Origin: Arthrobacter yangruifuii | GTDB lineage: Bacteria; Actinomycetota; Actinomycetes; Actinomycetales; Micrococcaceae | Reading direction: 5' to 3' | DNA: 64,000 nucleotides | NCBI RefSeq assembly: GCF_009192775.1 | Contig: NZ_VTFX01000005.1 | Span: 620,001-684,000 of the forward strand | Shown here: positions 1 to 64,000 of the stretch, piece after piece | Layout of the letters: every line of letters begins with the position of its first letter | Numbering within the stretch: position 1 is the stretch's first letter | Notes under the pieces: generated by a model | Told to the model about the DNA's origin: nothing | Database searches by the model: none | The model's input: the letters and a program-made list of their open reading frames with translations, nothing else | Program-made: the position numbers and the translations under genes

Positions 1-1
1 C

Positions 2-688
2 AAGTCCGGGGTTTACGCCGTCGTCCAGCTCATTGAAAAAGCCACGAAGGCTCCGCTGGCCAGCCAGACCACCACGCTGAATCCGGTCCTCGACGAGCAG
101 CCCTGGTTCGACCTGGTCTACCAGCTGCTTGGCATCTTCTTTTCGCTGCTGCCGGTGGCGCTGGTCCTGTTCCTGCTGACCGAGCCGGGGAAGTCTGCGT
201 TCCGCCGGATCGGCTTCACCTTTGCCCGGCCGCTTCGGGACTTCGGTCTGGGCGTGGCCCTGGCCGCGGTGATCGGCGTCGGCACCCTGGGTGTCTATGC
301 CGGCGGCCGGGCGCTGGGCCTCACCACAGCCCTGGTCCCCGCAGCCCTGGACACCTACTGGTGGACCCTGCCGGTGCTGATCCTCTCCGCCATGCGGCAT
401 GCCGTGCTGGAGGAAGTCATTGTGGTGGGCTACCTGTTCCTGCGGTTGCGGCAGCTGGGCTGGGGGACGCCGGCGATCATCCTGACCAGTGCCCTGATCC
501 GGGCCAGCTACCACCTGTACCAGGGGATCGGCCCCGGGATCGGGAACTTCCTGATGGGCCTGCTCTTCGGCTACGCCTACTACAAAACGCGCCGGGTGAT
601 GCCGCTGGTCATCGCGCACGCGCTGGTGGATATTGCCGGGTTTGTCGGGTTTGCCCTGTTCGGTCCGGCCATTGGAATCGGCAACTGA
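2..688 (+). CDS. CPBP family intramembrane metalloprotease, 5' truncated
   Basis: The reading frame is open from base 2, so the start lies outside the window; about 228 residues are visible. It is a polytopic membrane protein with several hydrophobic segments. The CPBP (Abi/Rce1-like) signatures appear in order: a Glu-Glu pair in AVLEEVIVVGYLFLRL, a conserved His in RASYHLYQG, and a later His/Asp segment VIAHALVD. These families are membrane proteases, some processing prenylated or bacteriocin-related peptides. The usual EExxxR motif is less perfect here because the Arg is displaced. Substrate unknown. No partner is visible on the left edge; downstream lie degenerate repeats and then a GH2 gene. 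Confidence 0.85.
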   Translation, partial: KSGVYAVVQLIEKATKAPLASQTTTLNPVLDEQPWFDLVYQLLGIFFSLLPVALVLFLLTEPGKSAFRRIGFTFARPLRDFGLGVALAAVIGVGTLGVYAGGRALGLTTALVPAALDTYWWTLPVLILSAMRHAVLEEVIVVGYLFLRLRQLGWGTPAIILTSALIRASYHLYQGIGPGIGNFLMGLLFGYAYYKTRRVMPLVIAHALVDIAGFVGFALFGPAIGIGN

Positions 689-743
689 CGCGCCTGCCCC
701 CGTTGGAACGCCTGGAACCGGCGTCGGTGACGGGAGCGGCAAT

Positions 744-845
744 GGACCCTGGCACCGGGACCGCCGCACCGGACCCTGGCACCAGGACCGCTGCACCGAA
801 CCCTGACACCAGACACCGGCACCGGACCCTGGCACCAGGACCGCC
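744..845. repeat. Degenerate ~27-bp tandem repeats upstream of the GH2 gene
   Basis: Four imperfect units of about 27 bp begin near 744, 771, 798 and 824, each built on ggaccctggcacc followed by aggaccgc-like sequence. They fill the gap between the CPBP stop and the ribosome binding site of the next gene. They look like slippage-derived minisatellite DNA; no function can be assigned. Confidence 0.7.
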
Positions 846-868
846 GAGAAAAAGGAGAACACAGCCCA

Positions 869-2851
869 GTGACACTGATGACCGCCTGGGGGACGGAGCT
901 GGACCCGGCCGCCGTGCTGCAGGAATACCCCCGGCCCCAGCTCGTCCGCGACAGCTATCTGAACCTGAACGGGTACTGGGAGTATGCCGTCACCCCCGCC
1001 AGCCGGGAGCAGGCACCGGACGAATGGGACGGGCAGATTCTGGTGCCGTTCTCGCCGGAGGCACCGCTGTCCGGGGTTTCCCGGCAGCTCCGGCCCGAGG
1101 AAGCGCTCTGGTACCGGAGGGGCGTTTCCCTGCCGGAGGGTTTCGCGGGGGAGCGGGTGCTGCTGCACTTCGGCGCCGTGGACTCCAGCTGCACGGTGAC
1201 GGTTAACGGTGTGCCGGTGGGCGGGCACGAGGGCGGTTACCTGCCGTTCGCCCTGGATGTTACCGGTGCGCTGGACGGTTCCGCTGAGGAGCAGGAAATC
1301 ATCGTCCGGGTCCGGGACGTCAGCGACACCGGCTACCACAGCCGCGGCAAGCAGAAACTGGACCGGGGCGGGATCTGGTACACGGCGCAGTCCGGGATCT
1401 GGCAGACCGTGTGGCTGGAGTCAGTGCCCAGGACATCCATCGGCGGGTTGGCCCTGGTGCCGGAGCTGGACGCGGTGACGATCACGGTGCTGGTTGATGA
1501 TGCGCGCGCACCGGGCGGGGACCGCGGGGACGGCGTGCCGGGTGCGGACGATGCGGACGGCGGGGACGGCGTGCCGGGCGCGGACGATGTGGACGGCGTG
1601 CCGGGCGGGGACGATGCAGCGGGCGCGGATGATGCGGCCCCGGGCCATGTGCCTGGCGCAGGCACCTCTCCCGGAAGCCTCGACGGCGGAAGCTACGGCC
1701 CCGGTCGTACTGCGGACCTGACGGCGGAGATCACCGTGTCCTCGGCCGGACAGACCGTAGCCCATGCCGCCGTCGGGCCCGGCGTTCCGCTGCGCATCCC
1801 GATTCCCGATCCCCACCTGTGGACCCCGGAGGATCCGTTTCTCTACGACGTCGAGGTGCGGCTGCTGGCCGGCGGGCGCGAAATCGACCAGGTGCAAAGC
1901 TACACGGGGCTGCGGACCTTCGGCATGGGCCCCGACGCCGCAGGACGGCAGCGGCTGCTGCTCAACGGCCGGCCCTATTTCCACGCGGGCCTGCTGGACC
2001 AGGGGTACTGGCCGGACGGACTGTACACCGCGCCGTCGGACGCGGCGCTTGCCTCGGACATTGACCGGGCCCGGGGCCTGGGCTTCACCATGCTGCGCAA
2101 GCACATCAAGATCGAACCGTTGCGCTGGTACTACCACTGCGACCGGCTGGGAATCCTGGTGTGGCAGGACCTGGTCAACGGCGGCACCACCTACCGGCAC
2201 TCGGTGGTCACCGCTCCCGTGGTGGGCGGAACACACCGGCGCGATGACGCCTATCTGGCCTTCGGCCGGGATGATGAGGCCGGCCGGGCGGAGTTCCTGG
2301 CGGAACTGCAGGGCACGGTCGAGCTGCTGCAGAACACCGTTTCCCTGGCCGTTTGGGTGCCCTTCAACGAAGGCTGGGGCCAGTTCGACGCCAACGCCGT
2401 TGCCGGGAAGCTTCGTACGCTGGATCCTACCCGCAGCATCGACCATGCCAGCGGCTGGCATGACCAGGGCGGCGGCGACCTGAAAAGCGTGCACGTCTAC
2501 TTCCATCGGTTCCGGCTGCGGAAGAGCTGGCTGCACGGAAGCCGCGCCGTCGTCCTGTCCGAATACGGCGGCTACAGCCTGCGGATCCCCGGGCACACCT
2601 TCAACGCCAAGGAGTTCGGCTACCGGAGCTTCCGGACCCGGCAGGCGCTGCAGCGGGCTTACCGCCGGCTGCATGCCCGGCAGATCGAACCGGCGGTGGC
2701 CCGGGGGCTGGCTGCCACGGTCTATACACAGCTCACCGACGTCGAGGACGAGGTCAACGGGCTGCTGACCTATGACCGGGCGGTGCTCAAGATCGATGGC
2801 GGGGCGCTGCGGGAAACCAATGCCCGCCTGATCCGTGCGGCCGGCGGGTGA
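869..2851 (+). CDS. Glycoside hydrolase family 2 protein (beta-galactosidase/glucuronidase-like)
   Basis: 660-residue GH2 enzyme with GTG start; AAAGGAGA at 851-858 is the ribosome binding site. An N-terminal jelly-roll sugar-binding domain (about 25-200, with GGHEGGYLPF and GGIWYTAQSGIWQTVW) is followed by an immunoglobulin-like domain and a TIM barrel. The acid/base Glu is E501 in PFNEGWGQF and the nucleophile is E565 in LSEYGGY, so it should be active. GH2 enzymes hydrolyse beta-galactosides, -glucuronides or -mannosides; the substrate cannot be fixed from sequence. No signal peptide is evident, so it is probably cytoplasmic. Residues about 210-280 are an unusual Asp/Gly/Ala-rich repetitive insert in the immunoglobulin-like domain. 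It stands alone, with no sugar transporter or regulator adjacent. Confidence 0.9.
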   Translation: MTLMTAWGTELDPAAVLQEYPRPQLVRDSYLNLNGYWEYAVTPASREQAPDEWDGQILVPFSPEAPLSGVSRQLRPEEALWYRRGVSLPEGFAGERVLLHFGAVDSSCTVTVNGVPVGGHEGGYLPFALDVTGALDGSAEEQEIIVRVRDVSDTGYHSRGKQKLDRGGIWYTAQSGIWQTVWLESVPRTSIGGLALVPELDAVTITVLVDDARAPGGDRGDGVPGADDADGGDGVPGADDVDGVPGGDDAAGADDAAPGHVPGAGTSPGSLDGGSYGPGRTADLTAEITVSSAGQTVAHAAVGPGVPLRIPIPDPHLWTPEDPFLYDVEVRLLAGGREIDQVQSYTGLRTFGMGPDAAGRQRLLLNGRPYFHAGLLDQGYWPDGLYTAPSDAALASDIDRARGLGFTMLRKHIKIEPLRWYYHCDRLGILVWQDLVNGGTTYRHSVVTAPVVGGTHRRDDAYLAFGRDDEAGRAEFLAELQGTVELLQNTVSLAVWVPFNEGWGQFDANAVAGKLRTLDPTRSIDHASGWHDQGGGDLKSVHVYFHRFRLRKSWLHGSRAVVLSEYGGYSLRIPGHTFNAKEFGYRSFRTRQALQRAYRRLHARQIEPAVARGLAATVYTQLTDVEDEVNGLLTYDRAVLKIDGGALRETNARLIRAAGG

Positions 2852-2883
2852 CTGCCGGGGGCGCTTCGCCTTGGGCAAATCGA

Positions 2884-2954
2884 CCGGTTTGCACTTATCC
2901 GCCCAGTTTAAAGGGGCAGAAAAAACGTTATCCGGGCGGAAAAGTGCGAACCGG
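2884..2954. repeat. Large inverted repeat between convergent genes
   Basis: Two 21-bp arms at 2884-2904 and 2934-2954 match at 19 of 21 positions when one is reverse-complemented, enclosing a 29-nt loop. The element sits between the convergent GH2 and AbiEi-like genes and may stop transcription from both sides. Its right arm resembles the first unit of the tandem repeats at 4030-4050, suggesting one dispersed repeat family. Confidence 0.7.
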
Positions 2955-2961
2955 ACGCAAA

Positions 2962-3915
2962 TCAACGCCGCCGGTTTCTTGGCACACCGGCCCGGACAAG
3001 CCCTTGGACCAAACCGTCAGGATTCCGTGGTGAGTCCGTGATGTCGGTCCAGGACCAGCGGACAAACCCCACACCGGTCGCCCGGATCGCGTCTTCACGC
3101 CGTTTTTCCCTGGTTAGGGTTTCCCACGAAGGGGCCGTGCCGGCACCGGGTACCGTGGCGCCACGGCCGTATTTCACCGCTCCGTCAAACTCCCCGACAA
3201 CCCTTTGCTCCCGCCAATAGAAATCCGTCCGGCCCAGGAACCGTCCGCCGGCAGAATGGAAGTCCTGCTGGAGCTCCGGGGCCGCAAATCCATATCCGTG
3301 GAGCACCGCCCGGGAGAAGGACTCGCCGGGGGACTCCGCGCGTGCGTCCGCGAAATCAATGACCCTTACCGCCCGCCGGTGTTTGGCCCGGTCAGGCAGC
3401 CGCTCCGCAACCATGTACAGATGGTCCTTGCTGAGGGGCTCGAATCCCCTGACCGGATCCGGGCGCAGTACGTGGTCCATGGCGGGGACGGCTTGCCGGA
3501 AGGGAAGGTAGGCAGCCATATCGATAACAGTCTGGGCCCGGGTGGTGAGGTCGGCGCCGTCTCTTTGGGTCACGGATTCAAGGAGCTTCCGTTCGGTCCA
3601 TCTGAGGTCGCCGCGGCGCCGCCCGCGGGTGGCCTGAGAGCTGAGCAGAAGTATCTCCGTGGATGCACCTATAACGGGGATGCCCCATATCAGCGCCGCA
3701 GATTGCTGCACCAGCACCCGGGGTCCTTTGCCGGTTTCTACTGCTGCGGTGATCCGCAGGCGCTCACGCTCCCATCGGGGCAGCCTGTTCCATTCAGCAG
3801 AGGCCACATAAACGCCACGCCGCAGCCGCACCAGCTCTCCGGCGGCACAGCGCTTCGCCAGCGGCCTACCCCGGTCGGACGCGCCGTCGGCCGCGAACAT
3901 CAATTCAGGATCCAT
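2962..3915 (-). CDS. AbiEi-like / DUF559-type PD-(D/E)XK domain protein
   Basis: 317 residues. The N-terminal part (about 20-60, LRRGVYVAS) resembles the winged-helix domain found in AbiEi-type antitoxin-like proteins. The C-terminal part carries a Vsr/restriction-endonuclease-like core: GRTDFYWREQRVVGEFDG supplies the spaced Asp and the E-x-D, with a later R-W/W-DI segment. Such proteins are common singletons in actinobacteria and are often annotated as type IV antitoxin-like, but no AbiEii nucleotidyltransferase toxin is adjacent, so a complete toxin-antitoxin pair is not supported. No obvious Shine-Dalgarno sequence precedes the ATG; an internal ATG five codons later is possible. Repetitive DNA lies on both sides. 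Confidence 0.75.
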   Translation of the reverse strand: MDPELMFAADGASDRGRPLAKRCAAGELVRLRRGVYVASAEWNRLPRWERERLRITAAVETGKGPRVLVQQSAALIWGIPVIGASTEILLLSSQATRGRRRGDLRWTERKLLESVTQRDGADLTTRAQTVIDMAAYLPFRQAVPAMDHVLRPDPVRGFEPLSKDHLYMVAERLPDRAKHRRAVRVIDFADARAESPGESFSRAVLHGYGFAAPELQQDFHSAGGRFLGRTDFYWREQRVVGEFDGAVKYGRGATVPGAGTAPSWETLTREKRREDAIRATGVGFVRWSWTDITDSPRNPDGLVQGLVRAGVPRNRRR

Positions 3916-4024
3916 GAGGCCAGGCCTACGGGAGGTACAGGCCGCCTGCGAGCGTGCTGCAACTGGTTGTGGAAAACCCCCGTTTCCAAAAGAATCGACC
4001 AGTTGCTGCTTCTGCTGCCGGTTT

Positions 4025-4193
4025 GAACCGGGCGGGAAAGCTCAAACCGGTCGCAGAAGCCCAAACCGGACGGGAAACCGGTCGCAGAAGCCCAAACCGG
4101 GCGGGAAACCGGGCGCAGAAGCCCAACCCGGCCGAGAAACCGGCCGGAAAACCCCAAACCGGCCGGAAAACCCCAACCCGGACGGGAAACCCG
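4025..4193. repeat. Tandem ~33-bp compound repeats (AACCGG-rich)
   Basis: Alternating units of the type aaccggtcgcagaagccca and aaccgggcgggaa run almost to the stop codon of the VOC gene, about five compound units with drift. They encode nothing plausible in any frame. They lack the uniform spacers of a CRISPR array. The first unit is related to the hairpin arm at 2934-2954. Confidence 0.8.
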
Positions 4194-4195
4194 AG

Positions 4196-4855
4196 CTAGA
4201 TCTCGACCGGCCCGTTCGCGGTATCGAAGGTGACGGACATGATGCCCGGCGTCCCGGCGGGGGCAATCCACGTGACGTCGACGTTCTCCAGCGGCTTCTC
4301 CACGGGCTGGCCCAGCCAGTCCGTGACGCGCGCGGCAGACCCGGCAATGGTCAGGGACTTCAGCTTGACGGAGCCCGGCATACCCGGAAGCGCGTTGGAG
4401 GGGTGCAGCTCCTCGGTGCCGTCATCCCAGCGCAGCAGGTAGGGCACCTGCGGGTCAGCGATCAGCCCGTTGATGCCGATCTGGCGCCAGGTCAGCTCCT
4501 GGCCGTCCGGGAATTTGCGGTTGCCCGGCACGGAGGCCCGGCCCAGGCGTTCCTCGAAGGGAGAGAGGTCATCCAGAGCGACGCACCAGCCCATCCAGCC
4601 GCCGCCGCATTCGGAGCGCTGGCGCACGGCCTGGCCGAAGGGGGCCTTGTCCGACGCCGGGTGGTTCAGCACCTCCACCACCTCCACGTACTGGTTGTTG
4701 GCGAGGGGCAGGATCATATTGCGGGTACCGAAGCGGGGATGGACCCCACCCTTCACGAAATCGGCACCGAGTGCAGCAGCAATCCTTTCGGTGGTGGCCA
4801 GAAGACCGTCGGATTCACAGGCATAAGAAACATGGTCCAAGCGCATGCGGCCCAT
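4196..4855 (-). CDS. VOC family (glyoxalase-like) protein
   Basis: About 219 residues, starting at MGRMRLDHVSYAC; a start three codons later (4846) is equally possible and neither has a clear Shine-Dalgarno. The N-terminal LDHVSYAC strand, the NQYVEVVEVL strand and the later LLRWDDG segment fit the vicinal-oxygen-chelate/glyoxalase-like fold (PF13468-type). Members bind a metal and act on diverse small molecules, so the substrate is unknown. The open frame continues upstream to 4954, but that extension lacks family character. It is divergent from the metY riboswitch region. Confidence 0.8.
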   Translation of the reverse strand: MGRMRLDHVSYACESDGLLATTERIAAALGADFVKGGVHPRFGTRNMILPLANNQYVEVVEVLNHPASDKAPFGQAVRQRSECGGGWMGWCVALDDLSPFEERLGRASVPGNRKFPDGQELTWRQIGINGLIADPQVPYLLRWDDGTEELHPSNALPGMPGSVKLKSLTIAGSAARVTDWLGQPVEKPLENVDVTWIAPAGTPGIMSVTFDTANGPVEI

Positions 4856-5002
4856 TGTGGCACGTTGTGATACCCGTCTCGACCAAGGGAAGCCTAAGAC
4901 CGGACTTTTCCTCCCCATGCTGCCAATCTGTAACCAAAACGGCCGGCCTTTCACGGTTCGTCACAGAGGTTGCATGATCGCTGCGGATCGGTTTCTATAG
5001 GT

Positions 5003-5110
5003 GCAGGTCATGAGTGCCAGCAGATAGCCCCGGCTTGCTGGCCGGCAACCCTCCAACCGCGGTGGGGTGCCCCGGGTGAAGACCTGGCCGTACGCCAAAA
5101 GGGCGTCCGG
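5003..5110 (+). ncRNA. SAM-IV riboswitch controlling metY-metX
   Basis: The stretch 5005-5086 contains the SAM-IV signature elements seen in actinobacteria: ggtcatgagtgccagc, agccccggcttgctggccgg, caaccctcc and gtggggtgccccgggtga, closed by an outer helix of caggtc (5005-5010) with gacctg (5081-5086). A second small hairpin (acgcc/gggcgt, 5092-5106) follows. It lies about 100 bp ahead of the ATG of an O-acetylhomoserine sulfhydrylase gene, as expected for S-adenosylmethionine feedback. Identification rests on remembered consensus; a covariance-model search would settle the exact class. Confidence 0.87.
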
Positions 5111-5210
5111 CAAGCGCGGGTCCCACAGCCCTACCGGAATTCCGGTGCATCATCCGGCGTACCCGGATGTCCCGGCTGGCGTTGTGCGGCCCCTGGTTTA
5201 AGGGAGCATC

Positions 5211-6527
5211 ATGAGTGCAGATTGGTCGTTCGAAACCCGCCAGATCCACGCAGGACAGGAGCCCGACGCCGTCACCGGCGCCCGCGCCCTGCCGATCTAC
5301 CAGACATCGTCCTTCGTCTTTCCCAGCGCTGAGGCAGCCGCAAACCGGTTTGCCCTGGCCGAACTGGAACCCATCTACACCCGGATCGGCAACCCGACCC
5401 AGGAAGCGGTGGAGAACCGGATTGCGTCCCTGGAAGGCGGCGTCGGCGCGCTGCTGCTGGCCTCGGGACAGGCTGCCGAAACCTTCGCGCTGCTCAACGT
5501 GGCCCAGGCCGGGGATCACATCGTCGCCAGCCCGAGTCTCTACGGCGGCACCTACAACCTGTTGAAGCACACGCTGAAGAAGTTCGGCATTGAGACCACG
5601 TTCGTGGAGAACCCGGACAACCTGGACCAGTGGCGGGACGCCGTGCAGCCCAACACCAAGGCGTTCTTCGGCGAGGTGGTCTCCAACCCGCGCCAGGACG
5701 TCCTGGACCTCGAGGGGATCAGCGCCGTCGCCCACAACGCCGGCGTCCCCCTGATCGTGGACAGCACCCTCTCCACGCCGTACCTGATCCGGCCGTTCGA
5801 ATGGGGCGCCGACATTGTGGTCCACTCGGCCACGAAATACCTCGGCGGGCACGGCAACTCCATTGCCGGAGTGATCGTGGATTCGGGCAACTTCGATTTC
5901 GCGGCCGATCCGGAGAAGTTCCCCGGCTTCAACACCCCGGATGAGAGCTACAACGGCCTGGTCTACGCCCGGGACCTCGGCGTCAATGGCGCCCTGGGAG
6001 CCAACCTGGCCTTCATCCTCAAGGCGCGGGTGCAGCTGCTGCGCGATCTCGGTGCGGCCGTCTCCCCGTTCAACGCGTTCCTCATTGCCCAGGGCCTGGA
6101 AACCCTGAGCCTGCGGGTGGAACGGCATGTGGCCAACGCCGTCGCCGTCGCCACCTGGCTGGAAAACCACGACGACGTCGTGTCGGTCTCGTATGCCGGG
6201 CTGGAATCCAGCCCCTGGTTTGAGCGCGGACGCAAATACGGCCCGCGCGGCACCGGTGCCATTGTGTCCTTCGAAATCGACGGCGGGGTGGAAGCCGGCA
6301 AACGCTTCGTCGACGGACTGGAGCTGCACTCGCATGTGGCCAACGTGGGGGACGTGCGCTCGCTGGTGATCCATCCGGCGTCGACCACGCACAGCCAGCT
6401 GGGTGCCGAAGCGCAGCTGGCTGCGGGGGTCAGCCCCGGGCTGGTCCGGCTCTCGGTCGGCATCGAGCACATTGATGACATCCTCGCGGACCTCGACGCC
6501 GGCTTCCGGGCCGCCAAGGGGGCGTAA
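5211..6527 (+). CDS. metY: O-acetylhomoserine aminocarboxypropyltransferase (sulfhydrylase)
   Basis: 438-residue PLP-dependent Cys/Met-metabolism enzyme that makes homocysteine (or methionine) from O-acetylhomoserine and sulfide (or methanethiol). The family features run in order: SFETRQIHAGQEPD at the N-terminus, YTRIGNPT, the Gly/Ser-rich ASGQAAETFAL, DSTLSTPYLIRP, and the PLP lysine K209 in VVHSATKYLGGHGN. Length is normal for MetY and longer than MetB/MetC. AGGGAG lies seven bases before the ATG. It is the first gene of a two-gene unit with metX, five bases apart, downstream of a SAM-IV riboswitch, so methionine sufficiency should shut it off. Confidence 0.96.
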   Translation: MSADWSFETRQIHAGQEPDAVTGARALPIYQTSSFVFPSAEAAANRFALAELEPIYTRIGNPTQEAVENRIASLEGGVGALLLASGQAAETFALLNVAQAGDHIVASPSLYGGTYNLLKHTLKKFGIETTFVENPDNLDQWRDAVQPNTKAFFGEVVSNPRQDVLDLEGISAVAHNAGVPLIVDSTLSTPYLIRPFEWGADIVVHSATKYLGGHGNSIAGVIVDSGNFDFAADPEKFPGFNTPDESYNGLVYARDLGVNGALGANLAFILKARVQLLRDLGAAVSPFNAFLIAQGLETLSLRVERHVANAVAVATWLENHDDVVSVSYAGLESSPWFERGRKYGPRGTGAIVSFEIDGGVEAGKRFVDGLELHSHVANVGDVRSLVIHPASTTHSQLGAEAQLAAGVSPGLVRLSVGIEHIDDILADLDAGFRAAKGA

Positions 6528-6532
6528 CCTCC

Positions 6533-7678
6533 GTGCCCCGGCGTCCGGCCCCGCAGTGCGAGCCGCTGCGGACGCCGCTGCAGCACCCCGCCGGAAAGGA
6601 CGGGGTGCTGCAGTACGCCGGTATCGGCGGACTGGACCTGGAAACCGGCGGGTACCTGCCCGACGTCGTTCTCGCCTATGAGACGTGGGGGCAGCTGGAC
6701 GCCGATGCCGGGAACGCAGTGCTGATCCCGCATGCCCTGACCGGCAGCAGCCACGTGGCCCGGGGGAGCAGTACCGAGCCGGGCTGGTGGGAAGAACTCG
6801 TGGGACCCGGCCGGACCGTGGACACCAACCGGTACTTTGTGGTGTCGGTCAACATGCTGGGTGGCTGCTACGGGTCCACCGGGCCTTCCTCGCCCGACGC
6901 CGCCGGACTGCCCTGGGGGTCACGGTTCCCCTTCGTTACCATCCGCGATTCCGTGCGGGCAGAGGCGCGGCTGGCCGACGGGCTGGGCATTGCCCGCTGG
7001 CATACCGTGCTGGGCGGTTCGCTCGGGGGAGCGCGGGCGCTGGAATGGGCGGTGACCGAGCCGGACCGGGTGCTGCACTGCGGAGTGATTGCCGCTACGG
7101 CTGCCAGCACTGCGGAGCAGATCGCGTTTGCCCAGGCGCAGCTGGCGGCCATCCGCCTGGACCCGGCGTTCAACGGGGGCGATTACTACAACGGTGCGCC
7201 GCCGCTGGCCGGACTCGGCCTGGCCCGCCGGATTGCGCACATCACCTACCGGTCCGAGCCGGAACTGGACTATCGGTTCGGCCGCACCCCGCAGACGGCG
7301 GAGGATCCGTTCGGCGCCGCACTCCCGGCCGGTCGGGGGCGGTACTCCGTGGAAAGCTATTTGGACCACCAGGCATGGAAGCTGGCCGGACGGTTCGACG
7401 CCAACAGCTACCTGGTGCTGACCGAAGCACTGGTGAGCCACGACGTCGCCCGCGGCCGGGGATCGCTCCGCGCGGCGCTCGCAGGCACCACGGCGGACTT
7501 TTTCATTGCCGCGGTGGAATCGGACCGGCTGTATTTTCCGCAGCAGTCGGCGGATCTGGCTGCCGCCCTGCCCCGGGGAACCTCCGTCCACCTCATCCGG
7601 GCGCCCATCGGCCACGACGGGTTCCTGACCAGCATCCGGGAGATTTCGGGCGCGCTGAAACGTGAGGTCTTCGGGTAG
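6533..7678 (+). CDS. metX: Homoserine O-acetyltransferase
   Basis: 381-residue alpha/beta-hydrolase-fold enzyme transferring acetyl from acetyl-CoA to homoserine, producing the substrate for MetY. Visible features are the oxyanion region IPHALTGSSHV, the conserved NMLGGCYGSTGPSS, the nucleophile elbow GGSLGG (S163), the late ESDRLYFP with the catalytic Asp, and GHDGFL with the catalytic His. GTG start five bases after the metY stop implies translational coupling. It shares the riboswitch-controlled transcript. Length matches the family. Confidence 0.95.
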   Translation: MPRRPAPQCEPLRTPLQHPAGKDGVLQYAGIGGLDLETGGYLPDVVLAYETWGQLDADAGNAVLIPHALTGSSHVARGSSTEPGWWEELVGPGRTVDTNRYFVVSVNMLGGCYGSTGPSSPDAAGLPWGSRFPFVTIRDSVRAEARLADGLGIARWHTVLGGSLGGARALEWAVTEPDRVLHCGVIAATAASTAEQIAFAQAQLAAIRLDPAFNGGDYYNGAPPLAGLGLARRIAHITYRSEPELDYRFGRTPQTAEDPFGAALPAGRGRYSVESYLDHQAWKLAGRFDANSYLVLTEALVSHDVARGRGSLRAALAGTTADFFIAAVESDRLYFPQQSADLAAALPRGTSVHLIRAPIGHDGFLTSIREISGALKREVFG

Positions 7679-7738
7679 GCCGCCGCCAAAGAGGGCGTGC
7701 CCTTGTCCGCCGCGGCAATTCATGGGAGAACATTTCCC

Positions 7739-8179
7739 ATGGCAGATCGGATCTCACTCTCCGGCCGGGCACAGTGCACTCCGGAGGTGCTCTGGCACGT
7801 ACTGGTCGATAACCGGGCCGCATGGTGGCCGGACATGGACTTCGCTCCGCATCCCGGAGCGCCGCTGACGGAGCGGTGGAGCGAGGACGGGGTGGAGCAC
7901 ACCGCCACGGGGACGGTCCTGGCCGTCGCCCCGGGCCGGCTGCTCTCCTTCCGGTGGACGGCGCCCGAATGGGGCGCGCACACGGTGGTCAGCTTCGAAC
8001 TGACCGATGAGGTTGATGCCACCGGGGTGGAGGTCTCCGAAAGCGGCTTTGCGGGGCTCGACGCCGGAATGGGCGCCGTGCTTTCCGCAGCCCACCGGGA
8101 GGGCTGGGCCTTTCACCTGGCAAACCTCATAGAGCAGGCGGAGAAAACCGACCAGGCCCGGCAGTCGGGCGGCTCCTGA
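7739..8179 (+). CDS. SRPBCC / AHSA1-like domain protein
   Basis: 146 residues from MADRISLSG; an upstream in-frame ATG at 7697 is less likely because GGGAGAA at 7724-7730 is well placed for 7739. The pattern of an N-terminal strand, then WWPDM, ERW, LLSFRWTAPEWG and a C-terminal amphipathic helix is typical of the START-like/AHSA1 cavity fold. Members bind hydrophobic ligands or assist chaperones; no ligand is implied here. It follows metX by 60 bp and may be co-transcribed, but nothing ties it to methionine synthesis. Confidence 0.8.
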   Translation: MADRISLSGRAQCTPEVLWHVLVDNRAAWWPDMDFAPHPGAPLTERWSEDGVEHTATGTVLAVAPGRLLSFRWTAPEWGAHTVVSFELTDEVDATGVEVSESGFAGLDAGMGAVLSAAHREGWAFHLANLIEQAEKTDQARQSGGS

Positions 8180-8249
8180 CGCAGCGCCGGCGCGGGACGA
8201 CGACGGCGGGCGGCTTCAGCGGTCCGCCGGTCTTCGGTCCCGGCGGTCC

Positions 8250-8345
8250 TAGTTGTGCTGAGGCACTAGTTGGACTGAGACACTGGCCGGACTGAGGCAC
8301 CTAACCGAGACACCTAACCCCGACTGAGACACCTGACCGAGAGAC
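8250..8345. repeat. Short degenerate repeats (gactgagacacct family)
   Basis: Between the convergent SRPBCC and SGNH genes, about seven imperfect units of 11-16 bp built on gactgagacacct or ccgagacacct follow one another. No coding potential or clear hairpin is seen. It is probably a slippage-derived microsatellite. Confidence 0.65.
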
Positions 8346-9203
8346 CTAGTCGGCCGAACCCTGCGGCATGGGTTGCCCGAAAATCGGTCCGGCCTCAGGG
8401 CGCTTGGCCGAGATTCCGTCCCCGGAGGACTGGTGCCGCACCCGGCGGACCACCCAGGGCAGCAGGAATTCGCGGGCCCAGACCATGTCCTCGGTGCGGG
8501 CCGTCCGCCAGTTCTTGGGGGGCAGCGGCTTGGTTTCCAGCGGCTGCAGGGAGTGCGGCACGTGCAGGGTGTCCAGCACCATGGCGGCAATGGTGTGGTG
8601 TCCCAGCGGAGAGAAATGCAGCCGGTCCGGTGCCCACATCTGCGGATCTCCCAATTCGCGCAGCGCCCACATGTCCGCAATGACAGCGCCGTGCCGCTTG
8701 GCGACGGTCCGCAGGTTTTCGTTGTAGATTGCGGCCCGGCCGCGGACGCTGCTCAGCACGGGGGTGTTGCCGAGGTCAGGTCCCGTGAACAGGACAACCC
8801 CGGCACCTGAGGCGCGCAGCCTGGCCACGGCGCCGTCCATGCGTTCGGCCAGCCGGTCCGGATCACCGCCGGGCCGGATCACGTCATTGCCGCCGGCGCA
8901 GATGGTTACCAGATCCGGTTTCAGGGCCAGCGCCGGTTCCAGCTGCTCGTCGATGATCTGGTTCAGCAGCCGCCCCCGGATCGCCAGGTTTGCGTAGGCG
9001 AAATCCGGCTGCTCCGACGCCAGCTCCTCGGCGACGCGGTCCGCCCAGCCGCGGTTGCCGCCCGGACTGTTCGGATCGGGATCTCCGATGCCTTCGGTGA
9101 AGGAATCGCCCATGGCCACGAACCGGGACCAGAGGTGCAGCGGCTGCTGCTCCTGCCGGGAATCGGGGAGGGAAACGGCTTCGGGCAAAGAATTTGTACT
9201 CAC
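8346..9203 (-). CDS. SGNH/GDSL family hydrolase
   Basis: 285 residues. Block I is FVAMGDSFTEGIGD (Ser nucleophile around 33), block II has the Gly in ANLAIRGR, block III is CAGGNDVI (Asn) and block V is DRLHFSPLGHH (Asp/His). The complete SGNH set predicts an active serine esterase or lipase. There is no signal peptide or membrane anchor, so it is probably cytoplasmic. It is divergent from the carboxylesterase at 9277 with a 73-bp shared upstream region. Substrate unknown. Confidence 0.9.
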   Translation of the reverse strand: MSTNSLPEAVSLPDSRQEQQPLHLWSRFVAMGDSFTEGIGDPDPNSPGGNRGWADRVAEELASEQPDFAYANLAIRGRLLNQIIDEQLEPALALKPDLVTICAGGNDVIRPGGDPDRLAERMDGAVARLRASGAGVVLFTGPDLGNTPVLSSVRGRAAIYNENLRTVAKRHGAVIADMWALRELGDPQMWAPDRLHFSPLGHHTIAAMVLDTLHVPHSLQPLETKPLPPKNWRTARTEDMVWAREFLLPWVVRRVRHQSSGDGISAKRPEAGPIFGQPMPQGSAD

Positions 9204-9276
9204 CGGTCAATACTCGCAAACCGTGCCTCGGCTACGCGACCGTAGGTTCCAATTTGCGGCGTGCCAAAATGAAACC

Positions 9277-9939
9277 ATGACAAACCCCGCATGGAATCCC
9301 GTAGTCCTCTGGTCAAAACCCGAAGCCGAGCGGGCGGGCACCCCGCTGCTGGTGCTCTTTCACGGATACCTGGCCAATGAAGAGGACCTGATGGGCCTGA
9401 CGGACTACCTGCCCGATGACTTCACCATTGCCTCGGTCCGCGCGCCGCAGGCGTCCGGCCCGGGCTACACCTGGTTCCCGCTGATGAGCGACGCGGACTA
9501 CTCGGTGGACGCGGTGGTGGAGTCCGTGGCGGACGTCGCCGCCTGGCTGGATACCGTCAAGGACTCCCACACGAGTGTGAGCCTGCTGGGCTTTTCCATG
9601 GGCATGGCCGTGGCGACCACCCTGCTGCGGCACCGCCCGCGGGACTTTGCCGCCGTCGTCGGGCTCTCCGGCTTTGTGGTCCCGTCGCAGGACAACGCGT
9701 TCTTCCATGACGAGGAACTGGAACAGGACAAGGTGCAGTTCTTCTGGGGCCGGGACCAGGCAGACCCGGTGATTGACGCACCGCGGATCGAATATACGCA
9801 TGCCTGGCTCAACGCGCATACCGCGCTGACCAAGATCCTCTACTCGAACATGGGCCACGGCATCAACATGCAGGAGCTGGGCCATGTGAAGGAGTTCCTG
9901 GCACACACGGTGCTGCGCGCCGGAACCCGGGCGAACTAA
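9277..9939 (+). CDS. Phospholipase/carboxylesterase-type alpha/beta hydrolase
   Basis: 220 residues from MTNPAWNP; the open frame extends upstream into the divergent gene, but that part is not family-like. HGYLANEEDL is the oxyanion-hole HG, LLGFSMGMAVA is the G-x-S-x-G nucleophile elbow, the Asp lies in the RDQADPV segment, and SNMGHGI gives the catalytic His. This matches the abhydrolase_2/YpfH-like carboxylesterase group, soluble enzymes of about 220 residues. It is divergent from an SGNH hydrolase, and the two may share control. It converges with the S4 protein, overlapping it by four bases. Confidence 0.88.
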   Translation: MTNPAWNPVVLWSKPEAERAGTPLLVLFHGYLANEEDLMGLTDYLPDDFTIASVRAPQASGPGYTWFPLMSDADYSVDAVVESVADVAAWLDTVKDSHTSVSLLGFSMGMAVATTLLRHRPRDFAAVVGLSGFVVPSQDNAFFHDEELEQDKVQFFWGRDQADPVIDAPRIEYTHAWLNAHTALTKILYSNMGHGINMQELGHVKEFLAHTVLRAGTRAN

Positions 9940-10166
9940 CCTTCGCGGGTAATCCGGACCGTCTCGCCGTTGACCGAGACCAGGTCGCCGGCGTGCAGCT
10001 GGCGGCCGCGGCGTTCTTCAATGTCGCCGTTGACCTGAACCAGGCCGTCTTCGATCAGTTGTTTGGCCTGGATCCCGTCCTCCGCCAGGTTGGCGAGCTT
10101 GAGCAGCTGGCCCAGGCGGATCATGTCGTCGCGGATGGGAAGGTCTTGGGCATCGGAGGAACTCAT
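9936..10166 (-). CDS. S4 RNA-binding domain protein
   Basis: 76 residues. Nearly the whole protein is one S4 domain: IRLGQLLKLANLAEDG, AKQLIEDGLVQVNGDIEE and GDLVSVNGETVRI. Such YaaA/RqcP-like small S4 proteins bind structured RNA or stalled large ribosomal subunits. The frame stays open to 10481, but the upstream part is translated from a GC-rich tandem repeat and is rejected; GGAGG lies just before the chosen ATG. The stop codon overlaps the end of the convergent esterase. Confidence 0.88.
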   Translation of the reverse strand: MSSSDAQDLPIRDDMIRLGQLLKLANLAEDGIQAKQLIEDGLVQVNGDIEERRGRQLHAGDLVSVNGETVRITREG

Positions 10167-10200
10167 ACCTCCATTCTGCCCGATTCTCCCGTGCCGTCCG

Positions 10201-10250
10201 GCGCAGGACCTGCCCCGCCCGGCGCAGGACCTGCCCCGCCCGGCGCAGGA
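10201..10250. repeat. 21-bp tandem repeat
   Basis: Two perfect 21-bp copies (10201-10221, 10222-10242) of gcgcaggacctgccccgcc plus cg, and a partial third (10243-10250), lie in the divergent region between the S4 gene and the permease gene. Copy-number variation here could alter promoter spacing; nothing more can be said. Confidence 0.8.
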
Positions 10251-10308
10251 GCGGCAGCCGCGGCATGGCGGCGGCGGGGACGAGGGGGTACGGCGGTAGG
10301 GTGGTCGG

Positions 10309-11322
10309 GTGCCAAACGCTGTGCGGATGTCCCCGCTGATCGGTCTGCCCCTGTCTCTGCTTGCCGGAGTTGCCATTCCCTCCCAGGCCCGCGTCAACGG
10401 CGCCCTAGGGGAGCGCCTCGACGACGGCCTGGCCGCTGCGCTGGTCAGCTTCCTGGTCGGGCTGGCGGTCATGATCGGCATCAGCCTCGCTCTGCCCCGC
10501 GGCCGGGCCGGAGCCGGGCAGCTGATTCCGTCGCTGCGCGAGCGGCGGTTCCCGCGCTACTACGTGCTGGCCGGCATGATCGGCGGCTACTTCGTGCTCT
10601 CCCAAACCCTGACCGTCGCGGTGCTGGGTGTGGCCGTCTTCACCGTGGCCGCCGTCGCCGGGCAAACCCTCACCGGGCTGGTGGTGGACCGTCTCGGCAT
10701 CGGACCGGCCGGCAAGAAGGCCTTGACCGTGATGCGCGTGGTGGGCGCGGTGCTGACCATCGCCGCGGTTGCCTGGGCCGTCAGCCCGAAACTCGGAGCA
10801 GGCGGTGAACCGTCCGAGTGGCTGCTGCCGGTGCTGCTGCCCCTGACCGCAGGCATGCTGATGAGTTTCCAGCAGGCCATGAACGGCACCACCGGGATGC
10901 ATTACGGCACGCCCATCACCGCCACGCTGGTGAACTTCATTTCCGGCACCGTCCTGCTTGCGGTGATGTGGGGCATCAAGATTGCCGTCTCGGGCCCGGG
11001 AAATCCGCTGCCGGGGGAATGGTGGCTGTACCTGGGCGGGCCGCTGGGCTGCATCTTCATCGGCGTCGGCGCCCTGCTGGTGCGCAGCCTGGGTGTGCTG
11101 CTGACCAGTCTCGGCCTGATCGGCGGGCAGCTGATCGGTTCCCTGCTCCTGGACCTCGTCTTCCCCGCACCGGGCAGCGTCGTGGTGGCGGCAACCGTGC
11201 TGGGAACCCTGCTCACGCTGGCCGCCATCGTGCTGGCCACGCTGCCGTGGAACATGCCCGGCGGCGGCCCGCTCCGCCGTCGCCGGACCGCAGAGCCCCG
11301 GCGGGAGAGCGCACCGCGCTGA
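10309..11322 (+). CDS. DMT-superfamily (YdcZ/DUF606-like) permease
   Basis: 337 residues with about ten hydrophobic helices. The N-terminal GLPLSLLAGVAIPSQARVNGALGERL is typical of the DUF606/YdcZ branch, which normally has about 150 residues per unit; here two units are fused into a full ten-helix protein, as is usual in actinobacteria. Conserved Q-A-x-N-G and Q-Q-A-M-N-G motifs recur in the two halves, supporting internal duplication. Substrate unknown. GTG start. The C-terminus is a short Arg-rich cytoplasmic tail. Confidence 0.82.
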   Translation: MPNAVRMSPLIGLPLSLLAGVAIPSQARVNGALGERLDDGLAAALVSFLVGLAVMIGISLALPRGRAGAGQLIPSLRERRFPRYYVLAGMIGGYFVLSQTLTVAVLGVAVFTVAAVAGQTLTGLVVDRLGIGPAGKKALTVMRVVGAVLTIAAVAWAVSPKLGAGGEPSEWLLPVLLPLTAGMLMSFQQAMNGTTGMHYGTPITATLVNFISGTVLLAVMWGIKIAVSGPGNPLPGEWWLYLGGPLGCIFIGVGALLVRSLGVLLTSLGLIGGQLIGSLLLDLVFPAPGSVVVAATVLGTLLTLAAIVLATLPWNMPGGGPLRRRRTAEPRRESAPR

Positions 11323-11508
11323 CGAACGAACACCCCGCCCGGCGGGCCCGGTAGGTCAGCGGGGTATCACCGCCTTAAGCTGGTAGTTGTAGCTTTGCCC
11401 GGCGGCGGACTCCCACCCCTTCCAAGGTGTGGTGCAGAATGCCCAGGGATCAGAAGAGGACCGCACCCAGCGGCCCTCTAGACACGAAAAGAACGGCGGT
11501 ACCATTCC

Positions 11509-12897
11509 ATGGCTTCGACCAAATCCAAGCTGGATCCCATCATCTCCCTGGCCAAGCGCAGGGGCTTTGTCTTCCAGTCGGGTGAGATCTACGGCGGGTC
11601 GCGGTCCGCATGGGATTACGGCCCCCTGGGTGTCGAACTCAAGGAAAACATCAAGAAGCAGTGGTGGCAGCACATGGTCCGCGGACGCGACGACGTCGTC
11701 GGGCTGGATTCCGCGGTCATCCTGCCGCGCCAGGTCTGGGAAGCCTCCGGCCATGTGGAGGTCTTTTCGGACCCGCTGGTGGAATGCCTGAGCTGCCACA
11801 AGCGCTACCGTGCGGACCACCTCGAAGAGGCCTACGAGGAAAAGAAGGGCCACGCCCCGGAAAACGGCCTGGCCGACATTGCCTGCGCCAACTGCGGCAC
11901 CAAGGGCCAGTGGACCGAACCGCAGGAATTCTCCGGCCTGCTCAAGACCTTCCTCGGCCCGGTGGCCAATGAGGAGGGCATGCACTACCTGCGTCCCGAA
12001 ACCGCGCAGGGCATCTTCGTAAACTTCAACAACGTGCTCACCACCTCACGCAAGAAGCCGCCGTTCGGCATCGGCCAGATCGGCAAGAGCTTCCGCAACG
12101 AGATCACGCCGGGCAACTTCATCTTCCGCACCCGCGAGTTCGAGCAGATGGAACTGGAGTTCTTCGTCGAGCCGGGCACGGACGAGGAATGGCACAAGTA
12201 CTGGATCGAGAACCGGTTCAACTGGTACGTGGGCCTGGGCATCGATCCGGAGAACCTGCGCCTGTTCGAACACCCGCAGGAAAAGCTGAGCCACTACTCC
12301 AAGGGCACCACCGACGTCGAATACCGCTTCGGTTTCGCCGGCAGCGAGTGGGGCGAGCTGGAAGGCATCGCCAACCGCACCGACTTCGACCTGGGCACCC
12401 ACTCCAAGCACTCCGGTACGGACCTGAGCTACTTCAACCAGGCCACGAACGAACGCTTCACCCCGTACGCGATTGAACCCGCCGCCGGCCTGACCCGTTC
12501 CTTCATGGCGTTCCTGGTGGATTCCTACACCGAGGACGAGGCCCCCAACGCGAAGGGCGGCGTCGACAAGCGCACCGTGCTGAAGCTGGACCCGCGCCTG
12601 GCACCGGTCAAGGCCGCCGTGCTGCCGCTCAGCCGCAACGAGGACCTCTCGCCCAAGGCCAAGGACCTCGCCGCGCAGCTGCGCCGGAACTGGAACATCG
12701 ACTTCGACGACGCCGGCGCCATCGGCCGCCGCTACCGCCGCCAGGACGAAATCGGCACCCCGTTCTGCATCACCGTGGACTTCGACACCCTCGAGGACCA
12801 GGCGGTCACCGTGCGTGAACGCGACACCATGGCACAGGAGCGGGTCAGCCTGGACAAGGTTGAGGGCTACCTCGCCGAACGGCTGATCGGCGCGTAA
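11509..12897 (+). CDS. glyS: Glycine--tRNA ligase (class II, single chain)
   Basis: 462-residue dimeric-type glycyl-tRNA synthetase charging tRNA-Gly. Class II motifs are visible: the N-terminal [11 protein letters not shown] and WDYGPLG, motif 2 in [22 protein letters not shown], and motif 3 in [10 protein letters not shown]. Zinc-type Cys pairs (ECLSCHKRY and ACANCGTKG) sit in the insertion at about 97-125. A C-terminal anticodon-binding domain begins near [13 protein letters not shown]. No T-box is visible in the 186-bp leader. The GNAT gene starts on its last base, so the two are coupled. Confidence 0.97.
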
Positions 12898-13802
12898 TGG
12901 CACTTTCATTCCGCGAATGGCGTGAAGATGACGATCTCAAGCTGAACCAGCTCTGGGGTGATCCGGAAAGCGTGCAGGCCGGTCAGTTCCGCGCCGTGCT
13001 GCGTCCCTCCTCCAACGAGCCGTGGAGCCGCTGCATCGTGGCCGAGGAGGACGGGATTCCGGTGGCCGCGGGAGTGGTTTACGAAACCAGCCTGCACCCG
13101 GACCGGCTGTGGGCCTATGTGGAGGTCGCCCGGGAAAACCGGCGGGCCGGACTGGGCACCACGCTGCTGCAGATGCTGCGCAAGGAAGCCGAGTCCGCGC
13201 CGTCGGGCGTCACCAAGCTGCGGGCGAAGGTGGAACCGGGCACCCCGGCCGCCGCATTTGCCGAAGCCGCCGGGCTCACCCCGATCCAGCGGTCCGCCGT
13301 GATTGTGGTGGAACCGGGCCGGCTGAAGCTTCCGGTGTTCGAGGATGACGGACCCCAGCTGGATGAGGCCGCCACCGGCTCGGTGGAACTCACGCAGGCA
13401 GTAACGGCGTTCTACAACGCGGTGCACGAATGGGACCGCGCCGACATGACCCTCGGCCGCGCCCAGCAGATGCTGCTCAATGACGCCACCGGCGCCTCGG
13501 GCGCCGTGGTGCTCCGCGACCAGCCGAAGAAGGACGGCGGAAAGATCGCCGCCTTCGCGGTGAGCTACACCCAGGAACGCACCGACGAGCCCGCCGACGT
13601 CCTGGTGGGCTACGACACCACCCTCGCCGACGACGAGGCACGCGCCGCGGTGGAGTCACTGCTGGCGATGCTGGCGTACCAGTATCCGGTGCAGCTGGAA
13701 GTGGATGAGTCCATGACGGCTGTGGTCCGGGCACTGGCCCCGCTGTTCAAGGCGGGCGCCGCCCGGCAGGTCGGACGGGAAACGCTGATCCTCAGCGACT
13801 AG
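12897..13802 (+). CDS. GNAT family N-acetyltransferase
   Basis: 301 residues; its ATG overlaps the glyS stop by one base. The first half contains a GNAT core: YVEVARENRRAGLGTTLLQML carries the acetyl-CoA-binding R/Q-x-x-G-x-G/A pattern. The second half (from about 160) looks like a second, degenerate acetyltransferase fold, giving a tandem-GNAT length. Substrate unknown. Coupling to glyS is probably only transcriptional. A strong terminator follows. Confidence 0.85.
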   Translation: MALSFREWREDDDLKLNQLWGDPESVQAGQFRAVLRPSSNEPWSRCIVAEEDGIPVAAGVVYETSLHPDRLWAYVEVARENRRAGLGTTLLQMLRKEAESAPSGVTKLRAKVEPGTPAAAFAEAAGLTPIQRSAVIVVEPGRLKLPVFEDDGPQLDEAATGSVELTQAVTAFYNAVHEWDRADMTLGRAQQMLLNDATGASGAVVLRDQPKKDGGKIAAFAVSYTQERTDEPADVLVGYDTTLADDEARAAVESLLAMLAYQYPVQLEVDESMTAVVRALAPLFKAGAARQVGRETLILSD

Positions 13803-13826
13803 GCGTACTGAAACAGCAGCAAAAAA

Positions 13827-13866
13827 GAAGAGGCGGTCCCGTGCAATAGCGGGACCGCCTCTTCTC
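13827..13866. terminator. Intrinsic terminator after glyS-GNAT (bidirectional)
   Basis: A 15-bp perfect stem, 13827-13841 with 13850-13864, with an 8-base loop, is preceded by an A-run and followed by T-rich sequence. It sits between the convergent GNAT and TetR genes and can serve both strands. Confidence 0.92.
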
Positions 13867-13887
13867 TGCAGCTGTCCGCAGGCGGCG

Positions 13888-14472
13888 TCAGGTATTCAGC
13901 CGTCCGGACAGTGCGTAGAGCACCGACGCCGCCACGTCTTCCACCGAACGGTCCGGATCGAAGACAAGCCAGTCCAATGCCCCCATCAGGGTGGCGCCGA
14001 AGACGCTGCCGGCAATCAGCGTGAGACGGTCCGGGCTGCCGTCCGGCAGCGTGGTCGCTCCGCCGGTCTGACGGATGGGTTCCACAAACTCACCTAGGGC
14101 TTCCTGGCGCAGCAGGTGCAGGGAATGCTGCCAGACGCGGTCCGTGCGCAGGATTTCGGCGGCCATCAGCCTGGCCAGCGCCCGATTTTCGGACAACAGC
14201 TTCAGCAGGGCGCGGACCATTGACTCGATGGCGTCCCAGCCGGCGAGCCCGGCGCGTGCGGTGCGCAGGCACTCCGTCAGGGCGCCCACGCCCTCCAGCA
14301 GCAGCTTCTCGAAGAGCTTGTCCTTGGAGGAGAAGTTGTAATACAGGCTGCCCTTGGCCACCCCGGCCCGCTCGGCCACGTCATCCATGGTGGTCCCGGA
14401 AATACCGTTGACGGAGGCAAGCTCCAGGGCGGCGTCGAGTATGGCGCGCTTGGTGCCGGATTCGCGTGGCAT
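13888..14472 (-). CDS. TetR/AcrR family transcriptional regulator
   Basis: 194 residues. The N-terminal helix-turn-helix is complete: AILDAALELASVNGISGTTMDDVAERAGVAKGSLYYNFSSKDKL. The C-terminal ligand domain is all-helical. It is transcribed in the same direction as the AtoE-like transporter that lies upstream (start 16017), with a 90-bp gap, so it may be the distal gene of that unit and respond to fatty-acid derivatives; that link is inferred from position alone. Confidence 0.92.
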   Translation of the reverse strand: MPRESGTKRAILDAALELASVNGISGTTMDDVAERAGVAKGSLYYNFSSKDKLFEKLLLEGVGALTECLRTARAGLAGWDAIESMVRALLKLLSENRALARLMAAEILRTDRVWQHSLHLLRQEALGEFVEPIRQTGGATTLPDGSPDRLTLIAGSVFGATLMGALDWLVFDPDRSVEDVAASVLYALSGRLNT

Positions 14473-14562
14473 GCGGCAATAAGTCCTTAGGGCGGAAGAA
14501 AACTGCTGACCCTTCGATCTTAGATGCCGCGGAAGGAACGCCGTCCCCGGGGGCGGGCCGGG

Positions 14563-16017
14563 TTAGGGTGCAGGGACCGCAGGAGGTATCACCGGAGGCT
14601 CGAACGTGAAGGTCATGCCCAGCAGCCAGACCAGCAGGAGCACCACCGGCAGGTGAATGGTGAACTGCAGGAAGGTGAAGCCGACCAGGTCCCGCGCCCG
14701 CAGTTTCAGGACCGCCAGCAGCGGGAGCATGAAGAACGGGTTGACGAGGTTCGGCAGGGCCTCGGCGACGTTGTAGATCTGCACCGTCCAGCCCAGGTTC
14801 ATCTCGACGTCGGTGGCGGACTGCATCACGTAGGGCGCCTCCACCAGCCACTTCCCGCCGCCGGACGGAACAAAGATGCCGAGGATGGCCGTGTACAGCG
14901 CTATCACGACAGCAAAACCGCCTCCGGAACCAATGCTGGTGAAGAACTCGGCCAGATGCGCCGAAACGGTCATGCCACCGGACCCTTCGGCCTTGGTCAG
15001 GATGGCGGCCATGGCCGCGTACAGGGGAAACTGCACCAGGATGCCGGCGGTGGCCGGAACGGCCTTGGTCACGGCCTGAAGGAAGTTGCGCGGGGTGCCG
15101 TGCAGCACCAGACCCAGCATCAGGAAGACGAGCAGGTAGCCGTTCAGGCTGGAGATGACGGTCAGGAACGGCTTGCTCAGGAACTGCGAAACCAGCCAGC
15201 CGGCCGTCAGCAGGCCCATCAGCACCGGCAGGATCCGGCTGTATTCCAGCCACTCACCCGGCCGCTCCCGGCGCGATGCCGGTTCCGGCGAATCATCCAG
15301 ATCCACACCCAGCTCAAAGGCCGTCCGGATAGCCGCTCCGCGGGGAGCGGACAGGTGTGCAACGACGGTTGTCAGGGCAATCAGGATGGCGCAGGTCAGC
15401 AGGGACTGCCACGTGAAGATGGTCTTGCCGAAGTCCAGTACCCCCGTGATCTGCAGCAGGTCCGGCGGAAGCGATGCTGCGGTGGCCTGCAGCTGTGCGG
15501 CGGAAGAGGAAAGACCGAGTGCCCAGACCGCGCCCAGGCCCATGAAGGCCGCCGCACCCAGGGCGCGGTAGTCCACGCGCAGATCGGTTCGCCGGGCGAT
15601 GGCCCGCGCCAGCAGGCCGCCGAAGACCAGGCTGAGGCCCCAGTTCAGGAAGGAAACACTCATGGACAACAGGGCGACGAAGCTCACGGCAGTAGTGGCC
15701 TGCTGCGGAACCCGGGCCAACCGGTCGATCAGCCGGGCCACCGGCGGGGACGTGGCCACCACGTAGCCGGTGAGCACCACCATTGCCATCTGCAGGGTAA
15801 AGGCGGTCAGGTCCCAGAAGCCGTTGCCGAAGGCATCCACCACGGCCTGCGGGGAGGAGCCGTTGAGCAGCGCGGCCAGCGCCACCAGCACCACGCCGCC
15901 GAGGGCAAAGACATACGCGTCCGGAAACCACTTCTCGGTCCACCCGGCCATAACCTGGGCAACCCGGGCCAGGCCCTTTTCGGAACGCGTGGAAGTGCCG
16001 GGGGCGGCAGTGGTCAT
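14563..16017 (-). CDS. atoE: Short-chain fatty acid transporter (AtoE family)
   Basis: 484 residues, roughly 12 membrane helices. Family-typical segments are the N-terminal WTEKWFPDAYVFAL, the GNGFWDLTAFTLQMAMVV helix, SFLNWGLSLVFGGLLAR, and the re-entrant IFVPSGGGKWLVEAPYV region. AtoE-type carriers import acetoacetate or short-chain fatty acids such as butyrate. GAGG precedes the ATG. A CRP/GlxR-type palindrome lies about 40 bp upstream of the start, suggesting cAMP-linked control. An acetoacetate/succinyl CoA-transferase pair that could activate its substrate lies elsewhere in this window (62425-63853). Confidence 0.9.
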   Translation of the reverse strand: MTTAAPGTSTRSEKGLARVAQVMAGWTEKWFPDAYVFALGGVVLVALAALLNGSSPQAVVDAFGNGFWDLTAFTLQMAMVVLTGYVVATSPPVARLIDRLARVPQQATTAVSFVALLSMSVSFLNWGLSLVFGGLLARAIARRTDLRVDYRALGAAAFMGLGAVWALGLSSSAAQLQATAASLPPDLLQITGVLDFGKTIFTWQSLLTCAILIALTTVVAHLSAPRGAAIRTAFELGVDLDDSPEPASRRERPGEWLEYSRILPVLMGLLTAGWLVSQFLSKPFLTVISSLNGYLLVFLMLGLVLHGTPRNFLQAVTKAVPATAGILVQFPLYAAMAAILTKAEGSGGMTVSAHLAEFFTSIGSGGGFAVVIALYTAILGIFVPSGGGKWLVEAPYVMQSATDVEMNLGWTVQIYNVAEALPNLVNPFFMLPLLAVLKLRARDLVGFTFLQFTIHLPVVLLLVWLLGMTFTFEPPVIPPAVPAP

Positions 16018-16058
16018 GGGAAACCTCGAATCGTCGGTTGCAACGGTGAAACCGCAAA

Positions 16059-16074
16059 GGTGATGTAAATCACC
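16059..16074. promoter_or_regulatory. CRP/GlxR-type binding site upstream of atoE
   Basis: GGTGATGTAAATCACC is a perfect 6-bp inverted repeat and fits the GlxR/CRP core GTGA-NN-TA-NN-TCAC including the central TA. It lies 42-57 bp upstream of the AtoE start codon. GlxR is the cAMP-binding CRP homologue of Corynebacterium; an orthologue is assumed, not seen here. Confidence 0.65.
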
Positions 16075-16185
16075 AGCACGCTAAAGCGGCGGGGAACACC
16101 TGTCAAATTCCGGCGGGCATCCCGCCCGCTGCGCAGGTTCTCCGCCCGGTACGCAGGATTTGCATCGGCTTGCGAGAATAGACAG

Positions 16186-17358
16186 GTGACTGTTTTATCT
16201 CCGGAACTCAAGCTCGAGCTTCCCCCGCTGCAATTAGGCCCCATCACCGTGGACACCCCGGTGATCCTGGCCCCCATGGCCGGCATTACCAACAAGGCCT
16301 TCCGCCGACTCTGCCGCGAACACGGCGGCGGGCTCTACGTGACCGAAATGGTCACCTCCCGCGCGCTCGTGGAGCGCTCGCCGGAATCAATGCGGATCAT
16401 CAAGCACGACGACGACGAAAAGGTCCGTTCCGTCCAGCTCTACGGCGTGGACCCCAAGACCGTCGGTGCAGCCGTCCGCCTGCTGGTGGAGGAGGACCGG
16501 GCGGACCACATCGACCTCAACTTCGGCTGCCCCGTCCCCAAAGTGACCCGCAAGGGCGGCGGCTCGGCCCTGCCCTGGAAGCTGGACCTGTTCACCGCCA
16601 TCGTTCAGACGGCAGTGAAGGAAGCCTCCCGGGGCAACGTGCCCCTGACCATCAAGATGCGCAAGGGCATTGACGAGGACCACCTGACCTTCCTCGATGC
16701 CGGCCGCATCGCGCGCGACTCGGGCGTGGCAGCCGTGACGCTGCACGGCCGCACGGCGTCGCAGTTCTACTCCGGGAAGGCCGACTGGTCCGCCATCGCG
16801 GAACTGCGCGAGGCACTGCCGGACATGAATGTTCTGGGCAACGGCGACATCTGGTCCGCTGAGGATGCCATCGCCATGGTGCGCGAAACCGGCGTGGACG
16901 GCGTCGTCATCGGACGCGGCTGCCAGGGCCGCCCGTGGCTGTTCGGGGACCTGGAAGCGGCCTTCGAGGGGCGGTCCGAACGGCACCGGCCCGGGCTGAA
17001 GCAGGTCTCCGACAGCGTGTACCGGCATGCCGAGCTGCTGGTGGAGACCTTCGGCGACGAAGTGATTGCCCTGCGCGACATCCGCAAGCACATGGCGTGG
17101 TACTTCAAGGGCTACGTAGTGGGCGGAGACCTCCGCGCTAAACTGGCCACGGTGCCGTCCCTGGCGGTGCTCCGTGAACTGCTGGACCAGCTGGATCCCG
17201 AAGCTCCGTACCCCGGCGCAGACGCCGAGGGACCGCGCGGACGGGCCGGAACACCCAAAAAGACAGCGCTGCCGGAAGGCTGGCTGGACGGGCGGGAACT
17301 CAATGCCGCCCAGAAGTCCATCATTTCGGCGGCCGAACTCGACGTATCAGGCGGCTAA
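16186..17358 (+). CDS. dusB: tRNA-dihydrouridine synthase
   Basis: 390-residue FMN enzyme reducing uridines in the D-loop of tRNA. The N-terminal VILAPMAGITNKAFRRLCRE is the FMN-barrel start, LNFGCPVPKVTRKGGGSAL contains the catalytic Cys in the NxGCP motif, and VTLHGRTASQFYSG and GNGDIWSAEDA follow. It ends with the helical tRNA-binding domain. GTG start. The dgt gene follows nine bases later, an arrangement common in actinobacteria, so the two likely form an operon. Confidence 0.95.
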   Translation: MTVLSPELKLELPPLQLGPITVDTPVILAPMAGITNKAFRRLCREHGGGLYVTEMVTSRALVERSPESMRIIKHDDDEKVRSVQLYGVDPKTVGAAVRLLVEEDRADHIDLNFGCPVPKVTRKGGGSALPWKLDLFTAIVQTAVKEASRGNVPLTIKMRKGIDEDHLTFLDAGRIARDSGVAAVTLHGRTASQFYSGKADWSAIAELREALPDMNVLGNGDIWSAEDAIAMVRETGVDGVVIGRGCQGRPWLFGDLEAAFEGRSERHRPGLKQVSDSVYRHAELLVETFGDEVIALRDIRKHMAWYFKGYVVGGDLRAKLATVPSLAVLRELLDQLDPEAPYPGADAEGPRGRAGTPKKTALPEGWLDGRELNAAQKSIISAAELDVSGG

Positions 17359-17366
17359 AGCACCCC

Positions 17367-18650
17367 ATGACCTTCCCGCAGGCAGTCTCCACCGCAGGCT
17401 ATACCGAAGTCGATCTGGCCCGATGGGTCACGGAACCGGCGAAAAACACCAACCGCACGCAGTTCGGCCGTGACCGGGCGCGCGTGCTGCATTCCTCCGC
17501 GCTGCGCCGGCTCGGAGCCAAAACCCAGGTGGTGGCTCCGGATACGGACGACTTCGTGCGGACCCGGCTGACGCACAGCCTGGAGGTGGCCCAGGTGGGC
17601 CGGGAACTGGGTAACGCACTGGGCTGCGATCCCGACGTCGTCGACGCAGCCTGCCTCTCGCATGACCTGGGGCACCCGCCCTTCGGCCACAACGGCGAGA
17701 CCGCGCTCAACGACATTGCGCACGCCATCGGCGGGTTCGAGGGCAACGCCCAGACGCTGCGGCTGCTGACCCGGTTGGAACCGAAGATCATTGCCCCGGA
17801 CGGCACCCCGGCCGGCCTGAACCTCACCCGGGCCAGTCTGGATGCGGCGTGCAAGTACCCGTGGTCCATCGCCGACGCCCCGCTGGTGAACGGGCACCGC
17901 ACCACCAAGTTCGGCGTGTACGAGGATGACCTGCCCGTCTTCACCTGGCTGCGCGACGGTGCCCCGGAGGGACGCTCCTGCCTGGAGGCCCAGGTCATGG
18001 ATCTGGCGGACGACGTCTCCTACTCCGTGCACGACGTCGAGGACGCGATCGTTGCCGGCCATGTGCAGCTCAAGTGGCTGGACAACCCGGACCAGCGTGC
18101 CCGCGTGGTGGGCTACACCCAGCAGTGGTACCTGCCCGGAGCGGACCCGGCCGCCATCGACGCCGCCCTGGCCCGGCTGGAGGCCACCGCCGTGTGGGTC
18201 CGCGAATCCGACGGCAGCCGCCGCGCCATGGCAGCGCTGAAGGACATGACCAGCCAGCTGATCGGCCGGTTCTGCAACAGCGCCCTGGAGGCCACCCGAG
18301 GGATCTACGGCACCGACCCGCTGACCCGGTACAACGCCGAAATTGTCGTCCCCGAGGACACCCTGCTGGAAATTTCCGTGATGAAGGGCCTGGCCACCAC
18401 GTTCGTCATGACCACTGACCAGCGCCAGCCGCTGTACGAACGCCAGCGTGAAATCCTCACCGCCCTCGTCGCCCAGCTCTCCGCCACCGGGGATAAGCAC
18501 CTGGACCCGATGTTCGCCGCCGACTGGCGGGACGCGGCCGACGACGGCGCCCGGCTGCGCGTCGTCGTCGACCAGGTCGCCTCGCTCACGGACGGTTCGG
18601 CACTGGCCCTGCACGAACGGCTGGTAGGGCCGGTTCCGGCGCTCTGGTAA
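17367..18650 (+). CDS. dgt: Deoxyguanosinetriphosphate triphosphohydrolase
   Basis: 427-residue HD-domain dNTPase cleaving dGTP to deoxyguanosine and triphosphate. FGRDRARVLHSSALRRL, the metal His in LTHSLEVAQVGREL, and the HD pair in CLSHDLGHPPFGHNGE are clear, followed by QTLRLLTRLE and DLADDVSYSVHDVEDA. The length is that of the shorter bacterial dgt type. It lies directly behind dusB and before a long leader of a surface protein. Inferred role: nucleotide pool control. Confidence 0.94.
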   Translation: MTFPQAVSTAGYTEVDLARWVTEPAKNTNRTQFGRDRARVLHSSALRRLGAKTQVVAPDTDDFVRTRLTHSLEVAQVGRELGNALGCDPDVVDAACLSHDLGHPPFGHNGETALNDIAHAIGGFEGNAQTLRLLTRLEPKIIAPDGTPAGLNLTRASLDAACKYPWSIADAPLVNGHRTTKFGVYEDDLPVFTWLRDGAPEGRSCLEAQVMDLADDVSYSVHDVEDAIVAGHVQLKWLDNPDQRARVVGYTQQWYLPGADPAAIDAALARLEATAVWVRESDGSRRAMAALKDMTSQLIGRFCNSALEATRGIYGTDPLTRYNAEIVVPEDTLLEISVMKGLATTFVMTTDQRQPLYERQREILTALVAQLSATGDKHLDPMFAADWRDAADDGARLRVVVDQVASLTDGSALALHERLVGPVPALW

Positions 18651-18808
18651 ATCCATTTCCGGCGTTTTCGGGCCGGATATTGGCGATGACTCTGGCGGAG
18701 CCAACCTGGGGACCATAGTCTTTCGGCTCCGAGGTGCATCACCCATCCCTTCGGTTACCACTGGCCGCAGGAGCACCTCCATCGGACAACTCCCACGGGG
18801 GACTCTTG

Positions 18809-21800
18809 ATGAGCGACCAGCCCTTCCTTTTCCGTTCCCATCGACGCCGCAATCAGTATCCGCGGTCCGCCCAACGCGGACTGCGGGGCATCTTCCTTGC
18901 CGCCCTGCTCTCCCTGTTGTTCTTCGTCCCGATGGCCGGCCCGGCCCAGGCGGCCGTTGATCCGGAACCGCCGCGGGGCGCGGCTCCGGCGTCGGACGCC
19001 GGCACCGACATTGTGATCACGTCCCTGGGCGAAGGGCGAAGGAACGTCCCCGGGGCGCTGCCGCCCGTTGGGACCACCTGGCCCATCAATGCTTATCCCA
19101 CCTCCATTCCGGCGGGCTACCAATCCGAGACGGTCGGTTTCGCAGGGGTCATCAACACCCAGGAAGTGGACGGGACCACTACGGCCCAGATGTACTGCAT
19201 CGATCTGCGGACCTCCACACGTGTGGGCATCGGGTATGAAAACGGTACGTGGGACGAATCCAACGTCCCCAATATCGGATATGTGAACCGGATCCTGAAT
19301 ACCTATTATCCGAGCACGAATCTCCCTGCCGGTGTCGACAACAATACGAAGGCCGCGGCGGTGCAGGCCGCCATCTGGTTCTTCACGGACGGCTACGTGG
19401 TCAACCGCACCAACAGCCTGTATTCCACCGTTGCCTCCATCGTGAACTCCACCATCGCGGCCGGGCCGCTGGAGGAACCGGATGCCCCGGATATCTCGAT
19501 CACTCCTGCCACGGCCGAAGCCGCAGTGACGGGTGTCGCCGGACCCTACACCGTGACCTCAGAGGCCGATGAAATCACCGTGACGGTCGACGACGGCTTC
19601 GGTCTCTTCGCAGATGCCGCAGGCACCGTGCCGCTCACCAACCCGGTCGCCAGCGGTACGCAGGTGTGGGTGCGGAGTGAGGACGGAGGCACCGGGCCAG
19701 CCACCATCAGCGCGCGGGCGGTGGTGACCGTTCCCACGGGCAGTGTGTACCTCTACGACGGGGCCACACCGGGGGTGGACGCTGCCCAGAAACTGATCCT
19801 GGCGGACACCCGGGAACTGAGCTCCGCAGCCAGTGCCACGGCGAGCTTCTTCGAGGTCGGGTCCTTGACGGTTACCAAATCGATTGAGGGTCCCGCCGCG
19901 GGCAGCCAAGACGCGGTGGTGATCAGCATCGACTGCGGAACGGGTTACCAGTTCACCTTTAATATTGACGCCGAATCCACCGGGGCGCCGTCGGAGACCT
20001 TCACCGACATCCCGGCAGGTTCCGTCTGTACGATTACCGAGCCCACCAACGGTACCAATGCAAGTGTCGCGGTCAGCACAAGCATTGTGCCGACCGCAGT
20101 GACGATCCCTTCGGGTACCGCGGCGACGGCGACGGTCACGGACACGTACACCTTCACCTCCGGGACACTGGTGGTTACCAAAACCAATATGGGGGAGGCA
20201 GCCGGCGCGCAGGGCGAGGTGACGATCTCCGTGGTCTGCACCCTGGACGGTGCCACGGTACTGAATGAAACGGTGACTATCCCTGAAGGGACGCTTACGC
20301 CGGAGGCAGCAGAATTCCCCAACATCGCCGTAGGCTCCAGCTGCACGGTGACGGAAACCGGAAGGGGGGAGACCACTGCCGTGGCTGTCACTGTCGAAGG
20401 CGAGGGGACTGTGGTCGTTCCGCCGACAGGGAGCGTTACTGCCGCACTGACCAACACCTACACGTTCAATCCCGGGACGCTTGCGGTGCGCAAGGACATC
20501 ACCGGGTCCGGGGCGGGCCGGCAGGGCGTTGTGACACTGCAGGTCACCTGCAGCTCCGGGGCAAGCCGGACCATCACCATCCCGGCCGGCACCACCGAAC
20601 CCATCACGGAGGAAATCACGGGCCTTCCCTCCGGGACCACCTGCACCGTCACAGAGACAGCAGACGGTGCCACCACGGAGGTCAGCGTCAGCACGGTGAT
20701 CGATCCGGCCGGGGGAGCAATAACCATCCCGGCCGGCGACGGCGTGGAGGTTACTGTCACTGACACATACACGGTGAACCCGGGGGCACTGCTTGTGAAC
20801 AAGAGCATTGCCGGCCCGGCAGCGGGTCAGCAGGGCGAGGTCACCCTTGAGGTGACCTGCACCCTGGAGAGCGCGGTTGTCGCAGAGGGAAGCTTCACCG
20901 TCACAGCCGGCACCACAGGCACCGTTCCGGCAGGCACCCTCAGGGGGATTCCGGAAGGGGCCAGCTGCGCGGTCACCGAACCGGTCACCGGCGAGAGCAC
21001 CGAAATAGGCGTGATGGTGGATCTGCCCGATTCCGTGACCATCGCCGCCGGCGCCACCGCCACGGCAACTGTGACGGATACCTACAGTCAAAACCCGGGG
21101 CTCCTGCGGGTTACGAAGGTGATCGCAGGTGAGGCTGCCGGAAACCAGGACGCCGTGGAAATTGATGTCCTGTGCACCCTGGCTGGTGAAACGGTGTTCG
21201 AGGAAACCTCCCAGATCCCGGCCGGCGAGACCGGCGAGGTAGCGGCCCAGTTCCTGAATATCCCAGCGGGCGCCAGCTGTGCCATTACTGAACCGGTCAC
21301 AGGGGTCACCGAGTTTGTCCAGGTTGTCCCCGAACTTCCCACGCCGGTCACCATCACCCCCGGCGGCATCCAGAGTGCCACTGTGACCAATACCTACACC
21401 TTCACCCCCGGAACGCTGTCAGTCACTAAGGAGTTTGCCGGAGAAGCCGTCGGTGCGCAGGGTGAGGTGGTGCTGCAGGTGATCTGCGGCCCGGATGGAT
21501 CGGTCCTGGATGAAACCGTGACCATCCCCGCCGGGACCGCCGAACCGGTAACCCGGAATTTCGAGGATCTGCCCGCCGGCACGGAATGCACCGTCACCGA
21601 AACGGAAACCGGCGCCACAACAACGGTCTCCGTGGACACCGTCATTACGGACCCGGTCACCATCCCGGCTGCAGGCGGTGCGGAACTGACGGTCACCAAC
21701 ACGTACAGTTTCGTGCCCGGCGCCTTGGAAGTCACCAAGGCCATCGCCGGTGAGGCGGCCGGCCAGCAGGGTGAGGTTGTCCTGCAGGTGACCTGCGGGC

Positions 21801-22525
21801 CGGACGGATCGGTACTGAATGAGACGGTGACCATTCCGGCAGGCGCCGAAGAGAACGTCACCACGACGTTTGAGGACCTGCCTGTGGGAACGGAATGCGT
21901 TGTCACTGAAACGGCCACCGGAGCAACCACTCAAGTCTCCGTGACCACGCAGGCACCGCAACCGGTAACGGTCATCGGTGCAGGGACCGTCACAGCAACT
22001 GTTACCAACACCTACTCGTTTACCCCCGGCACCCTCCTGGTGACCAAGGTCATCGCCGGAGAAGCCGCCGGCCGACAGGGCGAGGTAGTGCTGCGGGTCC
22101 AGTGCGGTCCCGACGGATCGGTCCTGGATGAGACGGTAAGCATTCCTGCAGGAACGGAGGGCGACGTCAGCACCGGCTTTGAGGGCCTGCCCACCGGCAC
22201 CGAATGCACCGTAACCGAAACAGCGGGCGGGGAAACCAGCACCGTCAACGTGGTGGCTGACCTGCCGGAGCCGGTAACGATCCCCGCCGGCGGCGGGGCC
22301 GAAGCCATCGTTACCAACACGTACGCCCCCGTAGTGCAACCGGAACCGCAGCCGGCACCCGCTCCGGCGGGACCGGACCGGCCCGACCTTCCGTCCACCG
22401 GTGCCAACGGGACTCTCGGGTGGCTCTACGCCGGTGCCGGGCTGCTGCTGGCAGGAGGACTTGCACTGGCGGCCAGCCGCCGCAGGTCAGGCAGCACGGA
22501 GGAAGAGGCTAAGCCTCAGGAGTAG
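18809..22525 (+). CDS. LPXTG cell-wall-anchored thioester-domain adhesin with DUF5979-type repeats
   Basis: 1238 residues from MSDQPFLF; the frame is open 25 codons further up, but ACGGGGGA at 18795-18802 suits this start. There is a long signal peptide (Arg-rich head, hydrophobic FLAALLSLLFFVPMAG, cleavage after AQA near 48). Next is a TQXA-like thioester domain with Cys130 in MYCIDL and Gln186 in AAAVQAAIWFF, the pair that forms an internal Cys-Gln thioester in Gram-positive adhesins. After about residue 350 come eight repeats of 100-105 residues, each starting like G-T-L-x-V-T-K, holding two Cys and ending T-N/D-T-Y. The tail has LPSTG (1194-1198), a membrane helix and an RRR tail for sortase anchoring. 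No sortase is in the window. Confidence 0.9.
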   Translation: MSDQPFLFRSHRRRNQYPRSAQRGLRGIFLAALLSLLFFVPMAGPAQAAVDPEPPRGAAPASDAGTDIVITSLGEGRRNVPGALPPVGTTWPINAYPTSIPAGYQSETVGFAGVINTQEVDGTTTAQMYCIDLRTSTRVGIGYENGTWDESNVPNIGYVNRILNTYYPSTNLPAGVDNNTKAAAVQAAIWFFTDGYVVNRTNSLYSTVASIVNSTIAAGPLEEPDAPDISITPATAEAAVTGVAGPYTVTSEADEITVTVDDGFGLFADAAGTVPLTNPVASGTQVWVRSEDGGTGPATISARAVVTVPTGSVYLYDGATPGVDAAQKLILADTRELSSAASATASFFEVGSLTVTKSIEGPAAGSQDAVVISIDCGTGYQFTFNIDAESTGAPSETFTDIPAGSVCTITEPTNGTNASVAVSTSIVPTAVTIPSGTAATATVTDTYTFTSGTLVVTKTNMGEAAGAQGEVTISVVCTLDGATVLNETVTIPEGTLTPEAAEFPNIAVGSSCTVTETGRGETTAVAVTVEGEGTVVVPPTGSVTAALTNTYTFNPGTLAVRKDITGSGAGRQGVVTLQVTCSSGASRTITIPAGTTEPITEEITGLPSGTTCTVTETADGATTEVSVSTVIDPAGGAITIPAGDGVEVTVTDTYTVNPGALLVNKSIAGPAAGQQGEVTLEVTCTLESAVVAEGSFTVTAGTTGTVPAGTLRGIPEGASCAVTEPVTGESTEIGVMVDLPDSVTIAAGATATATVTDTYSQNPGLLRVTKVIAGEAAGNQDAVEIDVLCTLAGETVFEETSQIPAGETGEVAAQFLNIPAGASCAITEPVTGVTEFVQVVPELPTPVTITPGGIQSATVTNTYTFTPGTLSVTKEFAGEAVGAQGEVVLQVICGPDGSVLDETVTIPAGTAEPVTRNFEDLPAGTECTVTETETGATTTVSVDTVITDPVTIPAAGGAELTVTNTYSFVPGALEVTKAIAGEAAGQQGEVVLQVTCGPDGSVLNETVTIPAGAEENVTTTFEDLPVGTECVVTETATGATTQVSVTTQAPQPVTVIGAGTVTATVTNTYSFTPGTLLVTKVIAGEAAGRQGEVVLRVQCGPDGSVLDETVSIPAGTEGDVSTGFEGLPTGTECTVTETAGGETSTVNVVADLPEPVTIPAGGGAEAIVTNTYAPVVQPEPQPAPAPAGPDRPDLPSTGANGTLGWLYAGAGLLLAGGLALAASRRRSGSTEEEAKPQE
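19860..22324 (+). repeat. Array of eight ~310-bp coding repeats (DUF5979-like)
   Basis: Units begin near 19860, 20161, 20473, 20782, 21097, 21409, 21718 and 22027, a spacing of 301-315 bp. The last three are the most alike, pointing to recent internal duplication. Each unit encodes a beta-rich domain with VTK near its start and a TNTY-like end, plus two Cys (VxC and TECTVTE) that could form a disulfide. Together they would form a rigid stalk. Confidence 0.85.
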
Positions 22526-22543
22526 TGGGGAGTAGCTGTCCAG

Positions 22544-22585
22544 GAGGATCCCGTGTGGCCGGCGGCCGCACGGGATCCTCTCTGT
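22544..22585 (+). terminator. Intrinsic terminator after the adhesin gene
   Basis: A 12-bp perfect stem, 22544-22555 with 22569-22580, encloses a 13-base GC-rich loop and is followed by a short T/C run. Confidence 0.8.
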
Positions 22586-22633
22586 GCAGGCCCCGGCAAC
22601 GCGGCATCAGCGGGGAAGAATAGACTGGGAGGT

Positions 22634-24664
22634 ATGGCCGGACTGATCAAGCGTGAAGATATCGATGAAGTGCGGCTGCGCACCGACATCAAGGCCGTGA
22701 TCGACGGTTACGTGACCCTGAAGTCGGCCGGCATCGGCTCCTTCAAGGGCCTGTGTCCCTTCCATGACGAGCGCTCGCCGTCCTTCCATGTCCGCCCGCA
22801 GGTGGGCACCTACCACTGCTTCGGCTGCGGCGAGAGTGGTGACGTGATCTCCTTCGTGCAGAAGATGGACCACGGCACCTTCTCGGAAACAGTGGAGAAG
22901 CTGGCTGCCCGGCTTGGCTACGAACTGCATTACGAGGACGGCGGCACCGGACCGCGCCGCGAAGACGTGGGTAAACGGCAGCGGCTCCTGGACGCACACA
23001 AAGTCGCCGCGGAGTTCTTCCGCAGCCAGCTGGGCACACAGGGTGCGGCGGCGGCGCGCAGTTTCCTGCAGGAACGCGGTTTCGATCCGGCAGCGGCGGA
23101 GCATTTCGGCGTCGGCTACGCACCGCAGGGCTGGGACTCGCTGCTCAAGCACCTGACGTCCAAAGGCTTCACCCGCGAGGAACTGGCGGAGACCGGGATG
23201 TTCTCCACCGGTTCCGACGCTTCCCGGTTCTATGACCGTTTCCGTGGCCGGCTTATCTGGCCCATCCGCGACCTCACCGGTGCCGTGATCGGTTTTGGTG
23301 CCCGCAAGCTCTATGAAGATGACCAGGGTCCCAAGTACCTCAATACCCCCGAAACTCCGCTCTATAAGAAATCCCAGGTCCTCTACGGCATCGACCTGGC
23401 CAAACGGGACATCGCCAAGACCCGGCAGTTGGTGGTCGTGGAAGGGTATACCGATGTAATGGCCTGCCATCTGGCCGGCATCACCACCGCCGTCGCCACC
23501 TGTGGAACGGCGTTCGGCACCGACCACATCAAGATCGCCCGGCGGCTCCTGTCCGACGACGGCACCGGGGGAGAGGTCATCTTCACGTTCGACGGCGACG
23601 CCGCCGGCCAGAAGGCCGCCCTGCGGGCCTTCGAGGAGGACCAGCGGTTCACTGCGCAGACCTATGTCGCCGTGGACCCCAACGGCATGGACCCCTGTGA
23701 CATCCGCCAGACCCACGGTGATTCTGCCGTTGCCGAGCTGATCCATTCCCGCCGTCCGTTGTTCGAGTTCGCGATCCGCTCCACGCTGCGCAAGTTCGAT
23801 CTGAACACCGTGGAGGGAAGGGTCTCCGCGCTGCGGGCCGCGGCACCGGTGGTGGCGGACATCCGTGACCCGGCGATGCGCCCGGCGTACGCACGCGAAC
23901 TCGCCGGATGGCTGGGGACCGACGTCGACGACGTCACCCGGGCGGTCAACGCCGCCGCCAAACGGGGGAAGGCCACGCCCGGCGGGGACAGCTCCGGCCC
24001 GCAGGCTCCGGCCGGACGCAGCCAGGAGGGACACCAGTTCGGCCAGCGCGGGGACCAGCAGCAGTACGGCCAGCAGCGGGGCGGACAGTCCCGTTACGGG
24101 CAGCGCGGTGAGAATTCCCCGCGGCAGTGGCAGGGCCGGAATCCGGCCCAGGATCACGCCCGGCAGGAACCCGAATCTGCGCCCGCGTTCAGCCGTCCCA
24201 ACGCCAGCGATCCTGCAGCCCGGATGGAGCGCCAGGCCCTGGAAGTGGCACTCCAGCAGCCGGGAATGCTCGACGCCGGTCAGTGGGAACGCTTCAAGGC
24301 TGTCCGGTTCACCGTTCCGGCCTATGTGGCAGTCCATGACGCGATCCGGGCCGCAGGCGACGCGGGAACCGCCCCGGCGGCCTGGGTGGAGCGGGTGCGG
24401 GAGGAGCTGCCGGAGCCCCTGCGCGGTTTGGTCAGCGAGCTGGCCGTGACGCCGCTGCCTGCCCGGGACGCCGATGCGCTGGCCCTGTACTGCCATGACA
24501 TCCTCAACCGGCTTTTCGAGCTTCAGGTGACCCACCTCAAGGCAGAGAAACTGGGCCAGCTGCAGCGCCTGGATCCCAACGCTGATCAGGAGCTGTTCCA
24601 CCAGCTCAACCGTGAGCTCATGGAGCTGGAGATGCAGCGCCGCGCCCTGCGGGGAGACCAGTAA
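22634..24664 (+). CDS. dnaG: DNA primase
   Basis: 676 residues from MAGLIKREDIDE, preceded by GGGAGG at 22627-22632; a longer frame upstream is unlikely. It synthesises RNA primers for replication. The CHC2 zinc-binding domain is at about 40-65 (CPFHDE and YHCFGCGESGD). The RNA polymerase core with Toprim follows: VVVEGYTDVMACHLAG supplies the Glu, FTFDGDAAGQKAA the DxD. A Gln/Gly/Arg-rich linker spans about 460-520, followed by the C-terminal helical DnaB-binding region. This linker is longer than in most bacterial primases. Confidence 0.97.
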   Translation: MAGLIKREDIDEVRLRTDIKAVIDGYVTLKSAGIGSFKGLCPFHDERSPSFHVRPQVGTYHCFGCGESGDVISFVQKMDHGTFSETVEKLAARLGYELHYEDGGTGPRREDVGKRQRLLDAHKVAAEFFRSQLGTQGAAAARSFLQERGFDPAAAEHFGVGYAPQGWDSLLKHLTSKGFTREELAETGMFSTGSDASRFYDRFRGRLIWPIRDLTGAVIGFGARKLYEDDQGPKYLNTPETPLYKKSQVLYGIDLAKRDIAKTRQLVVVEGYTDVMACHLAGITTAVATCGTAFGTDHIKIARRLLSDDGTGGEVIFTFDGDAAGQKAALRAFEEDQRFTAQTYVAVDPNGMDPCDIRQTHGDSAVAELIHSRRPLFEFAIRSTLRKFDLNTVEGRVSALRAAAPVVADIRDPAMRPAYARELAGWLGTDVDDVTRAVNAAAKRGKATPGGDSSGPQAPAGRSQEGHQFGQRGDQQQYGQQRGGQSRYGQRGENSPRQWQGRNPAQDHARQEPESAPAFSRPNASDPAARMERQALEVALQQPGMLDAGQWERFKAVRFTVPAYVAVHDAIRAAGDAGTAPAAWVERVREELPEPLRGLVSELAVTPLPARDADALALYCHDILNRLFELQVTHLKAEKLGQLQRLDPNADQELFHQLNRELMELEMQRRALRGDQ

Positions 24665-24737
24665 AGGCCCGGATTCCTCCGGCAGGGTGCCGATTTCGTT
24701 TCGGCGCGGAATCTGGGTAAAGTAAAACCTGCCGCTT

Positions 24738-24810
24738 TCCCCCGTAGCTCAATTGGCAGAGCATTCGACTGTTAATCGAAGGGTTACTGGTTCGAGTCCA
24801 GTCGGGGGAG
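24738..24810 (+). tRNA. tRNA-Asn (GTT), copy 1
   Basis: A 73-nt cloverleaf: acceptor TCCCCCG with CGGGGGA, D-arm GCTC...GAGC, anticodon loop CTGTTAA (GTT, Asn), T-loop TTCGAGT and discriminator G. CCA is not encoded. It is identical to the copy at 25408-25480. Confidence 0.97.
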
Positions 24811-24818
24811 CAATCGGG

Positions 24819-24859
24819 AAGGCCCTTGGTCTGCAGCTATGCAGATCAGGGGCCTTTTT
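24819..24859 (+). terminator. Intrinsic terminator of tRNA-Asn copy 1
   Basis: A 17-bp stem with two G-U pairs (24819-24835 with 24840-24856), loop gcta, then TTTTT. It overlaps the 3' end of the convergent Nudix pseudogene, whose stop is at 24846-24848. Confidence 0.92.
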
Positions 24860-25292
24860 CGTGCTGCCCCAGTCTGCCAAGTCCGGCGCCGAGTCCGGCA
24901 GCGAGGACATGGGCCTGGGGGAGGGGCATCCACCAGCAGGTCCAGGCTGCGGGTGAACCGCCGTGTGCGGGATCCGGCTCCCCGGCGTCCCAGCGCTCGG
25001 CGAGGTCCCCGGCGTTCACCTCCATCTGGAAGAAGTGTCGGACAGCCGCCTCATTCCGCAGCGGACGGAGGTCGTAGACAGACTCGCCGAGCTACCTCAA
25101 GACCCTGCCGCTTCGCCCGGTCTCCTCGTGCAGCTCGCGGACTGCGGCGGCGGCTGCCTCTTCACCGGGACGGATAGTCCCGGCCGGGACCTGGACGCCC
25201 GTGATTTCGAGGGGCACATCTTTATGGGTGAAAACCAGCAGATGGCCCTGCTGTACGGCGTAGCAGACGACTTTCCGGACCGGTGTAACCAT
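24846..25292 (-). pseudogene. Nudix hydrolase broken by an in-frame amber codon
   Basis: From MVTPVRKVVCYAV the frame encodes a Nudix fold with the full Nudix box (GTIRPGEEAAAAAVREL then HEETG). It meets TAG at 25092-25094, codon 67, right after the box. The same frame continues without other stops through YDLRPLRNEAAVRHFFQMEV and further plausible Nudix C-terminal sequence to TGA at 24846-24848. Joined, the protein would be about 147 residues, normal for the family. So a single substitution, not a frameshift, separates it from an intact gene. It lies between two identical tRNA-Asn genes. A sequencing error or readthrough is possible. Confidence 0.75.
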
Positions 25293-25407
25293 GCGCAACT
25301 GTCTCACAGAGCCCAAGCCTCTGCCGTTCAACCACCCGGTGAGACGGACTCCCACCCGCGTGGTTCGGAAGCACCCCAAACTTCCTGTATAGTTGAGGAC
25401 GCCGCTT

Positions 25408-25480
25408 TCCCCCGTAGCTCAATTGGCAGAGCATTCGACTGTTAATCGAAGGGTTACTGGTTCGAGTCCAGTCGGGGGAG
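25408..25480 (+). tRNA. tRNA-Asn (GTT), copy 2
   Basis: 73 nt, identical to the copy at 24738-24810, including gccgctt just upstream. This implies duplication of the tRNA with part of its promoter-proximal flank. Confidence 0.97.
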
Positions 25481-25485
25481 CCAGC

Positions 25486-25528
25486 AAAGGGTCTGTGACC
25501 GGGTTTTCCCGTGTTGCGGGCCCTTTTT
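25486..25528 (+). terminator. Intrinsic terminator of tRNA-Asn copy 2
   Basis: AAAGGG (25486-25491) pairs with CCCTTT (25521-25526), with G-U extended pairing and an inner GGG/CCC hairpin, followed by a T-run. Its sequence differs from the copy 1 terminator. Confidence 0.75.
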
Positions 25529-25752
25529 GTGTCCGTCCTTGAGCCGGGATGTGCGTCCTGCCCCGGGGATTACGGCCGGTCCGGTCCGGGTCCACACAGA
25601 ATTTCCATCAACCGTTGAGCGCCCATCTGTCTTCGGAGGACTGCTCCGGCTACCGTGCATGAACAAGCATGCTTAGGGTTATGCGTAGGCTTAAGTGTTT
25701 TGACACCAGTCATATGTACGTAGCTAGTTGAGTAGAAAACGAGGAACGGTCG

Positions 25753-27189
25753 ATGGGCGCGACTCAGCCAGGACCTAACAATGGGGGATCTGAACAGGTG
25801 GCCCACCCCGGCAGGGTGATTGGTGTCACCGTTGCCGCTGCGGTGGGCGGCCTGCTGTTCGGGTTTGATACCGCAGTCATCAACGGTGCAGTGGACGCCA
25901 TCGGCGAGGAATTCGCACTGAGCCCCGGCGTCCTGGGCTTCACGGTGGCCATCACGCTGCTCGGCTGCGCCGCCGGAGCGTGGTTCGCCGGCCAGCTGGC
26001 CGACAAGCTGGGACGCAAATCCGTCATGGTCGGTGCAGCCGTGCTCTTCGCGGCGAACTCCGTGGGATCGGCACTGGCTTTCAGCGCATGGGACCTGATG
26101 CTGTGGCGCCTGATCGGCGGCCTGGCCATCGGCACCGCCTCCGTGATCGCCCCCGGCTACATCGCCGAAGTTGCCCCGGCCAAATGGCGCGGTGCACTGG
26201 GCTCGGTCCAGCAGCTGGCAATCACCCTCGGCATCTTTGCCGCCCTGCTCTCCGATGCCTTCTTGGCCAACTCCGCCGGCAGCGCACTGGGCGAACTCTG
26301 GTGGGGCCTGCCGGCCTGGCGCTGGATGCTGCTGGTCGGCGTCGCGCCGGCCATCGTCTACGGTCTCCTGGCCCTCACCATTCCCGAGTCTCCCCAGTTC
26401 CTTGTCCGCCGCAACCGGGATGAGGAGGCCGCCAAGGTCCTCACCACTATTTCCGGCGTGAAGGATACGGACCGCAAGATCGCTGATATCCGCGACAGCT
26501 TCAAGAGCCCCAAGCCCACGTTCCGCGACCTGCGCGGCCCCAAGTTCGGACTCCAGCCCATTCTCTGGGTCGGTATGGCCATTGCCGCCTTCCAGCAGCT
26601 GGTGGGCATCAATGCGATCTTCTACTACTCCACGACTCTGTGGAAGTCCGTGGGCTTCAGCGAGAGCGATTCCTTCACGACGTCGGTGATCACCTCGGTG
26701 GTCAACGTGGTGATGACACTGGTGGCCATTGCGTTCGTGGACCGGATCGGCCGCCGCAAGCTGCTGATGATCGGTTCGGCGGGTATGTTCGTAGGCCTGC
26801 TGGCCGCGACCGTGTCCTTCCTCCAGGCCGAGGACGTAGCCGGTGAAGTGTCCCTTCCCGGCATCTGGGGTCCGGTGGCGCTGGTGGGCGCGAACCTCTT
26901 TGTGGTCTTCTTCGCGGCCACCTGGGGCCCGGTCATGTGGGTTACTCTCGGCGAGGTCTTCCCGAACAACATCCGTTCCCTGGCCCTGGGTCTCGGCGCC
27001 ATGGTCAACTGGATCTTCAATTTCATCGTTACTCTTGCCTTCCCCTGGGTCAGCGATAACTTCGGGGTCTGGATCATGTACGCGATCTTTAGCGCGTTCG
27101 CGGTGCTGTCCTTCTGGTTCGTGAAGAGCAAACTTCCCGAGCTGTCCGGCCGCGAGCTCGAGGACCGTGAGGGCCTCGAAACGTCCTGA
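25753..27189 (+). CDS. MFS sugar porter
   Basis: 478 residues, 12 membrane helices. Sugar-porter signatures are LLFGFDTAVINGA in helix 1, GQLADKLGRKS (loop 2-3), APGYIAEVAPAKWRGALGS after helix 4, PESPQFLV before the central loop, QQLVGINAIFYYST in helix 7 and VDRIGRRKLL in loop 8-9. Such carriers import hexoses, pentoses or inositol with H+; the exact sugar cannot be told. Upstream (25481-25752) I see only the tRNA terminator, a possible -35 TTGACA at 25700-25705 and a small GTGT-tttg-ACAC palindrome around it; the -10 is unclear. Confidence 0.93.
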   Translation: MGATQPGPNNGGSEQVAHPGRVIGVTVAAAVGGLLFGFDTAVINGAVDAIGEEFALSPGVLGFTVAITLLGCAAGAWFAGQLADKLGRKSVMVGAAVLFAANSVGSALAFSAWDLMLWRLIGGLAIGTASVIAPGYIAEVAPAKWRGALGSVQQLAITLGIFAALLSDAFLANSAGSALGELWWGLPAWRWMLLVGVAPAIVYGLLALTIPESPQFLVRRNRDEEAAKVLTTISGVKDTDRKIADIRDSFKSPKPTFRDLRGPKFGLQPILWVGMAIAAFQQLVGINAIFYYSTTLWKSVGFSESDSFTTSVITSVVNVVMTLVAIAFVDRIGRRKLLMIGSAGMFVGLLAATVSFLQAEDVAGEVSLPGIWGPVALVGANLFVVFFAATWGPVMWVTLGEVFPNNIRSLALGLGAMVNWIFNFIVTLAFPWVSDNFGVWIMYAIFSAFAVLSFWFVKSKLPELSGRELEDREGLETS

Positions 27190-27290
27190 CGTGCCGGTGG
27201 TGCGGATGGGCAGACTGATAACACTGAGGAGAATGGTAATTTGGGGTTATGGCAACGGTGAATACTGAACAGAGGACGGAGGCTGGGCGC

Positions 27291-28079
27291 ATGAACCGCT
27301 CCGCTAGCACTCGGACACAGCGAACGGCGGGGAGCTCGTCGCTGGTGGGGCTGGCGAAAGTCATGGCCCGCCTGACGCCGCGCCAGCTGAATGACGAGTT
27401 CGCCCTCGCCACAGCAGAGATGAAGCAGAAGGGCATCAAAGCAGGCATTGCCGCGGCCTTTATGGTGGTGGCGCTGCTGATGGTTGCGGCCCTGGCCATC
27501 TCGCTGCTGGTCGCCGGCATCATGGCGCTGTCGCTGATCATGCCGCCCTGGCTGGCCGCACTGCTGGTCGCCGCCTTGTTCCTGGTGATCGCGGCTATCG
27601 CGGGCTTCATCGGCTACAGCCGCTTCAAGAAGGCACTGCCGCTGCTTCCCGAAGAGGCCATCCGCGGGGTGCGCTATGACCTGGGCGTACTGAAGGAAGG
27701 CCGCAGCTTCGATCCGGCCACGCTGGACAAGCCCAAGGAGCCGAAGGAAAAGAAGGACAAGAAGGCGGACAAGGATGACAAGCCTGAAGGCCCGAAGCAG
27801 CCTTCATCCGAGGAACTGCGCACCCGCGCCCGCCAACGCCGCGAGCACATCGCCGCGGTCCGCGACGGGCTGGGTGAGAAGGTGGACGTCAAGGCCCGCA
27901 TCCAGGAGCTGAAGTCCCGCCGGGCTGCCGCAGCGCGCAGCAACGACGGCAGCACCTCCGGACCGTCGACCGCGGATGACGTGATGGCCCTGATCAAGGA
28001 ACGCTGGCAGCCGCTCTCCGTGCTGCTTGCCTCGCTGCTGGCACTGCTCATCATGTTCCGCAGGCTCGCGCGAAAGTAA
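27291..28079 (+). CDS. Phage-holin-family membrane protein with DUF3618-like C-terminus
   Basis: 262 residues from MNRSASTRTQ, with GGAGG eight bases upstream; an in-frame ATG at 27249 would add 14 residues. Two adjacent membrane helices (GIAAAFMVVALLMVAALAIS and the following LAALLVAALFLVIAAIAGF) match actinobacterial Holin-X/DUF1469. A highly charged Lys/Glu/Asp linker follows, then ELRTRARQRREHIAAVRDGL, typical of DUF3618, and a final membrane helix. There is no prophage nearby; these are chromosomal membrane proteins of unknown role, not lysis holins. Confidence 0.82.
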   Translation: MNRSASTRTQRTAGSSSLVGLAKVMARLTPRQLNDEFALATAEMKQKGIKAGIAAAFMVVALLMVAALAISLLVAGIMALSLIMPPWLAALLVAALFLVIAAIAGFIGYSRFKKALPLLPEEAIRGVRYDLGVLKEGRSFDPATLDKPKEPKEKKDKKADKDDKPEGPKQPSSEELRTRARQRREHIAAVRDGLGEKVDVKARIQELKSRRAAAARSNDGSTSGPSTADDVMALIKERWQPLSVLLASLLALLIMFRRLARK

Positions 28080-28115
28080 GCAGTACTCGTACGTCTTCGA
28101 CGAGGGGAACGGACC

Positions 28116-28757
28116 GTGATCAGATTAGTCGGTGCCGGAGCACGTCCGGATACGGAACTCACCGTATCGGACCAGTTCTGGACCTTACCGAATCTGATCA
28201 CGGTCCTTCGTTTTCTCGGCATCCCCCTATTCGTTTTCTACATCAGCGGGGACCGCTACGGCAGCGCTTTCCTGACCCTCGTTGTGGTGGGCTGCACCGA
28301 CTGGATCGACGGCTATCTGGCCCGCCGGCTGAACCAGGTCTCCACTACCGGACAGTGGCTGGACCCGGTGGCAGACCGGCTGGCACTGATCATTGTGGCC
28401 GCAACCTTCGTGGTGGACGGCATGGCGCCGGTATGGCTGATCCTGTCCATCGCCGTGCCGGACGCAATCCTGATCATCAACTCCCTGCTGCTGTTCCGCG
28501 GCAACCCGGACCTGCCGGTCAGCTACATCGGCAAGGTCCGGACCGCCCTGCTGCTTCTGGGGGCGCCCCTGCTGCTGCTGGGCCGGGTGGACGGGTATGA
28601 CTACCAGTGGCTCGCGTCCGCCGGGTCCGTTGTGCTGGCCCTGGGCTGCATCGGCCATGTTGTCGCTGCAGCCGGATACCTCAGGGCTGCCCGGCGCAAG
28701 TACCGGAGCCAGCACGGACACGTCCCGGCCGGAACCGGAACCGGCCATGCGCCCTAG
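28116..28757 (+). CDS. CDP-alcohol phosphatidyltransferase
   Basis: 213 residues with about six membrane helices. The class signature D-x2-D-G-x2-A-R-x8-G-x3-D-x3-D is present as DWIDGYLARRLN then GQWLDPVADR. Family members join a CDP-activated lipid to an alcohol (glycerol phosphate, inositol phosphate or another lipid), making phosphatidylglycerophosphate, PI precursors or cardiolipin. The assignment among PgsA, PIP synthase and Cls is open. GTG start. It is followed 43 bp later by a DMT protein and a GT4 enzyme, suggesting an envelope lipid setting. Confidence 0.88.
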   Translation: MIRLVGAGARPDTELTVSDQFWTLPNLITVLRFLGIPLFVFYISGDRYGSAFLTLVVVGCTDWIDGYLARRLNQVSTTGQWLDPVADRLALIIVAATFVVDGMAPVWLILSIAVPDAILIINSLLLFRGNPDLPVSYIGKVRTALLLLGAPLLLLGRVDGYDYQWLASAGSVVLALGCIGHVVAAAGYLRAARRKYRSQHGHVPAGTGTGHAP

Positions 28758-28799
28758 CCACGCTTCGGCCCTTACAGGCCGCAGGGTTACTCCGGGACC

Positions 28800-29738
28800 G
28801 TGCCGATGGTAGGAATTGCCGTAGCCTGCGCGGTGGCCAGCGCCTTCTTCCTCGCTTTCGGCGCCCAGCGCCAGGGCAGCGCCGTGAAGGCGGATACCGG
28901 CGGGCTGTCCTTGAACGGCTCCCAGATCAGCCGGCTGCTGCGTAATCCCCGCTGGCTCCTGGGGCTCCTGCTGCTCGGCTCGGGGATGGCCCTGAACGTG
29001 GCCGCCCTGTCCATGGCGCCGCTGACGGTGGTTCAGCCCATCGGATCGATAGCGCTGGTGATCACCACCGTGGTGAATTCGCGGGACCAGGGCCTGCGGA
29101 TGAACCGGATTACGGTCGCGGCTATCGCTGCCTGCGTGGCAGGCAGCATGCTGTTCGTCACGCTGGCGATCACGGTCACCCGGACGGACCAGTCGGTGGA
29201 GCCGTCACAGGAAGTGACGATCGTCCTGATCCTCGCCGTCGTTGTGGTCTTCTTCGGCGGACTGAACCTGCTTTTCGGCAAGCGGCTCCGTGCCATCGCC
29301 CATATTCTGGGCGCGGGTATCCTGTTCGGTTTCGTGGCCGTGCTGACCAAGGTCATTGCCGGTGACCTGCTCAATCCCAACGGGCGGTTTTTGCTCAATG
29401 TGCCCTGGTACACGATTGTGGCGATTGCTGCGGCAGGCGCCCTGGGATCCTGGTTTGTCCAGAACGCCTATTCCAGCGGCCCCCCTGACCTCGTGATAGC
29501 CGGACTGACCGTCATTGACCCCATGGTGGGAATCGCCATCGGGATCGGCGTGCTGCACGAACTGCGCCCGGACGTGCCCGCGGTGGCCGCCGTCGCCATG
29601 GCAGTGGCGGCCTTGATTGCTATTGTGGGGGTGGTTGCCCTCTCCCGATACCACCCTGATGTCATTCAGCGGCGGAATGAAGAGCGGAGGCGGCAGAAGC
29701 TGGCCTCCAAGACCCCGAAAGCAGGACCACACACGTGA
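28800..29738 (+). CDS. DMT-family membrane protein (multidrug DMT/NIPA-like)
   Basis: 312 residues, nine or ten membrane helices. AFGAQRQGSAV after helix 1, LNVAALSMAPLTVVQPIGSIALV and the repeat-like PPDLVIAGLTVIDPMVGIAIG place it in the actinobacterial DMT group related to NIPA/EamA carriers. Substrate unknown. GTG at 28800 or ATG at 28806 are alternative starts. Its stop overlaps the GTG of the GT4 gene by four bases (GTGA), so the two are translationally coupled and perhaps act on the same envelope component. Confidence 0.8.
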   Translation: MPMVGIAVACAVASAFFLAFGAQRQGSAVKADTGGLSLNGSQISRLLRNPRWLLGLLLLGSGMALNVAALSMAPLTVVQPIGSIALVITTVVNSRDQGLRMNRITVAAIAACVAGSMLFVTLAITVTRTDQSVEPSQEVTIVLILAVVVVFFGGLNLLFGKRLRAIAHILGAGILFGFVAVLTKVIAGDLLNPNGRFLLNVPWYTIVAIAAAGALGSWFVQNAYSSGPPDLVIAGLTVIDPMVGIAIGIGVLHELRPDVPAVAAVAMAVAALIAIVGVVALSRYHPDVIQRRNEERRRQKLASKTPKAGPHT

Positions 29739-30934
29739 CCGATTCACCGGTAGACAAACCGCTGACGATCCTCATTGCCTGTGACACCTACCCTCCCCAC
29801 CTGAACGGTGCCGCACAGTTCGGCTACCGGCTGGCACGCGGAATGCACGGGCGCGGACACAATGTCCACGTCCTGGCCCCGAACGACGTCGACGGCGGCA
29901 GCCGCAGCGATCTGGACGGCGAGTGGCCGGTTCACCGGCTCCGCTCCCACGGGGTCCCTACCCACGAGTACTGGCGGATCTGCCTGCCGTGGGAAATCAA
30001 GAAGGAAATCGCGCTCCTGTTCGACCGGGTGCAGCCCGACGTCGTACACATCCAGTGCCACTACATGGTGGGTGAGTACACGCTGTACGAGGCCCGCAAA
30101 CGCGGTATCCGCGTGATTGCCACCAACCACTTCATGCCGGCCAACCTGGATCCCTTCCTGCCGTTCCCCAAGTGGGTAAAGCGGATCGTGGCGACCAACT
30201 CCTGGAAGGACATGGGCAAGGTGATGGGCAAGGCCCAGGTGGTCACCACCCCCACGCCGCTCGCCGCCGAGGCCATGTACCGGCATGCCTTCCTGCATGA
30301 CGTGATGGCGCTGTCCAACGGCATCGATGCCTCGGTGTACGAACTGCACCCGGGGGAGAAGATTCCCCCGCATCCGGGGCCGACCGTCCTGTTCGTCGGC
30401 CGGCTGGCCGAAGAGAAGCACGTGGACGTGCTCATTGACGCCGTGGCCAAGACTCCGGCCGAACTGGGCGTGCGCGCCGAAATTATCGGCGGAGGTGAAG
30501 TCCGGCCGGCCCTGGAGGCCCAGGTGCAGCGGCTGGGACTGGGGGACCGCGTGGTGTTCCGCGGCCTGGTCTCGGACGAGGAGCTGCGCGAGGCGTATCT
30601 GAAGGCGGACCTGTTCTGCATGCCCGGCACCGCCGAGCTGCAGTCCCTGGTGACGCTGGAAGCCATGTCGGCGTCCAAGCCGGTCCTGCTCGCCGATGCC
30701 ATGGCCCTTCCGCACCTCGTGGAGAAGGGGCGGAACGGGTATCTGTTCAGGCCCGGCGACAGCGATGAGCTGTCCGGACGGATCACGGAAATTCTGGCTC
30801 TTTCCCGGGAGGAGCGCCAGAAGATGGGCAGCATCAGCCGGGAAATGGTGGACCGGCACAGCCTGGACGCCACGCTGTCCACCTTTGAAGACCTCTACCG
30901 CGGGGATCCCGGCCGGCCGGTGCCCGCGGCCTGA
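29735..30934 (+). CDS. Glycosyltransferase family 4 (GT-B)
   Basis: 399 residues. The N-terminal Rossmann half has CDTYPPHLNGAAQFGYRLAR and HNVHVLAPND, and the C-terminal half has VLFVGRLAEEKHVDVLIDAV, a classic GT4 nucleotide-sugar site, then IIGGGEVRP and the E-x7-E-like TAELQSLVTLEAMSASKPVL. Actinobacterial relatives are mannosyl- or glucosyltransferases of phosphatidylinositol mannosides or glycolipids. Four-base overlap with the upstream DMT gene and closeness to a CDP-alcohol phosphatidyltransferase support a glycolipid role, by inference. No membrane helix; probably peripheral. Confidence 0.88.
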   Translation: MTDSPVDKPLTILIACDTYPPHLNGAAQFGYRLARGMHGRGHNVHVLAPNDVDGGSRSDLDGEWPVHRLRSHGVPTHEYWRICLPWEIKKEIALLFDRVQPDVVHIQCHYMVGEYTLYEARKRGIRVIATNHFMPANLDPFLPFPKWVKRIVATNSWKDMGKVMGKAQVVTTPTPLAAEAMYRHAFLHDVMALSNGIDASVYELHPGEKIPPHPGPTVLFVGRLAEEKHVDVLIDAVAKTPAELGVRAEIIGGGEVRPALEAQVQRLGLGDRVVFRGLVSDEELREAYLKADLFCMPGTAELQSLVTLEAMSASKPVLLADAMALPHLVEKGRNGYLFRPGDSDELSGRITEILALSREERQKMGSISREMVDRHSLDATLSTFEDLYRGDPGRPVPAA

Positions 30935-30989
30935 TTGGTTGTCCGGTCCCCTGACCCACTAGGATGGCATCGTTGCCCTGTGGGCACCG

Positions 30990-31063
30990 GGGGCTGTAGC
31001 TCAGCTGGTCAGAGCAGCGGACTCATAATCCGTGGGTCGTGGGTTCAAGCCCCACCAGCCCTA
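30990..31063 (+). tRNA. tRNA with CAU anticodon (Met elongator or Ile2)
   Basis: 74-nt cloverleaf: acceptor GGGGCTG with CAGCCCT (the first pair is G-U), D-arm GCTC...GAGC, anticodon arm GCGGA-CTCATAA-TCCGT, T-arm GTGGG-TTCAAGC-CCCAC, discriminator A. CCA is not encoded. Lack of the initiator features (mismatched 1:72, GGG/CCC anticodon stem) excludes tRNA-fMet. Elongator Met versus lysidine-modified Ile2 cannot be decided by eye. Confidence 0.92.
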
Positions 31064-31104
31064 CCCCTGTCACGGACCGAACCATGCCTTCGGTCCCGTG
31101 CATG

Positions 31105-31134
31105 AACGCCCCGGTCCGCGGACCGGGGCGTTTT
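31105..31134 (+). terminator. Intrinsic terminator after the CAU tRNA
   Basis: A 13-bp perfect GC-rich stem (31105-31117 with 31120-31132) with a tiny loop, followed by TTTT. Confidence 0.9.
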
Positions 31135-31198
31135 GCTTTCTCCGCACCGCAACGGCCGGATCCCGCCGGGGACGGGAACGCAACAATTCCCCAACGCG

Positions 31199-31227
31199 TT
31201 GTGATCGTTGTTACTGCTGGGTAACAT
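31199..31227 (+). promoter_or_regulatory. Promoter with overlapping TGTTAC-N6-GTAACA operator
   Basis: TTGTGA (31199-31204) and TAACAT (31222-31227) are 17 bp apart, a good sigma-A-like pair. A perfect palindrome, TGTTAC at 31209-31214 and GTAACA at 31221-31226, lies between and across the -10. A repressor bound here would block the promoter of the acyl-CoA dehydrogenase gene, which starts 67 bp downstream. The regulator is unknown. Confidence 0.6.
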
Positions 31228-31293
31228 AGGCTCTGCCGGTCCCCGAACGGGCACCAGTGGATCACCGATGATCAGCAGCGAAGGACATTTTCC

Positions 31294-32478
31294 ATGGGAA
31301 TTATCGACGTCGACAACCTTCCGTACCCGGACGGCGACTTCTACGCATTCGAGGACCTGCTCACTGACAAGGAGCGCGACCGCCTGCACGAAATCCGTGC
31401 CTGGCTCGCGGCCGAGGTCAAGCCGCATGCAGCTGACTGGTGGAACGCCGGTGAGTTCCCGCACCACATGATCCCCAAGCTCGCGGAACTTGACGTGATG
31501 AGCCCGGTCTACCGCCAGGGGTACTCCAACCTCTTTGCCGGCCTGGTCCACGCCGAAGTGACCCGTGCCGATACCTCCTTCGCCACGTTCCTGGGCGTGC
31601 ATGACGGTCTCTTCACCGGTTCCATCGAAGCCCTGGCCTCCGAAGAGCAGAAGGCGGCCTGGCTGCCGGACATCTACTCGATGAAGAAGATCGGCGCCTT
31701 CGGCCTCACCGAGCCGCTGGGCGGCTCCGACGTCGCCGGCGGCACGCGCACTACTGCGCGCCGCGACGGGGACAACTGGATCCTCAACGGTGAAAAGCGC
31801 TGGATCGGTAACGCGACCTTCTCCGACTGGGTGGTCATCTACGCCCGTGACCTCGAGGATAACCAGGTCAAGGGCTTCCTGGTGGACACTAAGACGCCCG
31901 GATACAGCGCCACGAAGATTGAAAACAAGATCGCCCTGCGTACCGTGCAGAACGCCGATATTGTCCTGGACAACGTGGTGGTCAGCGATGACTTCCACCT
32001 CAAGGGAGCCAACAGCTTCCGCGACACCAACAAGGTCCTGAAGGTCACCCGCCTTGCCGTGGCCTGGCAGGCCGTGGGCCAGCAGATGGCCGCGTTCGAC
32101 GTGGCCCGGAAGTACGCCGTGGAGCGCAAGCAGTTCGGCAAGCCGCTGGCATCCTTCCAGCTGGTGCAGGAACAGCTCGTGAAGATCCTGGGCAACACCG
32201 TCAGCTCGCTGGGCATGATGGTCCGCCTCGCGCAGCTCGAGGACCTGGGCCAGGCCAAGGACGAGCAGTCCGCCCTCGCCAAGGCGTTCACCACGGCCCG
32301 CATGCGTGAATCCGTGGCCATGGGCCGCAGCATCCTGGGCGGAAACGGCATTGTCACCGACTACGGGATGGCCAAGATCTTCGCCGATGCCGAAGCCATC
32401 TACTCGTACGAAGGAACCTACGAGATCAATACCCTGGTCACCGCCCGTGCGATCACAGGCGTTGCTGCGTTCGTCTAA
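31294..32478 (+). CDS. Acyl-CoA dehydrogenase, glutaryl-CoA dehydrogenase-like
   Basis: 394 residues, FAD-dependent. FGLTEPLGGSDVAGG and GEKRWIGNATFSDW form the flavin/substrate core, KQFGKPLASFQLVQEQL and LGGNGIVTDY the C-terminal helical domain, and the catalytic base is E373 in YSYEGTYEINTL. The KRWIGN and YEGTYEIN variants are those of the glutaryl-CoA dehydrogenase branch, which oxidises and decarboxylates glutaryl-CoA in lysine/tryptophan degradation; related actinobacterial enzymes may use other acyl-CoAs. It stands alone with its own promoter and operator and ends at a strong terminator. Confidence 0.88.
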   Translation: MGIIDVDNLPYPDGDFYAFEDLLTDKERDRLHEIRAWLAAEVKPHAADWWNAGEFPHHMIPKLAELDVMSPVYRQGYSNLFAGLVHAEVTRADTSFATFLGVHDGLFTGSIEALASEEQKAAWLPDIYSMKKIGAFGLTEPLGGSDVAGGTRTTARRDGDNWILNGEKRWIGNATFSDWVVIYARDLEDNQVKGFLVDTKTPGYSATKIENKIALRTVQNADIVLDNVVVSDDFHLKGANSFRDTNKVLKVTRLAVAWQAVGQQMAAFDVARKYAVERKQFGKPLASFQLVQEQLVKILGNTVSSLGMMVRLAQLEDLGQAKDEQSALAKAFTTARMRESVAMGRSILGGNGIVTDYGMAKIFADAEAIYSYEGTYEINTLVTARAITGVAAFV

Positions 32479-33131
32479 GCTGCGGCACCTGCGGAACCAG
32501 TAAAGAACCCCGGCCGGATCCTGTCCCAGGATCCGGCCGGGACGTTTAACCGGCGGGTCCTACCGGACGGTCTGCCGCCCTCCTGTCGCCCTCCTGCCGC
32601 GGTGCGCCCCGGCGTCACCGGCAGCAGCACCGACGGACGGCGGTCCGTGACGTAGTTGAGCGGATTCACGTACCGGCCGCCCCACCGGACGCCCCAGTGC
32701 AGGCATCTGCCGCTGCAGTGCGCGCCGGACCGGACCGTTCCCACGACCGTTCCTTTCCGTACCTCCGCACCCACGGCAACGGAAGGATCCACGGGTTCAA
32801 AACTGGTCAGCAGTCCGCCGCCGTGGTCCACGGTCAGCACCGGGCGGTCCACCACCCGGCGGGCAAAAACAACCCGTCCGTCCGCGGGCGCCAGCACCTC
32901 GGTGCCTTCCGCAGCAGCGAGGTCCACACCCCGGTGTCCGGCTAGCCAGCGCTGCGCCGGGGGATCAAAGCCGCGCAGCAGGACCGGCACGGGATCCAGC
33001 GGCCAGGCCCAGGGCGGGGAATACCCGCCCGCCGCGGTCACCGGTAGCGGTGCGTGGGGGACTGCCGGTACCGGTGCCGGGACGGCCGCAGCCCAGACCA
33101 GCACAGCAAGCACGCCGTGTTTGATTGCCAT
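32475..33131 (-). CDS. M23 family metallopeptidase (secreted)
   Basis: 218 residues from MAIKHGVLAVLVWAAAVPAPVPA, which acts as a signal peptide; the longer upstream frame looks non-native. The LytM core has GHRGVDLAAAEGTEVLAPADG (the H-x3-D zinc ligands), DHGGGLLTSFEP and SGRCLHWGVRWGGRYVNP. The first His of the usual H-x-H is replaced by Cys, as often in actinobacterial members. It probably cleaves peptidoglycan crosslinks outside the cell. The last ~30 codons run through the convergent terminator of the acyl-CoA dehydrogenase gene, and the two stop codons overlap. Confidence 0.85.
   Translation of the reverse strand: MAIKHGVLAVLVWAAAVPAPVPAVPHAPLPVTAAGGYSPPWAWPLDPVPVLLRGFDPPAQRWLAGHRGVDLAAAEGTEVLAPADGRVVFARRVVDRPVLTVDHGGGLLTSFEPVDPSVAVGAEVRKGTVVGTVRSGAHCSGRCLHWGVRWGGRYVNPLNYVTDRRPSVLLPVTPGRTAAGGRQEGGRPSGRTRRLNVPAGSWDRIRPGFFTGSAGAAA
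32509..32546. terminator. Intrinsic terminator after acyl-CoA dehydrogenase, inside the M23 gene
   Basis: A perfect 15-bp stem (32509-32523 with 32527-32541) with a 3-base loop, followed by gacgttt. It lies within the 3' coding part of the opposite-strand M23 gene. Confidence 0.85.
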
Positions 33132-33569
33132 GCCCCAACCCTCCGCGGGGCCCCGGTGCCGCAGGGCGCCCGAAGGACCTGCGGTGGACAGCGGCAGGGT
33201 GGAAATCATGGCGGGAGGGAGAGTGCCGGCCGGAACGGCAGGGCTCCGGCGCTGTAGTACACTTGACGGAGCAGCTTGCTGTGCCATGGGACCTGCCCGG
33301 ACTCTGAGAGTCCCCACGGCCCCCGGCCAAGGACCTCGGTCTTGATCCGCCGGCACGGAAGCTGACTACGCGTGTCCCAATTATCCCCGTCACGGGGGTG
33401 CGTCTCCAACGGTCCGGCAACGCCGGCAGGGGATGCACGTCGCAGCCTCTTACGGGCAGCGGCTGATGGACACCAGGAGCTCCGCCCGACCGGGCGTACA
33501 GCTAAAACCGTCAATAGGCAGTAGGACCCGTGCGCCGTGCGCACGGATGCTGCCGGAAGGAGTGACGAC
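33132..33569 (+). promoter_or_regulatory. Long non-coding region and leader ahead of rpsB
   Basis: No gene is supported in these 438 bp. A -10-like TACACT occurs at 33258-33263, which would give an rpsB leader of about 300 nt. Within it are short GC hairpins (ccccgtcacgggg and ccggcaacgccgg, about 33387-33432). A long structured leader would fit S2 autoregulation, known for rpsB in other bacteria, but I recognise no described motif here. GAAGGAG before the ATG is the ribosome binding site. Confidence 0.4.
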
Positions 33570-34460
33570 ATGCCCGTCGTTACCATGCGCCAGCTGCTCG
33601 ACAGCGGCGTTCACTTTGGTCACCAGACCCGCCGTTGGAACCCGAAGATGAAGCGCTTCATCTTCACCGAGCGCAACGGCATCTACATCATCGACCTGCA
33701 GCAGTCGCTGTCCTACATCGACCGGGCCTTCGAGTTCGTCAAGGCCACTGTGGCCCACGGCGGAACCGTCCTCTTCGTCGGTACCAAGAAGCAGGCACAG
33801 GAAGCCATTGCAGAGCAGGCCACCCGTGTTGGCCAGCCCTACGTGAACCAGCGCTGGCTCGGTGGCATGCTCACCAACTTCCAGACCGTTGCCAAGCGTA
33901 TCCAGCGCATGAAGGAACTCGAAGAGATCAACTTCGAGGACGTCGCTTCCTCCGGCCACACCAAGAAGGAGCTGCTGCTCCTGCGTCGCGAACTGACGAA
34001 GCTGGAAACCAACCTCGGCGGCATCCGCAACCTGACCAAGGCTCCGTCCCTGCTCTGGATTGTTGACACGCAGAAGGAACACCTCGCCATTGACGAGGCC
34101 AAGAAGCTGAACATCCCCGTTGTTGCCATCCTGGACAGCAACTGCGATCCGGACGACGTCGACTTCCCGATCCCGGGCAACGACGACGCCATCCGCTCCG
34201 TCAACCTGCTGACCCGCGTCATTGCCGACGCAGTGGCTGAGGGCCTGATCGTCCGCCACAACAAGTCCGGCAACACGGAAGCCGCTGCTGAGCCGCTGGC
34301 CGAGTGGGAGCGCGAACTCCTCGAGGGCGCAGACAAGGCGCCGGCTGCCGACGCCGCTGCTGAAGCTCCCGCTGCAGAAGCTGCTCCGGCCGCCGAAGCT
34401 CCCGCCGCGGAGGCTGCTCCGGCCGCCGAAGCCCCGGCTGCTGAAGCAACCGAGAAGTAA
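33570..34460 (+). CDS. rpsB: 30S ribosomal protein S2
   Basis: 296 residues from [25 protein letters not shown], the canonical S2 N-terminus; an ATG 11 codons upstream is rejected. Other signatures are [28 protein letters not shown], and the C-terminal [28 protein letters not shown]. The tail after about 250 is an Ala/Pro/Glu repeat ([10 protein letters not shown] units), common in actinobacterial S2 and probably disordered. tsf follows after two hairpins. Confidence 0.98.
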
Positions 34461-34477
34461 AGAACGTATTTCCTTAG

Positions 34478-34500
34478 TCCGGGGGATCGATTCCCCCGGA
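34478..34500 (+). terminator. Hairpin 1 between rpsB and tsf
   Basis: TCCGGGGGA pairs with TCCCCCGGA around a 5-base loop. It has no T-run, so it is more likely a processing or attenuation element than a full terminator. Confidence 0.5.
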
Positions 34501-34511
34501 CCCGGACTGTG

Positions 34512-34543
34512 GTGCGGCTGGCCGGTTATCCGGCCAGCCGCAC
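34512..34543 (+). terminator. Hairpin 2 between rpsB and tsf
   Basis: A 14-bp perfect stem (34512-34525 with 34530-34543) and a TTAT loop, without a T-run. It may attenuate tsf relative to rpsB or stabilise the rpsB mRNA. Confidence 0.55.
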
Positions 34544-34588
34544 TGGCAGAACCGCACCAATACTTATTACGGGAGGACTGGAGTCCAA

Positions 34589-35428
34589 ATGGCGAACTAC
34601 ACTGCTGCTGACATCAAGGCACTGCGCGAGCGTACCGGCGCAGGCATGATGGATGTAAAGAAGGCTCTGGACGAGGCCAACGGCGATGCCGACAAGGCCA
34701 TGGAGCTCATCCGCATCAAGGGCCTGAAGGGCGCGACCAAGCGCGAAGGCCGTTCCACCGCCGAGGGCCTGGTTGCTGCCAAGGTTATCGAAGGCACGGT
34801 CGGCGTCATGATCGAACTCAACTGCGAGACCGACTTCGTCGCCAAGTCCGCCAAGTTCATTGAACTGGCCGACAAGGTCCTGGCCGCTGCCGTTGAGTCT
34901 GCCGCTGCCGACGCCGACACCCTCCTTGCCTACAACGTCGACGGCAAGCCGCTGTCCGAGGTTGTTGTCGAAGAAGGCGCCATCCTGGGCGAAAAGGTTG
35001 TTGTCCGCCGCGTTGCACGCGTCGAAGGCAAGACCGTCGATGCATACCTGCACAAGACCTCCAAGGATCTTCCGGCGCAGGTCGGCGTGCTCTTCGCCGT
35101 TGACGGGGAAGGCGCCGAAGCCGCTACCGCCGCCCACGACGTCGCCGTGCACACCGCTGCATACGCTCCGACCTACCTGACCCGTGACGAAGTCCCGGCA
35201 GAGACGGTGGAGAACGAACGCCGCATCGCCGACGAGACTGCCCGCGCAGAAGGCAAGCCCGAAGGCGCCCTGCCCAAGATCGTGGAAGGCCGCCTGACCG
35301 GTTTCTTCAAGGAAATCGTTCTGCTGGACCAGCCGTTCGCGAAGGACGCCAAGAAGACCGTTGGCAAGGTGCTCGAAGAAGCCGGTGTGACGCCGGTCGG
35401 CTTCGCCCGCTTCCGCGTAGGCGCCTAA
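34589..35428 (+). CDS. tsf: Translation elongation factor Ts
   Basis: 279 residues. The N-terminal UBA-like domain (ADIKALRERTGAGMMDVKKAL) and the TDFV motif (ELNCETDFVAKS) that displaces nucleotide from EF-Tu are present, followed by the two dimerisation subdomains and the C-terminal DQPFAKDAKKTVGKVLEE. It recycles EF-Tu from GDP to GTP. GGGAGGA lies upstream of the ATG. It is followed by an intrinsic terminator, so pyrH probably also has its own promoter. Confidence 0.98.
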   Translation: MANYTAADIKALRERTGAGMMDVKKALDEANGDADKAMELIRIKGLKGATKREGRSTAEGLVAAKVIEGTVGVMIELNCETDFVAKSAKFIELADKVLAAAVESAAADADTLLAYNVDGKPLSEVVVEEGAILGEKVVVRRVARVEGKTVDAYLHKTSKDLPAQVGVLFAVDGEGAEAATAAHDVAVHTAAYAPTYLTRDEVPAETVENERRIADETARAEGKPEGALPKIVEGRLTGFFKEIVLLDQPFAKDAKKTVGKVLEEAGVTPVGFARFRVGA

Positions 35429-35474
35429 TAACTTAGGGCCAAACGGTTCCGACGGAATCATCATCATGACAGAG

Positions 35475-35505
35475 GGGGTGGTCACCACGGGTGACCACCC
35501 CTTTT
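35475..35505 (+). terminator. Intrinsic terminator after tsf
   Basis: An 11-bp perfect stem (35475-35485 with 35491-35501) and TTTT. Confidence 0.9.
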
Positions 35506-35566
35506 GCCTGTCCAAAACAGCTCACTAGTCTTAAAGCAGCACCAGCACCTATGCCCGGGAGGCACC

Positions 35567-36298
35567 ATGGCCCACGTAATGAAAGACACCGATTCCCCGC
35601 GACGACGCGTCCTGCTCAAGCTCTCAGGGGAGGTATTCGGCGGGGGCAAGCTCGGCGTGGACCCCGAGACTGTGCGTGCAGTGGCCAAGCAGATCGCTGC
35701 GACGGTGGGCGAGGTTGAAGTAGCCATCGTCGTCGGCGGCGGAAACTTCTTCCGGGGCGCGGAACTGTCCACCAGCGGCATGGACCGCTCCCGTGCGGAT
35801 TACATGGGTATGCTCGGCACCGTGATGAACTGCCTGGCCCTGCAGGATTTCCTGGAGCAGGCCGGCGTCGAAACCCGCGTGCAGAGTGCCATCACCATGG
35901 GCCAGGTTGCCGAGGCGTACATCCCGCGGCGCGCCATCCGCCACCTGGAAAAGGGCCGCGTGGTCATCTTCGGTGCCGGGGCGGGCCTGCCGTATTTCTC
36001 CACGGACACCGTGGCCGCGCAGCGTGCCCTCGAAGTCCACGCGGACGAGGTGCTGATGGCCAAGAGCGGCGTGGACGGCGTCTACACCGCTGATCCGAAC
36101 AAGGACTCCACCGCGGTGCGGCTGGAAACCCTGACCTACGACGACGCCCTGCGCCAGGACATCCGCGTGATGGACCAGACGGCCATGACCATGTGCAAGG
36201 ACAATGACCTGAACATGGTGGTCTTCGGCATGGAGGGTGAAGGCAACGTCACGCGTGCCATCCGCGGCGAGAAGATCGGCACCATCGTTTCGAACTAG
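35567..36298 (+). CDS. pyrH: Uridylate kinase
   Basis: 243 residues from MAHVMKDTD, with GGGAGG upstream; a longer frame is unlikely. It phosphorylates UMP to [17 protein letters not shown] is the ATP-binding start, [13 protein letters not shown] and [19 protein letters not shown] contact UMP, and [19 protein letters not shown] and [14 protein letters not shown] follow. The order rpsB-tsf-pyrH-frr is the conserved bacterial one, here interrupted by a 314-bp repeat-bearing gap before frr. Confidence 0.97.
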
Positions 36299-36421
36299 CC
36301 CTGGGCGGGCCCTTGCGGGACCTGGAACGGCGGCAACGAAATCCCCTCGGCCGCAGGCGGCCTCCGGAATTTAAAGCCGCCTTCCTCCAGGTCCCTCCAG
36401 CGCGGGTCTCGCAGGCAAGGG

Positions 36422-36539
36422 TGCGCCGAAAGGGTTCCCCTCCACCTCGCTTCGCTCGGTGCAGGGAACCCGCACCCTTTTGCGCCGAAAGGGTTCCCCT
36501 CCACCTCGCTTCGCTCGGTGCAGGGAACCCGCACCCTTT
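36422..36539. repeat. Perfect 59-bp tandem duplication of a hairpin element (pyrH-frr gap)
   Basis: 36422-36480 and 36481-36539 are identical. Each copy contains GGGTTCCC...GGGAACCC around a central cgcttcgctcg palindrome and ends in cgcaccctttt; the first copy is also preceded by aagggtgcg, which pairs with that end. The frames read as a spurious TERSEVEGNPF-like peptide of a kind that recurs in repetitive DNA. The rest of 36299-36612 holds GC-rich imperfect hairpins and the frr start signals, and I see no gene in it. Confidence 0.88.
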
Positions 36540-36612
36540 TGGCTTAGGATGATATTAGAGTCCGGCCACAGAGCCATAGAGCTTTGTGGACACTGTTTTA
36601 TGAGGAGAGACC

Positions 36613-37170
36613 GTGATCGAAGACACCTTGAAAGAGGCCGCCGAAAAGATGGACAAGGCGGTGGAAGTTGCTAAGGAGGACTTCTCCTCCGTCCGCACAG
36701 GCCGCGCCAACCCGGCATTGTTCAACCGGGTGCTGGTGGACTACTACGGTTCCCCGACCCAGCTGCAGCAGCTGGCATCCTTCGCCACCCCGGACGCCCG
36801 CACGCTGCTCATCACCCCCTACGATGTCAGCGCCCTGCGCGCCATCGAGCGGGCCCTGAGCGATTCCGAGGTCGGCGCCAACCCGTCCAACGACGGCAAG
36901 GTCATCCGGGTCATCATGCCCGAACTGACGCAGGACCGCCGTAAGGAATACGTCAAGATCGTCCGCGGCAAGGCTGAGGATGCAAAGGTTTCCGTCCGCA
37001 ACATCCGCCGCAAGGCCAAGGACGGCATCGACCGCCTGGTCAAGGACAGCGAGGTGGGCGAGGACGACGGCGCCCGTGCCGAAAAGGATCTCGACGCCCT
37101 GACCAAGGCGCACACGGATTCCATTGACGATCTCCTTAAGCGCAAGGAAGCCGAGCTTCTCGAGGTCTGA
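36613..37170 (+). CDS. frr: Ribosome recycling factor
   Basis: 185 residues, GTG start with GAGGAGAG upstream. It splits post-termination ribosomes with [40 protein letters not shown], then [16 protein letters not shown] and the [20 protein letters not shown] segment, are all canonical. The cdsA start codon overlaps its stop by one base (TGATG), so the two are coupled. Confidence 0.98.
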
Positions 37171-38135
37171 TGAGTGACGCCCAGCCTCCCACCCAGGCTG
37201 GCGGTGCACCGTCCGTTGAGACTGTTCCGGCAGCGAAGGCCAAACAAATGAGCGCAGGGAATTCCGGACGGGTCCGGGGCGGCGGTGCCCGGGACAGCCA
37301 CGGCGCCGGGAAGCCGGCAAAGGTTTCCCGGGCCGGACGCAACCTGCCTGCTGCCATAGCCGTTGGCGTGATCCTGCTGGGGTCGCTGCTGATGGGCCTG
37401 CTCTTCTTCCCCTTCGCCATCGTGATCATCGCGGTGGTGTTTGCCGCCGTCGGCGTGTGGGAAGTGAACCGTGCCCTTGAGGTCCGCGGCATGAAGGTAC
37501 CGCAGGTGCCTGTGCTGGTCGGATCCGTGGCACTGCCGTTTGCGGCATTCTTCGGCGGCATGGAGGCACTGGCCTTCGCCATGGTCGCCACGGCGGTAGC
37601 CATTCTCCTCTGGCGGAGCATCGACACGGCGGACGAGGCGATCCAGAGCATCCTCGCCGGCATCTTCGTGGTGCTCTGGGTGCCGTTCCTGCTCAGCTTT
37701 GCCCTCCTGCTGCTCCGCGAGCCGAGCGGGCAGGTCCAGGTTGCCGTGCTGCTCCTGCTAGTGGTTTCGAATGACACCTTCGGCTACCTGGTGGGTGCTT
37801 TCTTCGGCAAGCACCCGATGGCCCCCAAGATCAGTCCGAAAAAGTCCTGGGAGGGCTTCGCGGGATCCGCCGCCGGTGCAGGGGTGGTGGGTATCGTCTC
37901 GGCGGTGCTGTTCCTGGGCCAGCCCTGGTGGTTTGGCCTGGTGCTCGCCGTGGCAACGGTCGCAGCGGCAACCGCGGGAGACTTCTCGGAATCCATGGTC
38001 AAGCGCGAGCTGGGCGTGAAGGACATGTCCAACCTCCTGCCCGGACACGGCGGCGTGATGGACCGGCTGGATTCAGTGGTCTTCGCGTCCCCGGTGGTGT
38101 TCCTGCTTTCGGTGTTGCTTTCCGCCGTTTCGTAG
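37170..38135 (+). CDS. cdsA: Phosphatidate cytidylyltransferase
   Basis: 321 residues: a cytoplasmic Gly/Ala-rich N-terminus of about 60 residues, then around eight membrane helices. The CDP-diglyceride synthase signature is complete near the C-terminus (SMVKRELGVKDMSNLLPGHG then GVMDRLD). It makes CDP-diacylglycerol from phosphatidate and CTP for all phospholipids, including the products of enzymes like the CDP-alcohol transferase at 28116. It is coupled to frr. Confidence 0.96.
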   Translation: MSDAQPPTQAGGAPSVETVPAAKAKQMSAGNSGRVRGGGARDSHGAGKPAKVSRAGRNLPAAIAVGVILLGSLLMGLLFFPFAIVIIAVVFAAVGVWEVNRALEVRGMKVPQVPVLVGSVALPFAAFFGGMEALAFAMVATAVAILLWRSIDTADEAIQSILAGIFVVLWVPFLLSFALLLLREPSGQVQVAVLLLLVVSNDTFGYLVGAFFGKHPMAPKISPKKSWEGFAGSAAGAGVVGIVSAVLFLGQPWWFGLVLAVATVAAATAGDFSESMVKRELGVKDMSNLLPGHGGVMDRLDSVVFASPVVFLLSVLLSAVS

Positions 38136-38229
38136 GGGCGTCGGAACCGTAACGGTCCGGCAACAACCGGTGCGCCGGAGCCGGAGGGTCCGGTGCCGGC
38201 ATCGTAGGATATGTCAGAGTTTTCAGCCG

Positions 38230-38271
38230 ACTATCGGCAGGATCCAGGAAACACGGGGTCCTGCCGATAGT
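38230..38271. repeat. 13-bp inverted repeat upstream of the DivIVA-repeat gene
   Basis: ACTATCGGCAGGA (38230-38242) and its exact complement (38259-38271) enclose a 16-base loop, 40 bp before the ATG at 38311. There is no T-run. It could end cdsA transcription, or be an operator or leader hairpin. Confidence 0.6.
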
Positions 38272-38310
38272 AGTTCCACAAGGAAATGACCACGGAGGAA
38301 CAAGTTATTC

Positions 38311-38889
38311 ATGGACGATGTGCGGCAGGCCAGTGCCCCTTTCGAGCGCGTGGGACGACGGGACTACGGCTACAACATTCGCCAGGTCGATGAGTTCCTC
38401 ACCAAGGCCCGGGACTATTACAACTCGGACTCCTCCTCGGCCCATCCGGTGACCAGCACCGATGTGCGGTCCATGGCGTTTGACCCGGCGAAGGGCGGCT
38501 ATGAACCGCAGGCGGTGGACGCCGCGCTGGACCGCCTCGAGGACGTGTTTGCCCAGCGGGAGCGAGACGAACTGATTTCAGGCCGCGGCGAAAAGGCCTG
38601 GCTGCTGCAGATCGGGCGGACGTCCGCCGTCCTGCGGGCCCGCCTGCACCGTAAACCGGGGGAGCGGTTCCGCCGCCCCGGAAAAAAGCGCGTCACCAGC
38701 TACAACGTCGAGGACGTTGACGCGTTGTGCGACGAGCTCCTCGGCTACTTTGAACGTGACCGCCCGCTCAGCGTCGACGTGGTGCGCCGTGCCGTCTTCC
38801 GCGAGGCCAAGGGTCCGCAGGGATACGAGGAAAACCAGGTGGATGCCTTCCTGGACCGGGTGGTCGAACTGATGGCCGCCGTCGACTAG
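38311..38889 (+). CDS. DivIVA-like (DivI1A-motif) repeat protein
   Basis: 192 residues with three copies of the DivI1A-type motif: F-x-x-V-G-R-R-D-Y-G-Y-N-I-R-Q-V-D-E-F near 10-30, a GYEPQAVDAALDRLE copy near 65, and GPQGYEENQVDAFLDRV near 170. The spacing between copies resembles the actinobacterial cell-division-associated TIGR03543/03544 proteins rather than a true Wag31, since there is no long coiled coil. Probable role at the pole or septum, by family only. Confidence 0.8.
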   Translation: MDDVRQASAPFERVGRRDYGYNIRQVDEFLTKARDYYNSDSSSAHPVTSTDVRSMAFDPAKGGYEPQAVDAALDRLEDVFAQRERDELISGRGEKAWLLQIGRTSAVLRARLHRKPGERFRRPGKKRVTSYNVEDVDALCDELLGYFERDRPLSVDVVRRAVFREAKGPQGYEENQVDAFLDRVVELMAAVD

Positions 38890-38895
38890 GACGGC

Positions 38896-40419
38896 TTACC
38901 GCCCCCGGAACCGGCTCCCGGCCGGGCACGGTCCCAGCGGCTCCGGCGTGTGCAGCCGGGCCAGGAACTTGGCCGCTCCGCCCGGTGCCGATCCGGCAGT
39001 CAGCCGGGATACCAGGACCGTCACCGCAAAGGCGGCCGGGACGGTCCAGGCGGCGGGCTGCTCGATCCAGGCCGGGGTATCGGCTCCGATCCGGGGCAGG
39101 ACGGCGGAAGCGAGCATGGCCCCGCCGCACAGCAGTGCACCGGTCAGCATTCCCGCCCCGGCCCCGTGCGCGGTCAGCCGGCGCCACCAGATGCCCAGAA
39201 CCAGCAGGGGACAGAGGGTGGAGGCGGTAAACGCAAACACCGTGCCGATACTCCCGGCCAGCGCCGAGGACTCGGTGAGCAGGGCAATGACCAGGGGAAC
39301 CACCGCGGCAAGTACGGCCGAGAGCCGGAAACCGCGCACGCTGCCGCGGAAAAACTCCTGGCTGATCACCCCCGCCAGTGAGACCGCCAGTCCGCTGCTG
39401 GTGGAGAGGAATGCCGCAAACGCCCCGGCCGTTACCAGTGCAGCCAGCAGATCCCCGGACGCGCCGTCGAAAACCCTCCCCGGCAGCAGCAGTACCGTCG
39501 CGTCCGCAGCACCGCCGGCCAGATCCGGTGCATAGATCCTGCCCAGTACGCCGAACGTGATGGGGAAGATGTAGAAGAGGGAAAGCAGGCCCAAAACAAT
39601 CAGCGTGGTCCGCCGGGCCGAGGCGCCGTCGGGGTTGGTGTAGAAGCGCACCAGAACGTGCGGCAGGCCCAGGGTCCCGCAGAGCAGAGCGATGCTGAGG
39701 GAGACATTGCGGTACAGCGGCGCGTGGGTCTCCGCGTCCAATGCTTCCGCCAGCAGCTGCGCACCGTCGGCTCCGGGCGGTCCGTCTCCGGCCAGCCGGA
39801 AGAGGATAAACAGCACGGGCACGGCAATGGCCACCAGTTTGAGCCAGTACTGGAAAGCCTGCACGAAGGTAATGGATCGCATGCCGCCGGTCACCACACT
39901 CAGGCAGACGACGCCGGTCACCACCAGGCAGCCGATCTCCGCGGGCAGTCCCGTGGTGATGCGCATGGTCAGGGCTGCGCCGTGCAGCTGCGGCACAATG
40001 TAGAGCCACCCGATGGCGATCACCAGCAGGCTGGTCAGGCGGCGCACCGGGAGGGATTCCAGCCGGGCGTGCGCGAAATCCGGCACGGTATAGGCTCCGG
40101 ACCGGCGCAGCGGTGCCGCGACGAAGAGCAGCAGCATCAGGTAGCCGGCGGTGTAGCCGATGGGGAACCAGAGCGCGTCCACGCCGGAGGCGACAATCAG
40201 CCCGGCCACACCCAGGAAACTGGCCGCGGAAAGGTATTCACCGCCGATGGCGGACGCGTTCCACCAGGGTTTCACCGTGCGGGAAGCGACGTAGAAGTCA
40301 CTGGTGGTGCGCGAGATCCGCAGCCCGTAGAAACCGATCAGCAGCGTGGCGGCGGACACCAGTGCCAGGGCGGTGTAACCGATGCCGGGGTTCATGCCCG
40401 CGGCCGCATCTCCGGTCAC
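38896..40419 (-). CDS. Solute:sodium symporter (acetate/pyruvate-type SSS)
   Basis: 507 residues, about 13 membrane helices, GTG start three bases after the stop of the preceding small membrane protein. The SSS features include SDFYVASRTVKPWWNASAIGGEYLSAASFLGVAGLI at the N-terminus, GLPHVLVRFYTNPD and SGLAVSLAGVISQEFF. This is the ActP/MctP branch carrying small monocarboxylates. It is the last gene of an operon with a LytS-type kinase, a LytTR regulator and a small membrane subunit, which suggests regulated uptake of a metabolite such as pyruvate or acetate. Confidence 0.88.
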   Translation of the reverse strand: MTGDAAAGMNPGIGYTALALVSAATLLIGFYGLRISRTTSDFYVASRTVKPWWNASAIGGEYLSAASFLGVAGLIVASGVDALWFPIGYTAGYLMLLLFVAAPLRRSGAYTVPDFAHARLESLPVRRLTSLLVIAIGWLYIVPQLHGAALTMRITTGLPAEIGCLVVTGVVCLSVVTGGMRSITFVQAFQYWLKLVAIAVPVLFILFRLAGDGPPGADGAQLLAEALDAETHAPLYRNVSLSIALLCGTLGLPHVLVRFYTNPDGASARRTTLIVLGLLSLFYIFPITFGVLGRIYAPDLAGGAADATVLLLPGRVFDGASGDLLAALVTAGAFAAFLSTSSGLAVSLAGVISQEFFRGSVRGFRLSAVLAAVVPLVIALLTESSALAGSIGTVFAFTASTLCPLLVLGIWWRRLTAHGAGAGMLTGALLCGGAMLASAVLPRIGADTPAWIEQPAAWTVPAAFAVTVLVSRLTAGSAPGGAAKFLARLHTPEPLGPCPAGSRFRGR

Positions 40420-40422
40420 CGG

Positions 40423-40803
40423 CTACCGCCCGTCCACCAGATCGCGGTACCGGGTTTCATTCCGCTGGGCACTGAGCACATACAGCAGACCGCAGCCGAT
40501 GACGAGCGGATAGACACCGACGCCCAGCAGGATCCACGGCGCCGGAACGCCGAAAACCGTCAGCTCCGCAATCACGGGCAGGAAGGCCAGCAGCACCGGG
40601 ACGCTGAGCAGGATCAGCAGGAAGCCGCCGCCCACCACCAGCGCCAGCCGGAGCTGGCTGCGGATCAGGGAACCGATGATCAGTTCGCCCACCTCGGACT
40701 GCTCGTCCAGCTCGCGTGAGACAGGGAACGGGGCGGCTCCGGTCCCGGGGGCGGTGACCCGGACCCGCGGGGGTGCCTGGCTGTGGAGCGGGTCGCCGGT
40801 CAC
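40423..40803 (-). CDS. Small two-helix membrane protein, symporter partner
   Basis: 126 residues starting at GTG 40801-40803, which overlaps the stop of the LytTR gene by four bases (GTGA). The longer upstream frame is out of place. Two membrane helices (LALVVGGGFLLILLSVPVLLAFL and the PAPWILLGVGVYPLVIGCGLLYVL segment) and a final RNETRYRDLV tail match the DUF485/DUF4212-like small proteins that accompany SSS carriers. Probable accessory subunit of the symporter that follows three bases later. Confidence 0.78.
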   Translation of the reverse strand: MTGDPLHSQAPPRVRVTAPGTGAAPFPVSRELDEQSEVGELIIGSLIRSQLRLALVVGGGFLLILLSVPVLLAFLPVIAELTVFGVPAPWILLGVGVYPLVIGCGLLYVLSAQRNETRYRDLVDGR

Positions 40804-41540
40804 GACGTCGGCCGGACCCGTCCGGCGTCGAGCGTGCCGCGCACGGCCGGCAGGTGCCGCCGGCTTACCGGAAGGTCCACCTCGCCCAGCTGCACGCTGG
40901 CCCGCCCGGCGGTCAGCCGGACCTGGCGGATGTGGTTCCGGGCCACCAGATAGGAGCGGTGGATGCGGACAAAGCCCGCTCCCGCCCACTGCTCCTCCAG
41001 ATCCGCGAGGGGAACCCGGATCAGGTAGCTGGCATCGGCGGTGTGCAGCCGGGCATAGTCGCCCTGCGCCTGGACGTAGCGGATATCGGCCCGGGAAATG
41101 ATCCGCGTCGTCGCGCCCTGGACCACGGTCACGACGTCGGCGTCCTGGGGCCCGGCATCGGCCGCGGCGTCGCAGATCCGCCGTACCGACTCGGACAGCC
41201 GCTCCGGCCGCACCGGCTTGAGCAGATAGTCCAGGGCGGCCAGGTCAAAGGCCCGCAGCGCCTGGTCCTCGTCCGCGGTCACGAAGACGACAGCGGGCGG
41301 GCGCTCCCTGCGGCCCAGGGCCTTGGCAATATCAAGTCCGGACAGGGCGGGCATATGGATGTCCAGGAACACGGCGTCGATGTCGCGGGTCTCGATTTCA
41401 TGCAGCGCCTGGGCGCCGCTGGCAGCACGGTGCACGGTGCCGATCCGGGCATCGAGTCCCAGGAGGTAGGCGAGTTCCTCGACAGCAGGAACTTCGTCGT
41501 CGGCAACAACGACGGTGAGCGGCCGGGGAGGTTTGCGCAT
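40800..41540 (-). CDS. LytTR-family response regulator
   Basis: 246 residues from MRKPPRPLTVVVADDEVPA; an upstream in-frame start at 41594 would overlap the kinase gene. The receiver domain has ADDE, the phosphorylation site D60 in DAVFLDIHMPALSG, the T in FVTADED and K in LLKPV. The C-terminal LytTR DNA-binding domain has IRYVQAQGDYARLHT and FVRIHRSYLVARNHI. LytTR proteins bind paired direct repeats. It is coupled to the kinase upstream (10-bp gap) and to the symporter genes downstream. Confidence 0.93.
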   Translation of the reverse strand: MRKPPRPLTVVVADDEVPAVEELAYLLGLDARIGTVHRAASGAQALHEIETRDIDAVFLDIHMPALSGLDIAKALGRRERPPAVVFVTADEDQALRAFDLAALDYLLKPVRPERLSESVRRICDAAADAGPQDADVVTVVQGATTRIISRADIRYVQAQGDYARLHTADASYLIRVPLADLEEQWAGAGFVRIHRSYLVARNHIRQVRLTAGRASVQLGEVDLPVSRRHLPAVRGTLDAGRVRPTS

Positions 41541-41550
41541 GGACAAAAGA

Positions 41551-42762
41551 TTACGCGTCCGTTGGCCGGTTCTCCGGCTGCGACTTGGGGACACGCATGG
41601 TGATCAGGGTGCCGGCGCCCGGCGCAGTGTCGATCACCAGCCCGTGGCTCTGCCCGTACACCTGCCGCAGGCGCACATCGACGTTGCGCAGGCCCACGTG
41701 GTCGCCGTCCGCATGCCCGGCCAGGACCGAGCGCAGGTACTCAGGGTCCATGCCCACTCCGTTGTCCTCGATGGTGATCACCGCGTCCGCGCCGGCATCG
41801 ACGGCGGCAATGCTGATCCGCCCCTGTCCGTCCTTGGTGTCCAGGCCGTGGCGGACGGAGTTCTCCACCAACGGCTGCAGGGACAGGAAGGGGATGACGG
41901 TGGTCAGCACTTCGGGGGCGATCTGCAGGGCCACCTTCAGCCGCTCACCGAAGCGTGCCCGTTCCAGCAGCAGATACCGGTCCACGGATTCCAGTTCCTG
42001 GGCGATGGTGGTGAAGTTGCCGTGGCGGCGGAAGGAATACCGGGTGAAATCGGCGAACTCGACCACCAGCTCGCGGGCACGCGCCGGATCGGTATTGATA
42101 TAGGACGCAATGGCGTTCAGCGAGTTGTAAATGAAGTGCGGGCTGATCTGTGCCCGGAGGGCACGCACCTCGGCTTCCATCAGCTGGGCACGGGAGGCAT
42201 CCAGCTCCGCCAGCTCCACCTGCGTGGCGAGCCAGGCGGCAACTTCGTTGGCGGCACGGACCAGCCCGGCACGGACCTCCGGCGCGAAGACCGCCACCGT
42301 GCCGACCGTCTCGCCGTTGACCGGCAGAGGGCAGATCAACAGTTCACAGCCACACTCCTGCAGGCCCAATGCCCGCAGTGCGGCGCCGCGGAAAACCCGC
42401 GTCCGTCCGGATTCGAGGACCAGCGCCGCCGCGGACAACAGCCGCTGGCGGCGGTAGGGGGTGTCATTGACCGCCCCGTCCCAGGCCAGCACCGCGGTGG
42501 CGTCGGTGATCACCAGCGTGTCGCAGTCCAGCAAATCGCGCAGGTGGCGGCTGGCCTTGCGGGCACCGGCCGGCGTCAGGCCGGCACGCAGATGGGCCGA
42601 GGCCAGCGAGGCGGTGTGCAGCGTGGCGTAGGTGGCCTGCTCGGCGTCGGACCCCAGGTCCCGCTGTGAACGGCTGAGCCGGAAGCCGAGCACACCCACA
42701 GCGGCGACGGTCAGGACGGCAACGGCGCAGACCAGGGCGATATCGACGGCGGGACTGAGCAT
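41551..42762 (-). CDS. LytS-type sensor histidine kinase
   Basis: 403 residues. There is one N-terminal membrane helix (about 7-28), a GAF-like sensor region (about 40-180) with a short Cys pair (LQECGCELL), the His_kinase box with H209 in AQISPHFIYNSLNAI, and an ATPase domain with PLVENSVRHGL and EDNGVGM. Unlike BtsS or YpdA, which have six or more helices, it has a single helix, so sensing may be cytoplasmic. First gene of the operon with a LytTR regulator, small subunit and symporter; divergent from a second symporter pair. Confidence 0.92.
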   Translation of the reverse strand: MLSPAVDIALVCAVAVLTVAAVGVLGFRLSRSQRDLGSDAEQATYATLHTASLASAHLRAGLTPAGARKASRHLRDLLDCDTLVITDATAVLAWDGAVNDTPYRRQRLLSAAALVLESGRTRVFRGAALRALGLQECGCELLICPLPVNGETVGTVAVFAPEVRAGLVRAANEVAAWLATQVELAELDASRAQLMEAEVRALRAQISPHFIYNSLNAIASYINTDPARARELVVEFADFTRYSFRRHGNFTTIAQELESVDRYLLLERARFGERLKVALQIAPEVLTTVIPFLSLQPLVENSVRHGLDTKDGQGRISIAAVDAGADAVITIEDNGVGMDPEYLRSVLAGHADGDHVGLRNVDVRLRQVYGQSHGLVIDTAPGAGTLITMRVPKSQPENRPTDA

Positions 42763-42805
42763 GGACCCACCCTAGCCGCCCGGCAGCCGCCGGCCGGATA
42801 CGACG

Positions 42806-42836
42806 CCGTTCACCGCAGAGAATCGACCGTTCACCG
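42806..42836. promoter_or_regulatory. Two direct repeats CCGTTCACCG, 21-bp phase: candidate LytTR sites
   Basis: Identical 10-mers at 42806-42815 and 42827-42836 are separated by 11 bp, a repeat distance of two helical turns. LytTR regulators such as AgrA, YpdB and AlgR bind direct repeats of this spacing, and the AlgR site CCGTTCGTC is similar. They lie in the 208-bp divergent region, 44 bp from the kinase start. Confidence 0.7.
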
Positions 42837-42881
42837 ACGCCGGAGTGTGTTCGGCACACAACCGTGCAGGCACTGTAGGAC

Positions 42882-42897
42882 AGTGATGGACGTCACA
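42882..42897. promoter_or_regulatory. CRP/GlxR-type site before DUF485-actP
   Basis: AGTGATGGACGTCACA fits TGTGA-N6-TCACA at nine of ten defined positions. It is 74-89 bp upstream of the DUF485 ATG. Confidence 0.5.
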
Positions 42898-42970
42898 GCT
42901 TGCACGGCGTCGTGTCCTGACCTCCACGGGTGGATGCACCGCGCGGCGGGCATCCAACAGAGGAGGAACA

Positions 42971-43342
42971 ATGGCTGAAGAGCAGCCGGTTTCACACGCT
43001 GCGCACCAGGAACAGGTGGACTTCCGGGAAGTCCAGAGCTCGCCTGAGTTCCAGGAACTGCGCAAGCGCCAGCGCAGCTTTATTTTCCCCATGGCCGTGG
43101 TTTTCCTGGTCTGGTACTTCGCGTACGTCCTGCTGGCCGACTATGCGCATGACTTCATGTCCACCCCGGTAATCGGAAACATCAACGTGGGCCTGATCCT
43201 TGGCCTGCTGCAGTTCGTCAGTACATTCGGCATCACCATGGCGTATGTCAGCTACGCCAACCGCAGGATGGACCCCATCGCCGCGGATCTGCGCCGCGAC
43301 CTTGAGGCCCACGGAGTCAGCCGCCCGGAGGAGACCAAGTGA
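42971..43342 (+). CDS. DUF485 domain protein, actP partner
   Basis: 123 residues, with GAGGAGG upstream. Short charged N-terminus, then FQELRKRQRSFIFPMAVVFLVWYFAYVLLADYA (helix 1) and a second helix containing GLLQFVSTFGITMAYVSYANR, ending in a cytoplasmic tail. This is the YjcH-like small membrane protein found directly before actP in many bacteria. Its stop overlaps the actP GTG (GTGA). Confidence 0.92.
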   Translation: MAEEQPVSHAAHQEQVDFREVQSSPEFQELRKRQRSFIFPMAVVFLVWYFAYVLLADYAHDFMSTPVIGNINVGLILGLLQFVSTFGITMAYVSYANRRMDPIAADLRRDLEAHGVSRPEETK

Positions 43343-44967
43343 ACAGCCTGCAGATTTCCGCCGCCACCGAGGTCACAGCCGAGTCCATCAAGGACACCGG
43401 GCTGCTGAACATGATCATCTTCGGGCTCTTCGTTGCCGTCACCCTAGTGGTGGTGCTGCGCGCGAGCCGCAACAACAAGACGGCCGCCGACTACTACGCT
43501 GCCGGACGGTCCTTCACCGGTCCGCAGAACGGCACCGCCATTGCCGGGGACTACCTCTCCGCTGCTTCCTTCCTGGGCATTGTCGGCGCCATCGCCGTCA
43601 ACGGCTATGACGGCTTCCTGTACTCCATCGGGTTCCTCGTCGCCTGGCTGGTGGCCCTGCTGCTCGTTGCCGAAATGCTGCGCAACACCGGCAAGTTCAC
43701 CATGGCCGATGTACTCTCCTTCCGCCTCAAGCAGCGTCCGGTCCGCATTGCCGCGGCCATCACCACCCTCGCCGTCTGCTTCTTCTACCTGCTGGCCCAA
43801 ATGGCCGGTGCCGGCGGACTGGTTTCCCTGCTCATGGGCATCGACGGCAAGGTAGGCCAGTCCCTGGTCATTACCGTGGTCGGCGCCCTCATGATCATCT
43901 ACGTACTGATCGGCGGGATGAAGGGCACCACCTGGGTGCAGATCATCAAGGCCGTCCTGCTGATCGCCGGTGCCGCCGTTATGACAGTCTGGGTGCTGGC
44001 CCTGCACGGCTTCAATCTTTCGGAACTGCTGGGGGCAGCAGTGGAGACCACCGGCAACCCGGCCATCCTGGATCCGGGGCTGCAGTACGGCAAGTCGGAA
44101 ACCTCCAAGCTGGACTTCGTCTCGCTCGGCCTGGCACTGGTGCTGGGTACCGCCGCCCTGCCGCACGTGCTGATGCGCTTCTACACGGTTCCCACGGCCA
44201 AGGAAGCCCGCCGTTCAGTGGTCTGGGCCATCTGGCTGATCGGCATCTTCTACCTGTTCACCCTGGTCCTGGGCTACGGCGCCGCGGCGCTGATCGGCTC
44301 GGACGCCATCAAGGGTGCTCCGGGCGGCGTGAACTCGGCAGCACCGCTGCTGGCCTTCGCGCTGGGCGGACCGGTCCTGCTGGGATTGATCTCCGCGGTC
44401 GCCTTCGCCACCATCCTCGCGGTGGTTGCAGGCCTGACCATCACCGCAGCCGCCTCCTTTGCCCATGACATTTACGCCAACGTCATCCGCAAGGACCAGG
44501 TGGACGCAGACGGGGAGGTCAAGGTGGCCCGCACCACGGTGGTGGTCATCGGCATCATCTCGATCCTGGGCGGCATCGGTGCCCAGGGCCAGAACGTGGC
44601 CTTCCTGGTGGCCCTCGCCTTCGCGGTGGCTGCCAGCGCCAACCTGCCCACGATCATCTACTCGCTCTACTGGCGGAAGTTCACCACCCAGGGTGCCGTG
44701 TGGAGCATGTACGGGGGCCTGGGTTCCGCCATTGTGCTCATTGCGTTCTCGCCGGTGGTATCCGGTCTGGAAACGTCCATGATCGCCGGCGCGGACTTCT
44801 CCTGGTTCCCGCTGAACAACCCGGGCATCGTGTCCATTCCGCTGGCCTTCTTCCTGGGCTGGCTGGGCACGGTGCTGGACAAGAACACCGAATCCGCCGT
44901 CAAGCAGGCGGAGATGGAAGTCCGGTCCCTGACCGGGGTCGGCGCCGAAAAGGCCGTCGACCACTAA
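43339..44967 (+). CDS. actP: Cation/acetate symporter
   Basis: 542 residues, about 13 membrane helices. NKTAADYYAAGRSFTGPQNG then AGDYLSAASFLGIVGAI, LAQMAGAGGLVSLL, ALPHVLMRFYTVP and VAGLTITAAASFAHDIYANV are characteristic of ActP/MctC in the SSS family, which move acetate, propionate or pyruvate with Na+ or H+. GTG start overlapping DUF485. The divergent regulatory region contains both LytTR-like repeats and a CRP-like site. Followed by a strong terminator. Confidence 0.93.
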   Translation: MNSLQISAATEVTAESIKDTGLLNMIIFGLFVAVTLVVVLRASRNNKTAADYYAAGRSFTGPQNGTAIAGDYLSAASFLGIVGAIAVNGYDGFLYSIGFLVAWLVALLLVAEMLRNTGKFTMADVLSFRLKQRPVRIAAAITTLAVCFFYLLAQMAGAGGLVSLLMGIDGKVGQSLVITVVGALMIIYVLIGGMKGTTWVQIIKAVLLIAGAAVMTVWVLALHGFNLSELLGAAVETTGNPAILDPGLQYGKSETSKLDFVSLGLALVLGTAALPHVLMRFYTVPTAKEARRSVVWAIWLIGIFYLFTLVLGYGAAALIGSDAIKGAPGGVNSAAPLLAFALGGPVLLGLISAVAFATILAVVAGLTITAAASFAHDIYANVIRKDQVDADGEVKVARTTVVVIGIISILGGIGAQGQNVAFLVALAFAVAASANLPTIIYSLYWRKFTTQGAVWSMYGGLGSAIVLIAFSPVVSGLETSMIAGADFSWFPLNNPGIVSIPLAFFLGWLGTVLDKNTESAVKQAEMEVRSLTGVGAEKAVDH

Positions 44968-44986
44968 GGCAGCTGCCGCAGGCATA

Positions 44987-45021
44987 AAGGCAGGGCCCGC
45001 TCCGGCGGGTCCTGCCTTTTG
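44987..45021 (+). terminator. Intrinsic terminator after actP
   Basis: AAGGCAGG-CCCGC pairs with GGCGGG-CCTGCCTT (44987-45019), one mismatch, followed by TT. Confidence 0.88.
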
Positions 45022-45035
45022 TGCGCCGCCTAAAA

Positions 45036-45076
45036 GCGTGCACCGGTAAAAACCGGTGAAAGGTGCACGCAAAAAA
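45036..45076. repeat. Nested hairpin GCGTGCACC...GGTGCACGC
   Basis: Outer arms 45036-45044 and 45062-45070 with an inner accggt/accggt hairpin, followed by AAAAAA on the + strand (a T-run on the - strand). It would terminate leftward transcription, yet no leftward gene enters from the right here, so its role is unclear. Confidence 0.65.
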
Positions 45077-45235
45077 GGGGATTCAGCGTCCCGTATTGGT
45101 ATTGGTATTGTGTGTGTTTGTTACCACTGTCTTCATCGCCCCGTTGCCCGAAAGGTTAGCGGAATCCGTGCAAACGGAAATGTTCAACGGATTTCATCGG
45201 GCGGCGGAGCCACTGTCTCTAGGGGGGAAAATCAT

Positions 45236-45517
45236 ATGTCACGCGTGTTGTCCACCGAGCAGGCGAAGTCCGCCATCAACCAGGTGCAGTCCATCATCAA
45301 CGGCGGGTTCACCGACCAGATTCAGGCGCTGGACGCGCAGGGCAAGATCCTGTCTGACCCGAACGTGTGGGACGGCCCGCTGGCCGCCCAGTTCCGCGGA
45401 TCCACGTGGCCGGAAACCAAGGCCGCCCTGGATAAGGCCCGCCAGGAACTCGAAGAGCTCCGCACCCAGCTCCAGAAGATCTCGCAGGACATCTTCTCCG
45501 CAGGCGGCGGCGCCTAA
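45236..45517 (+). CDS. WXG100-like (ESAT-6 superfamily) protein
   Basis: 93 residues from MSRVLSTEQAKSAINQVQ; GGGGGGAAA at 45222-45230 is the ribosome binding site and the open upstream frame is rejected. Helix - W45-D-G47 turn - helix, the size and pattern of WXG100 proteins, which are secreted by type VII systems or chaperone larger effectors with a similar N-terminal helical domain. It lies 248 bp before a giant RHS protein, a pairing typical of T7SS-exported polymorphic toxins. No ESX secretion genes are present here. Confidence 0.82.
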   Translation: MSRVLSTEQAKSAINQVQSIINGGFTDQIQALDAQGKILSDPNVWDGPLAAQFRGSTWPETKAALDKARQELEELRTQLQKISQDIFSAGGGA

Positions 45518-45765
45518 GCGAGCCGTTCCCGTCCGCGTTGTCAGGGCCGGATAGCTGTTCCGCTGCTGCGGACGGCTATCCGGCAGGCACACGCTGCGGA
45601 CCCGCCGGGCAATCTAGTCGCCCCGGCTGTTCGGCGGGCGGTCGCTTCCGGCCGGCTTTGACCGGTTTTCCCTTGACGTCCCGGCGCCGGTGTTTCGTCC
45701 CCGCTGGTACGCCCAAGGTTGTTTGATTCTTCTTTTCCAGTTCTTGCAGTGGGGGACCCTGATTT

Positions 45766-48700
45766 ATGTCTGAGTCTAAGTTTGTCGAAGTTCCGTTGTT
45801 GCCCGAGGACGCGCAGGGACGGTTTGTCTACTCCGTAGCTGAAGAGATGAAGCAGGCGTTTGAGAACGCGGCGGCACGGCTCGAAGGGCAGGCTGGCTCC
45901 CGGGCATCATTTGTGTCCACAGGTATCGAGGATTTTAAGGGCGCGTTCGCGGACATCTTCCAGGAGAACGCCGCTACTGCAGCCGTTGACGCGGGGAACC
46001 TGGCAACGGCCCTTCGTACTGTGGCCAAATATGCCGGGCAGATGATTCCGCTGGCACGCGAAGAAGATGCCAGGCGCAGGGAAAACAATGAATGGGTGTG
46101 GCGGCACAACAACCGCAGCTGGCTGGAGGAAGTCGGAGACTGGATCTGGGGCGAAGGGGAACGGCCCAACCAGGAGCGGGGACCGGCCCCAACCTTCGCG
46201 CCGGCTACCGCCGTCACCGGCAGCCGCAGAACTCCGCCGTCCGGCAACGCCGGAGGCAACGGAGGCGGGACGTCCTCGGCGCGGCCATCCAACCTGCGCA
46301 GTTTCGCGGTCGGTGCCCGGGGGTTGAACGCTGAGCTGATCGGCGTTCCCGGCAGCCTTGAAAGCCACCTTTCCACCTTTGCTGCACAGTGCAACTGGGG
46401 CACCATCGAGGCCTCGGGGGTCCTGAGGGCCTACCGTGCGTACCTGACCGCCAACGAAAACGACGCCCGATGGGCCATCACGGTGGCGGATGCCTTTGCC
46501 GCAGCCGGGGGAGACGGGAACGTTTCCACCCTTTCGGATGCAGCTCTTGCGGCAGCCCTGGCCGCAGCCGGTGTGGACACCAGCCGGAGCGCCCTCGCTA
46601 TAGACCCGCCGACCGCGGCAGGGGCCATCCCTACCACCGGTTACGCCAATGACCCGGTGAACACGGCCACGGGTAACTTCATTGAGCCGGAAACGGACCT
46701 GGCCTTCGCCGGCAGGGCTTCCAGCCTGGCACTGACCCGGATGTACAACTCACTGCCTTCGGGCCTGGAATCTCCCGGCGTGTTCGGCCCGGGCTGGGCA
46801 TCGGTCCTGGACCAGCACCTGGTGCTGTCGGATGAGGGCTGCCGCTGGGTCCTGGCTGACGGCCGTGCCGTGGACTTTCCCCGCGAAGGCGAGGGCTGGG
46901 GCCGCGCCGTGGGCGAGAACTACTGGGTTGCCCGCGAACCGGCAACCACTTCGCCCCTGACGGACCTGGTGCTGCCCGAGGGCACTACCGAACTGCTGGT
47001 GGTGCGCGACAACCAGGGCGCCTGGTGGGCCTACAGCCTTACCGGCGTGTGGCTTGGCGCCGGCGCCGGACCGGGCCGTACCGTCTCCGTCCACCACGAG
47101 TCTGCAGCCAACGGGGCTAACGACGCCGGGGCCTCCGCCCGGGTGTCCAAACTCGCCCACGCCTGCGGCCGTTTCCTCGACGTGGATTACATTGACGGCC
47201 GCGCTGCGGTGGTGCGTGCCTCGGACGGCCGGCGGGTGGAGTACGGCTATGACGACGCCGGCCGGCTCGTCTCAGTTACCACCGCAACCGGCACCCGGAC
47301 GTACCGGTGGAACGAGGCCGGCCTGATTGACGCCGTGTACTCCGCCGCCGGCGTGCTGGAAGCGGAAAACACCTACGACGAGCAGGGCCGGGTGATCCTG
47401 CAGCTGACCCAGCACGGCCGACGCACCCGCTTCGCGTACCTGCCCGGACGGGTCACGGTTGTCTCGGATGAGGACGGCACCCGTTCCAACTCCTGGATCG
47501 CCGATACCAAAGGCCGGCTGGTCGGGGTGCTGGACTCCCATGATCAGCGCCAGTCCATGGCCTATGACCGGCACGGCAATCTGGTCTCCCTGACCGAACG
47601 CGACGGATCCGTCACCGTCCACGCCTATGACCAGCGCGGCCGCCGCATCCGTACCGTGACGCCCGAGGGTGCGGACCTGACCTACGGGTGGGACGAGCAG
47701 GACCGGATTACCACCCTGGTCACCGAATCCGGGTCCGTCGTTACCTATGAATATGCCGATGACCTTGCCCGGGATCCGTCGGCGATTCTCGATCCGCTGG
47801 GCGGTCGGACCGAGCTGACCTGGGACCGTGGCCTGCTGACCCGCGTGACCGACCCGGCCGGGGTAACCGTCGAGTTCGACTACGACAACTACGGCGACCT
47901 GATTGCCACCCGCAACGCAGTCGGGGACACGGCAAGGGTCCTCCGCGACGCGGCCGGCCGCCCGGTGGCAGCCATCACCCCCTCGGGCGCCACCACCCGG
48001 TTCACCTACAACGCCGCCGGTCTGCTCATCCGGCGCGAGGAAGCGGACGGTGCCGTCTGGTCCTTCGAGCATGATGCCGCCGGGCGGATCACGGCGTCCA
48101 TCGCCCCGGACGGGGGCCGTTCGGAGCTGGAATACGCGGCCAACGGGGAACTGGTCCGCACCATCGACCCCCTGGGCCGGGCCATTGAGCGGGAGTTTGA
48201 CGAACTCGGCAATGTCACCGCAGCCATCCTGCCCGACGGCGCCCGGTGGAAATTCACGCAGGACAGCCTCTCCCGGCTGACCGGGATCACCGATCCCGCC
48301 GGCCACGACTGGATCCGGGAGTACGACAGGCTCGGCAACCTCACCGCCGTCGTCGACCCGACCGGGGTACGCTCAGAGGCGAGTACGGACCGGAAGACGG
48401 GCACGGCCACCCTCGCGAACGCGTTCTCCACCTCCACCTACAGCTTCGATGAGTACGGGCGTCCCGTCCGGGCCGAAGCGCCTGACGGTTCCGCTGAGCT
48501 GATCACCTATGACGCGGCCGGGAACCCGGTGGAGCTCGTGGACGGGGAAGGCGGGCTGACCCTGCTGGGACGGGATGTCTCCGGCAAGATCACCTCGGTG
48601 ACCTCGCCATCCGGGGCCGTGACCCGGTATGAGTACGACATTTGCGGGCGGCCGTGGAAGACCATCGATCCGCTCGGGGCGGTCACCGAACTGGTCTACG

Positions 48701-51285
48701 ACGCCGACCAGCGGGTGGCAGCCCGGATTCTGCCCACCGGTGAAGCCGAAATGTTCGAGTACGACGCCGCCGGCCGCCTGGCATTACGCGTCACGCCCGG
48801 AAACGGCGCAGCCCGCTACGGCTACGACAAGGCCGGCCGGCTGAATTTCTCCCAGGACTCCTGGTACGGCACACGCCGGTTCAAATACAACACCGCCGGA
48901 GAGCTTATCGAGTCGGTCAACGGCTTGGGCGGGCGGACCCGGTTCGAGTACGACGTCCGGGGACGCCTGGTGCGGATCACCGACCCGCTGGGCGGCGTCA
49001 CCGAACGTATGTACACGGACACCGACAGCATCGCCTCGGTTCGCGACCCGCTCGGCCGGGTCACAACGTCAACGTATGATCCGGCCGGCAGGCAGCTCTC
49101 CCACACCGACCCGGACGGGAACACCACCAGCTGGTCCTATGACCGCTCCGGACAGCAGGTCACCACCTCGTACAACGGGAAGCAGCTCGCCCGCATCGAA
49201 CGTGACAGGTTGTCCCGTCGGGTGGTCATCGCGGACTCAACTGCCGGGAACGGGCTGACCGTGGAGCACGAGCTCGGGTTCAACCGCCGCGGCCAGCTGA
49301 CCTCCCGCACCCGCGGCGCCCAAGGGCTCTCCTGGGACTACGACGCCGACGGGCACCGAATGTCCTTCACCGACACCTCCGGTGCCACCACCACTTACGT
49401 TCGGGACGCCGTCGGCCGCGTGAAGACCGTGCACAACCCCCGCCTGGGGGACGCAGCGTTTACCTATGATCCGGCAGGCCGGCTGGTTGCCGCCACCGCG
49501 GGTGCCCTGGTCCAGGAATGGCAATACCGCAACGGGTACCCGGCCGAACACAACCGCACCGATCTGACGGATGACGGCGCGCCCGACACCACGCTGATCG
49601 GCCGGGACGGGGACGGGCGCATCACCGGACTCACCCGTGCCGGGGCAGTGACCCGCTACGCCTATGACAACGCCGGCCAGCTGGCAGCTGCCGCCACCAC
49701 CCGGGGAGAAGGGGCGGGTGCGTCCGCCCGGGTACAGGTTTCGGAATGGCAGTACGATGCCGGCGGCCGACTGGTCCGGGAGATGACTCCGGCCGGTCCG
49801 CGGACGTATGCCTATGACGTTGCCGGGGAACTGACCTCCGTCACGGAGCCGGACGGGTCAAGGACCGAGTACGTCTATGACGGGCTCGGACGCCGGTCGC
49901 GGCTGATCGGTCCGGACGGGTCCTGGACCGAATACTCCTGGAGTCCCACCGGTTTCCTCCAAGCGGCAGTTGAACGGGATCGCGACGGTAACGAAACGTC
50001 CCGGCACGAGGTCTGGGTGGACGCGCTGGGTGAGCTGGCTGCCGTGGACGGATGCCAGGCGTGGTGGGACACCGCGAACCCGGTCCCCACCTTGGCCGGG
50101 ATCGACGGCGAGCAGGTGCTGAACCTGCCCGGCGGCATCACGGGGATCGGAGAGGCGTGGACCGCGGCGGGCTGGCGGACGGCGCGTCCGACAGACCATG
50201 CCGATCCGTGGGCGGTGCTCGGAAGTCCCGTGCTCCCCGAAGCGGGCCGAACCGCCGGTGCAGCCGGTGTTGCTCCCGGACTGGCAGGAGTGCTGTCCGC
50301 AGGGATCCGGCTGACCGGCAACGGCGGCCTGGACATAGCGGGCCTGGAGTGGCTGGGTGCCCGCGCCTATGACCCGGCTACGCGCGGTTTCCTGTCCACG
50401 GACCCGCTCGCTCCGGTCCTGGGTGCGGGCTGGGACGGCAACCCGTATTCGTATGCGGGCAACAACCCGCTCAACACCACTGACCCGACGGGTCTGCGTC
50501 CCCTCACCGATGAGGACCTGAAGGCCTACGACGCCGCGAACGGCGGTGCCCTGGCAGCGGCGTGGGACTTCGTGAAGGAGAACAAGGACTACCTGATCGG
50601 CGGTGCCATGGTGGTCGTCGGCGGCGCCCTGATGCTCAGCGGGGTCGGCGGCCCGGCGGGCCTCGCCCTCGTAGCTGCCGGTGCCGACACCATCATCCAA
50701 AAGGCAACTACGGGTTCAGTGAACTGGGGTCAGGTGGCAGTGTCCGGGGCTGTCGGCTGGATAGCGGGTCCCATCGCTGGGAAGGCCGGCCAGGCCGTCG
50801 TCTCCGGTCTCGGCCGCGCAGCGGCAACCCAGGCGGGCAAGGCTGCCATCACCAACGGAGCGATTGGCGGAGTCGTCAACACGGGAATGTACTTTGTAAC
50901 GAATCCCAAGGAAGACTGGTCGTGGCAGGGTGCCGGAGGTGCTCTTGCCGGTGGTGTGGTAACAGGCATGATAAGCCCGCAGGCGGGATACCTCTCCGCT
51001 CCGCTGGCGGGCATCGAAGCCAAGCTTGTCCAGTACGCGGTGGCCAGCGGCGGCGCCGTGCTGGGCGGTGGCCTGGAGAAGTACATCACCGGCGATGATT
51101 ACACGCTTGCGGATATCGGCTTCGACGTTATTGGAGGAAGCATCCTCAGCCACTTCCCAGGGGCATCACAGCTGAATCCGGGCGTTCCTGGGTGGGTGGA
51201 TCATTCCCTGGCCGCCTATGCGGGAGGCCACGCATCGATAATTTCCAGCGGGCTCGAATTTGTGGCCCGTGAGATTGTCCCTTAA
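45766..51285 (+). CDS. RHS-repeat polymorphic-toxin-like protein (DUF6531)
   Basis: 1839 residues. The N-terminal ~110 residues are an alpha-helical WXG/LXG-like leader (FVYSVAEEMKQAFENAAARL), followed by a Gly/Ser/Pro linker at about 150-175. DUF6531 starts near 293 (DPVNTATGNFIEPETDLAF). Many YD repeats (Y-D-x-x-G-R) fill about 470-1500, forming the RHS cocoon shell. The RHS core follows: GARAYDPATRGFLSTDPL near 1530 and NPLNTTDPTGL near 1573. The last ~266 residues are Gly/Ala-rich and hydrophobic (for example GGAMVVVGGALMLSGVGG, GGALAGGVVTGMIS, GGAVLGGGLEKYI) and end in REIVP, with no nuclease, deaminase or ADP-ribosyltransferase motif I can recognise. Probably exported and contact-dependent, by family. 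Confidence 0.9.
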   Translation: MSESKFVEVPLLPEDAQGRFVYSVAEEMKQAFENAAARLEGQAGSRASFVSTGIEDFKGAFADIFQENAATAAVDAGNLATALRTVAKYAGQMIPLAREEDARRRENNEWVWRHNNRSWLEEVGDWIWGEGERPNQERGPAPTFAPATAVTGSRRTPPSGNAGGNGGGTSSARPSNLRSFAVGARGLNAELIGVPGSLESHLSTFAAQCNWGTIEASGVLRAYRAYLTANENDARWAITVADAFAAAGGDGNVSTLSDAALAAALAAAGVDTSRSALAIDPPTAAGAIPTTGYANDPVNTATGNFIEPETDLAFAGRASSLALTRMYNSLPSGLESPGVFGPGWASVLDQHLVLSDEGCRWVLADGRAVDFPREGEGWGRAVGENYWVAREPATTSPLTDLVLPEGTTELLVVRDNQGAWWAYSLTGVWLGAGAGPGRTVSVHHESAANGANDAGASARVSKLAHACGRFLDVDYIDGRAAVVRASDGRRVEYGYDDAGRLVSVTTATGTRTYRWNEAGLIDAVYSAAGVLEAENTYDEQGRVILQLTQHGRRTRFAYLPGRVTVVSDEDGTRSNSWIADTKGRLVGVLDSHDQRQSMAYDRHGNLVSLTERDGSVTVHAYDQRGRRIRTVTPEGADLTYGWDEQDRITTLVTESGSVVTYEYADDLARDPSAILDPLGGRTELTWDRGLLTRVTDPAGVTVEFDYDNYGDLIATRNAVGDTARVLRDAAGRPVAAITPSGATTRFTYNAAGLLIRREEADGAVWSFEHDAAGRITASIAPDGGRSELEYAANGELVRTIDPLGRAIEREFDELGNVTAAILPDGARWKFTQDSLSRLTGITDPAGHDWIREYDRLGNLTAVVDPTGVRSEASTDRKTGTATLANAFSTSTYSFDEYGRPVRAEAPDGSAELITYDAAGNPVELVDGEGGLTLLGRDVSGKITSVTSPSGAVTRYEYDICGRPWKTIDPLGAVTELVYDADQRVAARILPTGEAEMFEYDAAGRLALRVTPGNGAARYGYDKAGRLNFSQDSWYGTRRFKYNTAGELIESVNGLGGRTRFEYDVRGRLVRITDPLGGVTERMYTDTDSIASVRDPLGRVTTSTYDPAGRQLSHTDPDGNTTSWSYDRSGQQVTTSYNGKQLARIERDRLSRRVVIADSTAGNGLTVEHELGFNRRGQLTSRTRGAQGLSWDYDADGHRMSFTDTSGATTTYVRDAVGRVKTVHNPRLGDAAFTYDPAGRLVAATAGALVQEWQYRNGYPAEHNRTDLTDDGAPDTTLIGRDGDGRITGLTRAGAVTRYAYDNAGQLAAAATTRGEGAGASARVQVSEWQYDAGGRLVREMTPAGPRTYAYDVAGELTSVTEPDGSRTEYVYDGLGRRSRLIGPDGSWTEYSWSPTGFLQAAVERDRDGNETSRHEVWVDALGELAAVDGCQAWWDTANPVPTLAGIDGEQVLNLPGGITGIGEAWTAAGWRTARPTDHADPWAVLGSPVLPEAGRTAGAAGVAPGLAGVLSAGIRLTGNGGLDIAGLEWLGARAYDPATRGFLSTDPLAPVLGAGWDGNPYSYAGNNPLNTTDPTGLRPLTDEDLKAYDAANGGALAAAWDFVKENKDYLIGGAMVVVGGALMLSGVGGPAGLALVAAGADTIIQKATTGSVNWGQVAVSGAVGWIAGPIAGKAGQAVVSGLGRAAATQAGKAAITNGAIGGVVNTGMYFVTNPKEDWSWQGAGGALAGGVVTGMISPQAGYLSAPLAGIEAKLVQYAVASGGAVLGGGLEKYITGDDYTLADIGFDVIGGSILSHFPGASQLNPGVPGWVDHSLAAYAGGHASIISSGLEFVAREIVP

Positions 51286-51303
51286 TAAACCCGCATAACC
51301 GCA

Positions 51304-51337
51304 GTGTGGGCCCGGTCTGATGTTCCCGGGCCCACAC
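51304..51337 (+). terminator. Intrinsic-like terminator after the RHS gene
   Basis: A 12-bp perfect stem (51304-51315 with 51326-51337) without a long T-run. It separates the RHS gene from the small membrane protein gene. Confidence 0.7.
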
Positions 51338-51395
51338 ACCATTTCCGCTATTCTTGAAGGCATGAAATCGTCATGGGCAAAGTCAGGAAGTCGCC

Positions 51396-51815
51396 GTGGA
51401 AACTGAGAAGCAACCGGTGCCCGGGCCTGAACGCCCTGCCAGAGAGCTGAGCGAAGAGGATCTGCTGCTGGGGAAGAAAACGGTCAGGGTCATCGAAATC
51501 ATGTGCCTGGCTGCCATTGCGGTCTGCGCAGGTATTGCGGTTTTTGTTTTTGCGAGCGTCCCCTTGGATACCAAATTGCCGTACAACGGGCAGTTCGGCA
51601 GGAACGGAATTCCCATGCCCATCGCGATGCTTGCCGTCTTCCTGGTCCTCACGGGCCTGTGGAGGGCAACGAAGAAGCCGGATGCACACCACCTGAGCAA
51701 GGGCGCCCGTGTGAGGGTACCGATCCTCGGAGCCGTGCTCATCCTCGCTTTCGTCGGGGCGCAGTGGGCCATGGCACATGCAATCCTCGTTGAAGGCGGC
51801 GCCCTACAGGCATAG
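51396..51815 (+). CDS. Small multi-pass membrane protein, candidate RHS immunity protein
   Basis: 139 residues, GTG start with AGGAAG upstream. A charged N-terminus (about 1-30, LSEEDLLLGKKTVR), then three predicted membrane helices: VIEIMCLAAIAVCAGIAVFV, MPIAMLAVFLVLTGLW and VPILGAVLILAFVGAQWAMA. I recognise no family. It follows the RHS gene by 110 bp on the same strand, the usual place of an immunity gene. A membrane location would fit protection from a membrane-acting toxin tip; this is inference. Confidence 0.7.
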   Translation: METEKQPVPGPERPARELSEEDLLLGKKTVRVIEIMCLAAIAVCAGIAVFVFASVPLDTKLPYNGQFGRNGIPMPIAMLAVFLVLTGLWRATKKPDAHHLSKGARVRVPILGAVLILAFVGAQWAMAHAILVEGGALQA

Positions 51816-51884
51816 CCGGTGGGTGGCTGGTAGAAGCGCAGGCGATGGTCCCGGATGAGAGCCGAGCCAGGGGCTTCGGCCCGA

Positions 51885-52352
51885 TTAGCGCTGGGATCCG
51901 GACTGCAGCAGGGGAGTGGCCCGCAGCGGGATCAGCTCACCCATGGCCAGATTGGTGTCACAGCGCTGCACGCCGTCCACCGCCAGTATCTGCTTGTTGA
52001 TCCGGAACAGGTCCTCCGCATCGGCAGCCACCACCCGCAGCAGGATGTCCGCATCCCCGGTAAGCCCGTGCGCCTCGGTCACTTCGGGAAATTCCGCCAG
52101 ATCCGCGGTGATCCGGGCCAGCGCCGGCTGATGGACGTGCACGTGGACAAACGCCATCAGCGGATATCCCAAAGCCGCCGGATTGATCCGGCGCTCAAAG
52201 GGCAGAAACGCCCCCTTGCGCTCCAACCCGGCCAACCGGGCCTGCACGGTGTTGCGGGACAGCCCCAGCACGGCAGCCAACGCCACCGCCGTGCGCTGGG
52301 GATCTTCTGCCAGCGCCAGAAGCAGGCGGCGGTCGGTGGCGTCAAGGAGCAT
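51885..52352 (-). CDS. Lrp/AsnC family transcriptional regulator
   Basis: 155 residues from MLLDATDRRLLLALAEDP; upstream open frame rejected. The winged HTH (TAVALAAVLGLSRNTVQARLAGLERKG) and the C-terminal RAM ligand domain (VHVHQPALARITADLAEFPEVTEAHGLTGDADILLRV) are standard. Divergent from the branched-chain 2-oxoacid dehydrogenase genes, 162 bp apart; BkdR-type Lrp proteins controlling bkd operons in response to branched-chain amino acids are the obvious precedent. Confidence 0.92.
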   Translation of the reverse strand: MLLDATDRRLLLALAEDPQRTAVALAAVLGLSRNTVQARLAGLERKGAFLPFERRINPAALGYPLMAFVHVHVHQPALARITADLAEFPEVTEAHGLTGDADILLRVVAADAEDLFRINKQILAVDGVQRCDTNLAMGELIPLRATPLLQSGSQR

Positions 52353-52436
52353 AGTGCGCAACGCTAGCACGCCCCTTGACCGCTTTATAGGGCAGGATGC
52401 TCGGTCTTTCCGGAAATGGTTGTGCCACCTGCCGGG

Positions 52437-52452
52437 TGTGAGTAGGGTCACA
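52437..52452. promoter_or_regulatory. Perfect CRP/GlxR-type site before the bkd operon
   Basis: TGTGAGTAGGGTCACA matches TGTGA-N6-TCACA at all ten defined positions. It is 63 bp upstream of the E1-alpha ATG and 85 bp upstream of the Lrp gene start, so it could serve either. Confidence 0.7.
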
Positions 52453-52514
52453 TCTACCCGGGCAATGGAGCCTGCGGCCGGCCCCGCCACCCCTGGGGCC
52501 CAAAACACGGAAGG

Positions 52515-53657
52515 ATGCGTATCCCAGTGTCCCTGCATATCCCGGTGCGGCACCCGGAAAACTCCGGCAGCTCACCCATCGACCCGTACGTACAGCTCGT
52601 CACCCCCGACGGCGTCCGTGTTCCAGATCCCCTGTATGACCGCTGGGTCGAGGATATCGACGGCGCCCGGCTCCAGGAGCTCTACATCGACATGGCGGTC
52701 ATCCGCCGAATTGATACCGAAGCCACGGCCCTGCAGCGGCAGGGCGAGCTGGGGCTGTGGCCTCCGCTGCTCGGCCAGGAAGCCGCCCAGATCGGCTCCG
52801 TGCGTTCCCTGCGCTCCTCCGACTTCGTCTTCCCCAGCTACCGCGAAAACGGCGTGGCGTACTGCCGCGGCGTGGCGGTGGGGGAGCTGATGCGGACCTG
52901 GCGCGGCAATGCCGGCGCCGGGTGGGACCCGTACACGGTGAACGTGGCACCCACCCAAGTGATCATCGGCGCCCAGGCCCTGCACGCGGCCGGTTACGCC
53001 ATGGGAATTACCCGCGACGGTACCGACGACGCCGTGATCAGCTACTTCGGGGATGGTGCCACGAGTCAGGGAGATGTCAGCGAGGCGATGGTCTTTGCTG
53101 CGAGCTTCAACTCCCCGGTGGTCTTCTTCTGCTCCAACAACCAGTGGGCCATCTCCGAGCCGGTGACCCTGCAGGCGCAGGTACCCATCGCCAACCGTGC
53201 CCCGGGCTTCGGCATTCCCTCCATCCGCGTGGACGGAAACGACGTTCTTGCGGTCATGGCGGCAACCAGGGAAGCCCTGGACCGGGCCCGCTCCGGCAAC
53301 GGGCCGACTTTCATTGAAGCAGTCACCTACCGGATGGGGCCGCACACCACCGCAGATGATCCCACCCGCTACCGGGACTCCGCCGAACTGGAACGCTGGC
53401 GGGTCAAGGATCCGCTGTCCCGGCTGCAGGCTTTGCTGGACGCCATGGGCCTGTTCACCGAGGAGTTCGCCGCCGAATCCAGCCGCCGTGCCGACGCCGT
53501 GGCCGCCGAGCTGCGCGAAGCGTGCCTCGGGATGCCGGATCCGGGGCCCGCGGATGTTTTTGCCCATGTCTATTCCGAGCCCAACTCCTGGCTGGACCGC
53601 CAGCAGGAGCAGTACTCGCGCTACCTCAGCGGTTTCGCTGGCGAGGAGAACCGCTAA
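52515..53657 (+). CDS. bkdA: Branched-chain 2-oxoacid (or pyruvate) dehydrogenase E1, alpha subunit
   Basis: 380 residues. Thiamin-diphosphate enzyme that decarboxylates 2-oxoacids. The ThDP motif GDGATSQGDVSEAMVFAASF...NNQWAIS is complete; FVFPSYRENGVAYCRG and YRMGPHTTADDPTRYR (phosphorylation-loop region) follow. GGAAGG directly abuts the ATG, so GTG at 52527 is an alternative start. Context (Lrp divergent, leucine-degradation genes downstream) favours branched-chain keto acids over pyruvate, as does the absence of an E1p-type AceE. One-base overlap with the beta gene. Confidence 0.9.
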   Translation: MRIPVSLHIPVRHPENSGSSPIDPYVQLVTPDGVRVPDPLYDRWVEDIDGARLQELYIDMAVIRRIDTEATALQRQGELGLWPPLLGQEAAQIGSVRSLRSSDFVFPSYRENGVAYCRGVAVGELMRTWRGNAGAGWDPYTVNVAPTQVIIGAQALHAAGYAMGITRDGTDDAVISYFGDGATSQGDVSEAMVFAASFNSPVVFFCSNNQWAISEPVTLQAQVPIANRAPGFGIPSIRVDGNDVLAVMAATREALDRARSGNGPTFIEAVTYRMGPHTTADDPTRYRDSAELERWRVKDPLSRLQALLDAMGLFTEEFAAESSRRADAVAAELREACLGMPDPGPADVFAHVYSEPNSWLDRQQEQYSRYLSGFAGEENR

Positions 53658-54676
53658 TGACCAGCATGACTTTCGGACGGGCGATCAACGCCGGCCTGCG
53701 CCGGGCGATGGAGCAGGATCCGCGCGTCCTGATTATGGGCGAGGACGTCGGCAAACTCGGCGGGGTCTTCCGGATCACGGACGGACTCCAGAAAGACTTC
53801 GGTCCCCTGCGCGTGGTGGACACTCCGCTGGCCGAGTCCGGGATCATGGGCACGGCCGTGGGACTGGCGTTCCGCGGGTACCGCCCCGTAGTGGAGATCC
53901 AGTTCGACGGGTTCATCTACCCGGCATTCGACCAGATTGTGTCCCAGGTGGCGAAAATGCATTACCGGACCCGCGGAAAGGTAAAACTGCCGCTGACCAT
54001 CAGGGTCCCCTTCGGCGGCGGCATCGGCTCACCCGAACACCACTCCGAGTCACCCGAAGCGTACTTCACGCACACGTCCGGGCTGCGCGTGATCAGTGTG
54101 TCAAACCCGCAGGATGCCTACACCATGATCCAGCAGGCCATCGCTTCCGATGACCCGGTGCTCTACTTCGAACCGAAGCGCCGCTACCACGTCAAGGGAG
54201 ACGTGGATGAAGCGGCGGCCCCGCAGCTGCCCATGGGCTCCGCCCGGGTGGTCAGCGAGGGAAGCGACGTGACACTCGTGGCTTACGGGCCGCTGGTTCC
54301 CACCGCGCGCGACGCCGCGGTGGCGGCCTCGGACGAAGGAGTGTCCGTGGAAGTCATTGACCTGCGCTCGCTGGCACCGGTCGACTTCGCCACCGTGGAG
54401 GCCTCCGTGCGGAAAACCGGCCGGCTGGTGATCACCCACGAAGCTGCCCAGTCCGGCGGTGTGGGCGCCGAGATTGCCGCCAGCATCACCGAACGCTGCT
54501 TCGACTACCTCGAACACGCTCCCGTGCGGGTGACCGGCTTCGACATCCCGTATCCGCCCGCCCGGCTGGAATCCCATCATCTGCCGGACCTGGACCGCAT
54601 CCTTGACGGCGTTGACTGCGTCATGGGCCGTCCCAGTTCCCTGGCCGGCCTCGTTTCCGGATCGGCGGTCGGCTGA
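53657..54676 (+). CDS. bkdB: Branched-chain 2-oxoacid dehydrogenase E1, beta subunit
   Basis: 339 residues from MTSMTFGRAINAGLRRAM; the start overlaps the alpha stop (TAATG). The E1-beta pattern is clear: VLIMGEDVGKLGGVFR, DTPLAESGIMGTAVGLAFRG, VEIQFDGFIYPAFDQI, RVPFGGGIGSPEHHS and the C-terminal VIDLRSLAPVDFATV. It completes the heterotetrameric E1 with the preceding gene. The stop overlaps the E2 ATG by one base. Confidence 0.93.
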   Translation: MTSMTFGRAINAGLRRAMEQDPRVLIMGEDVGKLGGVFRITDGLQKDFGPLRVVDTPLAESGIMGTAVGLAFRGYRPVVEIQFDGFIYPAFDQIVSQVAKMHYRTRGKVKLPLTIRVPFGGGIGSPEHHSESPEAYFTHTSGLRVISVSNPQDAYTMIQQAIASDDPVLYFEPKRRYHVKGDVDEAAAPQLPMGSARVVSEGSDVTLVAYGPLVPTARDAAVAASDEGVSVEVIDLRSLAPVDFATVEASVRKTGRLVITHEAAQSGGVGAEIAASITERCFDYLEHAPVRVTGFDIPYPPARLESHHLPDLDRILDGVDCVMGRPSSLAGLVSGSAVG

Positions 54677-56058
54677 TGCTGCGCGAATTCCGGCTCCCGG
54701 ATCTGGGGGAGGGACTCACCGAGTCCGAGATCCTGAACTGGCATGTCAGCGTGGGGGACACCGTGGAGCTGAACCAGGTGATCGCCGACGTGGAGACGGC
54801 CAAGGCCGTGGTTGAACTGCCGTCACCGTATGCCGGCATCGTGGCCCGCCTGCACGAACAGGCAGGAACCGTGGTGGAGGTCGGGTCACCGATTGTCTCG
54901 TTTGAGGTTGCGACGCCGGCCGGTGCCGACGCAGACGGTTCCGGAACCGGCGGGGAATCCGCGCCGGCGAAGCGGGAGCCTAACCTGGTGGGTTACGGGG
55001 CGGTCCCCGACGCGGTGGGGCGCCCTGCCCGACGGCGCCGCGGAGCCGCTGCAGCTGCCGATCCCGTGCCCGTGCCGGTTACCGCTGCTGCGCCCGCAGC
55101 TGTCACCGGTGCCGTAGCCGTCGCCGCGGCTGCACCGGCAGTCTCAGCCGCACCCGCCCCGGTGCGGGAACGACCCCGGTCCACTCCGCCGGTCCGCAAG
55201 CTGGCCCGGGACATGGGCGTGGACCTCACCGGGGTACAGGGATCCGGACCGGGCGGGCTTGTGGTGCGTGCCGACATCGTCCGTGCTGCCCTTCCGGCCG
55301 CGGACACGGCATCGGCCACGGCTGCCCCTGCGGCGGCCGGACCGCAGGGATGTGCCGGCAGGGAGGAGCGGACACCGGTCTCGGGCATGCGGAAGCATAC
55401 CGCGGCAGCCATGGTGGCCAGCGCCTTCACCGCCCCCCATGCCACGGTGTTCCTCACCGTGGATATCACTCCCACTATGGAGCTGTTGAAACGGTTGAAG
55501 CAGCAGCCGGCCTTTGACGGCCTGAAGCTGTCCCCGCTCACGCTGGCGGCCAAGGCGGTGTGCCTGGCGCTGCGGCGGTATCCGTCACTGAATTCACGGT
55601 GGGACGAGGCGGCGCGGGAGATTGTCCGCTACAACTATGTGAATCTGGGCATCGCCGCGGCGACTCCGCGGGGGCTGATGGTCCCCAATATCAAGGATGC
55701 CCAGGCGCTGAGCCTGCACGGTCTCGCGGCGGCCGTCACGGCACTGGCGCAGACGGCGCGGGACGGGAAAACGCCGCAGGCGGACCTGGCCGGCGGCACC
55801 ATTTCCATCTCCAATGTGGGCGTGTTCGGTGTTGATGCCGGAACTCCCATCCTGAATCCCGGCGAAGCGGGCATCCTGGCGCTGGGAGCGGTTCGGCGCC
55901 AGCCGTGGGAGTACGAGGGGGAAATTGCGCTGCGCTCGGTGATGACACTGAGCCTGTCCTTCGACCACCGGCTGGTGGACGGCGAACAGGGAGCCGGGTT
56001 CCTCAGCGACGTGGGAGCGGTCCTGGCCGATCCACTGCTGGCACTGGCCATGGCCTAG
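54676..56058 (+). CDS. bkdC: Dihydrolipoamide acyltransferase (E2) of the branched-chain complex
   Basis: 460 residues. One N-terminal lipoyl domain (lipoyl Lys in DVETAKAVVELPS, about 45), an Ala/Pro/Val-rich linker, the peripheral subunit-binding domain (STPPVRKLARDMGVDL then GSGPGGLVVRADI, about 175-205), and the catalytic domain ending with SFDHRLVDGEQGAGFL, whose His acts in acyl transfer. It passes the acyl group to CoA. The E3 lipoamide dehydrogenase is not in the window. A terminator follows about 70 bp later. Confidence 0.93.
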   Translation: MLREFRLPDLGEGLTESEILNWHVSVGDTVELNQVIADVETAKAVVELPSPYAGIVARLHEQAGTVVEVGSPIVSFEVATPAGADADGSGTGGESAPAKREPNLVGYGAVPDAVGRPARRRRGAAAAADPVPVPVTAAAPAAVTGAVAVAAAAPAVSAAPAPVRERPRSTPPVRKLARDMGVDLTGVQGSGPGGLVVRADIVRAALPAADTASATAAPAAAGPQGCAGREERTPVSGMRKHTAAAMVASAFTAPHATVFLTVDITPTMELLKRLKQQPAFDGLKLSPLTLAAKAVCLALRRYPSLNSRWDEAAREIVRYNYVNLGIAAATPRGLMVPNIKDAQALSLHGLAAAVTALAQTARDGKTPQADLAGGTISISNVGVFGVDAGTPILNPGEAGILALGAVRRQPWEYEGEIALRSVMTLSLSFDHRLVDGEQGAGFLSDVGAVLADPLLALAMA

Positions 56059-56124
56059 CAGGGGCAAGGCCGGACACGCAGCACGGGACGGATACACAGC
56101 CCGGCACACACAGCCCGGCACACG

Positions 56125-56160
56125 AAGGGCCGCCCCGGAGACATCCGGGGCGGCCCTTTC
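56125..56160. terminator. Bidirectional terminator between bkd operon and GNAT gene
   Basis: A perfect 15-bp stem (56125-56139 with 56144-56158) with a gaca loop. It is preceded by a short direct repeat of acacagcccggc (about 56092-56120). Confidence 0.92.
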
Positions 56161-56190
56161 AGGTGCAGCGCCTGGTCGGCTGCCGGGAAG

Positions 56191-56658
56191 CTAGCTCAGC
56201 TCGAGTTCCAGTTCCTTCACCACGGCACCGCGGGCATTGGCGAAGCCCTGCGTTTCGCCGATGACCGTGAAGCCGTACTTCTCCAGGATGCGGATCGAAC
56301 TGACATTGTCCGCCACGGCGCGTGCGCGGATGGGCCGCTCGCCGAATTCTTCGAGGAAGAGCCCCACGGCAGCGCTGGTGATGCCCTGCCCCCAGCGCGC
56401 CTTGTCGATCCAGTAGCTGATCTCCGGGATATCGCCGTCCCGGTAGGCCAGGATGCTTCCCGCCACCTTTCCGTCGGCCACAATGGTGCGCACCGTGACC
56501 GTCGGATCATTCAGGATGCTCTGCCAGTGATGGTCGAAGACACCGCGGTCTGCTGGATTCTTGGCACTGAACGCAGCCATATGGTTGGCGCTCGGGTCCA
56601 GCTGGTGGGAGAAAAACTCCTCCAGATCGGCGGGAACTACGTCACGAAGCTCAATCAC
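56191..56658 (-). CDS. GNAT family N-acetyltransferase (RimJ-like)
   Basis: 155 residues. MIELRDVVPADLEEFFSHQLDP, then GSILAYRDGDIPEISYWIDKARWGQGITSAAVGLFLEEF carries the acetyl-CoA-binding loop, and VRSS/ILEKYGFTVIGE closes the fold. Close to the RimJ/RimL-type group that acetylates N-termini or small molecules. It converges with the bkd operon; no functional link is apparent. Confidence 0.88.
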   Translation of the reverse strand: MIELRDVVPADLEEFFSHQLDPSANHMAAFSAKNPADRGVFDHHWQSILNDPTVTVRTIVADGKVAGSILAYRDGDIPEISYWIDKARWGQGITSAAVGLFLEEFGERPIRARAVADNVSSIRILEKYGFTVIGETQGFANARGAVVKELELELS

Positions 56659-56721
56659 GGCAGGTCTTTCTGCTCGGGGGTGGAGTGTGGCCCGGCGGCA
56701 GGAACCGGCGGACGGATAAGT

Positions 56722-57351
56722 TTACCGGGCGGTTAGTGCCGCCCACGCCATTCTATCGAGCAGCGTACGCAGGCTTGCCGTCTCGGGGCCGCTGATGCGG
56801 CCGTGGACGGTATGGGAGGTGGAATTGATCAGGCCGAAGACCCCCTGCGCCCGGTGGCGCAGGGACGGAAGGTCGGACCCGGGATGCAGGGCGGCAAGGG
56901 CCTCCACCCAGACCTCCACGTACTGGCGCTGCAGGGAGCGTACCCGCCGGGCGTCGTTTTCCGGCAAGCTGCCCAGGTCCCGGTCCTGGACCCGGATCAC
57001 GTCCGGCTGCCGGAGCGCGAAGTCCACCTGGAATTCGACCAGGCCCCGCAGGGCCTCTTCCGGAGTCTCGGACCCGGAGGCCACAGCCTGTCCGCCTTCC
57101 AGCAGATCCTCGCTGACACCGATCAGGAGGGCGGAAAGCACGGCCGGCTTACCGCTGAAATGCCGGTAGACAGCCGGTCCGCTGACCCCGGCAGCCGCGC
57201 CCAGGTCCTCAATGGAAACCCCGTTGTAGCCGCGCTCGGCGAACAGGGAGGCAGCGGCGTCGAGCATCACCGCCCGGCGGGACGCCTTGGCCAGGCTGCG
57301 TCCCGTCAACCGCTCCGCTTCCGGAACGGCGTCGTTCTTTGCTGCGGCCAT
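56722..57351 (-). CDS. TetR regulator of the leucine-degradation cluster (BkaR-like)
   Basis: 209 residues from MAAAKNDAVPEAE; the upstream extension crosses the divergent promoter and is rejected. The HTH is ASRRAVMLDAAASLFAERGYNGVSIEDLGAAAGVSGPAVYRHFSGK. The C-terminal domain has LVEFQVDFALRQPDVIRVQDRDL, resembling mycobacterial TetR proteins next to accA1/accD1 (Rv2506, BkaR, a repressor of branched-chain keto-acid genes). Divergent from accD1, with palindromes in between. The effector is probably an acyl-CoA, by analogy. Confidence 0.88.
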   Translation of the reverse strand: MAAAKNDAVPEAERLTGRSLAKASRRAVMLDAAASLFAERGYNGVSIEDLGAAAGVSGPAVYRHFSGKPAVLSALLIGVSEDLLEGGQAVASGSETPEEALRGLVEFQVDFALRQPDVIRVQDRDLGSLPENDARRVRSLQRQYVEVWVEALAALHPGSDLPSLRHRAQGVFGLINSTSHTVHGRISGPETASLRTLLDRMAWAALTAR

Positions 57352-57404
57352 TCCCGCCCCTCCCGATTGGATTGTGCCGATATTTCCATTGTGGTGGACA
57401 GTTC

Positions 57405-57448
57405 GGTTAATAACCAATAACCTGACTTGGGTTAGGGCTTATTAACCC
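57405..57448. promoter_or_regulatory. Paired palindromes in the TetR-accD1 divergent promoter
   Basis: GGTTAATAACC (57405-57415) is a 5-bp inverted repeat around one base, and GGGTTAGGGCTTATTAACCC (57429-57448) has GGGTTA/TAACCC arms. Both share the GGTTA/TAACC half-site, in an unusually AT-rich stretch between the two genes. These are the likely operators of the TetR regulator. Confidence 0.6.
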
Positions 57449-57495
57449 AGCTTTGTACCGGGGCCACCCCTCGCACCTGAAGCAGAGAGACGTCA

Positions 57496-59100
57496 ATGGA
57501 GACACTGAAATCCGGGCTGGATACGGCCTCGGCTGCGTTTGCACAAAACACGGAGGCACAGCGGGCGCTGGCCAGGGAACTGCGCGGGCGGCTGGCGGAA
57601 GCCGCCGTCGGCGGCCCGCTGCGCTCCCGCGAGCGGCATACCGCCCGCGGAAAGCTGCTGCCGCGCGAACGCGTCAGCAGGCTCCTGGACGAGGGCAGCC
57701 CGTTCCTCGAGGTGGCTCCGCTGGCCGCAGAAGGAATGTACGACGGCGAGTGTCCCGGAGCGGGACTGATCGCCGGCATCGGCCTGGTGCAGGGGCGGCA
57801 GGTGATGGTTCTGTCCAACGACGCCACGGTCAAGGGCGGCACCTACTATCCAATGACCGTCAAAAAGCACCTGCGGGCCCAGGAAATTGCCCTGGAGAAC
57901 CGGCTGCCGTGCATTTACCTGGTGGATTCCGGCGGAGCTTTCCTGCCCCGCCAGGACGAGGTTTTCCCCGACCGGGAGCATTTCGGCCGGATCTTCTTCA
58001 ACCAGGCGCAGATGTCGGCCCGGAAGATCCCGCAGATCGCCGCCGTTCTCGGCTCCTGCACCGCCGGCGGCGCCTATGTTCCGGCCATGAGCGATGAGAC
58101 CGTCATTGTGCGCAACCAGGGCACGATCTTCCTGGGCGGCCCGCCGCTGGTCAAGGCAGCCATCGGCGAGATCGTGACAGCGGAGGAGCTGGGCGGCGGC
58201 GACGTGCATTCGCGCACCAGCGGGGTCACGGACCACCTGGCCGAAAACGACGCCCATGCCCTGGAAATAGTCCGCAGCATCGTGGAGACCTTCCCGCAGC
58301 AGGAACCCGCGGGAGACATTGCCGAAACACGGGCCCCCGCCGAAGATCCGGAAGAGATCTACGGCGTGGTCCCCACCGACCTGCAGACCCCCTACGACGT
58401 CCGCGAACTTATTGCCCGCCTGGTGGACGCCAGCGAGTTCCACGAGTTCAAGAAGGAATACGGCACCACCCTGGTCACCGGCTTTGCCCGGCTGCACGGG
58501 CACCGGATCGGCATTGTGGCCAACAACGGCGTGCTGTTCAGCGAATCCGCGCTCAAGGGGGCGCACTTTATTGAATTGTGTGACCAGCGCGGCATTCCGC
58601 TGGTATTCCTGCAGAACATTTCCGGATTCATGGTGGGCCGGGACTACGAGGCCGGCGGGATTGCCAAGAACGGCGCCAAGATGGTCACCGCGGTGGCCAC
58701 GGCCCGGGTACCCAAACTCACCGTCGTGGTGGGCGGCTCCTTCGGCGCCGGCAACTACTCCATGTGCGGCCGGGCCTACTCGCCGCGCTTTATGTGGATG
58801 TGGCCCGCGGCCCGGATCTCGGTCATGGGCGGCAACCAGGCCTCCTCCGTGCTGGCCACGGTCAAACGGGACCAGATGGAAAGCCGCGGCGAGGAATGGG
58901 CCCCCGAGGACGAGGAGGCCTTCAAGGCCCCCATCCGCGAGACCTACGAAGCGCAGGGCAGCCCCTACTACTCCACCGCCCGGCTCTGGGACGACGGCAT
59001 CATTGACCCCCTCGACACCCGCACCGTCCTGGGCCTGGCCCTGGACGTCTGCGCCAATGCACCCCTGCCGGAGACCTCCTTCGGCCTGTTCCGGATGTGA
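57496..59100 (+). CDS. accD1: Acyl-CoA carboxylase carboxyltransferase (beta) subunit, methylcrotonyl-CoA type
   Basis: 534 residues. The crotonase-like carboxyltransferase halves are clear: [21 protein letters not shown], then [14 protein letters not shown] and [13 protein letters not shown] in the N half, and [35 protein letters not shown] and [16 protein letters not shown] in the C half, the last being typical of methylcrotonyl-CoA carboxylase beta. With the following alpha subunit it carboxylates 3-methylcrotonyl-CoA in leucine breakdown. First gene of the operon. Confidence 0.93.
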
Positions 59101-59106
59101 GCGACC

Positions 59107-61236
59107 ATGACACCCTTTGATGCTCCGCTGTTTGACACCGTCCTGGTCGCCAACCGCGGCGAGATTGCCTGCCGCGTGATCCGCACCCTGCGCACACTCG
59201 GGATCCGTTCCGTGGCGGTCTACAGCGACGACGACGCCGGCGCCCGCCACGTGCGTGAAGCCGACCTAGCCGTCCGGCTCGGCCCGGCACCGGCCCGGCA
59301 AAGCTACCTGTCCGTGGACGCCGTGCTCGCCGCCTGCCGCAGCACCGGGGCGCAGGCCGTGCATCCCGGCTACGGTTTCCTCAGCGAAAACGCAGACTTC
59401 GCTGCAGCCCTGGCGGACGCCGGCATCACCTTCATCGGCCCGCCGGTCCGTTCCCTGGACCTGATGGGGGACAAGATCCGGGCCAAGAACCATGTGCAGG
59501 CCCACGGGGTGCCCGTGGTCCCGGGCATCGCCGAGCCGGGCCTCGACGACGCCCGGCTGGTGGCGGCCGCTGCCGGCGTCGGCTATCCGATCCTGATCAA
59601 GCCCTCCGCCGGCGGCGGCGGGAAAGGAATGCAGGCCGTCCAGGTGCCCGAGGACCTGCCGGCTGCGCTGCAGACGGCGCGGCGGGTGGCTGCCTCGGCC
59701 TTCGGTGACGACACCCTGTTCCTGGAACGGCTGGTCTCCTCGCCCCGGCATATCGAGGTGCAGATCCTCGCGGATATCCACGGGAACGTGGTTCACCTGG
59801 GGGAGCGGGAGTGTTCCCTGCAGCGCCGGCACCAGAAGGTCATCGAGGAAGCCCCCTCCGTACTGCTGGATCCGGCGACCCGTGAACGCATCGGCGAGGC
59901 GGCCTGCAACGCCGCCCGGTCAGTGGATTACACCGGCGCCGGAACCGTGGAGTTCCTGGTCTCGGACGCTGCTCCGGACGAATTCTTCTTTATGGAAATG
60001 AACACGCGCCTGCAGGTGGAACACCCGGTCACCGAAATGGTCACCGGCGTGGACCTGGTGGCGGAGCAGATCCGGATCGCCGCCGGGCATCCCCTGTCCT
60101 TCAAGCAGGAGGACGTCACCCTCACCGGGCATGCGGTGGAAGCCCGGATCTATGCGGAGGACCCCGCGCAGGACTTCCTGCCGACGTCGGGCTCGGTGCA
60201 GTGGCTGCAGGAACCGGCAGGCGAGGGCATCCGCGTGGACTCTTCCCTGCTGCCGGGCCTGGCGGTCTCCTCCAGCTATGACCCGATGCTGGCCAAGGTC
60301 ATCGCCTGGGGCCCGGACCGTGCCGCCGCGCTGGCCCGCCTGGACACGGCACTGGCGGGCACCGCAGTGCTGGGCATCGGCACCAACGTGGAATACCTCC
60401 GCCTCCTGCTGGCCGATCCCGATGTCCGTGCCGGCCGGCTGGACACCACCCTGATCGAACGCCGGCTGCCCGGACTTTCGTTCCGGACTCCGCAGCCGCC
60501 CGAAATCGCTGCCGCCGCCCTGCTGCACCTGCAGGCACTGGCGGACCCGGAGTCGGGCTCGCCCTGGCGGCGGGCCGACGGCTGGCGGATCGGCGGCAGC
60601 GGAGCGGGTACCCGGGATGGAAGCACCGGAACACCGCTGCACCTGGTCTTCGCTGCCCCGGCATCCGGCGGCGGCGACGTCGAAGTGAGCGTCACCGGCA
60701 CCGCAGCGCAGGCGAGGATCCGGATCGGCGAAACGGAACACCCAGCCGGGCTGGGTGCCGCCGCCGACGGACGCGTGAGTGTCCTCTTCGACGGGGTGCT
60801 GCATTCCTTCACGGCGGCCGTCGAACCGGTCACCGGCGCGTTCTGGCTGGCCGGAGGCAGCGCCGGGGCGCTGTTCACCGTGCGCCTGCGGCTGCGCAGC
60901 CGGAGCGAACAGCTGGACCGGCAACTGGCCTCGGCCGGCAGGGGCGCCGGCGACGCGGACCCGGTGGTCCGTTCGCCGATGCCCGGGACCGTGGTGGCCG
61001 TGGCCGTAGAGGACGGGGACCGGGTACTTGCCGGTGCACCGCTGCTCAGCGTGGAAGCCATGAAGATGGAACACCAGCTGCGCGCGCCGATGGACGGCAT
61101 TGTCTCCCTCAGCCTCCGCCCCGGAGACCTGGTGAAAGCCGACCAGATCCTGGCCACCCTTACCCCGGACCCGGTGTCCGGCACTCTTCCCATCGAGCAG
61201 CACCAGAACCAAGGAGCAGACCATGCCCGACTTTGA
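59107..61236 (+). CDS. accA1: Acyl-CoA carboxylase alpha subunit (biotin carboxylase + BCCP)
   Basis: 709 residues. Biotin carboxylase domain (about 1-450: [32 protein letters not shown], the ATP-grasp loop [33 protein letters not shown]), a variable middle region, and a C-terminal biotinyl domain with the biotin Lys K653 in [10 protein letters not shown]. It supplies carboxybiotin to the preceding carboxyltransferase. Six bases separate it from accD1, and the next gene overlaps its end by 14 bases. Confidence 0.95.
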
Positions 61237-62386
61237 CCTCACCGAGGAATACCAGGACCTCTCGGACACGGTGCGGGACTTCGCCGACGAAGTCATCGCC
61301 CCGGTGTCCGCCCAGCACGACGCGGAGCACAGCTTCCCGTACAAGGTCATCGCCCAGATGGGGGAGATGGGACTGTTCGGGCTGCCCTTCCCGGAGCAGT
61401 ACGGCGGCCAGGGCGGGGACTACTTTGCGCTGGCCCTCGCCCTGGAGCAGATTGCCCGGGTGGACCAGTCCGTGGCCATCACCCTGGAGGCCGGGGTTTC
61501 CCTCGGGGCCATGCCCGTGTACCGGTTCGGCAACGAGGAGCAGAAGCAGCAGTGGCTGCCCCTGCTGGCCAGCGGCGAGGCGCTCGCAGGGTTCGGCCTG
61601 ACCGAAAGCGAAGCGGGCTCGGACGCCGGCGGCACCAAGACCACCGCCGTCCTCGAGAACGGGCAGTGGGTCATTAACGGCAGCAAGGAATTCATCACCA
61701 ACTCCGGTACGGACATCACCCGCCTGGTGACGGTCACCGCCGTCACCGACACGGTGACCGAGCCGGACGGCACCTTCCGGAAAAAGATCTCCACCATCCT
61801 CGTCCCCACCGACACCCCCGGTTTCACCGCCGAAAAACCGTACAACAAGGTGGGCTGGAATGCCTCGGACACGCATCCGCTGACCCTGACCGACGTCCGG
61901 GTTCCGGAGGCGAACCTGCTGGGAGACCGGGGACGGGGTTTCGCGAACTTCCTGCAGATCCTGGATGAGGGCCGCATCGCCATTGCTGCGCTTGCCACCG
62001 GTGCCGCGCAGGGCTGCGTGGATGAATCCCTGCGGTACGCCAAGGAACGGCAGGCCTTCGGGGCAGCCATCGGCACCTACCAGTCCATCTCCTTCAAGAT
62101 CGCCCGGATGCAGGCCCGCGCGCACACGGCCCGCCTGGCCTACTACGACGCCGCCTCCCGCATGCTCGCCGGGCGCCCGTTCAAGACGCAGGCCGCGATT
62201 GCCAAAATGGTGGCCGGTGAAGCCGCCATGGACAACGCCCGCGATGCCACGCAGATCTTCGGAGGGTACGGCTTCATCAACGACTTCCCCGTGGCCCGGC
62301 ACTACCGGGATTCCAAGATCCTCGAAATCGGCGAGGGAACTACTGAGGTGCAGTTGATGCTCATTGCCCGCAGTATGGGCCTGTAA
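61223..62386 (+). CDS. Acyl-CoA dehydrogenase (FadE19-like)
   Basis: 387 residues, FAD enzyme. [67 protein letters not shown] and [17 protein letters not shown] are standard. The Glu at 371 ([10 protein letters not shown]) occupies the catalytic position of short/medium-chain enzymes, whereas isovaleryl-CoA dehydrogenases carry Ala there and use a different Glu. Its place in the cluster matches mycobacterial fadE19, thought to oxidise isovaleryl- or 2-methylbutyryl-CoA. The start overlaps accA1 by 14 bases. Confidence 0.9.
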
Positions 62387-62424
62387 GAACCGATGATGCC
62401 GTCTGAATCCGAACGGAGAACCCC

Positions 62425-63210
62425 ATGATCAACAAGGTGTACCCCGGTGCGGCCGAGGCCGTGGCCGACATTCCCGACGGCGCTTCCCTGGCCGTGGGCG
62501 GCTTCGGGCTCTGCGGCATTCCCGTGGCGCTGATCGATGCGCTGCATGAGCAGGGCACCACGGACCTGGAAACGGTCAGCAACAACTGCGGCGTGGATGA
62601 CTGGGGGCTCGGCCGTCTCCTGGCGGACCACCGGATCCGCCGCACCACCAGCTCCTACGTGGGTGAGAACAAGGAATTTGCCCGCCAGTTCCTCTCCGGG
62701 GAGCTGGAAGTGGTGCTGACCCCGCAGGGCACCCTCGCCGAGAAGCTGCGCGCCGGGGGCGCCGGAATCCCCGCCTTCTACACCCCGGCCGGGGTGGGCA
62801 CCCAGGTGTCCGAAGGCGGGCTTCCGCAGAAGTACGACGCCGAGGGTGGCGTGGCGCTGGCCTCCGAGGCCAAGGAGATCCGCAGCTTCTCCGGCGCGGA
62901 CTATGTGCTGGAGGAATCCCTCACCCCCGACTTCGCCCTGGTCCATGCGGCGAAAGGGGACCGGCACGGAAACCTGGTCTTCCACGCCACCGCCATGAAC
63001 TTCAACCCGCTCTGCGCCATGGCCGGGCGGATCACCATTGCCGAGGTCGAGGAACTGGTGGAACCCGGTGAACTGGACCCGGAACACATCCACGTTCCGG
63101 GGATCTTTGTCCAGCGGGTGGTGCTGGCCTCCGACGGGGAGAAGCGGATTGAAAAGCGGACCGTTTCGGCCGCTGAAAGCAGAAGCACCAACGGAAGCAA
63201 GGAGTCCTGA
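62425..63210 (+). CDS. scoA: 3-oxoacid CoA-transferase subunit A
   Basis: 261 residues. [25 protein letters not shown] is the CoA-transferase family 1 alpha start, [26 protein letters not shown] and [20 protein letters not shown] follow, and [11 protein letters not shown] is typical. The tail after about 235 is a short charged extension. With subunit B it exchanges CoA between succinyl-CoA and acetoacetate, the end product of leucine breakdown. GGAG precedes the ATG. Subunit B follows after one base. Confidence 0.95.
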
Positions 63211-63211
63211 G

Positions 63212-63853
63212 ATGGCACTGTCCCGCCAGGAACTGGCCGCCCGGGTAGCCCGCGAGCTGCAGGACGGCCAATACGTGAACCTCGGCATCGGCATGCCCAC
63301 GCTGATTCCCAACTACATCCCCGAGGGCGTGGAAGTGGTGCTGCATTCCGAGAACGGAATCCTCGGCGTCGGGCCGTATCCCACCGAGGACCAGCTGGAC
63401 CCGGACCTGATCAACGCCGGCAAGGAAACCGTCACCGTGAACAGCGGCGCGTCCTTCTTTGACTCCGGCGCCTCCTTCGGCATGGTGCGGGGCGGGCATG
63501 TGGACGTAGCGGTGCTGGGCGCCATGGAAGTGGCGTCCAACGGCGACCTCGCCAACTGGATGGTGCCCGGAAAGATGGTCAAGGGCATGGGCGGGGCCAT
63601 GGACCTGGTCTTCGGCGCCAAGCGCGTGATTGTGATGATGGAGCATGTGGACCGGGCGGGTCGGCCCAAGATCGTGGCGGAATGCTCCCTGCCGCTGACC
63701 GGAAAGGGCTGCGTGGACCTGATTGTCACCGACCTGGCCGTCATCGAGGTGGGTCCGGAGGGCCTGCTCCTGCGCGAGACCGCCCCCGGCGTCAGCGTGG
63801 ACGAGGTCCTGGCCGCCACCGGTGCGCCGCTGGAGGTGCTCCTTGACGTATGA
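63212..63853 (+). CDS. scoB: 3-oxoacid CoA-transferase subunit B
   Basis: 213 residues from [22 protein letters not shown] upstream; the longer frame is a shadow of sco[22 protein letters not shown], then the catalytic Glu in [33 protein letters not shown] and [14 protein letters not shown] are canonical. It pairs with scoA. The stop overlaps a possible TTG start of the following MaoC gene. Confidence 0.95.
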
Positions 63854-63884
63854 GGAGCCCGGCGCCGGTACGGAGGAGCCGGCA

Positions 63885-64000
63885 ATGGCGCCGCGGGTCA
63901 TTGAGCAGCGCGGCCTCTGGTACGAGGAGTTCTCCCCGGGTGCCGTGTACCGGCACCGCCCCGGCCGCACCGTCACCGAAGCGGACAACGTCCTGTTCAC
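63885..64000 (+). CDS. MaoC-like hydratase, 3' truncated by the window end
   Basis: 38 residues are visible from MAPRVIEQRGLWYEEFSPG; GGAGG at 63872-63876 supports this ATG, though an in-frame TTG at 63843 overlapping scoB is possible. The segment RGLWYEEFSPGAVYRHRPGRTVTEADNVLF matches the N-terminus of actinobacterial MaoC proteins found beside fadE19 and accA1/accD1. It likely hydrates an enoyl-CoA of this pathway. The hot-dog-fold catalytic residues lie outside the window. Confidence 0.82.
   Translation, partial: MAPRVIEQRGLWYEEFSPGAVYRHRPGRTVTEADNVLF

Follow-up and report, generated by a model that had tools for sequence, protein, structure and literature searches.

Antibacterial toxins of type VII secretion systems (T7SSs) that could be compared from the literature come from Bacillota, and the same logic seems to be at work in actinobacteria. 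In Listeria, LrhA is described as an RHS protein with a DUF6531 domain that is encoded with T7SS genes and an adjoining WXG100 protein, while the immunity gene of LrhI lies directly behind the RHS gene and also occurs as orphan copies (PMC10327511). The Staphylococcus aureus T7SS toxin TspA is described as having a membrane-acting C-terminus and a gene distant from the secretion locus, and its polytopic membrane immunity proteins (TsaI) are encoded in a repeat array (PMC7456083). EsxX is reported to be a membrane-depolarising T7SS toxin, whose outside form is countered by the polytopic membrane proteins ExiCD, copies of which are present in non-producers (PMC12744356). Outside type VII secretion, Tse5 of Pseudomonas aeruginosa, with its partner Tsi5, is described as an RHS protein with a membrane-active toxin and as a pore-forming Rhs effector of a T6SS (PMC10684867, PMC9637101). 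Within Actinomycetota, the T7SSd, named from Olsenella and Bifidobacterium, is described with an FHA-bearing EssC-like ATPase, a Ser/Thr kinase, a WXG100 protein and a nearby RHS protein (PMC11217815). Each of these systems resembles in part the locus presented here, for which membrane action is proposed from its genes.

The window, a stretch of 64,000 nucleotides from Arthrobacter yangruifuii, contains three genes that share one direction (+) and encode a WXG-like protein, an RHS protein and a small membrane protein (MP). An earlier note on this DNA had read them as a candidate toxin–immunity module with a membrane-embedded immunity protein. Comparative genomics (linkage of tip and MP, a variable tip and their joint movement) backs this reading with the corrections given below, and we assign a probability of roughly 0.78 to the RHS protein and MP being a toxin–immunity pair; our confidence is lower for the membrane target and for the export route. 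In RHS biology, the core forms a shell around the C-terminal tip, which it then sets free. We propose that the three genes form one mobile effector unit that kills or inhibits related bacteria. The WXG-like protein would bind the leader and deliver the RHS protein to a T7SS, presumably the one whose FHA-EssC cluster lies elsewhere in the genome and co-occurs with the RHS gene. The tip would be enclosed by the RHS core and freed outside, a shared hydrophobic stretch may help it to reach the neighbour's membrane, and the Gly-rich tip would harm that membrane. MP, whose immunity role is supported by genomics, would sit in the membrane of the producer, the conserved loop facing outwards, and could block the tip there, and tip and MP would be swapped as a single cassette.

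The RHS gene (45766-51285, +, ATG start) encodes the 1839-residue protein with leader, DUF6531, YD repeats and RHS core that had been described before, and its domains exceed the Pfam and NCBIfam cut-offs: DUF6531 at residues 296-371 (74.0 bits, cut-off 24.1), Rhs_assc_core at residues 1514-1577 (47.1 bits, cut-off 32.5; NCBIfam) and 23 RHS_repeat stretches (Pfam), with PF05593, TIGR01643 and TIGR03696 all above cut-off. DUF6531, repeats and core span residues 296-1576 (46651-50493, +) and end in DPTGL. The pre-toxin stretch that follows (residues 1577-1690; 50494-50835, +) is hydrophobic, with a hydrophobic segment at residues 1610-1628, and is partly shared among copies, the 110 residues past DPxGL being 26-97% identical over 16 RHS copies; it is perhaps a membrane-entry part. 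The same genome has two further full RHS copies, which align with this one at 75% identity as far as residue 1728 and at 71% as far as residue 1693. The last 266 residues had been taken as the tip, but judged from these alignments the tip proper is only the last ~150 residues (~1691-1839; 50836-51285, +), which are Gly-rich, poor in charges and without a Pfam family. The earlier note had also counted an invariant tip against its own reading; among 16 full RHS proteins (120 pairs), however, tips are 14-30% identical in 103 pairs, whereas cores are 69-97% identical.

The 93-residue W-D-G helical protein claimed in front of the RHS gene is encoded at 45236-45517 (+) and bears W45-D46-G47. By sequence it is a WXG100-like helical hairpin that probably partners the RHS leader in export, although it stays under the curated cut-offs of both Pfam WXG100 (19.7 bits, cut-off 27.3) and the NCBIfam WXG100 model (18.9 bits, cut-off 44.85), and EsxB chains match it at only E 0.09. 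The gene lies immediately 5' of the first RHS gene in 17 fetched loci of eight genus genomes (including L123, whose RHS is broken), and 19 copies of the protein are 87-100% identical to the window copy with W45, D46 and G47 invariant; the pairing is therefore more than chance. Displaced RHS fragments at the same genus loci mostly have no WXG gene. The leader itself (residues 1-295; 45766-46650, +) carries an invariant F57-x-G59 in a 32-member alignment and is probably a type VII targeting domain. Pfam WXG100 matched three of the 32 leaders (best E 2.4e-5), the window's leader being among those unmatched, and homology of the leader to its WXG partner was rejected after a profile–profile comparison had given no similarity.

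The tip (19% Gly, 11% charged residues) is proposed to damage membranes. Homologues of it occur in other genera, and its C-terminal end is conserved in G019 and L209 and partly in Klugiella. A Pfam scan of 10 of 19 tips on a shared RHS chassis returned no toxin family and one DUF3325 match below cut-off (L007); by eye, we take the tips of L119, L127 and L130 to resemble GIY-YIG. Searches of solved structures gave nothing better than E 0.06 with the tip profile and no match with MP, and PADLOC found nothing with the RHS, MP, WXG and tip queries. The tip profile matched Tse5, a toxin of a Gram-negative T6SS, at a non-significant E 0.83. A glycine-zipper reading was discarded, as residues 1691-1839 hold 0 GxxxGxxxG motifs (shuffle mean 0.9); GxxxG is in no excess over shuffles, and no segment in the last 150 residues passes the transmembrane (TM) threshold. 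In this the tip differs from TelE, described as a glycine-zipper toxin, and from EsxX, which is reported to have a glycine zipper, an LXG leader and a need for two membrane proteins plus soluble ExiAB (PMC12744356).

For this one step of the mechanism, the tip might instead be an intracellular enzyme such as a nuclease, with the membrane protein blocking its entry. That the tip matched no known family would fit, and the shared pre-toxin stretch may itself carry the tip into cells, as has been reported for the glycine zipper of a T6SS effector (PMC10240207). This reading is unlikely given the Gly-rich, charge-poor composition and the genes that follow the tips: on the same chassis, polar tips are followed by a gene without TM in 6/6 cases, whereas the group with the window tip is followed by one with 2-4 TM in 8/8 (groups drawn after the table had been seen). 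Over all 19 tips, hydrophobicity of the tip correlates with the TM count of the following gene (Spearman 0.89, points not independent); this table leaves out the broken or truncated copies L121_1915, L123_11643 and L134_11338, the L134 pieces at 10415-10734, smaller tip fragments and the solitary tip of L125.

As stated earlier, no ESX secretion genes lie in the window; secretion genes sit elsewhere in the same genome, where an RHS paralogue is accompanied by an FHA-EssC ATPase, a Ser/Thr kinase, a 447-aa membrane protein and a ~958-aa probable lipoprotein. The ATPase carries FHA at residues 102-164 and scores 484 bits with the EssC model versus 387 with EccCa, both below cut-off. The kinase shows PF00069 at 14-266 and a hydrophobic segment at 370-388, and the 447-aa protein an N-terminal TM and a long remainder (seen in two full-length copies and a cut one). 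Visual inspection of 15 starts of the ~958-aa protein showed a signal ending in Cys in 8, and two copies tested have no C-terminal TM. In the genus, the RHS gene and the divergent ATPase are found in the identical 8 of 29 genomes. Among 295 family genomes the ATPase is present in 26, the leader in 24 and both in 23 (at the cut-off, the leader is missing from the ATPase-positive G104, G176 and G206, and the ATPase from the leader-positive G313), and 44 of 79 named loci have an RHS gene no more than 10 kb from the ATPase. This cluster is most likely the exporter of the RHS unit, its use being deduced from location and co-occurrence.

Export by Sec or another ESX-like system, which again contests a single step, is improbable. 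RHS proteins of Gram-positives are described as able to use Sec (PMC10327511), EccC exceeds its curated cut-off in 22 of the 29 genus genomes, and a third FtsK-type protein (~172-217 bits) appears among the listed matches of 19 genomes including this one, 13 of them without RHS. However, among the eight RHS-positive genus genomes EccC passes the cut-off in G019 and G021 only, the gene for this genome's third FtsK-type protein has cell-surface-type genes as neighbours, the 19 kb examined there containing no WXG relative, and a hydrophobic-segment scan found no signal-peptide-like stretch at the RHS N-terminus. The FHA-EssC cluster, our preferred exporter, was also considered as a T7SSd. This was rejected because two of five components misfit when compared by description only: TsdH is described with a single TM and a short cytoplasmic part, unlike the 447-aa protein, and TsdI with 1654 residues and a C-terminal TM, unlike the ~958-aa protein (PMC11217815). 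A phylum search (396 genomes) with the ~958-aa protein recovered it near full length only here, and an N-terminal portion of it in five genomes, all from a single distant family. It is conceivable, at somewhat less than even odds, that kinase, FHA-EssC ATPase, 447-aa and ~958-aa proteins make up a hitherto undescribed subtype of type VII secretion in Micrococcales and neighbouring actinobacteria. This subtype would be largely dedicated to RHS proteins and fire varied tips. Some of these would belong to a novel family of toxins acting on membranes, with three-helix immunity proteins that travel as one cassette with the tip. Among the actinobacteria in which the logic of antibacterial type VII toxins seems to be at work are Arthrobacter, Paenarthrobacter, Curtobacterium and Frigoribacterium, with RHS proteins and a machine of which two components have no Pfam or NCBIfam name.

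In a tip search of the genus, an MP relative lies immediately downstream in 10/10 rows (9 elements). Among the 79 named loci, both tip matches at E<1e-30 (L209 and L206, the latter from Klugiella) have MP next, in Klugiella as two genes in tandem. On the shared chassis, MP is next in 4/4 tips of the window tip's family and in 0/15 others and is therefore tied to the tip, not to the chassis. Of 10 next genes scanned, two (L127 and L119) match Imm26, a curated immunity family, above the Pfam cut-off; tips and next genes together provide a ready list of candidate toxin–immunity pairs. The more distant tips of L122 and L126 are followed first by another membrane protein, and MP is missing after two 43-residue tip fragments (in G213 and G202). 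Among the 79 named loci, many of which stop within the RHS gene so that the tip is unseen, weak tip matches at L180, L188 and L215 (E 4.5e-4 to 8.5e-3) come without an MP match and L162 has MP without a tip match; seven additional loci were selected for holding MP. The proposed co-variation of tip and MP is borne out weakly: a mirror-distance permutation test (comparisons of <25 aligned residues dropped, L271-L274 not in the set) gave p 0.029 for 13 pairs and 0.046 for 12, but 0.40 for the 8 long tips.

MP (51396-51815, +; GTG start) is the 139-residue three-helix membrane protein seen before, with hydrophobic segments at 35-53, 71-89 and 114-132. Conservation in the family peaks in loop 1, and loop 2 has the higher K+R count in 25/25 members; the predicted topology is N-in with loop 1 outside. 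LrhI, in a T7SSb of Bacillota, is described as a 261-aa protein that has a single TM at its N-terminus and a domain on the outside (PMC10327511), and the DUF443 proteins linked to TspA as having five predicted TM (PMC7456083). In contrast, neither the 25 MP members nor the window MP matched DUF443/TsaI or Pfam Imm profiles at E<=0.1. MP had been described as an orphan but is none: its relatives form families of their own in tandem arrays.

Wide occurrence of MP without RHS had been named as evidence against the module, and here the outcome is divided: close relatives appear mostly to follow the RHS tip, whereas a distant superfamily appears independent of it. MP matches at E<=1e-3 occur in 19 of the 29 genus genomes and RHS in 8; six of the other 11 have weak matches only (E 1.3e-4 to 5.7e-4). 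Across the family sample of 295 genomes, MP is found at E<=1e-6 in 18 genomes, 12 of which have the T7SS ATPase. Among those without it, G012 and G039 hold an open MP frame and four other genes at the site of the export cluster in relatives, and G300 a broken MP piece; read from common neighbour genes, not formal synteny, these three seem to have lost the cluster. G291, also without the ATPase, has MP without a tip, and a distant MP relative without RHS occurs in G023 and, as a longer form with no RHS nearby, in G007 and G011. MP could alternatively be a secretion accessory (chaperone, membrane anchor or channel part), since its gene immediately follows that of a probable T7SS substrate, and small partner genes are reported often to adjoin such substrates (PMC11217815). 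Its following of the tip among cores of the same kind, its arrays and its copies in genomes without the divergent ATPase and RHS make this very unlikely, and we regard MP as probably the immunity protein.

The module forms an insertion (~45020-51846) between actP, which ends at 44967, and lrp (51885-52352, minus strand), with breakpoints from alignment with L241, L242 and L246, the right one uncertain (51846-51905). In 27/27 other genus genomes, no RHS, WXG or MP gene was found beside lrp in the ~5.6 kb fetched, and in 23 of the 27 the actP–lrp spacing is 68-338 bp. Against a second species (G013), divergence is 1.6% for tip and MP, 4.5-6% for the remainder of the module and 10-18% for most of the flanks. 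From tip to MP 16/980 bases differ, a value reached by 0/12921 overlapping other windows (minimum 39), and dS is 0.027 and 0.039 for tip and MP versus 0.19 for the core. This lower divergence suggests joint movement of tip and MP as one unit, and the block common to two species shows how a cassette may travel. That the locus is a degenerating or harmless RHS gene accompanied by a passenger, as the broken RHS and tip copies common in these genomes might suggest, is scarcely credible with the full RHS frame open here and in G013, the conserved end of the tip and dN/dS values of 0.00-0.08 for WXG (dN = 0), core and pre-toxin stretch and 0.25-0.34 for tip and MP (from only 6 and 7 changes). The tip has a GC content of 0.607, compared with 0.688 in the RHS core.

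An ORF check bore out the positions and sizes that the earlier note gave for three adjacent plus-strand reading frames: a 93-aa protein (WXG; 45236-45517), an 1839-aa RHS protein (45766-51285) and a 139-aa membrane protein (MP; 51396-51815). RHS carries DUF6531, 23 RHS-repeat stretches and the Rhs-associated core, all above the curated cut-offs of Pfam and NCBIfam, and MP has the three hydrophobic segments ascribed to it, with no family above cut-off in a scan of the same two libraries. The first protein is WXG100-like, but scores below both curated cut-offs (Pfam and NCBIfam). The genome (3.54 Mb, nine contigs, with the window at C5:620001-684000) holds two further full RHS genes, 75% and 71% identical to that of the window, and fragments; similarity to these paralogues stops at residues 1728 and 1693. 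Among 16 full RHS proteins from eight genomes (120 pairs), identity is 69-97% in the core, 26-97% in the 110 residues after it and, in 103 of the 120 pairs, 14-30% in the rest. Together, breakpoints and identities point to a common chassis, a hydrophobic pre-toxin stretch partly common to the copies and a tip formed by the last ~150 residues.

MP accompanies this tip in most places where the tip is found. Across the 29 genomes of the genus sample (G-numbers), the tip search gave 10 rows in five genomes, one element accounting for two rows, and the MP search found a match directly downstream in all 10. Iterating the search on the retrieved loci (L-numbers) yielded 14 tip elements, 12 of them with an MP match 11-113 bp behind; in L122 and L126, which hold more distant tip elements, a different membrane protein comes first. 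Another 79 named loci were picked by the ATPase described below, not by tip or MP, and many end within the RHS gene, so that their tips are unseen; two hold tip homologues at E<1e-30 (L209 and L206), both with MP behind, L206 (Klugiella xanthotipulae, Microbacteriaceae) having a tandem pair of MP relatives there. Within the same set, none of three weaker tip matches (L180, L188 and L215) has an MP match, and L162 has MP with no tip match. Seven loci from other genera, selected for holding MP and including one (L275) that, being of equal length, is apparently the same contig as L209, yielded eight tip matches, six ahead of an MP and two that are 43-residue fragments; two of the seven have no tip match.

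MP also occurs in arrays and apart from RHS. Six of seven matches in G010 lie within 7.6 kb, G019 has seven at three places, G024 two that are clustered, and G013 a second MP behind the first. G012 and G039, which have neither RHS nor the divergent ATPase, keep an open MP frame that lies, with four other genes, between genes that elsewhere flank the export cluster (named by eye: Mn-catalase-like and ANTAR-like on one side, on the other an MxSEQDG protein with the genes next to it), and G300, of the family sample, has a broken MP piece beside the MxSEQDG set. A strict reading of the linkage is countered by G007, G011 and G023, whose MP relatives are longer and distant and have no RHS in their vicinity; matches of 20-23 bits in several genomes are weak and appear to be another protein. 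At L122:12227-14564 (minus strand) an MP relative stands between two WXG genes, with RHS only behind the second, which looks like a unit whose RHS gene was lost.

From gene order and family matches, the position behind the RHS chassis appears to be an immunity slot. Of 19 tabulated tips, the four of the window's family (window, L118, L121 and one of L123) are all followed by MP and the other 15 by something else; 10 of these non-MP genes were scanned, two matching Imm26 above cut-off (L127 and L119) and eight matching no family. Tip hydrophobicity correlates with the number of transmembrane (TM) segments in the next gene (Spearman 0.89, n=19), with rows that are not independent as several tips are related. 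In groups drawn after the table was seen, the next gene has two to four TM segments behind hydrophobic tips (8/8), one behind a second group (5/5) and none behind polar tips (6/6). By eye, the RHS tips at L127:5613-8326 (minus strand) and L130:8278-10912 (plus strand) resemble GIY-YIG nucleases; behind them a similar gene is repeated several times in tandem, and its first copy in L127 matches Imm26. In another tip group (L007, L120, L128, L131 and the first RHS of L134; four of the five beside a T7SS cluster), the next gene encodes a protein of ~150-160 aa that has a single TM segment and a Cys-containing outer part and may represent a second type of immunity protein, one that works outside.

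In 27 other genus genomes, the ~5.6 kb retrieved next to lrp contained no RHS, WXG or MP, and actP lies 68-338 bp from lrp in 23 of them. The unit, which actP and lrp flank here, is therefore an insertion of about 6.8 kb, in this sample common only to the window genome and G013. Between these two, the stretch from tip to MP differs at 16 bases over 980 bp, a value reached by none of 12921 other overlapping windows, whose minimum is 39. Consecutive windows show 44-59 differences in the WXG-RHS part and 102-180 in the flanks, where a single value of 237 may reflect misalignment. Synonymous divergence is consistent with this for the tip, at 0.027 there and 0.039 in MP, as against 0.155-0.245 in WXG, core and pre-toxin stretch, and GC is 0.61 in tip and MP, lower than the 0.69 of the core. 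Low divergence does not stop exactly at the edge of the module: the adjoining lrp differs by 5.2% (dS 0.18), comparable to the RHS core. We take these data to mean that the tip, together with its immunity gene, was recently exchanged within an older shared island.

The WXG-like protein is almost invariant while the tips differ, as expected for the partner of a conserved leader, a role it would have towards RHS. Three of 32 leaders match WXG100, and the leader alignment shows an invariant F-x-G. A section of the leader profile (46282-46416, about residues 173-217) matches the cyanovirin-N tandem dimer 3s3y (E 3.7e-5) and the single cyanovirin 1n02 only at E 0.17; the match may be fortuitous or reflect a small lectin-like element. 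In MP, loop 1 is the most conserved segment (0.72), followed by the short C-terminus (0.68), with TM segments, N-terminus and loop 2 at 0.49-0.56. Membrane proteins are commonly oriented by the positive-inside rule and, as loop 2 exceeds loop 1 in K+R content in all 25 members, loop 1 is predicted to face outside. The likeliest mechanism would be a membrane-damaging tip halted at the membrane by MP; the tip showed no glycine zipper and no known fold. ExiCD is described as protecting against EsxX from outside (PMC12744356) and TsaI as protecting against TspA (PMC7456083).

No type VII gene was found in the window, in agreement with the earlier note. Elsewhere, the genome encodes a divergent EccC/EssC-like ATPase (C6:175480-179850), with an RHS paralogue about 5 kb away. 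Over the 29 genus genomes, the distribution of this ATPase coincides exactly with that of the RHS gene, both being in the same eight. Among 295 family genomes, 26 have the ATPase (E<=1e-250), 24 have the RHS leader (E<=1e-20) and 23 have both. The 79 named loci include a 447-aa protein in 61, a ~958-aa protein in 61, a kinase in 57 and an RHS gene within 10 kb in 44; the 18 without the ~958-aa protein comprise 17 whose ATPases are distant (31-38% identity) and one contig of 7.1 kb. The ATPase includes an FHA domain, and its score with EssC (484 bits) exceeds that with EccCa (387 bits), both below cut-off. The cluster resembles T7SSd (PMC11217815), but was not filed there because the 447-aa and ~958-aa proteins do not match the descriptions of TsdH and TsdI. 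In one distant actinobacterial family, five genomes (L279-L283) have proteins that weakly match the N-terminal portion of the ~958-aa protein.

For 19 genus genomes, 13 of which lack RHS, a third protein of FtsK type (about 172-217 bits) is listed. The copy in the window genome (1353 aa; L284:6445-10506, minus strand; partial EccC match, 198 bits) is flanked by a WhiB-like gene and cell-surface-type genes (named by eye), and the 19 kb examined around it contain no WXG relative. Among the matches listed from openly licensed full texts, no title or abstract dealt with an RHS/T7SS unit of Micrococcales, Arthrobacter included, which is weak evidence that none is in print. The window also contains two tRNA-Asn genes (24738-24811 and 25408-25483) with identical anticodon, about 600 bases apart.
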